Virus record (IMG/VR): IMGVR_UViG_3300021137_000083
Span: 1 to 26,272 of that record
DNA length: 26,272 bases
DNA from: a virus
Reading direction: 5' to 3' (one strand)
Shown: piece by piece, positions 1 to 26,272 of the stretch
Layout of the letters: each line of letters begins with the position of its first letter
Numbering within the stretch: the stretch's first letter is position 1
Translations under genes and position numbers: made by a program
The notes under the pieces: generated by a model
The model's input: the letters and a program-made list of their open reading frames with translations, nothing else
Told to the model about the DNA's origin: nothing
The model's database searches: none

Positions 1-26
1 GCCGGGGTTATGGCCGCTTGATGGTC

Positions 27-86
27 AGATAGGGCTGCATAGGGCTAGATAGACAGTTACCCCACAACTTCACCAACTCTCACCAA
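27..86. repeat. Two pairs of 10-base-period direct repeats
   Basis: ATAGGGCT occurs at 29-36 and 39-46, framed by AGATAG at 27-32 and 47-52. TCACCAA occurs at 70-76 and 80-86. Both pairs repeat with a 10-base period, close to one helical turn, as in small iteron or operator clusters. All three forward frames close within the first 55 bases, so this part is probably not the end of a longer upstream gene on the + strand. Function is unknown. Confidence 0.4.
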
Positions 87-90
87 TTCC

Positions 91-111
91 CCGAATAAGT
101 AAATAATTCGG
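91..111. other. Inverted repeat in the leader
   Basis: CCGAAT at 91-96 pairs with ATTCGG at 106-111 around a 9-base AT-rich loop. It could close an upstream transcript, but no T-run follows, so an intrinsic terminator is not shown. A second weak stem (CTACG 175-179 with CGTAG 188-192) lies downstream. I see no gene or other convincing signal between about 112 and 335. Confidence 0.35.
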
Positions 112-335
112 CCTATAACATTTAAGAAACGATCAATAACCGGCAAGAGATGGCGTGATCCCAAGCTCGCTTTCCTACGGCGTTGAGCGTAGAAGAAAAG
201 TATTGCCCTAGCGTGGGAAAATGAGTCATCGACCGGGGGACTTTTAATAAACGCGCGCCGTGTATGTAACTATCACCCCAATGATTTTTTCTAAATAAAT
301 GGGGGCAGCTACAAAAATTCTTTTTTATGAAGTAG

Positions 336-362
336 GCGTAAAATAATGACTTTATGTATTGT
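336..362. other. dif-like sequence, candidate Xer-type att site
   Basis: The core reads ATAATG (343-348), three bases, then TTATGT (352-357). Bacterial dif sites have ATAATG, four bases, then TTATGT, with 11-base XerC and XerD arms around a 6-base centre. Here the right arm (352-362) keeps the six inner XerD-arm bases. The left arm (336-346) keeps only the inner ATAA, and the centre is 5 bases, one shorter than usual. The window also encodes a tyrosine recombinase with a Xer-like C-terminus at 22984-23790. The match is partial, so this is a candidate only. Confidence 0.25.
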
Positions 363-375
363 GACTAAGATCACA
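360..375. promoter_or_regulatory. CRP/GlxR-type operator palindrome
   Basis: TGTGA (360-364), six bases, TCACA (371-375) is a perfect match to both half-sites recognised by CRP-family regulators, including the actinobacterial homologue GlxR. The centre (about 367.5) lies roughly 58-60 bases before the start expected from the -10 element at 414-419. This is close to the position of class I CRP activator sites. The site match is seen; binding and activation are inferred. Confidence 0.5.
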
Positions 376-412
376 CACCTCAAGGCGGGACAAAAGGCAA
401 ATTTCCCACCTT

Positions 413-420
413 ATACAATA
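413..420 (+). promoter_or_regulatory. Probable late promoter -10 element
   Basis: TACAAT at 414-419, within ATACAATA (413-420), fits a sigma-70/SigA -10 box. No convincing -35 TTGAC lies 16-18 bases upstream, which would suit an activator-dependent promoter. The predicted start is about base 426, at the foot of the first hairpin of the leader. The same eight bases recur before the glycosyltransferase gene (17759-17766). Confidence 0.45.
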
Positions 421-424
421 TAGA

Positions 425-608
425 GGGGTTTGTGAGGCGCAGTGGCAAACCCCGACAGTACGGACGCTTCCAGCGTCCTTCCGATGGCCGAAGGTTCTAC
501 CGAAGGCCAGCGCTCCGGGCGTAGCCCTTCGCTTTAAGGGTTGGCGGCGTTACACGCCACCCATAGGTTATTTCCCAATGGGAACCATAGGCACCGCCCC
601 AAGGGCGG
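425..608 (+). ncRNA. Hairpin-array leader: candidate structured RNA or packaging-site element
   Basis: About seven successive small stem-loops fill this stretch. (1) GGGGTTTG 425-432 with CAAACCCC 446-453. (2) GGACGCT 462-468 with AGCGTCC 472-478, loop TCC. (3) GGCC 486-489 with GGCC 505-508, enclosing a symmetric GAA/GAA internal loop and a GGT/ACC stem with loop TCT. (4) GGGC 517-520 with GCCC 524-527, loop GTA, or alternatively CCCTT 525-529 with AAGGG 536-540. (5) GGCGT 546-550 with ACGCC 554-558, loop TAC. (6) TTCCC 572-576 with GGGAA 580-584, loop AAT. (7) CCGCCC 594-599 with GGGCGG 603-608, loop CAA. Most loops are exactly three bases and every stem sequence differs, so these are not copies of one repeat. 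The array starts at the predicted transcription start and stops 10 bases before the terminase ribosome-binding site. It may be a stabilising 5' leader, a packaging signal, or a separate RNA placed like the phi29 packaging RNA. Confidence 0.5.
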
Positions 609-634
609 CGCAGAATTTAAGGTGGGTGAATTGT

Positions 635-2536
635 ATGGCTAAGCCATCGGCTAATAAATACAAGATCGCACCAGATAGCAAAGTGCCTGCTCCGCAGGCC
701 AAGCAAACGATCTTAGAAATGATCACCAAAGGCTATTCCATCGCGGACGCAGTCCGCGCGACTGGAAAGTCAATTAAGTCCTACGAGTACTATCGCGCCT
801 CTGACGCTCAGTTTAAAGAGGCGGTGGACTTAGCTCGGGCAGTCCAGCGCCGAGATGGGGTTATCAGCGAAGAGGATGCTTCGATCAGCTTCGAGGATTT
901 TCGAGCCAAGTACCTCAACTCCAAGACCTTTGATCATCAACGTAACATTATCTCGATGCTTGAAGAGGGTAAGCCTGCTTGGATTCACCCAAGCATGCGG
1001 TACGAAGAGGGCTTTCCAAATTACGTGCTGGTGAACATGCCACCGGAACATGCCAAGTCCATGACGGTCAGCATTGACTACATCACCTATCGGATCTGTA
1101 TCGATCCGAACATCCGTATCAAGATCGTGTCTAAGACCTTGACCATGGCGAAGGACTTTCTTTACGCGGTGAAGCAGCGGCTTACTCAGCCCGCTTACGC
1201 GGAACTTCAGCGGCGTTATGCCCCAGCGGATGGCTACAAAGAAGCATCGGACAAGTGGACGCAGGATGCGATCTACCTTGAACGCGACTCGGGCGAAAAA
1301 GACCCTACCCTGCAAGCCTTGGGTATCGGCGGCCAGATTTACGGTGCTCGCGCAGACTTGATCGTTCTTGATGACTGCGTGACCTTGTCTAACTCAAATG
1401 AGTATGAGAAGCAGATCCGATGGATCCAGCAGGAAGTGCTTACCCGTGTCGGTCCAACGGGAAAGATTTTAGTTGTCGGTACCCGCGTAGATCCTATTGA
1501 TCTATATCGCGAGATGCGTAACCCTGATCGCTATCCAGATGGCAAGTCCCCTTGGACATATCTGGCTATGCCAGCGGTTCTTGACTTTGCCGATGATCCA
1601 AAGGACTGGAAAACCCTCTGGCCCCGCTCAGACAAGCCTTGGCTTGGAGATGACGCGAATATAGGCGAGGACGGATTGTACCCACGCTGGGACGGTCCTA
1701 ACCTTCGTAAGCGTCGCGGTGTGCTTGACCCAAAGACTTGGGCGATGGTTTATCAACAGCAGGATGTGGACAGTGAAGCTGTCTTTGCACCCGAGGCTGT
1801 TCGCGGTTCGGTGTCAGGCATGAGAGCCATTGGCCCTCTTAGCCCCGGCTCTCCCGGTCATCCAAAGACCTTGGGTGGCAATTACACCATCTGCTCAATG
1901 GACCCAGCCATGTCGGGCGATACGTTCTCGATTGCCTATGCTGGCGATATTACAACTCAAAAGCGTTATGTCCTAGAGGCAAGTCGTATGCCCGCTCCTA
2001 CGCCACAGCGTATTCGCGAGCTGATCTTTGAGTGGACTGAGAAGTACAAGCCATCAGTTTGGGTTATTGAGAAGAACGCATTTCAATTGTTCTTGACAAT
2101 GGACGAAGAGATTAACCGCTACCTTGCTTCACGCGGTATTCGTTTGGTTCAGCACTATACCGGTGCCAACAAGATGGATGCAGAATTTGGCGTAGCCTCA
2201 ATGGCTCCGCTATTTGGAACAATTGACAAGCTCGGCAGCCACATGGGTAACAACCTTATTGACTTGCCACGCAGCGACAATGAAGGCGTTAAGTCGCTCA
2301 TCGAGCAATTGATCACTTGGTCCGCTGGTACCAAAAATAAGCAGGATGGTTGCATGGCGCTCTGGTTTGCAGAAACTCAGATGCGCGATTACATCAACCA
2401 GTCAGGAGCCTATGGCGGCTCCTTTATTAAAAACCCATTCCAAACACGCGATCAAATATCGCGTCGTAGGGTTATCAACATTGAAGACTATCAACGCGAA
2501 AAAGAAAAATTAGCGGCTAACGGGGGTTACCTATAG
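635..2536 (+). CDS. terL: Terminase large subunit with N-terminal helix-turn-helix
   Basis: The 633-residue DNA-packaging motor cuts concatemers and pumps DNA through the portal. ATPase motifs are visible: a variant Walker A (PPEHAKS, about residues 136-142), Walker B (LIVLDD, 242-247) and a coupling-type GTR (282-284). The C-terminal RNase H-like nuclease shows an acidic triad in DPAMSGD (D423), VIEKNA (E479) and KQDGC (D571). Residues 26-70 form a separate helix-turn-helix (KGYSIADAVRATGKS) of the kind found in small terminase subunits, and no separate terS is seen in the window. I chose the ATG at 635 because AAGGTGG (619-625) sits 9 bases upstream. A longer in-frame start at 578 lies in the loop of a leader hairpin and lacks a ribosome-binding site. 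The stop overlaps the portal start by one base (TAGTG). Terminase identity is near certain; the terS-fusion reading is inference. Confidence 0.95.
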   Translation: MAKPSANKYKIAPDSKVPAPQAKQTILEMITKGYSIADAVRATGKSIKSYEYYRASDAQFKEAVDLARAVQRRDGVISEEDASISFEDFRAKYLNSKTFDHQRNIISMLEEGKPAWIHPSMRYEEGFPNYVLVNMPPEHAKSMTVSIDYITYRICIDPNIRIKIVSKTLTMAKDFLYAVKQRLTQPAYAELQRRYAPADGYKEASDKWTQDAIYLERDSGEKDPTLQALGIGGQIYGARADLIVLDDCVTLSNSNEYEKQIRWIQQEVLTRVGPTGKILVVGTRVDPIDLYREMRNPDRYPDGKSPWTYLAMPAVLDFADDPKDWKTLWPRSDKPWLGDDANIGEDGLYPRWDGPNLRKRRGVLDPKTWAMVYQQQDVDSEAVFAPEAVRGSVSGMRAIGPLSPGSPGHPKTLGGNYTICSMDPAMSGDTFSIAYAGDITTQKRYVLEASRMPAPTPQRIRELIFEWTEKYKPSVWVIEKNAFQLFLTMDEEINRYLASRGIRLVQHYTGANKMDAEFGVASMAPLFGTIDKLGSHMGNNLIDLPRSDNEGVKSLIEQLITWSAGTKNKQDGCMALWFAETQMRDYINQSGAYGGSFIKNPFQTRDQISRRRVINIEDYQREKEKLAANGGYL

Positions 2537-4326
2537 TGCTTGAGATTGATGTAATTTCGGACAAGCTCCGAAAGTTACGTGCGCACTACTTCACACGTGA
2601 TTCACGTTATGACGATCTATTGGCGATCCGTCAGGGCAAGATCGATCAGGTCTTCCCGGGTATGTTCTCAGAGGACTATCCAAAGCCTATGATCGCAAAC
2701 TTTATCGACGTTGCTGCACGTGACGTTGCCGAAGTTATCGCCCCGCTTCCTGCTTTCAATTGCATGACCACCAACACCACATCAGACCTTTCTCGCAAGC
2801 GGGCTGATAAGCGCACCATGATTGCTGCTGGTTATCGCGACACAGCCAACTTGCAGACCATGATGTACACCGGTGCTGATCGCTACCTCACCTTTGGCTG
2901 GCTCCCATTCCTCATTGAAGCGGATTACGAGAACAAGCGCCCAATGATTCGCATCGATTCTCCTATCGGTGCCTACCCAGAGTTTGACAGATTCAACCGC
3001 CTTGTTTCATATTCAAAGCGTTACGTCAAGACTGTACGCGAATTGATCAATGACTTTCCTGAGCATGAAAATGTTATCCGCGGTCAGTTTGAGAACCGCA
3101 ACTCTGAGCGCATCCTTGAGATGTATCGCTATCAGGATAAAGAACAACTAGTCTTATTCTTGCCTGAGCGCAACAACTTTGTCCTTTCACGTGTAATGAA
3201 CGAGCTTGGCGAAATTCCAGTGGCCATTGCCCTTCGTCCCGGCGTTGATTCAGATGAGCATCAGCGTGGTCAGTTTGATGACATTATGTGGGTACAGGTT
3301 GCTCGCTCACGCTTTGCTTCTCTTGCCCTTGAGGCAGCACAGAAGGCAGTGCAGGCACCATTTGCTTTGCCATCAGATGTTAACGTTCTTGAGATTGGTC
3401 CAGATGCGACTATTCGCTCTGCTAATCCACAGCAGATCCGTCGTGTCGATCTTAACGTTCCACCGGGAATTTTCCAAGAGAATGAAATTCTCGATCAGGA
3501 AATGCGTACTGGCTCACGTTATCCAGAAGGCCGACTTGGTCAGCAGTCTGGTTCTATCGTCACTGGTCGTGGCGTTGAAGCGCTCATGGGTGGCTTTGAT
3601 ACACAGGTCAAGACAGCACAAGGCGTATTTGCAGAAACATTCAAAGAAGTTATGCGTCTATGTTTCAAGATGGACGAAAAACTCTTTGGCGATGTAACCA
3701 AGGAAGTACGCGGCATTAACGCCGGTGCTCCATATCAGATCACATACAAGCCAGCAGATGACATTCGTGGAGATTACTCTTGCGATGTTACCTACGGCAT
3801 GATGGCTGGTCTTGATCCAAACCGCGCATTGGTATTCGGATTACAGGCACGTGGCGATAAGTTAATCTCACGCGACTTTCTCCGCCGTCAAATGCCTTGG
3901 GAACTTAACGTTACCCAAGAAGAAGAACGTGTTGAAGTTGAAGAATTACGCGACAGCCTTATGGCTGCCGTTGCTTCGTATGCAAACGCATTACCGCAAA
4001 TCGCAATGCAAGGCGGTGACCCATCTAAGGTCATCAACGCCATTGCTCAGGTGATTCAAGGCCGTCAAAAAGGCGATCCTATTGAAGAGATTGTCATGCA
4101 AGCATTTGCTCCTGCACCAGCACCACAGGCACCACAACAGCCTGCTGGTATGCCGGGAGCAGAGCAAGGACAGCCAACACCCGGAGCACAGCCGGGGCAA
4201 CCACCAATGGCACAAGGCGCGCCGCAAGGCCAAGGTGGCAATGCTTTGCAAAGCCTGTTAGCAGGCCTTTCGTCTTCTGGTAACCCGCAGTTAGCTGCAT
4301 CGGTTAGCAGACGCTCACCCGCCTAA
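2536..4326 (+). CDS. Portal protein
   Basis: The 596-residue protein forms the ring at the capsid vertex through which DNA passes. Support comes from its place directly after terL, its length, and portal-like features. The N-terminal half has an alpha-helical segment (MIANFIDVAARDVAEVI, about 56-72). A central region has alternating strands and helices, and a long helical stretch around 260-275 (SRFASLALEAAQKAVQ) is followed by TGSRYPEGRLGQ. The last ~65 residues are a Pro/Gln/Gly-rich low-complexity tail, probably disordered and facing the head interior. Translation starts at a GTG that shares its first base with the terminase stop, so the two are likely translationally coupled. The exact portal subfamily cannot be assigned by eye. 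Confidence 0.85.
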   Translation: MLEIDVISDKLRKLRAHYFTRDSRYDDLLAIRQGKIDQVFPGMFSEDYPKPMIANFIDVAARDVAEVIAPLPAFNCMTTNTTSDLSRKRADKRTMIAAGYRDTANLQTMMYTGADRYLTFGWLPFLIEADYENKRPMIRIDSPIGAYPEFDRFNRLVSYSKRYVKTVRELINDFPEHENVIRGQFENRNSERILEMYRYQDKEQLVLFLPERNNFVLSRVMNELGEIPVAIALRPGVDSDEHQRGQFDDIMWVQVARSRFASLALEAAQKAVQAPFALPSDVNVLEIGPDATIRSANPQQIRRVDLNVPPGIFQENEILDQEMRTGSRYPEGRLGQQSGSIVTGRGVEALMGGFDTQVKTAQGVFAETFKEVMRLCFKMDEKLFGDVTKEVRGINAGAPYQITYKPADDIRGDYSCDVTYGMMAGLDPNRALVFGLQARGDKLISRDFLRRQMPWELNVTQEEERVEVEELRDSLMAAVASYANALPQIAMQGGDPSKVINAIAQVIQGRQKGDPIEEIVMQAFAPAPAPQAPQQPAGMPGAEQGQPTPGAQPGQPPMAQGAPQGQGGNALQSLLAGLSSSGNPQLAASVSRRSPA

Positions 4327-4367
4327 CGTTACGAGTGAGAAAACCAATTCCCTATAGGAGATAAAAA

Positions 4368-4574
4368 ATGGCAGTATTCAAATCAAATCTACAGTCACCA
4401 CCAGTTAAGGTGGCAATGCAGGGTGGAATGGGATCATCTGAGGCGACAACTCAGAAGACCGGCATGCAAGATGCACCATCAGCAAAGTCAACTGGCAAGT
4501 CAGACATTAAGTTCACAGTCCAGCCATCTGGCACACGCGGCTCTGGCACAACTGCTGGAAAGCCACGCGCTTAA
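4368..4574 (+). CDS. Small hypothetical phage protein
   Basis: 68 residues, polar and Ser/Thr/Gly/Lys-rich with no hydrophobic core, so probably disordered. A strong ribosome-binding site (AGGAG, 4356-4360) stands 7 bases before the ATG, which makes expression likely. It sits between portal and internal virion genes and so may be a minor head component. I do not recognise a family. Confidence 0.7.
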   Translation: MAVFKSNLQSPPVKVAMQGGMGSSEATTQKTGMQDAPSAKSTGKSDIKFTVQPSGTRGSGTTAGKPRA

Positions 4575-4577
4575 TCA

Positions 4578-4796
4578 ATGTATGACGAAGAGAGCGATAA
4601 CGCCAATCAGGTGTTATCCGTCTGGGATGTTGTCGCTCTCTTTGCACATTTGTTAAAAGATTTATTTGTAAGTTTTGCAAAGTTTTTTGATGTATTGAGC
4701 AATATGTTTCTACATCAAGCAAATGTCGCGGAAGAGCAAAAACTCTTTCACGATGATGTTGTCCGAACCATTGAAACAATTATAGAGGGTGAGTGA
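4578..4796 (+). CDS. Small hypothetical amphipathic protein
   Basis: 72 residues with an acidic N-terminus (MYDEESDN). A strongly hydrophobic, Phe-rich stretch follows (about 16-45, VVALFAHLLKDLFVSFAKFF), then an acidic helix. The spacing of charged residues suits an amphipathic helix or membrane-associated peptide more than a clean transmembrane segment. The ATG follows the previous stop by three bases and has no clear ribosome-binding site, so translation probably depends on coupling. Its 3' end overlaps the region carrying the next gene's ribosome-binding site. Function unknown. Confidence 0.6.
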   Translation: MYDEESDNANQVLSVWDVVALFAHLLKDLFVSFAKFFDVLSNMFLHQANVAEEQKLFHDDVVRTIETIIEGE

Positions 4797-4798
4797 TT

Positions 4799-5302
4799 AT
4801 GGCAGGCAAAGGCGGCTATCAAGCTCCAGCACGTCCCGCTGTTCAATCAGGCCCCGGGGCTTTAAGCCAACGCACCGATGGCGGACCTGCATCAAAGCAA
4901 GCAATGCGTTACATCTCTGGCATGCCTAATTACGGCGATGGTCAGGACATGATGCAGATCCAAGGCGGCGCTCCTATGGCCGCTACGCCTTCTCCTGCTG
5001 CACAAACAGCGCAGGGTGGGCAACAGCAAGGTGGCATGGCTGTACCGCCAGAAGGTTTTATTGGAGCGCATCAACCAAGCGCTGCCGATAATGCTTTGGC
5101 ACCAGTTGCCACGCAACAACAGCAGGCTAATAATGGTATTCAGAGTGCGCTATTTTTGCTAAACTCTTTGGGTGATAATGCTTCACAGCAGGTTAAGTCC
5201 ATTCGCAATGTACTTGCCGCCCACCTAATGAATCAGTCACAAGCAGGAACAGCACCTACTGCACCATCACCAGCGGCTCAGCCAATGGCGGGTGGACAGT
5301 AG
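4799..5302 (+). CDS. Hypothetical Gln/Ala/Pro-rich virion-associated protein
   Basis: 167 residues. The N-terminus is basic and Gly-rich (MAGKGGYQAPARPAV), the middle is low-complexity Ala/Gln/Gly, and a short helical domain lies at about 118-145 (IQSALFLLNSLGDNASQQV). The ATG at 4799 is preferred over the GTG at 4793 because GAGGGTG (4785-4791) is 7 bases before 4799 but only 1 base before 4793. The position between portal and giant virion protein suggests a minor head role, possibly with internal proteins. No family is recognised with confidence. Confidence 0.7.
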   Translation: MAGKGGYQAPARPAVQSGPGALSQRTDGGPASKQAMRYISGMPNYGDGQDMMQIQGGAPMAATPSPAAQTAQGGQQQGGMAVPPEGFIGAHQPSAADNALAPVATQQQQANNGIQSALFLLNSLGDNASQQVKSIRNVLAAHLMNQSQAGTAPTAPSPAAQPMAGGQ

Positions 5303-5305
5303 CCT

Positions 5306-8300
5306 ATGGCAGATACATTTAAGCCAGCACCTTCGCCAACATATACGCCATCACCAGAAGCAAGCACACTCGCTGCCAATCTTGATGCTATTGGCAAGGC
5401 TGGCCACACTAATCTTAACCCTCTTGCGCAGACAACAGTTGCGCAGAACGCGGGTAGCACACAAAGCGTTGTCGATCATGCTGGTTTAATTAGCCAAGCA
5501 ACTCAACAGACTACGCCAGAAAAATCAATTTCTGAACCTGCCATTAACAACAATCCCGGCCTTTTACAGATGGCTGCTTCATTCCTGCATCACCAATATG
5601 GCCCAATTCCAGTCCTTACATCTGACGTTGGCAATATCCAGATGGGTTTGCAAGCTAAAGGATACGGCAAAGGCTTGCCGCTTAATGTCTGGAATACCAA
5701 CTGGCAGCAAGCTCTTAACCAACACGCGTATGATGTAACAACTGCCCCTACTTTGGGTAATGTCAAATCTCTTCCACTTTGGGAAAAAGTTATCAATGAG
5801 ATTAACGTACCCGGATGGTCTTCAACTATCGTTCATTCTGTAGCAAATTATGTTCAGCATATGCCAGAAATGGGTCGCCGTTTGCTTTCAACGGCAATTG
5901 GAACAGGCATTATCGGAGAAGCTGCCAGATTATCTGGTGGCGCTAGCGCTCAAGCCAAAATTGAATCTGGCGTAGAGCAAGCACTTGGTGGCAATCTAAC
6001 GCCACAACAAGCACAACAAACTGAAGTTCAGCGCCATGTCGCCGCACTTGGCGATCTTCTTGGACTTGTGACTCTTTCTGGTACCGGCAAAGCACTTGCT
6101 ACATCAGTTGGCGAAGTTGGCAAATCTTTACTTGCAGATACTGCTGCAAAAGAAAGCATACCTGCTGCTGCTAAAGCGTTGGTTACTCGTTCACTGCCAG
6201 AATCTGCCGCTGCAACTCCTACATTCTTTGTATCTAAAAGCCTTTATCAAGGTGGTGTAGAAGGCGCTAAAGGTGCAGGCGCTCTTCGTTGGATGGAAAA
6301 CATTCCAGTATTAAAGAGCATGCTTCCTGCCATTGATGCAATGGATACGCCCGGTTCGCTGTATTACAGACTAGCTATGCAAAAAGCATCGCTTATGCGC
6401 AATCCTATTTGGCAAGTAGCTGCTCAGGCTCAAGCAAAAGGTTCTATTGCTGGTCTTGGCCTTATGGGCATTGGCGAAGTAGAACAAAAAGCCGGCATTA
6501 ACGAGCAAGATGCTAACCTTGCCGCTCCATATCAAGGCACTTTGGCTAACGCTGTCAATTATATTTCAATGTTTATGGGCCACCCAACTATTGGGCTAAA
6601 GGCTACCCAGAATGTTGGTCAGGTTGTTGACGCTGCTCATGGCGCATTGAGCGACACACTTGGTCCAATCAACATGGATTATGTTCTTAAAAAGGGCTTA
6701 GGTATTTCCCTAAGCGATCTTCAAAAGAATCTTAACCATGAAAACGTAAATGACCACTTCCTTAATACAAAGGTCAATCAATACGCTGCCGCTCACTATG
6801 CAGATGATTTGCTCTCGCAGGCTGTCAGCAGCGGTGCAGTAGATCGCAACAGTACAGAAGCTGCAAATCTTTTCAAGCAATATCGGCGCGATGCTATGAA
6901 GGATCCAACTGGTATTCTTGCTCCTGCTCGCGAATCTCTTATTCGCCAACCAGATGTTCTTGCAAATTACTTCAAGCGAGATTTTGCTGGTCAGTTGGGC
7001 GCAAATGTTCGTAAAGGCGTAACCGAGTCTTACGATATTAACGATAAGAACAAAGAGCGTTTTTACAATGCTATGCGTAATCTTTTCTCAACCAAGTCTG
7101 ACATGTCTGTCATTCTTTCTCCTGAAGTTCGCAACCTTGTACATGGTTCTCGCGTACAGGCAAGCACAGAAGATCTTCTTTCGCATGCTTTGCGCGAAGA
7201 TTGGGGCAAGCGTCAAACCCCATTTAATGAGCTTGTCAAAAGCAAAGTTGAGGCTCAGCCAGTTGCCGAAGGTTCAAAGGCAATGGTTTACCAAGGCAAG
7301 GCTATGCCGCCTTTGTACCACGTTAACCGTAGCGTTAGCGAATACATGCCAGATGCTGCAACCCTTGAGTCTAATACTCGCTTTGGTAAGGGCATTAAGG
7401 CAACAGATGATGCTGCCATTGCTGGCCGCACCCACACCAACGTTTATACTCTTCGTTACAACCCAGTCAATAATGAAGAGCCAACATTCCTTGATCTAAC
7501 AAAATCAGGTCAAGCGCCAGCAGTTGCTGCTAAGTTGAGCGCTTTGCAAGCCACTGGCCAGACTCGTAATGAACTTGGCTTGATCGGTAAAACTCCAAAA
7601 GAGTATAGCCCTGAATACAAGACACTTGCCAAAATGCTCAAGAACAAGGCAGATTACTCTGGTTCAGATATTCTTGATGCTTACCGCAGCGCTCTTAAAG
7701 CCGCTGCCCGTATTAGCCCAGCAGAAATTGACAAGCGCATTTCAGATGTAACTAGCGCCGCAATGTCAGCAGATGGTCACGCTGGATTTAAGTTTGTAAA
7801 CCGTGCTGGCAATGTAACCCATGTGGTCAATAGTGATCGCGCTATTGCCAACATGACCCAACTTGATCCTTCTCTTACTAGAGACAGCATTATTCCGGGC
7901 TACCTCAAGACTCACAATGTTAACGAGCCGGGTGTAATCGGCCTTGCCCGTAATGATACTTTTATTCAGCAAGATGCTCAGAAGGCTGCCAATGCTTTCT
8001 TTAGCCGCTTAAATAAAGCAGGCTATGATCAAGAAGTTGCGCAAGCGCAATCAACTTTGCAACTTGAAGGCAAGCAACTTGCCAAAAACCCAAACATAGA
8101 ACTTAATGCCCCGCTTCCAAAATTAGATCCACAAAACCTTAACAAAGAAGCACTCAATGTGCTTAACGAGGCTCGCGGTATTCTTATTAAGAAGTTGGGC
8201 TTTGACTCACTTCAAATCAATAAGTTGGATCCAATTGGCGCAGTTTCTTTGCTTTATCGCGAGTCACATGGTTTAGCCTCTGAGGCTATGTTGCCTGTTA

Positions 8301-10564
8301 ACGCGCCAAAGGCAGCGGTTGATGCAGTTGCGCGTTTGGCCCAGAAGGGCTATCGCCTTGTTCTTGGTACAGATATTGGCCATGCCTATGAGGCACCAAT
8401 CCTGCACCCAGTTATCGCAGATCAACGCACATCACTCCTTCGCCGTGCAGCACTTGCGCTTAAGATGGATCCGACCAAAGTTAGCGATATTTCTGTAGCA
8501 CAATCAAAAGATATTGCTGTCAAAGAACGCATTGATCGCGGATTTGCTTCTGGTAAAGTTCAGCCATTTGTTGGCGATAACTCAAGCACGATTGTTAATA
8601 TCCTTCGCGATTACGCGCGTTCTGGCTCACAGATCAACAATACCGGCAATAAAGTTGCCAATGCTATTCGAGGCTGGGGACAAGGCCGACGCGATCAGTT
8701 AATTACTCAGCTCATGGGCGATACAAGCAACCTTACGGTCAAAGAAGAGCGTGAATTGCATGATGCTGCCGTTGCCAAAGCAAATGAAATTCTTGGCTCT
8801 CAGCGCCGTATGTCTGATCTTAGCGTATCTCAAATGGTTAAGGCTCTCACGCAGCCAGTTGCAAAAGGTGCCAAAGATTATCTTGGTGATGTAACACCAC
8901 GCTACACCAAAGAAGATGCGTTTAAAATCGCTAAATGGGTTTTAGAAGGTCAAGCAAAAGCCCCGGGTGACACAATGGGTCTTGGCAAAGCAGAAGATTT
9001 TATTCGCGCATCCGGTGCAATGGCTACCAACGCAACCGCTTCATTCTTTGGCAAGGTTCCTTTGCTGAAGAATTACAAGATTGGTGAAGGCCCAATCGCA
9101 GCAGCGATTACTGCCCTTCCAAGTAACCTCACTGCGCTTCGTAACCAATGGCGTTTTGATCTTAACCCTATCTTTGCCTACCGCCGTTTGGCCAAAACAA
9201 ATATCAAGGCTGCTACTGAAGGCGTTCCGCTTACTCGCAATCCTTATGAGGCAATGACAAATCTTGGTATTAAGGACGAGGCGTACAGCATCCTTGGCCG
9301 TACTATGCCAAAGGTATATGCAAAGGCTCAAGAGTTAGATACTCTTGATCGCTTCTTGCAGCAGAATGACATATTTGGCATTTACAACCCTGCTCACAAC
9401 ATGGCTTGGCAGGCATACCACCTCAAGCAACTTGGCCTATCTGATGCTGAGATTACGCAGAAGCTAGAGAAGATCAACACTTATGGTGACCGTACTCCAC
9501 TTGAGCGTACAGTCAACACGATCTTCTATCCATTTTCGTTCAACAAAACTTTATACAAGAACATCGGTGGCTACCTGCTAGACCATCCGGGCGAGAACGC
9601 TTTGCTTAACGTGGGTTTTCAATTATACAACCATCTTGATCCTAACAATCAAGATCCAAACAATGGTTTGCAAGCATGGTTTAATAAGCATTTGCCTTTG
9701 ATCCAAGATTTTCAGAAACTTAATGCTTTTGAACATGGAACTGGCTTAGGTCAATTTGGCGGTATTAACGCGCCATACTTGCAAAATGCACCATATATTA
9801 AAGAGTTTATGAACCTCTTTAGCCCACAGGCTATTACGCCTGCCAATGCTCCGGGCGCGCTTAAGACTCTCACCAATATGGTCCCAGCACTCAATGAGTT
9901 GAATGGCCTACTCTTTAACGTCAACCTCAATACCGGTGCTGCGCAAGCAGGCGGTGTTGGTTCAGGTCGCTTGATCGAAACTGGCAAGGTTGGCTACTGG
10001 GCAGCAAAGAACCTTGTTGAACATTCAGTTGATCTAGCAAATCATTTGCTTGGCAAGAAAACAGATCGCACTTATTACACATCTGTCTTGCCAGATAGCG
10101 CTCAGATTCAAGCCGGTATTAGCGCTGTCACTTCGCTTAAGGCTCAGCTTGCACCATTGATTGGCAGCGGTCAGGTATGGCCATCAAAGCCGGGCGTACC
10201 AGCAGATGTGCGTGGTAAGCCATATAACTCAACAAGTTTTGAAATGTATGCACATGATTTGTATCCTGCTTATACACCGGGCGCTGGCGCTAGTGTCGCA
10301 ATTCAAAAAAATGATCAAGCCACATCTTTTGTACAAAACTTGCAGGGCACATTCCGTTATGACGCATATAACCAGTTTAATACCATTGCAAAGTCTGCCG
10401 TAACTAAGTTGGCAAAAGTAACAGATGCTAACTCAATTCAAGCAATCGCAACACCATTGCGCGCTTTGGCTGTCAACATTGCAGAACAAGATCCAAAGTT
10501 TACAGTGTTCTATAATAAATTCTATGAAAGTGCCTTAGGTCCAATTGAAGGGTTTACCAAATAA
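5306..10564 (+). CDS. Giant internal/ejected virion protein with ART-like segment
   Basis: 1752 residues, the largest product here. Its size, low hydrophobicity and position in the head block fit an internal virion protein ejected with the DNA. Residues about 90-150 look weakly like a peptidoglycan-binding repeat (IQMGLQAKGYGKG and a Trp-rich stretch). Residues about 667-850 resemble the ADP-ribosyltransferase fold found in phage polyvalent proteins (ART-PolyVal). Matches are LYH at 670-672, the FGKGI..TDD block at 693-702 and GHAGFKF at 824-830 before a strand. The usual Tyr of GKGIYFTD is Lys698, so catalysis may be lost. A conserved-looking C-terminal block lies at about 1395-1440 (ERTVNTIFYPFSFNKTLY). 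Alternating Ala-rich helices fill the rest. A GGTGG-type ribosome-binding site precedes the ATG, and the stop overlaps the next start (TAATG). Domain calls are by pattern only. Confidence 0.75.
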   Translation: MADTFKPAPSPTYTPSPEASTLAANLDAIGKAGHTNLNPLAQTTVAQNAGSTQSVVDHAGLISQATQQTTPEKSISEPAINNNPGLLQMAASFLHHQYGPIPVLTSDVGNIQMGLQAKGYGKGLPLNVWNTNWQQALNQHAYDVTTAPTLGNVKSLPLWEKVINEINVPGWSSTIVHSVANYVQHMPEMGRRLLSTAIGTGIIGEAARLSGGASAQAKIESGVEQALGGNLTPQQAQQTEVQRHVAALGDLLGLVTLSGTGKALATSVGEVGKSLLADTAAKESIPAAAKALVTRSLPESAAATPTFFVSKSLYQGGVEGAKGAGALRWMENIPVLKSMLPAIDAMDTPGSLYYRLAMQKASLMRNPIWQVAAQAQAKGSIAGLGLMGIGEVEQKAGINEQDANLAAPYQGTLANAVNYISMFMGHPTIGLKATQNVGQVVDAAHGALSDTLGPINMDYVLKKGLGISLSDLQKNLNHENVNDHFLNTKVNQYAAAHYADDLLSQAVSSGAVDRNSTEAANLFKQYRRDAMKDPTGILAPARESLIRQPDVLANYFKRDFAGQLGANVRKGVTESYDINDKNKERFYNAMRNLFSTKSDMSVILSPEVRNLVHGSRVQASTEDLLSHALREDWGKRQTPFNELVKSKVEAQPVAEGSKAMVYQGKAMPPLYHVNRSVSEYMPDAATLESNTRFGKGIKATDDAAIAGRTHTNVYTLRYNPVNNEEPTFLDLTKSGQAPAVAAKLSALQATGQTRNELGLIGKTPKEYSPEYKTLAKMLKNKADYSGSDILDAYRSALKAAARISPAEIDKRISDVTSAAMSADGHAGFKFVNRAGNVTHVVNSDRAIANMTQLDPSLTRDSIIPGYLKTHNVNEPGVIGLARNDTFIQQDAQKAANAFFSRLNKAGYDQEVAQAQSTLQLEGKQLAKNPNIELNAPLPKLDPQNLNKEALNVLNEARGILIKKLGFDSLQINKLDPIGAVSLLYRESHGLASEAMLPVNAPKAAVDAVARLAQKGYRLVLGTDIGHAYEAPILHPVIADQRTSLLRRAALALKMDPTKVSDISVAQSKDIAVKERIDRGFASGKVQPFVGDNSSTIVNILRDYARSGSQINNTGNKVANAIRGWGQGRRDQLITQLMGDTSNLTVKEERELHDAAVAKANEILGSQRRMSDLSVSQMVKALTQPVAKGAKDYLGDVTPRYTKEDAFKIAKWVLEGQAKAPGDTMGLGKAEDFIRASGAMATNATASFFGKVPLLKNYKIGEGPIAAAITALPSNLTALRNQWRFDLNPIFAYRRLAKTNIKAATEGVPLTRNPYEAMTNLGIKDEAYSILGRTMPKVYAKAQELDTLDRFLQQNDIFGIYNPAHNMAWQAYHLKQLGLSDAEITQKLEKINTYGDRTPLERTVNTIFYPFSFNKTLYKNIGGYLLDHPGENALLNVGFQLYNHLDPNNQDPNNGLQAWFNKHLPLIQDFQKLNAFEHGTGLGQFGGINAPYLQNAPYIKEFMNLFSPQAITPANAPGALKTLTNMVPALNELNGLLFNVNLNTGAAQAGGVGSGRLIETGKVGYWAAKNLVEHSVDLANHLLGKKTDRTYYTSVLPDSAQIQAGISAVTSLKAQLAPLIGSGQVWPSKPGVPADVRGKPYNSTSFEMYAHDLYPAYTPGAGASVAIQKNDQATSFVQNLQGTFRYDAYNQFNTIAKSAVTKLAKVTDANSIQAIATPLRALAVNIAEQDPKFTVFYNKFYESALGPIEGFTK

Positions 10565-11427
10565 TGGCTATTAAATTCAAGCAAGACAAAACCATTACGG
10601 TTGATCCTACGGTTGCCGCGGCAGCGGCAGCGCTTGCTGGCGGTGGTTCTACCGCATCCACATCAGTAACCTCTGCCAAGGCACAGGCAAATACCCCTAT
10701 CAGAAATGATTACGGTTTTGTTGTCAACGGCAAACAGCCAGCAACTCTTACTTTGGCACAACTTAAAACAGCCCTTGCTGATTCTACAAATAACGCACCA
10801 GCCATTATAAAAATGACTCGCGATGTTGGCAGCGTACCAAACGGTCCTTTAAGCACACTCGGGACAATAACATTAGATGGCAAACTTAGTCCAGTTGAGC
10901 AAAACGCTCTTGGAACATATGCCCTTGGTGTTGTCAATACAACCAAAGGTGGACAGCCTGCCTCTATTGCAGATGCGGTAACAAACAGATTGACCCCACA
11001 GTCAATTAGCCCATATGCAATTAACTCAACAATTAATCTTAAGAACATAGATCGTCCAGATATTGCTGCGGTCAAGGCAACAGTAACTGATCTTTATGAG
11101 CAGCTTCTTGGCAAGAAAGCGGACGATGCTACAACAACTAAGTGGGCGCAAGTTTATGATAACTATGCAGCCAGCCGTCCAACATCTCAAACCACTGGCG
11201 CTGTTACATATGGCTTGCAAACAGTCCCATCGGCTGCGGGTGGCGCAGGATCTAATCGTTTGATTCGTTCAGGACAGCAAGAAACTACTGTAACAAATAA
11301 CCTCACCGCATCAGATTTTATTAAAAATCAAATTGTTGATTCTGGCGATTACAAGGCTTTCCAAGCCTCTGGTGCTGCAATGAATTTACTCACTAACATG
11401 GCTGCAAAAGAAGCGGGTGTTGCATAA
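10564..11427 (+). CDS. Putative internal virion protein, 287 residues
   Basis: The N-terminus is basic, then Ala/Gly/Ser-rich to about residue 50. A mixed region follows, with a helical motif at about 170-200 (VTDLYEQLLGKKAD then a KWAQVYDNY block) that recalls short structural repeats in phage virion proteins. No transmembrane segment or catalytic signature is visible. The gene is coupled at both ends through TAATG junctions (10564 and 11427), so it is co-translated with the giant protein and the next gene, at related amounts. That arrangement is the main support for a virion role. No specific family assigned. Confidence 0.7.
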   Translation: MAIKFKQDKTITVDPTVAAAAAALAGGGSTASTSVTSAKAQANTPIRNDYGFVVNGKQPATLTLAQLKTALADSTNNAPAIIKMTRDVGSVPNGPLSTLGTITLDGKLSPVEQNALGTYALGVVNTTKGGQPASIADAVTNRLTPQSISPYAINSTINLKNIDRPDIAAVKATVTDLYEQLLGKKADDATTTKWAQVYDNYAASRPTSQTTGAVTYGLQTVPSAAGGAGSNRLIRSGQQETTVTNNLTASDFIKNQIVDSGDYKAFQASGAAMNLLTNMAAKEAGVA

Positions 11428-12503
11428 TGGCTGACAAACCAAAAGTTACGTCTTCTCAAGTAGCAGCAGCGGAGCCGGGTCTTGGCAGTATTCTTTCCCC
11501 CGGATCAGATTTTGCTAAAATTCTTCACGATCAGAATGGCGCTCAATATGCCTTCTGGAAAACAACGGATGCTAACCTGCCCGGCGTTAAAGACGGCACT
11601 GGTTATTCCCTTTGGAAGTTTATTAACGATGCTGTTGATAAAGGTTGGATCAATGCAACCGATCCAACAAACTTTGAAAATGGCTTACGTAGTACCGATT
11701 GGTTTAAAGCCAATGGTGCGCAAGCCTTACAGGCTGCTGCCGACAAAGCCTTATCGTTAGATGCTAACGGAAACGTATTACCAAACAGCAAATACGGCAT
11801 GGAACTTCAACGCCGTATTGATGGCATTAGTGCAGTTGCAACCCAGCAAGGTTATAAACTTAGCCCAGAAATTCTGCAAGGTCTTGCCGAAGGCAGCCTT
11901 ATGGATGCTTACGATCCAAATATTTATGGATCTGGCGATTACCAATCTGGCTTGCAAAGCAAGATCGTTGCTGCTGCGCAAAGCGCAGGCATTGCTCTTA
12001 CCGGTGGAACTGGCGCTCAGTCAGGTATTGGTCTAGTTAATCAGCTCAAGGCGTACGCAGCCGACATGGGCGTTGCCATGCCAGATAGTTTTTATACGGA
12101 TGCTGGCAACAAAATGGCAGATCCAAAATCTGGCGTTACCTATGATACTTTTGCAGGCAACATTAAAAATTATGCAGCATCAAAGTATTCTGGTTTTTCA
12201 GGACGTATTAATCAAGGCGAAACAATTAAAAATATCGCTGCTCCTTATGTTCAGGAATTTCAAAACATACTTGGCGTTCCGGCTGATAGCGTTAACTTAA
12301 GCGGAAGCACGGGCGATAGCGCTTTGATTAACAAAGCTCTTCAAGGCACCATTGATCCAAATACAGGGCTAGGTACTCCTATGCCAATTTGGCAATTCCA
12401 GCAAACTCTTCGTCAAGACCCACGCTGGAATAGCACACCAGATGCTCAAAACGCAATGGGCAGCATTGTTGAAAACCTAGGCAAAATGTTTGGAAAAATC
12501 TAA
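11427..12503 (+). CDS. Putative internal virion protein with C-terminal DPRW motif
   Basis: 358 residues, helical, no signal peptide. The N-terminal half has an aromatic-rich segment (YSLWKFINDAVDKGW, about 53-67). The C-terminal ~60 residues carry PIWQFQQTLRQDPRWNSTPD and end in LGKMFG. I associate this W-F-x-x-x-L-R-x-DPRW-x-x-T pattern with proteins of the virion-interior or tail-tip block in actinobacteriophages, where it often sits at the end of larger proteins. Starts and stops are TAATG junctions with both neighbours. The motif is seen; the role in DNA ejection is inferred. Confidence 0.7.
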   Translation: MADKPKVTSSQVAAAEPGLGSILSPGSDFAKILHDQNGAQYAFWKTTDANLPGVKDGTGYSLWKFINDAVDKGWINATDPTNFENGLRSTDWFKANGAQALQAAADKALSLDANGNVLPNSKYGMELQRRIDGISAVATQQGYKLSPEILQGLAEGSLMDAYDPNIYGSGDYQSGLQSKIVAAAQSAGIALTGGTGAQSGIGLVNQLKAYAADMGVAMPDSFYTDAGNKMADPKSGVTYDTFAGNIKNYAASKYSGFSGRINQGETIKNIAAPYVQEFQNILGVPADSVNLSGSTGDSALINKALQGTIDPNTGLGTPMPIWQFQQTLRQDPRWNSTPDAQNAMGSIVENLGKMFGKI

Positions 12504-13807
12504 TGGCACTTATTGATGAATTAGATCCTAGCGAGCGAGCAGCATTACAACGTGCTCAAGCAGCAGCAGCCGCAGGAGCAGCAGCAGCAACACCAACTGT
12601 AACTGCACCGGCTCCTGCAATGACAGATGTTCAAATGGAGCGTCAGATTGCGACAGCAGCAACCGCTACCACGCCTGCTAAAACTGCTACACCTGCTACG
12701 CCTCTTTCCACAAATGCTAAAATTGCCGCAACTATTGCTGCATACGCTGCCGCTCATCCTGCACCAGCAGGAACGCATTATGGTCAAACGCTTGGTTCAG
12801 ATGGCAACCCAATTCTTTATAAAGATTTTCCTACAGCCGCAGCAGGCGGAACAGGCGCAGGCGGGGGCGCAGGCTCAGGCTCAACAGGAACAACTACCGG
12901 CACTGGCACTGGTAACACTGGCACTGGAACAACAGTAAATCCAAATACTGCTACGGATTATCTTGCAGCGGCACAGCAACAGTTAATTAACTGGGGTATT
13001 CTTAACGCAAACGATCCAAACTCAGCCGATCTAATGAAACAGATTACGACCCTTGCTCAGCAAGGTGCGCAGCCAGATACTATTGCTCTTACTATTCAAA
13101 ACTCAAAAGCATATGCTGCTCGATTTTCTGGTAATGCTGCGCGTGTAGCCAATGGTCTTTCCGCATATGATCCAGCATCATATTTGCTTGCTGAACAAAA
13201 TTATAGTCAAATTCTTAATGAGGCTGGCGTTGGTCCGCAATATCAGACTCAAGCATTTTTTGCCAATTTAATTGGAAAGAACATAGGAACGACTACGCTT
13301 CAACAGTATGTCAATATGGCTAGTGATTTAGCAACAACATCAGATCCATATTTGCTACAAACAGCATCTCAACAGTATGGCTTAAATAAGGGCGATCTTA
13401 TCGCTCACTTCCTTGATCCAAATACTGCCCTTCCAATTATTCAACAGCAGTTTGCCGCAACTCAAACATCAGCCGAAGCTGCTCGTCAAAACCTTGCTCT
13501 TAATCAACAGAACGCTATGACCCTTGCCGCGCAAGGTGTAACACAGCAACAGGCACAAGCAGGTTTTGCAACCATTGGTAGCCAACTTGCTCAACAGCAA
13601 CAGTTGGCAAGCATGTACGGCATGGGTGCTGAAAAAATGGGCAATGAATTAACTGCCGCTCAATTTAATTCAAACATCGGCGGCGTTAGCGCTGCCCAAG
13701 CACAGCAAGATATAACGCGCCTACGCGCACAGGAAGTTAACCAGTTCTCTGGTTCATCCGGTGCAGCCAAGGGCAGCCTCTACACAGAGGATCAAGGCGT
13801 TAGTTAA
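12503..13807 (+). CDS. Putative internal virion protein, Gln/Ala-rich, 434 residues
   Basis: An Ala/Thr/Pro-rich start is followed by a Gly/Thr linker (about 113-150), then a helical core. The C-terminal third is a Gln/Ala-rich predicted coiled coil (about 305-410, with AARQNLALNQQNAM and VTQQQAQAGFATIG) ending in FSGSSGAAKGSL. This pattern resembles the last gene of the internal-protein block in actinobacteriophages. Translation is coupled to the upstream gene by TAATG. It is the final gene before a 123-base gap that holds a hairpin and the scaffold gene's own ribosome-binding site, so the co-translated block ends here. It could also help build the head; the evidence does not separate the two. 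Confidence 0.7.
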   Translation: MALIDELDPSERAALQRAQAAAAAGAAAATPTVTAPAPAMTDVQMERQIATAATATTPAKTATPATPLSTNAKIAATIAAYAAAHPAPAGTHYGQTLGSDGNPILYKDFPTAAAGGTGAGGGAGSGSTGTTTGTGTGNTGTGTTVNPNTATDYLAAAQQQLINWGILNANDPNSADLMKQITTLAQQGAQPDTIALTIQNSKAYAARFSGNAARVANGLSAYDPASYLLAEQNYSQILNEAGVGPQYQTQAFFANLIGKNIGTTTLQQYVNMASDLATTSDPYLLQTASQQYGLNKGDLIAHFLDPNTALPIIQQQFAATQTSAEAARQNLALNQQNAMTLAAQGVTQQQAQAGFATIGSQLAQQQQLASMYGMGAEKMGNELTAAQFNSNIGGVSAAQAQQDITRLRAQEVNQFSGSSGAAKGSLYTEDQGVS

Positions 13808-13815
13808 CTAGGTTC

Positions 13816-13841
13816 CATCACCACCCATTGGCATGGTGATG
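13816..13841 (+). other. Stem-loop between internal-protein block and scaffold gene
   Basis: CATCACCA (13816-13823) pairs perfectly with TGGTGATG (13834-13841) around a 10-base loop that can form a small inner CC/GG pair. It begins 8 bases after the stop of the preceding gene and has no following T-run. It may slow 3' decay, attenuate transcription or mark RNA processing between two blocks needed at different amounts. Confidence 0.5.
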
Positions 13842-13930
13842 TGTAACTAAAGACCAAGAGTAGGAGCCAAACCTCTTTCCCCTGAGAGAATTTGTGGCCT
13901 GCGTCAACCAAACAGAAAAGGGAGTGCCAC

Positions 13931-14422
13931 ATGGCAGACCAATACGAAGACGATGACTTTGATCTTGAAGAAGATCAACCATCGCAAACCCAAGACCAAA
14001 ACGGTCCAGCAAATCTACGCAAGGCTCTTAAGCGAGCAGAGCGTGAAAAGAAGGAACTGGCTGATCAGCTAGCTTCTATTCAGGCAGACCTTCGTGGTCG
14101 TTCAGTCAAGGAAGTATTGGAACAAAAAGGTGTACCTACCAAGGTAGCCAAATTTATTCCTACCGACGTAAGTACGCCGGAACAGATTGATGCATGGTTA
14201 AACGAGAACGCTGATGTGTTCGGTTTTGCTGCGCCTGAATCTGCTTCATCGGAAGAACCAACACCAAATGCTAGAGAAACACAGCGTATCAATACCGCTC
14301 TTCAAAACGCAAATACCCCATCTCGCGATGCAGATACTGCCGCGAAATTGGCTGGCGTTAAAACCAGAGAAGAACTTGACATGCTCGTTTTCGGCCAAAA
14401 GGTAAGTGGCTCACGCCGATAA
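13931..14422 (+). CDS. Capsid scaffolding protein
   Basis: 163 residues, highly charged, with an acidic N-terminus (about 1-22). A helical coiled-coil stretch follows (about 29-58, LRKALKRAEREKKELADQLA), then a segment ending in DAWLNENADVFGF. Charged, helical, Ala/Glu-rich proteins of this size placed directly before the coat gene are typical phage scaffolds, which shape the procapsid and then leave. The ATG at 13931 is chosen because AGGGAG (13919-13924) lies 6 bases upstream; the longer TTG start at 13892 has no such site. It has its own ribosome-binding site rather than a coupled start, consistent with high-level expression alongside the coat. Confidence 0.8.
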   Translation: MADQYEDDDFDLEEDQPSQTQDQNGPANLRKALKRAEREKKELADQLASIQADLRGRSVKEVLEQKGVPTKVAKFIPTDVSTPEQIDAWLNENADVFGFAAPESASSEEPTPNARETQRINTALQNANTPSRDADTAAKLAGVKTREELDMLVFGQKVSGSRR

Positions 14423-14464
14423 AAACCCATTCGACACTAGACCCTATAGAAAGTAGGTGACACA

Positions 14465-15514
14465 ATGGCAAATCAATATACCGACTCAGTTGGCTCTACC
14501 TCTGGTATTCCCGGATTAGTACAGACCGCGTATGATCGTTATGTAGAGTTTGCACTCCGTGCTGTCCCACTTATCCGCGACGTTGCAGATAAGCGCCCAG
14601 TACAGCAGGCTATGCCCGGCTCATCTGTTGTATTCCAGATTTACACAGATATGTCAGCAGTTACAACATCTCTCTCAGAAGATGTTGATCCAGATGCAGT
14701 TGCACTTGGAAACACAACCCCTGTTACCGTTTCGCTCCTTGAATACGGTAACGCATCACTCGCAACTCGTAAGCTCGAGTTGTTCTCACTCTCAGATGTA
14801 GATCCAGCCATCGCAGACATTATTGCGTTCAACATGGCTGACTCACTTGACACAGTTGTGCTCAAGACACTTGTTGGTGGACCAAACGCTATTGCTGAAC
14901 TTACAGGTGGCTCAGCCAACCCTGTATCAACATACAATGGCAACTACACCAACGGTACAACTCAGGCTAGCATCGACGGCACATCAGTCATTCGCTCACG
15001 CGATATTCGTACTGCTGTTGCTAAGCTCCGTGCTAACAAGGCCGTCCCACGTCAGGGAGAATACTACTGGTGTGGTATTCACCCAGAAGTTTCATACGAC
15101 CTTCGCTCAGAAACTGGCGCAGGCGGATGGCGTGACGATCACAAGTACGCTGAGAACGGTGCTTCTGAATTTTGGCCGGGTACTATCGGAACATACGAAG
15201 GTGCTATGTTCGTAGAATCACCACGTTTGTTCAACACAACAGACGGAACTGGCTCAACAGGTGCAACAGGTACCTTCGGTACTTCTGGCTACACCTACGC
15301 TTCTGGCGGTACACGTGTATTCCGTACACTTGTTGCTGGTAAGCAGGCTCTCGCAGAAGCAGTGGCAGAAGAGCCACATGTTATCTTCGGACCAATTGTT
15401 GATAAGTTGATGCGTTTCCGTCCAATCGGATGGTACGGCGTTCTAGGCTGGGCACGTTACCGTGACGCAGCTTTGGTTCGTATCGAATCATCAGCTTCTA
15501 TCCACAACTCCTAA
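14465..15514 (+). CDS. Major capsid protein, N4-gp56-like
   Basis: 349 residues forming the shell, expected to have the HK97 fold. Family-like features are the N-terminal helix (VEFALRAVPLIRDVADKRP), the segment SLSEDVDPDAVALGNT before a strand (LEYGNASL), and the block IHPEVSYDLRSETGAGGWRD, followed by DHKYAE and IGTYEGAMFVESPR. This block is what I recall from the N4-gp56 coat family. A Gly/Thr-rich loop (about 250-275) is probably surface-exposed. An AGGTGA ribosome-binding site stands close to the ATG, and a strong hairpin follows the stop. It directly follows the scaffold. Family assignment is by recall, not by search. Confidence 0.85.
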   Translation: MANQYTDSVGSTSGIPGLVQTAYDRYVEFALRAVPLIRDVADKRPVQQAMPGSSVVFQIYTDMSAVTTSLSEDVDPDAVALGNTTPVTVSLLEYGNASLATRKLELFSLSDVDPAIADIIAFNMADSLDTVVLKTLVGGPNAIAELTGGSANPVSTYNGNYTNGTTQASIDGTSVIRSRDIRTAVAKLRANKAVPRQGEYYWCGIHPEVSYDLRSETGAGGWRDDHKYAENGASEFWPGTIGTYEGAMFVESPRLFNTTDGTGSTGATGTFGTSGYTYASGGTRVFRTLVAGKQALAEAVAEEPHVIFGPIVDKLMRFRPIGWYGVLGWARYRDAALVRIESSASIHNS

Positions 15515-15523
15515 TCCGAGTTA

Positions 15524-15572
15524 GTTGCTTCCTAGCCCCTCTATTCCTTTCAAGGGGCTAGGCGGCAACGCC
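15524..15572 (+). other. Strong stem-loop after the coat gene
   Basis: CCTAGCCCCT (15531-15540) pairs perfectly with AGGGGCTAGG (15553-15562). The stem extends through GTTGC (15524-15528) and GCAAC (15565-15569) across a 2x2 mismatch. An overlapping alternative uses GGCG, a GCAA tetraloop and CGCC (15561-15572), so the two folds exclude each other. No T-run follows, so it may be a partial or factor-dependent terminator, or a 3' stabiliser that keeps coat mRNA abundant. Confidence 0.6.
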
Positions 15573-15588
15573 CAACGAAAGGTAACGC

Positions 15589-15846
15589 ATGACATATACA
15601 TTTAAGCCACCAACGGTCAATGAAGGACCAGCAGGTTTTGGTATTTTGTTTTGGCGTTACAAAATCGCACGCGCTAATTCGATCCTTGTCAACGGATCGG
15701 TAGTTACTTCAATTCGTACACCAGCGGTGCAGGATACACAGTCGGCAGACTATTGCTATCTAGGCGGGCATGAGTACATCATCACCCAGCCAGAATACGA
15801 CATTCTTTATGCAGCGGGCTATGGCCCCTACATTACTATTTCTTAG
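15589..15846 (+). CDS. Small structural protein, 85 residues
   Basis: A compact, beta-rich sequence with aromatic residues (FGILFWRYKIARAN, YCYLGGHEYIIT). It starts at an ATG after a GAAAGG ribosome-binding site just below the coat-gene hairpin. Its place between coat and fibre genes suggests a minor head or head-tail component, but no known family is recognised. Its stop is followed by the next gene's AGGAG. Confidence 0.7.
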   Translation: MTYTFKPPTVNEGPAGFGILFWRYKIARANSILVNGSVVTSIRTPAVQDTQSADYCYLGGHEYIITQPEYDILYAAGYGPYITIS

Positions 15847-15855
15847 GAGCATTGA

Positions 15856-16199
15856 GTGGCTAATCCCGGCAGATACAACATCAATGTGATTAAGGGTACA
15901 ACTTTTAATTTAACATCAGTATGGAAGATTAACAACATTCCTGTCATTATGACCGGCTATTCAGCCGATATGCAGGTGCGCGATGTATCAAACAATCTCA
16001 TCACTGAAATGTCCACTGGCAACGGCAAAGCAACAATTACTGGCAGCGCGGGCGAAATTTCTTGTGACCTTACTGCTGCCCAGACAGTTGCCCTTGCTGC
16101 CGGCACATACAGCTACGCTCTTAATGTGACTGATGGCACAGGAACAGTTACGCAACTTCTCAATGGAGCATTTCTTGTAGCACCATCGGTGGTGCAGTA

Positions 16200-16200
<1 letters not shown>
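15856..16200 (+). CDS. Beta-sandwich tail/baseplate-associated protein
   Basis: 114 residues with a GTG start. AGGAG (15845-15849) lies 6 bases upstream and overlaps the previous stop. The pattern matches the small Ig-like proteins often found beside phage fibres: [12 protein letters not shown], then [11 protein letters not shown], then [23 protein letters not shown] and a final strand. Such domains resemble the N-terminal part of BppU-type baseplate proteins and may attach the collagen-like fibre encoded directly downstream. The two genes share a TAATG junction, which implies matched amounts. Family by pattern. Confidence 0.75.
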
Positions 16201-17756
<1,556 letters not shown>

Positions 17757-17759
<3 letters not shown>

Positions 17760-17766
17760 TACAATA
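17757..17766 (+). promoter_or_regulatory. Extended -10 promoter for a possibly leaderless glycosyltransferase mRNA
   Basis: TGA followed by TACAAT (17760-17765) forms an extended -10 box that overlaps the collagen gene's stop. Only 8 bases separate it from the ATG at 17774, so the predicted start of transcription lies at or next to the start codon. No clear Shine-Dalgarno sequence precedes this ATG. Leaderless mRNAs of this layout are common in actinobacteria. The octamer ATACAATA is shared with the leader promoter at 413-420. Confidence 0.4.
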
Positions 17767-17773
17767 GCAACGA

Positions 17774-18838
17774 ATGAAGATTGCCGTTTACGCTATTGCG
17801 CTAAATGAAATTCTCCATGCCGAAAGGTGGGCAAAGGCCGCCGAAGGCGCTGATTACCGGATAGTAGCAGATACAGGATCAACCGATGGCACACAAGAAA
17901 AGCTACGCGAACTGGGTGTTACTGTTCACGATATTAGTGTTAGGCCTTGGCGTTTTGATGTGGCGCGGAACGCGTCTCTTGCGCTCATACCAGCGGACGT
18001 AGATGTTTGTGTTTTTGTGGATATGGACGAAGTTATCCACAAGAACTTTTTTAAGGAACTGCGCAAGCAGTGGGATCCAACGGCACAGGCTGGCTGGGTA
18101 ACATTTGATACTGGCAGCAAATGGCAGAAAGATAAGATCCATTCCCGCCATGGGTGGTACTGGAAATATCCAATTCACGAAGTAGCCATTTACTATGGCG
18201 AAGGAACGCCAAAGTATTGCACTATTAATAACGCGATCATCAGCCACAAGCCAGATGAAAACAAATCTCGCGGGCAGTATCTGCCCATGCTTGAGATGTG
18301 TGTTAAAGAGTTTCCAACAGATCCACGTGCGTGGACTTATATGGTTCGCGAGTATTACTTTTACCGTCGCTGGGAAGATGTACTTACCGCAGCCAACGCT
18401 CGCATGGAACTTGGCGGATGGAATGTTGAAGAGGCTGCCACCTGTCGGTGGGCAGCAGAAGCTGCGCATTATCTTGGCAAAGCCGAAGAGTCAACCAAAT
18501 GGGTTGATCGCGGAGTGCAGATCCTTCCTACTGAGGGTGAGCCTTGGTTCTCAGTAGCCCTAGATGCTTATCGCAACAAACGTTGGCAGCAATGCTTAGA
18601 TGCTTCTATCAAAGCCATCGAGTGTCCGCGTAGCGTTCATCATTGTTATGACGCTTCTGTTTGGAACTGGAAAGCCTACGATCTGGCAAGCATCGCCTCG
18701 TGGGAACTAGGTTTTATAGATGAAGCAATTACCTTTGCCGTTGCCGCTAGCAAAGCCAATGGCGAAGAAAATGATCGAGTCTTACGCAATTTGAAATTCT
18801 TTAGACAAGCCAAGGAGAAACATGGCACTCGGAGATAA
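17774..18838 (+). CDS. Family 2 glycosyltransferase with TPR-like C-terminus
   Basis: 354 residues. The N-terminal GT-A domain shows VADTGSTDGT (31-40), WRFDVARNASL (59-69), a DxD-type VDMDEV (82-87) that should bind the metal and nucleotide-sugar, and PIHEV (133-137). This is the arrangement of the GT2/SunS-like family. The C-terminal half has helical pairs rich in W, Y and A (about 190-345), resembling TPR repeats used to hold protein substrates. Sugar and acceptor cannot be read. The adjacent Thr-rich collagen fibre is an attractive protein substrate, while host or virion surface glycans are alternatives. It ends inside the next gene (17-base overlap). Confidence 0.85.
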   Translation: MKIAVYAIALNEILHAERWAKAAEGADYRIVADTGSTDGTQEKLRELGVTVHDISVRPWRFDVARNASLALIPADVDVCVFVDMDEVIHKNFFKELRKQWDPTAQAGWVTFDTGSKWQKDKIHSRHGWYWKYPIHEVAIYYGEGTPKYCTINNAIISHKPDENKSRGQYLPMLEMCVKEFPTDPRAWTYMVREYYFYRRWEDVLTAANARMELGGWNVEEAATCRWAAEAAHYLGKAEESTKWVDRGVQILPTEGEPWFSVALDAYRNKRWQQCLDASIKAIECPRSVHHCYDASVWNWKAYDLASIASWELGFIDEAITFAVAASKANGEENDRVLRNLKFFRQAKEKHGTRR

Positions 18839-19154
18839 CTGCCGTTCTGGTTGTTTAGAAAAGAACCACGAAACATATATCGATTGCTTGCAGGATGCAA
18901 ACATCCATACCAATGCCGGTGATGCAGCAGGCAACAAGACAATGAACAAGAGAAGTTGGAACGCTGAATTAGATGCGTATGCGGCTGCTCGATCACAAGG
19001 TATTCAGCCAGCAGGCACAACTATGCGGGCAGTTAATGAAGCAAAGGCAGCTAGCGACACGCTAGGCGTAGCCTTTGATGCAGGCACAATGCCTGCCGCA
19101 AAGCAGATTACCAAGCACAAGGCCAAGGTAATGAAAGAAGTGGGAGTAATCTAA
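18822..19154 (+). CDS. Conserved small Cys-containing phage protein
   Basis: 110 residues. The N-terminus has CRSGCLEKNHETYIDCL, a C-x3-C...H...C pattern that may bind a metal. A helical, Lys- and Ala-rich region follows (WNAELDAYAAARSQGIQPAGTT). I recall this N-terminal Cys block joined to a GIQPxGTT-type segment from actinobacteriophage hypothetical proteins; the function there is unknown. AAGGAG (18812-18817) lies 4 bases before the ATG and inside the glycosyltransferase gene. Its stop overlaps the next start (TAATG). Confidence 0.75.
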   Translation: MALGDNCRSGCLEKNHETYIDCLQDANIHTNAGDAAGNKTMNKRSWNAELDAYAAARSQGIQPAGTTMRAVNEAKAASDTLGVAFDAGTMPAAKQITKHKAKVMKEVGVI

Positions 19155-19342
19155 TGGCAGCAGCAAAAAAGGGCATGGGCTTTAAGGCCGCCCAAAAGTC
19201 GATTGCTAAAAAGTCTGGCGTATCAATGGAGAGCGCAGGAGCGATCCTTGCATCTTCAACACGCAAGGCAAGCCCAGAAGCAAAGAAGGCAAATCCAAAT
19301 CTCAAGAAGGTAGCAATGCCTAAGAAAAAGGGTGGTAAGTAA
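19154..19342 (+). CDS. Small Lys-rich phage protein
   Basis: 62 residues with 15 lysines. Its helical segment (FKAAQKSIAKKSGVSMESAG) is widespread in phage structural regions, and its tail is very basic (PKKKGGK). It could bind DNA or RNA or be a minor virion peptide; the sequence does not decide. Start is coupled to the previous stop by TAATG. Confidence 0.75.
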   Translation: MAAAKKGMGFKAAQKSIAKKSGVSMESAGAILASSTRKASPEAKKANPNLKKVAMPKKKGGK

Positions 19343-19343
19343 T

Positions 19344-19475
19344 ATGTGCATGTCATGTGGATGCAACAACAACGCAGTCAGCGTTTCAACTGACGAACTA
19401 AACGGCAAGCCAAACATCGACCCAAAGGGTGGATACAAGGGCGTTGGCGGTACAGTAACTTGGCCGGCAAAGTAA
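19344..19475 (+). CDS. Very small Cys protein, 43 residues
   Basis: The reading frame runs from the ATG at 19344 to the TAA at 19473. It begins MCMSCGCNNN, with Cys at 2, 5 and 7, and ends GGTVTWPAK. AAGGGTGG (19328-19335) lies 8 bases upstream. Its start follows the preceding stop by one base and its end overlaps the next gene by 16 bases. Short Cys-start proteins of this type occur in phage structural blocks. Function unknown. Confidence 0.6.
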   Translation: MCMSCGCNNNAVSVSTDELNGKPNIDPKGGYKGVGGTVTWPAK

Positions 19476-19705
19476 AGCAGACCGGCGCTAAAAAGCAGGC
19501 TGTATCTGATTCGGTCACCATTGGTGGCCAGAAGCATGTTGTCATACGCGCCAGTAATGGGGATGTAATTGTCAATCATCCCAATTCAAAGAAGACAACA
19601 TTCAAGAAAATTGATCTGACTAAAAAAGCAGATGTAAAGACCGTTGCCGCTGGCGTGGCTGCGGTTAAGAAGTGGCATAAAACCCATCCAGCGAAAGGCA
19701 AGTAA
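19460..19705 (+). CDS. Small basic phage protein with TTG start
   Basis: 81 residues, basic, with a small beta-rich core (GGQKHVVIRASNGDVIVNHP) followed by a helix (VAAGVAAVKKWHKTHP). The pattern recalls short conserved actinobacteriophage proteins with an HPN motif and a C-terminal W-H-K end. No ATG exists early in the frame, so the TTG at 19460, preceded by GGCGG at 19446-19450, is the only reasonable start. It overlaps the previous gene by 16 bases. Function unknown. Confidence 0.65.
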   Translation: MAGKVKQTGAKKQAVSDSVTIGGQKHVVIRASNGDVIVNHPNSKKTTFKKIDLTKKADVKTVAAGVAAVKKWHKTHPAKGK

Positions 19706-19987
19706 ATGGCAATAGATGATGGTAGGACAGTAGTTTATCATTTGAACCGTTTGGCAGGAACCATCACTAATTCAGTGCCACAGCTTGATATTGCCGGTGC
19801 CGCATCCAAGTGGGCATTTAACGTAACAGGCAAGCCTTACACTCGTACCATTGATGCGCTCAATGCTATTTATGCATACCGCAATGGTGGTAAGAATTTC
19901 TATCTAGATACTCCCGGCGTTCTTAACGCTCTTGCTGGCGTGACCGGGTATGGCGAAGCGGCAGCAGCATCGAGGATTACATCGTGA
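19706..19987 (+). CDS. Small conserved protein with LNxLAG repeats
   Basis: 93 residues with three related motifs: LNRLAGT, LNAIYAY and LNALAGVTGYG. A repeat of L-N-x-L-A-G is a pattern I know from small proteins beside phage tail and adaptor genes. The ATG follows the previous stop directly, and its stop overlaps the GTG of the adaptor gene. That coupling suggests a virion-related role, not proven. Confidence 0.7.
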   Translation: MAIDDGRTVVYHLNRLAGTITNSVPQLDIAGAASKWAFNVTGKPYTRTIDALNAIYAYRNGGKNFYLDTPGVLNALAGVTGYGEAAAASRITS

Positions 19988-20874
19988 CACTTTTTTCAGA
20001 ACTTATCGATGAAACGGCTTTAGCCCTTACGGGCTATACCTCTCGTCAAGACCAAGCCACATTCCTTACTGCGCCAATGGGCGCTACGGATACAACCTTT
20101 GTGGTTGCCGATGGCACAGTCCTCACGCGCGGTATTGTGGAAATTGATGAAGAGTTGATCTGGGTTGATTCATTTGACCGCACAACAAACACTGCCACCG
20201 TGCCACCGTATGGTCGTGGCTTTAGAGATACAACGCCTGTACCTCACAGCGTTGGTGTGCGCGTTACTGTTTCACCTTCATTCCCACGGGCAATGATCCG
20301 CAAAGATATTAACGAAGCAATTGACGCTATCTACCCAAGCCTCTTTGGCGTGTATTACACCACATTTCCATTTATCGCTTCACGCACAACCTATCAGCTT
20401 CCATCTGAGGCAATTGATGCGCTAGCAGTTTCTTGGCAGACCATCGGCCCATCTTTGGAATGGCTACCAGTGCGCCATTACCGCATTGACCGTACTGCTA
20501 ACCCAATAGCATGGAACAGCGGAAAGACAATTTCTATCTCCGATGGAATTATTCCGGGTCGCACAGTGCAGGTTGTTTATACTAAAAAGCCTACGCAGCT
20601 TCAATATGACACAGATGACTTTACGACTACTGGCTTGCCAGACTCAGCCCGAGAAGTAATCATTCTCGGAGCGGCATACCGCTCAGCGGCTTATGTTGAT
20701 ATGGGTCGCGTTCCAGCATCCTCTGCCGAAGCAGGATCCATGGATCAAAGCAACCCGGTTGGCACAGCAACCAATATGAGCCGTTATTTCTACCAGATGT
20801 ACCAGCAACGCCTTGCGGTGGAAATGGCACGTCAAGCAGAACAATACCCACCACGCACTCACTACAGCCGATAG
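19984..20874 (+). CDS. Tail adaptor protein (gp11 / tail-tubular-A-like)
   Basis: 296 residues, GTG start overlapping the previous stop (GTGA). An N-terminal beta-rich domain (VVADGTVLTRGIVEIDEELIWV) is followed by a central helical stretch (MIRKDINEAIDAIYPSLF), a beta segment, and a helical C-terminus with YRSAAYVDMGRVPASSAEAG and YQMYQQRLAVEMARQAEQYP. A long C-terminal helix after a compact core matches podoviral adaptors that sit below the portal and join the tail. This is pattern-based, and a minor tail role remains possible. Confidence 0.6.
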   Translation: MTLFSELIDETALALTGYTSRQDQATFLTAPMGATDTTFVVADGTVLTRGIVEIDEELIWVDSFDRTTNTATVPPYGRGFRDTTPVPHSVGVRVTVSPSFPRAMIRKDINEAIDAIYPSLFGVYYTTFPFIASRTTYQLPSEAIDALAVSWQTIGPSLEWLPVRHYRIDRTANPIAWNSGKTISISDGIIPGRTVQVVYTKKPTQLQYDTDDFTTTGLPDSAREVIILGAAYRSAAYVDMGRVPASSAEAGSMDQSNPVGTATNMSRYFYQMYQQRLAVEMARQAEQYPPRTHYSR

Positions 20875-20882
20875 GTAGATAA

Positions 20883-21287
20883 ATGACAAGATACTACTCA
20901 GCCACAGCGCAGGATACTACGCTGACAAGCACAATGACAACGTCGGCTACGACCATGACTGTGTCGGCCACCACTGGCTATCCAACCCAGTATCCTTTCA
21001 TACTTGCAGTTGATTACAATCAATCTGCGGAAGAGCTAGTTTCTGTTACCGGCGCTTCTGGGTTAACCCTTACTGTTACCCGTGCCTACAATGGAACCAC
21101 TGCTCAAAACCACGCAGTTGGCGCAGTAGTGCGCCACGTCATTACTGCTCAGGATCTGACCGATGCTCAGAACCATTACGCAGCAACTACCTCAGTACAT
21201 GGAATTACCGATACGTCGGTACTAGCAACACAATCATCAGCAACGGATGTCTCTAACGTGACATCATTTCTAAACATGGGAGCATAA
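20883..21287 (+). CDS. Small fibre- or tail-associated beta protein
   Basis: 134 residues, Thr/Ser-rich. The core pattern TTMTVSATTGYPTQYPF, EELVSVTGASGLTLTVTRAY and AVGAVVRHVITAQDL occurs repeatedly in phage tail-fibre attachment domains, where a strand pair is followed by a V-R-H segment. It lies directly before the fibre genes. AGGTAG precedes the ATG by a few bases. Likely a virion protein joining or decorating a fibre; exact function unknown. Confidence 0.7.
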   Translation: MTRYYSATAQDTTLTSTMTTSATTMTVSATTGYPTQYPFILAVDYNQSAEELVSVTGASGLTLTVTRAYNGTTAQNHAVGAVVRHVITAQDLTDAQNHYAATTSVHGITDTSVLATQSSATDVSNVTSFLNMGA

Positions 21288-21291
21288 CCAA

Positions 21292-21624
21292 ATGGCAACA
21301 GCATACAAAATCCTAGGACAGTCGGCTCCTGCGAATACATCCAACGCTGACTTGTACACAGTACCATCTGCAACATCGGCTATTGTGTCAACAATCTCTA
21401 TTACCAATACGACTGCCACCGCAGCTAACGCTACGGTTTATATCCGCAAAGCCGGAGCGTCAGCCGCTGCCAGCAATGCTTTGGTTTATACACAGTCAGT
21501 CCCTGCTTACAGCACCGTTACTTACACCAATGGTATTACCTTGGCTACAACGGATGTGATCACTATTAACACAGCAACAGCAAGCGCTCTTACATTCCAA
21601 GCCTTCGGAAGCGAGTTGTCATAA
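21292..21624 (+). CDS. Small beta-sandwich virion protein
   Basis: 110 residues made almost wholly of alternating strands rich in Thr, Ala, Ser and Val (STISITNTTATAANATVYIR). It is of the kind seen as decoration or tail-attachment domains in phages. Four bases separate it from the previous stop, and GGGAG lies about 9 bases before the ATG. No catalytic residues are evident. Role inferred from context. Confidence 0.65.
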   Translation: MATAYKILGQSAPANTSNADLYTVPSATSAIVSTISITNTTATAANATVYIRKAGASAAASNALVYTQSVPAYSTVTYTNGITLATTDVITINTATASALTFQAFGSELS

Positions 21625-21625
21625 T

Positions 21626-22702
21626 ATGTCAATTAAATATAATGGGGGCTATCTGCCCACAGTAGGAGCTGACGGCTCAACACTCGTTGCAAACTCTTCT
21701 GCCAGCACAGGCGTATCGTGGGCAGGTCAGGCATTTAGCCAGCCAGTCCTCAATTCAGCGTTTCAAATTTGGCAGCGTGGAACAAACATTTCTTATAGCA
21801 ATGAAACCAAGTACGCCGCAGACAGATGGCAAGCATCAATTTCTCAATCTGCCGCAAGCATCAGCCAACGAGCAACTGGTGACACAACAAACCTGCCGTT
21901 TATCCAGTACTGCTCCAGAGTGCAAAGAACTTCAGGAAATAGTCAGACAAGCGACATTCAGTTTGCACAATCGTTTGAATCTATCAACTCAATTCCTTAC
22001 GCTGGAAAGACCGTTACCCTCTCATTCTACGCTAGAGCAGGAAGCGATTACTCAGCCTCTTCAAAGGGTTTGCAGTATAGATTGGTGACAGGCACAGGAA
22101 CCGACCAAAATGTATTGACTGGTTTTACTGGTCAGGCTAACGCAATTTTGCAAACTCCAGCCCTGACTGCTACTTGGCAAAGATTTACTGCAACCGCCAC
22201 ATTGGGTGCAAGCATTTCTCAAATGGCAATCAACTTTGTTTTCACTCCAACTAGTACTGCCAGCACCAACGATTATTACGAAGTGACTGGCGTTCAGATT
22301 GACCTTGGCTCAGTTGCTCTTCCATTCCGCACCAATAGCGGAACACTTCAGGGGGAGTTACAAGCCTGCCAGCGTTATTACTACCGAAGTTCAACTGGTG
22401 TTGCTTATCAACAATATGGTGCTGGAATTGGTAAATCTACAACCGTTGCTGGTATCCAAGTAAAGTTACCAATAACAATGAGAACGGTTCCTTCTTCAAC
22501 TATTGATGCCGCAAACTTGTCGCTTTATGACACAAGCGGAACAGTTGTGGTTTCAAGCGTGGCTCAATCAGGATTAAACTCAACACCAGATGTATATTAT
22601 CTTGAAGCAACTACTGCTGGTGGGCTTACTCAGTTTAGGCCTTACATACTAACAAATTCTAATTCAACCTCAGCCTATATTGGCTTTAGTGCGGAGTTGT
22701 AA
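21626..22702 (+). CDS. Tail fibre with carbohydrate-binding-type domains
   Basis: 358 residues. The N-terminal ~40 residues form a Thr/Ser/Gly-rich attachment segment. NSAFQIWQRGT (43-53) followed by YAADRWQ (63-69) begins a beta-jellyroll pattern known from phage fibres and carbohydrate-binding modules. It runs to YYEVTGVQIDLGS, then ELQACQRYYYRS (a common C-terminal fibre motif) and a final beta-rich domain. It is probably the receptor-binding fibre that contacts the host surface. The ATG sits one base after the previous stop, with a weak ribosome-binding site. Confidence 0.8.
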   Translation: MSIKYNGGYLPTVGADGSTLVANSSASTGVSWAGQAFSQPVLNSAFQIWQRGTNISYSNETKYAADRWQASISQSAASISQRATGDTTNLPFIQYCSRVQRTSGNSQTSDIQFAQSFESINSIPYAGKTVTLSFYARAGSDYSASSKGLQYRLVTGTGTDQNVLTGFTGQANAILQTPALTATWQRFTATATLGASISQMAINFVFTPTSTASTNDYYEVTGVQIDLGSVALPFRTNSGTLQGELQACQRYYYRSSTGVAYQQYGAGIGKSTTVAGIQVKLPITMRTVPSSTIDAANLSLYDTSGTVVVSSVAQSGLNSTPDVYYLEATTAGGLTQFRPYILTNSNSTSAYIGFSAEL

Positions 22703-22703
22703 T

Positions 22704-22895
22704 ATGGACAATATAAATTTTGTAGATTATGAGCAAATTGATAGTTTAATGAAAACTTTTGCCATTATTGATAAAGGCAACGGAGAGTATGTGTCTATGC
22801 CGAAGGCTGACTACGATGCCCAAATTGCGGCAAATCAAACACTCCCATCCAACTTCGTTGGCATAGGAAACGCTCCGGCAGATCCAACGGCGTAA
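22704..22895 (+). CDS. Small protein downstream of fibre, possible fibre-assembly partner
   Basis: 63 residues, acidic and helical at the start (MDNINFVDYEQIDSL), then a strand-turn segment (FAIIDKGNGEYVSM) and a helix. The ATG at 22704 follows the fibre stop by one base and has GGAG 8 bases upstream. A longer in-frame start at 22680 would lie inside the fibre gene and is not needed. Its place directly after a fibre recalls fibre-assembly chaperones, but the family is not recognised. Confidence 0.6.
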   Translation: MDNINFVDYEQIDSLMKTFAIIDKGNGEYVSMPKADYDAQIAANQTLPSNFVGIGNAPADPTA

Positions 22896-22924
22896 CAGTT
22901 GCCTGCAAGTTAGACCTGCTACAC

Positions 22925-22965
22925 TTGCCACATGGCAATAGCTATCATTAGCTTTATATGTGGCA
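22925..22965. promoter_or_regulatory. Palindromic control or att region before the recombinase
   Basis: TTGCCA-CA-TGGCAA (22925-22938) is a perfect palindrome. It overlaps the 8-base palindrome ATAGCTAT (22938-22945). TGCCACAT (22926-22933) can also pair with ATGTGGCA (22958-22965), an alternative fold. The gap between the tail gene and recombinase (22896-22983) is unusual in this compact block. It may hold an operator for the recombinase or its crossover site. Confidence 0.4.
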
Positions 22966-22983
22966 TTGGGGTGGGGTATGTCC

Positions 22984-23790
22984 ATGGACGATATTGATCT
23001 TGTTTCAATGGACGAGATATACCGCCAGCTCAAAAACCGGTATGACTCATCGGGCTTTAGCCCTTATGTCATAAGGACAGACTGGCAGATCATACGCCGG
23101 ATCGGCGTACATCCTGCATTGGCCAAGCGAGAAGATTTAGAGAAAATTGTGTTGGCTGCTACCAAGCAGTCCACCAAGGCCAACTATGTTTCTCGCTTGC
23201 GCTCAATCTATAAACATCTTAATAAACTTGATCTGATCAATGGCAATAATCCATCAATGGATTTACCGGACGTAAAAGCCGGTAGGGGCGTTCCTAAGCC
23301 TGTTACCAAGGCTGAGTATGCCAAGTTGCTGGCAGAGGCTCAGCAGCCCTATAGGGACTGGTTTATCCTAGGCGGAATGGCAGGCCTGCGGGCCATGGAA
23401 GCAGCCAAAATTCGTGGCGCTGATCTTGTTGATACAGATGAAGGCCCAATGCTGAACGTCATAGGCAAAGGCAATACCGATCTTGTTATACCCATCAGCC
23501 CTGTAGTGGCTGACATGATTAAATCACATAACACTTTGGACAGGCTTTGGCAGATTGACCCCAATGGCTTTTCTAAAAAAGCGGCCAATGAGATGCGTCG
23601 CATCCTTGGCCCAGAGGCTAAGCATTTCCATAGCTTGAGGCATTACTTTGCCACCACAATGCTTGAAAAGAGCGGTGGCGATTTGATCGCCGTTAAAGAA
23701 CTTATGCGACATTCAAGTGTCGCAACCACGCAGGTATATACACAATTGGCTCACGGGCGTACAAGAACGTTGGTGAACCTCTTAACATAA
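22984..23790 (+). CDS. Tyrosine recombinase, Xer-like integrase
   Basis: 268 residues. An N-terminal SAM-like DNA-binding helical domain (about 50-90) is followed by a complete catalytic core: R136 (AGLRAMEAAKI), K162 (VIGKGNTD), H216 and R219 (HSLRHYF), H243 and nucleophile Y252 (HSSVATTQVYTQL). The spacing of H-STTQ-Y resembles XerC/XerD. Either it integrates the phage or resolves multimers, probably reversibly. I chose the ATG at 22984 because the G-rich stretch at 22968-22976 lies 7 bases upstream; a GTG at 22960 lies inside an inverted repeat. No excisionase or repressor is visible in the window. It sits in the middle of tail genes, which is unusual. Confidence 0.9.
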   Translation: MDDIDLVSMDEIYRQLKNRYDSSGFSPYVIRTDWQIIRRIGVHPALAKREDLEKIVLAATKQSTKANYVSRLRSIYKHLNKLDLINGNNPSMDLPDVKAGRGVPKPVTKAEYAKLLAEAQQPYRDWFILGGMAGLRAMEAAKIRGADLVDTDEGPMLNVIGKGNTDLVIPISPVVADMIKSHNTLDRLWQIDPNGFSKKAANEMRRILGPEAKHFHSLRHYFATTMLEKSGGDLIAVKELMRHSSVATTQVYTQLAHGRTRTLVNLLT

Positions 23791-23799
23791 GGAGTAGAT

Positions 23800-26091
23800 G
23801 TGACATACAACGGTATTAAGCATATTGCTGAACGTCCAGTTGATCCAGTAGGTCAGCCAAATACCGTTGGTAACACGTTTGTTAATACTTCAAATACCTA
23901 TGATTGCGCCATTGGTGGCTTGCCATTCTTCTTTGCGGTCAACGATAAGTACCCTTACAAGCGCGAAACTGCGCAGTATCGCAAGCAGCAGATCGATCAA
24001 CAGAAAGAACCGGGCGAGCAAACCCTTACAGGATGGTGGCTACGCTCCCAGTCCTCATTCCATTATGGAGCTGGTATTCGCTATGAAGAGCCAGTAGAAG
24101 GTGACACAGTCAACCTTCGTTTTAACAAGTCTGCCGGTGTTGAGGTATTTAACCTTGGCCGCGTGGATCTGCTCCCTGATACAGAGTTGCTTTATTCTTC
24201 ATCAAGCAACGGCTTGATTGTCAAAGGTGGCAACGACGGCACCAATGATTTTGCCCTTATTGCCGATGGCACAACCTTGACCAAGAAGGTTCAAGGTGGT
24301 TCTAACATTACTGTCACATGGGGCGGATCGACAACGATCCTTGACATAGCAGTAGATGGCAGCAACTATTATGTAGCCACAGCAACCAACATCTATAAAG
24401 GTCCGCTGACCTTATCGACCAGCGGCACATCAATTTTTACTATCCCAACAACCAACACGGGAAGCGTTACTAAGGTTAAGTTGAACTGGGTCAAGCAGCG
24501 CTTGATTGCCGGCATTAACAACTACCTGTTTGAAATTGTGCCTATTGTCAGTTTCAATGTAAGCGCCACCATCCTTGGCGCATACACAGCCAACAACAAT
24601 AGCTACAACAGCAACGTGGCTGAGTTGACTACTTCTGCGCCACACAATTTCAGCATTGGCTCCCTTGTAACTGTAGCCTCAGTAGGCTCACCATACAACG
24701 GCACATGGCAAGTCATCGACGTTCGCGACAACACTCACGTAGCGCTTAACATCCAGAACGCTAACGTGGCATTTAACCCTTCTGCCACTGGCACAATTAC
24801 CCTTGCCAATAACAACTCAACGCCGATCTATGCTCACTCAAATGCAGCATGGGTGTGGACTGGTATTTGTGAAGGCCCAAATGCGATCTATGTATCCGGC
24901 TATTGCTCAGATTCATCCAGCGTGTATCGCCTTTCCCTTGATACAACTGGTGCTGTGCCATTACTCAACAAGGCGCTGACTGCTGCTGATATGCCAAAGG
25001 GTGAGATTATCCTTGCCCTTGGTGCATACGTTGGCAAGTACATGGTCTTCGGTACCAACAAAGGTATCCGTCTAGGCACCATCGATACGTCAGGCTTTGT
25101 ATCTTCTGGTTATGTAACCTACGGCCCATTCACTTTGGTGACGCAGGGCTACAACCCAGCTCTTGGTAACTACCTTACTCCATCGGGAACCGATGGCTAT
25201 GTCTATGACATTGCCTTCAATGATCGTTATGCCTACTGCACCATTACCAACTACATCGATAACGGTGACGGCACATACTCATCTGGCTTAATCAAGATTG
25301 ACATTGGCAAAGAAATTGCAACTAACCAAGTTGCTTATGCAAGCAACCTTCGCCCACCATTGGTCAATGGTGTTCGATCAACTGCTACAACTACTAGCGT
25401 ATCCGTCTATGGAAAAAGCAACCGCTTGATGTTTGCCATCAACGGTCAGGGCATTTACATTCAGACAGATCCAAAGAACAGCAACTCTAGCGGTGCGCTT
25501 TGCTCTAGCGGTTATATTCAAACTGGCCAGATCCGTTACCTCACGCTTGAGGATAAGCACTTCAAGTTAATCAAAGCTCGCGTTACTGCACCGGTAACTG
25601 GCAACATTAAAATATCTACAGTCGATCCATCGTTAAATGTTAATGATCTTATTACTATTACGCCTGACTTTGATGTAACTCAAGACATTGCAACTGGCGT
25701 AAACATTCCTCTTGAATCGCTTGCTTTTAAGTTCACTCTTTACCCAACGAGCGATGGGCTATTTTCAACAACCTTTAATGGTTACCAACTTAAATCCCTT
25801 CCAGCAGTTGCTCGTGAACGCGAGATTGGCATACCGGTTTTGATCTTTGACTTTGACAAAGATCGTTACAACATGGTTACTGGCTATGAAGGCTACGCCA
25901 AGGAGCGTATCTCGGCTCTTGAAACGGTTGAGTCAAATGGTGACGTTATTATTCTTCAAGACTTTACCACCGGTGAGCAGGTTCAAGGCGTAATTGAATC
26001 TCTTTCCTTTGTTCGTATGTCCCCACCAGATAAGCGCTTCTCCGGTTTTGGTGGCGTTTGCATGGTTCAGTTCCGTACCGTCAACGCATAA
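23800..26091 (+). CDS. Large tail protein, possibly nozzle (gp12 / tail-tubular-B-like)
   Basis: 763 residues, GTG start preceded by AAGGAG (23789-23794) with 5 bases between. The N-terminal region has PFFFAVNDKYPYKRET and WWLRSQSSFHYGAG. Repeating beta-sheet segments rich in Gly, Thr and Asn follow (about 120-560), looking like a beta-propeller. A C-terminal domain has ISALETVESNGDVIIL and ends in an aromatic-rich strand. Length and beta-propeller-like content fit podoviral nozzle proteins (T7 gp12 is of similar size). The assignment is inferred; a minor tail or fibre-attachment protein is an alternative. Confidence 0.55.
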   Translation: MTYNGIKHIAERPVDPVGQPNTVGNTFVNTSNTYDCAIGGLPFFFAVNDKYPYKRETAQYRKQQIDQQKEPGEQTLTGWWLRSQSSFHYGAGIRYEEPVEGDTVNLRFNKSAGVEVFNLGRVDLLPDTELLYSSSSNGLIVKGGNDGTNDFALIADGTTLTKKVQGGSNITVTWGGSTTILDIAVDGSNYYVATATNIYKGPLTLSTSGTSIFTIPTTNTGSVTKVKLNWVKQRLIAGINNYLFEIVPIVSFNVSATILGAYTANNNSYNSNVAELTTSAPHNFSIGSLVTVASVGSPYNGTWQVIDVRDNTHVALNIQNANVAFNPSATGTITLANNNSTPIYAHSNAAWVWTGICEGPNAIYVSGYCSDSSSVYRLSLDTTGAVPLLNKALTAADMPKGEIILALGAYVGKYMVFGTNKGIRLGTIDTSGFVSSGYVTYGPFTLVTQGYNPALGNYLTPSGTDGYVYDIAFNDRYAYCTITNYIDNGDGTYSSGLIKIDIGKEIATNQVAYASNLRPPLVNGVRSTATTTSVSVYGKSNRLMFAINGQGIYIQTDPKNSNSSGALCSSGYIQTGQIRYLTLEDKHFKLIKARVTAPVTGNIKISTVDPSLNVNDLITITPDFDVTQDIATGVNIPLESLAFKFTLYPTSDGLFSTTFNGYQLKSLPAVAREREIGIPVLIFDFDKDRYNMVTGYEGYAKERISALETVESNGDVIILQDFTTGEQVQGVIESLSFVRMSPPDKRFSGFGGVCMVQFRTVNA

Positions 26092-26099
26092 GGGTAGCC

Positions 26100-26272
26100 A
26101 TGACTAGCACTGACATAACAACCATCGCGTATAACGCTGTCTTCACTATTGGAGCTACAGGTACCGGCATTTGGTACGTGTTCAAGCACGGCGTTCAGAA
26201 TGTCTTACGACAAGAGTTTCAGGATATACGCGATATTAAGCATGAGGTAACTCCCAATACTGGCAGTTCCCT
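26100..26272 (+). CDS. Small membrane protein, truncated at window edge (possible holin partner)
   Basis: The frame opens at the ATG at 26100 and runs to the window end without a stop, giving 57 visible residues. A hydrophobic segment (about 10-27, YNAVFTIGATGTGIWYVF) is followed by a charged helix and a HEVTPNTGSSL ending. A single-pass helix followed by a KxE(V/L)xPNxGSSL motif is a known phage pattern in the lysis neighbourhood (DUF2746-like, from memory). AAGGGTAG lies just upstream. The C-terminus is outside the window. Confidence 0.6.
   Translation, partial: MTSTDITTIAYNAVFTIGATGTGIWYVFKHGVQNVLRQEFQDIRDIKHEVTPNTGSS

Follow-up and report, generated by a model that had tools for sequence, protein, structure and literature searches.

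A hairpin array ahead of the terminase gene of a lake phage is probably a structured RNA leader conserved in shape

The window considered here is the whole of a virus record, 26,272 bases long, with matches to phage head and packaging families. Its terL gene encodes a T7-type terminase large subunit (the phrog_38 match spans nearly the full length of TerL) and the portal gene follows. The start of terL is the ATG at 635; a mechanical ORF caller puts it at 578, within the array described here. That array consists of seven adjacent hairpins (425-611; Table 1) between a conserved late promoter, from which the transcription start is predicted, and the terL ribosome-binding site. A sequence-only reading of this DNA had noted about seven stem-loops with distinct stems, at least five of them with triloops, filling the interval from where transcription should begin to just before that site. 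This description holds. Six of the seven hairpins have 3-base loops and each stem has a sequence of its own; the -10 box at 414-419 predicts a start where hairpin 1 begins, and 7 bases separate the end of hairpin 7 from the ribosome-binding site AAGGTGGGTGA. Two hairpins within the start of terL (685-699 and 742-758) were left out of the array because most relatives do not keep them. Elsewhere in the window there is a gene of the tyrosine integrase family (22960-23790; PF00589, E 1.2e-15), located downstream among late-region genes and outside any obvious lysogeny module. Translation alone points to a collagen-like Gly-X-Y repeat protein (16200-17759) and, after it, an ORF (17774-18838) that is possibly glycosyltransferase-like.

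Table 1. Positions of the late promoter elements, leader hairpins and terL in the window, and of the second RNA in relatives.
Feature	Position	Strand	Sequence or structure	Fold or match
CRP/GlxR-like palindrome	360..375	not assigned	TGTGACTAAGATCACA; late promoter region	
Imperfect GC-rich inverted repeat	382..412	not assigned	AAGGCGGGA...TCCCACCTT; between CRP-like box and -10	read directly
Putative -10 box	414..419	+	TACAAT (TATACAATATAG); late promoter	
Hairpin 1	425..453	+	5'-terminal, GGGGTTTGT/GCAAACCCC, 9 bp, large loop	-14.3 kcal/mol, z -2.72
Hairpin 2	462..478	+	GGACGCT-TCC-AGCGTCC, 7 bp, triloop UCC	z -4.77
Hairpin 3	486..508	+	GGCC-gaa-GGT-TCT-ACC-gaa-GGCC, two-tier, 4+3 bp, triloop UCU	z -2.50
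Hairpin 4	517..527	+	GGGC-GTA-GCCC, 4 bp, triloop GUA, weak	z -1.87
Hairpin 5	543..561	+	GG-c-GGCGT-TAC-ACGCC-a-CC, 2+5 bp, triloop UAC, C.A mismatch	z -2.85
Hairpin 6	~566..586	+	core 572-584 TTCCC-AAT-GGGAA, 5 bp, triloop AAU	z 0.10 alone
Hairpin 7	591..611	+	GC-a-CCGCCC-CAA-GGGCGG-c-GC, 2+6 bp, triloop CAA	-14.1 kcal/mol, z -3.02
terL ribosome-binding site	619..629	+	AAGGTGGGTGA; AAGGYGGGTG kept among close relatives	read directly
terL, T7-type terminase large subunit	635..2536	+		phrog_38 E 3e-65; T7-type DNA maturase B 4bij E 2e-5
Three-way-junction RNA	L033-L080, e.g. L048:2815-2890, L041:2734-2808		directly after late promoter	

The promoter has a recognizable plan. The TGTGA-N6-TCACA palindrome is the sole exact copy in the window (0.02 expected), and 49 of 63 relatives have a CRP-like box no more than 400 bases ahead of terL, compared with 0 of 63 control stretches taken from inside terL. 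The CRP/GlxR-like box is conserved across lake and Streptomyces phages alike, which suggests control of the late promoter by a host regulator of the CRP family. The inverted repeat downstream of the box occurs in the promoters of most lake-phage relatives, many of them with the form GCGGGATAAA...TTTATCCCGC, and is a possible operator. Most relatives have TATAYAATATAG or GTATATATAGGGG upstream of the leader, and the clade conserves a TATA element along with the CRP-like box. A -35 element was sought for the late promoter without a match. The promoter sequence CCCACCTTA (405-413) is the exact reverse complement of the ribosome-site sequence TAAGGTGGG (618-626), about 200 bases away. Perhaps this is chance, as a close relative (L005) does not keep the pair.

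How unusual is the array? Triloop hairpins with a stem of at least 4 bp number six in the window leader where shuffles lead one to expect 0.97 (P 0.0005). Perfect triloop hairpins with at least 5 bp number four, against 0.26 in dinucleotide shuffles, and none of 2000 shuffles reaches four. Hairpin 6 by itself gains nothing over shuffles. The sequence-only reading had proposed a comparison of folding energy with shuffled controls, and the energy is indeed lower: -81.3 kcal/mol against -68.8 +/- 4.5 kcal/mol (z -2.76), with 1 of 200 shuffles as low. However, the leader (z -2.84 in this comparison) is not extreme among 184-nt tiles across the window, for which the mean z is -0.85 (sd 1.17) and many values come near -3. 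Its raw folding energy is the lowest of all tiled stretches. In other words, the total folding of the leader is only moderately unusual, and the number of hairpins is what stands out. In a scan of perfect-hairpin density the leader did not stand apart, as coding regions have chance hairpins too.

The array was compared across 80 loci of TerL relatives from the IMG/VR virus collection. On the window's side, 27 non-redundant leaders contain 48 triloop hairpins (6.6 expected) and 29 tetraloop hairpins (6.9 expected). The nearest annotated phages are the Streptomyces cluster BF podoviruses (Beephvirinae), whose TerL is ~44-45% identical. Their late leaders share with the window a promoter plan with a CRP-like box, a wealth of hairpins, a similar length and a homologous terL. 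However, the hairpins are different ones, and the loops are mostly of 4 or 5 bases rather than 3 (38 hairpins with 4-base loops on the Streptomyces side against 7.9 expected, and 46 with 5-base loops against 5.4). No description of the cluster BF leader hairpins as a named element was found in the literature covered.

Closer to the window, six of seven relatives have a terL that is 79-83% identical and a leader that is 42-51% identical, and the hairpins are still present. The seventh, L005, is 96% identical in terL and 88% in the leader. Among 9 sequences every one of the seven pairs of hairpin 2 has changed on both sides, with a covariation of 0.817 compared with 0.285 +/- 0.067 in shuffles, and in hairpin 3 four of seven pairs have done so, with 0.571 compared with 0.165; 0 of 500 shuffles did as well in either case, although the two alignments (A3 and A4) were built by structure and are biased towards it. 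The plan of hairpin 3 recurs in each relative used: a lower stem, an internal loop or bulge, a short upper stem and a triloop. Covariation against related terL leaders was another check proposed at the outset, and it came out on the side of structure, with hairpins kept and compensatory changes in hairpins 2 and 3. These comparisons show that it is the leader hairpins rather than their sequences that selection preserves.

Does the array work as RNA or as DNA? Conserved U.G and C.A pairs sit inside hairpins 5 and 6. In hairpin 5 the C.A mismatch is present in six of six sequences, with an apical pair that is either U-A or C-G. At the site of hairpin 6 the relatives have GGTTATTTC-CATA-GGGATTACC, in which one pair is seen as A-U, G.U and G-C. 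The retained C.A of hairpin 5 and the A-U/G.U/G-C series of hairpin 6 fit selection on RNA. On the transcribed strand each of the 54 non-redundant leaders has a better fold than the mean of its own shuffles, and the same is true of nearly all of them on the complementary strand. Single stem mismatches across leaders show no bias towards G.U over A.C (36 against 41), in a test dominated by chance hairpins. Since the minus strand also folds well and G.U is not favored, action at the RNA level is probable, short of proof. The leader is probably a genuine structured RNA of which the shape is kept and the sequence is not.

The same observations keep an alternative alive. Near-perfect stems that fold well on either strand, with G.U not favored over A.C, could be palindromes that act as DNA, whether as a pac/cos-like or protein-binding element near a genome end or through quasi-palindrome correction during replication. 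The leader of the Streptomyces relatives indeed lies a short way in from the left terminal repeat. However, the hairpins are sited after a promoter, and the conserved C.A and U.G pairs and the series in hairpin 6 suit RNA better. The genome ends also speak against it. In the Streptomyces phage Dennebes the terminal repeat is 254 bp, the leader runs from near 400 and terL from 636, and published terminal repeats of FlowerPower and its relatives are 253 bp (PMC9753666). As the Dennebes repeat ends at 254, it does not reach the leader, and both promoter and leader come after the genome end. A DNA role of this kind is improbable, and the earlier suggestion of a pac/cos signal finds no support in the terminal repeat of the Streptomyces relatives, which stops before promoter and leader. 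A separate observation is that two loci from different metagenomes (L013 and L014) both begin 771 bases upstream of terL, one with a 99-base end repeat; this shared start may be a genome end or an assembly overlap.

If the leader is RNA, what does it do? The reading that we favor, to which we give about an even chance, is that the region is the structured 5' untranslated region of the late mRNA and that its job is most likely to protect or regulate this transcript. A long mRNA of the late, structural genes would be transcribed from the CRP/GlxR-box promoter at ~360-425. It would have a strong hairpin at or beside its 5' end and then one small hairpin after another, most of them with triloops, so that little unpaired RNA would be left ahead of the terL ribosome-binding site. 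Such a leader could guard the polycistronic transcript against host nucleases in 5'-end-dependent decay and would be presented as a compact structure upstream of terL. In E. coli, stabilization of mRNA by a 5'-terminal stem-loop is an established effect (a reference given in PMC2777011). With a stable hairpin no more than a few bases from the predicted 5' end, the leader has one of the features expected of an mRNA 5'-stabilizing leader, and the 5'-terminal position of hairpin 1 agrees with what hairpins there are known to do for mRNA stability. Like hairpins of the ompA type, it offers a stable hairpin at or near the 5' end and upstream of a ribosome-binding site; unlike them, it has seven hairpins in series, mostly with triloops, in a phage late leader. 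Some observations count against this reading. The complementary strand folds well too, the leader does not consistently alter access to the ribosome-binding site (see below), and a 5'-terminal stem of at least 6 bp is present in only part of the relatives (9 of 27), although this is well above the 0.56 expected. Nevertheless, the RNase-protecting leader appears to be the best surviving idea of the sequence-only reading.

That reading had also stated that the array matches no described element, and this is borne out in that no Rfam family covers the leader. A search of Rfam with the leader and 10 relatives gave nothing convincing save a match elsewhere in one relative, a sequence resembling a type II hammerhead ribozyme (L029:1468-1525, minus strand; 35 bits, gathering threshold 37) with the GAAAC, GUC and CUGAUGA core present. 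It is on the opposite strand from terL, ~1.5 kb ahead of that gene. The leader is thus undescribed in the RNA library searched, and its most likely function is ordinary in kind.

Perhaps the leader is instead bound by a phage protein, which would thereby control the timing of late expression or its own translation; terminase, portal or a regulator could be that protein. Hairpin 1 has the loop GTGAGGCGCAGTGG, which looks like the GTGAGGCACAGAGG that Dennebes has at the corresponding site, a similarity judged by eye between phages whose TerL is ~45% identical, and the UCC loop of hairpin 2 is found again on different stems in relatives. However, the loops of the other hairpins are not conserved and there is no conserved masking of the ribosome-binding site; leader folding had no consistent effect on its masking or exposure (Wilcoxon P 0.40). 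We regard a protein site as quite unlikely. The idea of a packaging RNA like that of phi29, also raised by the sequence-only reading, fares worse and is highly improbable. What commends it is a structured RNA adjoining terL in the neighborhood of packaging genes, as for phi29 (Rfam Phage_pRNA), together with an RNA in relatives that forms a three-way junction with loop pairing (see below). However, pRNA accompanies ATPases that have lost nuclease activity (PMC7672431), whereas the TerL of the window is full-length and T7-type by profile match and a small terminase is annotated in Dennebes. The leader is also an array of separate hairpins, and the Rfam pRNA model gave no match at E values up to 5 in positions 1-2600 of the window or up to 1 in 10 relatives.

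The RNA just mentioned was uncovered in more distant relatives, those with a TerL ~74-77% identical. At ~+20 to +75 after the late promoter, these have a conserved 55-nt pseudoknotted three-way-junction RNA. Its parts are a P1 stem (CCGTTCG/CGAACGG), a hairpin (GGCTC/GAGCC), an AGCGA segment and a loop pairing, e.g., GGCA with TGCC. Covariation is 0.095 compared with 0.060 +/- 0.010 in shuffles (0 of 500 as high), and nine pairs have changes on both sides. Rfam had no match for it in the search of 10 relatives. Among virus contigs, pattern matches with the full motif follow the late promoter wherever there is enough upstream sequence, and the rest look like chance. In bacterial genomes the pattern gave 83 matches, about the number expected for its length; filtering by downstream motif or promoter-like context left four, none resembling the phage element. 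A covariance-model search gave no convincing match in the Streptomyces-side loci searched and none in the window. It is therefore a neighboring finding, separate from the element of the window.

Both RNAs sit where an RNA acting on RNA polymerase might be placed. In the put elements of HK022, the structure of the nascent leader modifies polymerase, and a similar mechanism would let the late block be read through without terminating. putL is ~70 nt, has two stem-loops and is just downstream of its own promoter (PMC9378689). On the predicted transcript the leader likewise is a structured RNA just past a phage promoter, and a long transcript begins with it. All Dennebes genes between terL and ~27.7 kb share one strand after the promoter, so that the leader there heads a block of up to ~27 kb. 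The covarying, pseudoknotted RNA of the relatives at ~+20 to +75 also fits. However, the window is without this conserved three-way junction, nothing put-like was noticed in the leader sequence, and arrays of triloops are not a feature of put. By its description put is set apart from the leader, as the operon is late rather than early, the structure is different, and in place of two stem-loops of conserved sequence within ~70 nt there are seven hairpins that share no sequence. Over its first 20 kb the window has 22 intrinsic terminators where 21.7 are expected, which is chance level and gives no direct support for a need for antitermination. A put-like action is on this evidence unlikely. A T7-like RNA polymerase (PF00940) was sought in 13 records without a match; control genomes gave none either, so the negative is uninformative. 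A broader proposal, which we regard as tentative and on the unlikely side, is that the leaders belong to an undescribed class of late-operon RNA in actinophage-like podoviruses, with a triloop array in the group of the window and a three-way junction in its sister group, and that this class turns on the late block through the transcribing polymerase or through a phage protein.

The three-way-junction RNA, with its covariation, is a concrete candidate for a new RNA family. For the array itself, function is open to experiment since culturable Streptomyces relatives share the promoter plan and a hairpin-rich leader. If the leader is confirmed as RNA, a large and environmentally common clade of phages would protect or control its late mRNA by means of an RNA structure new to the library searched.
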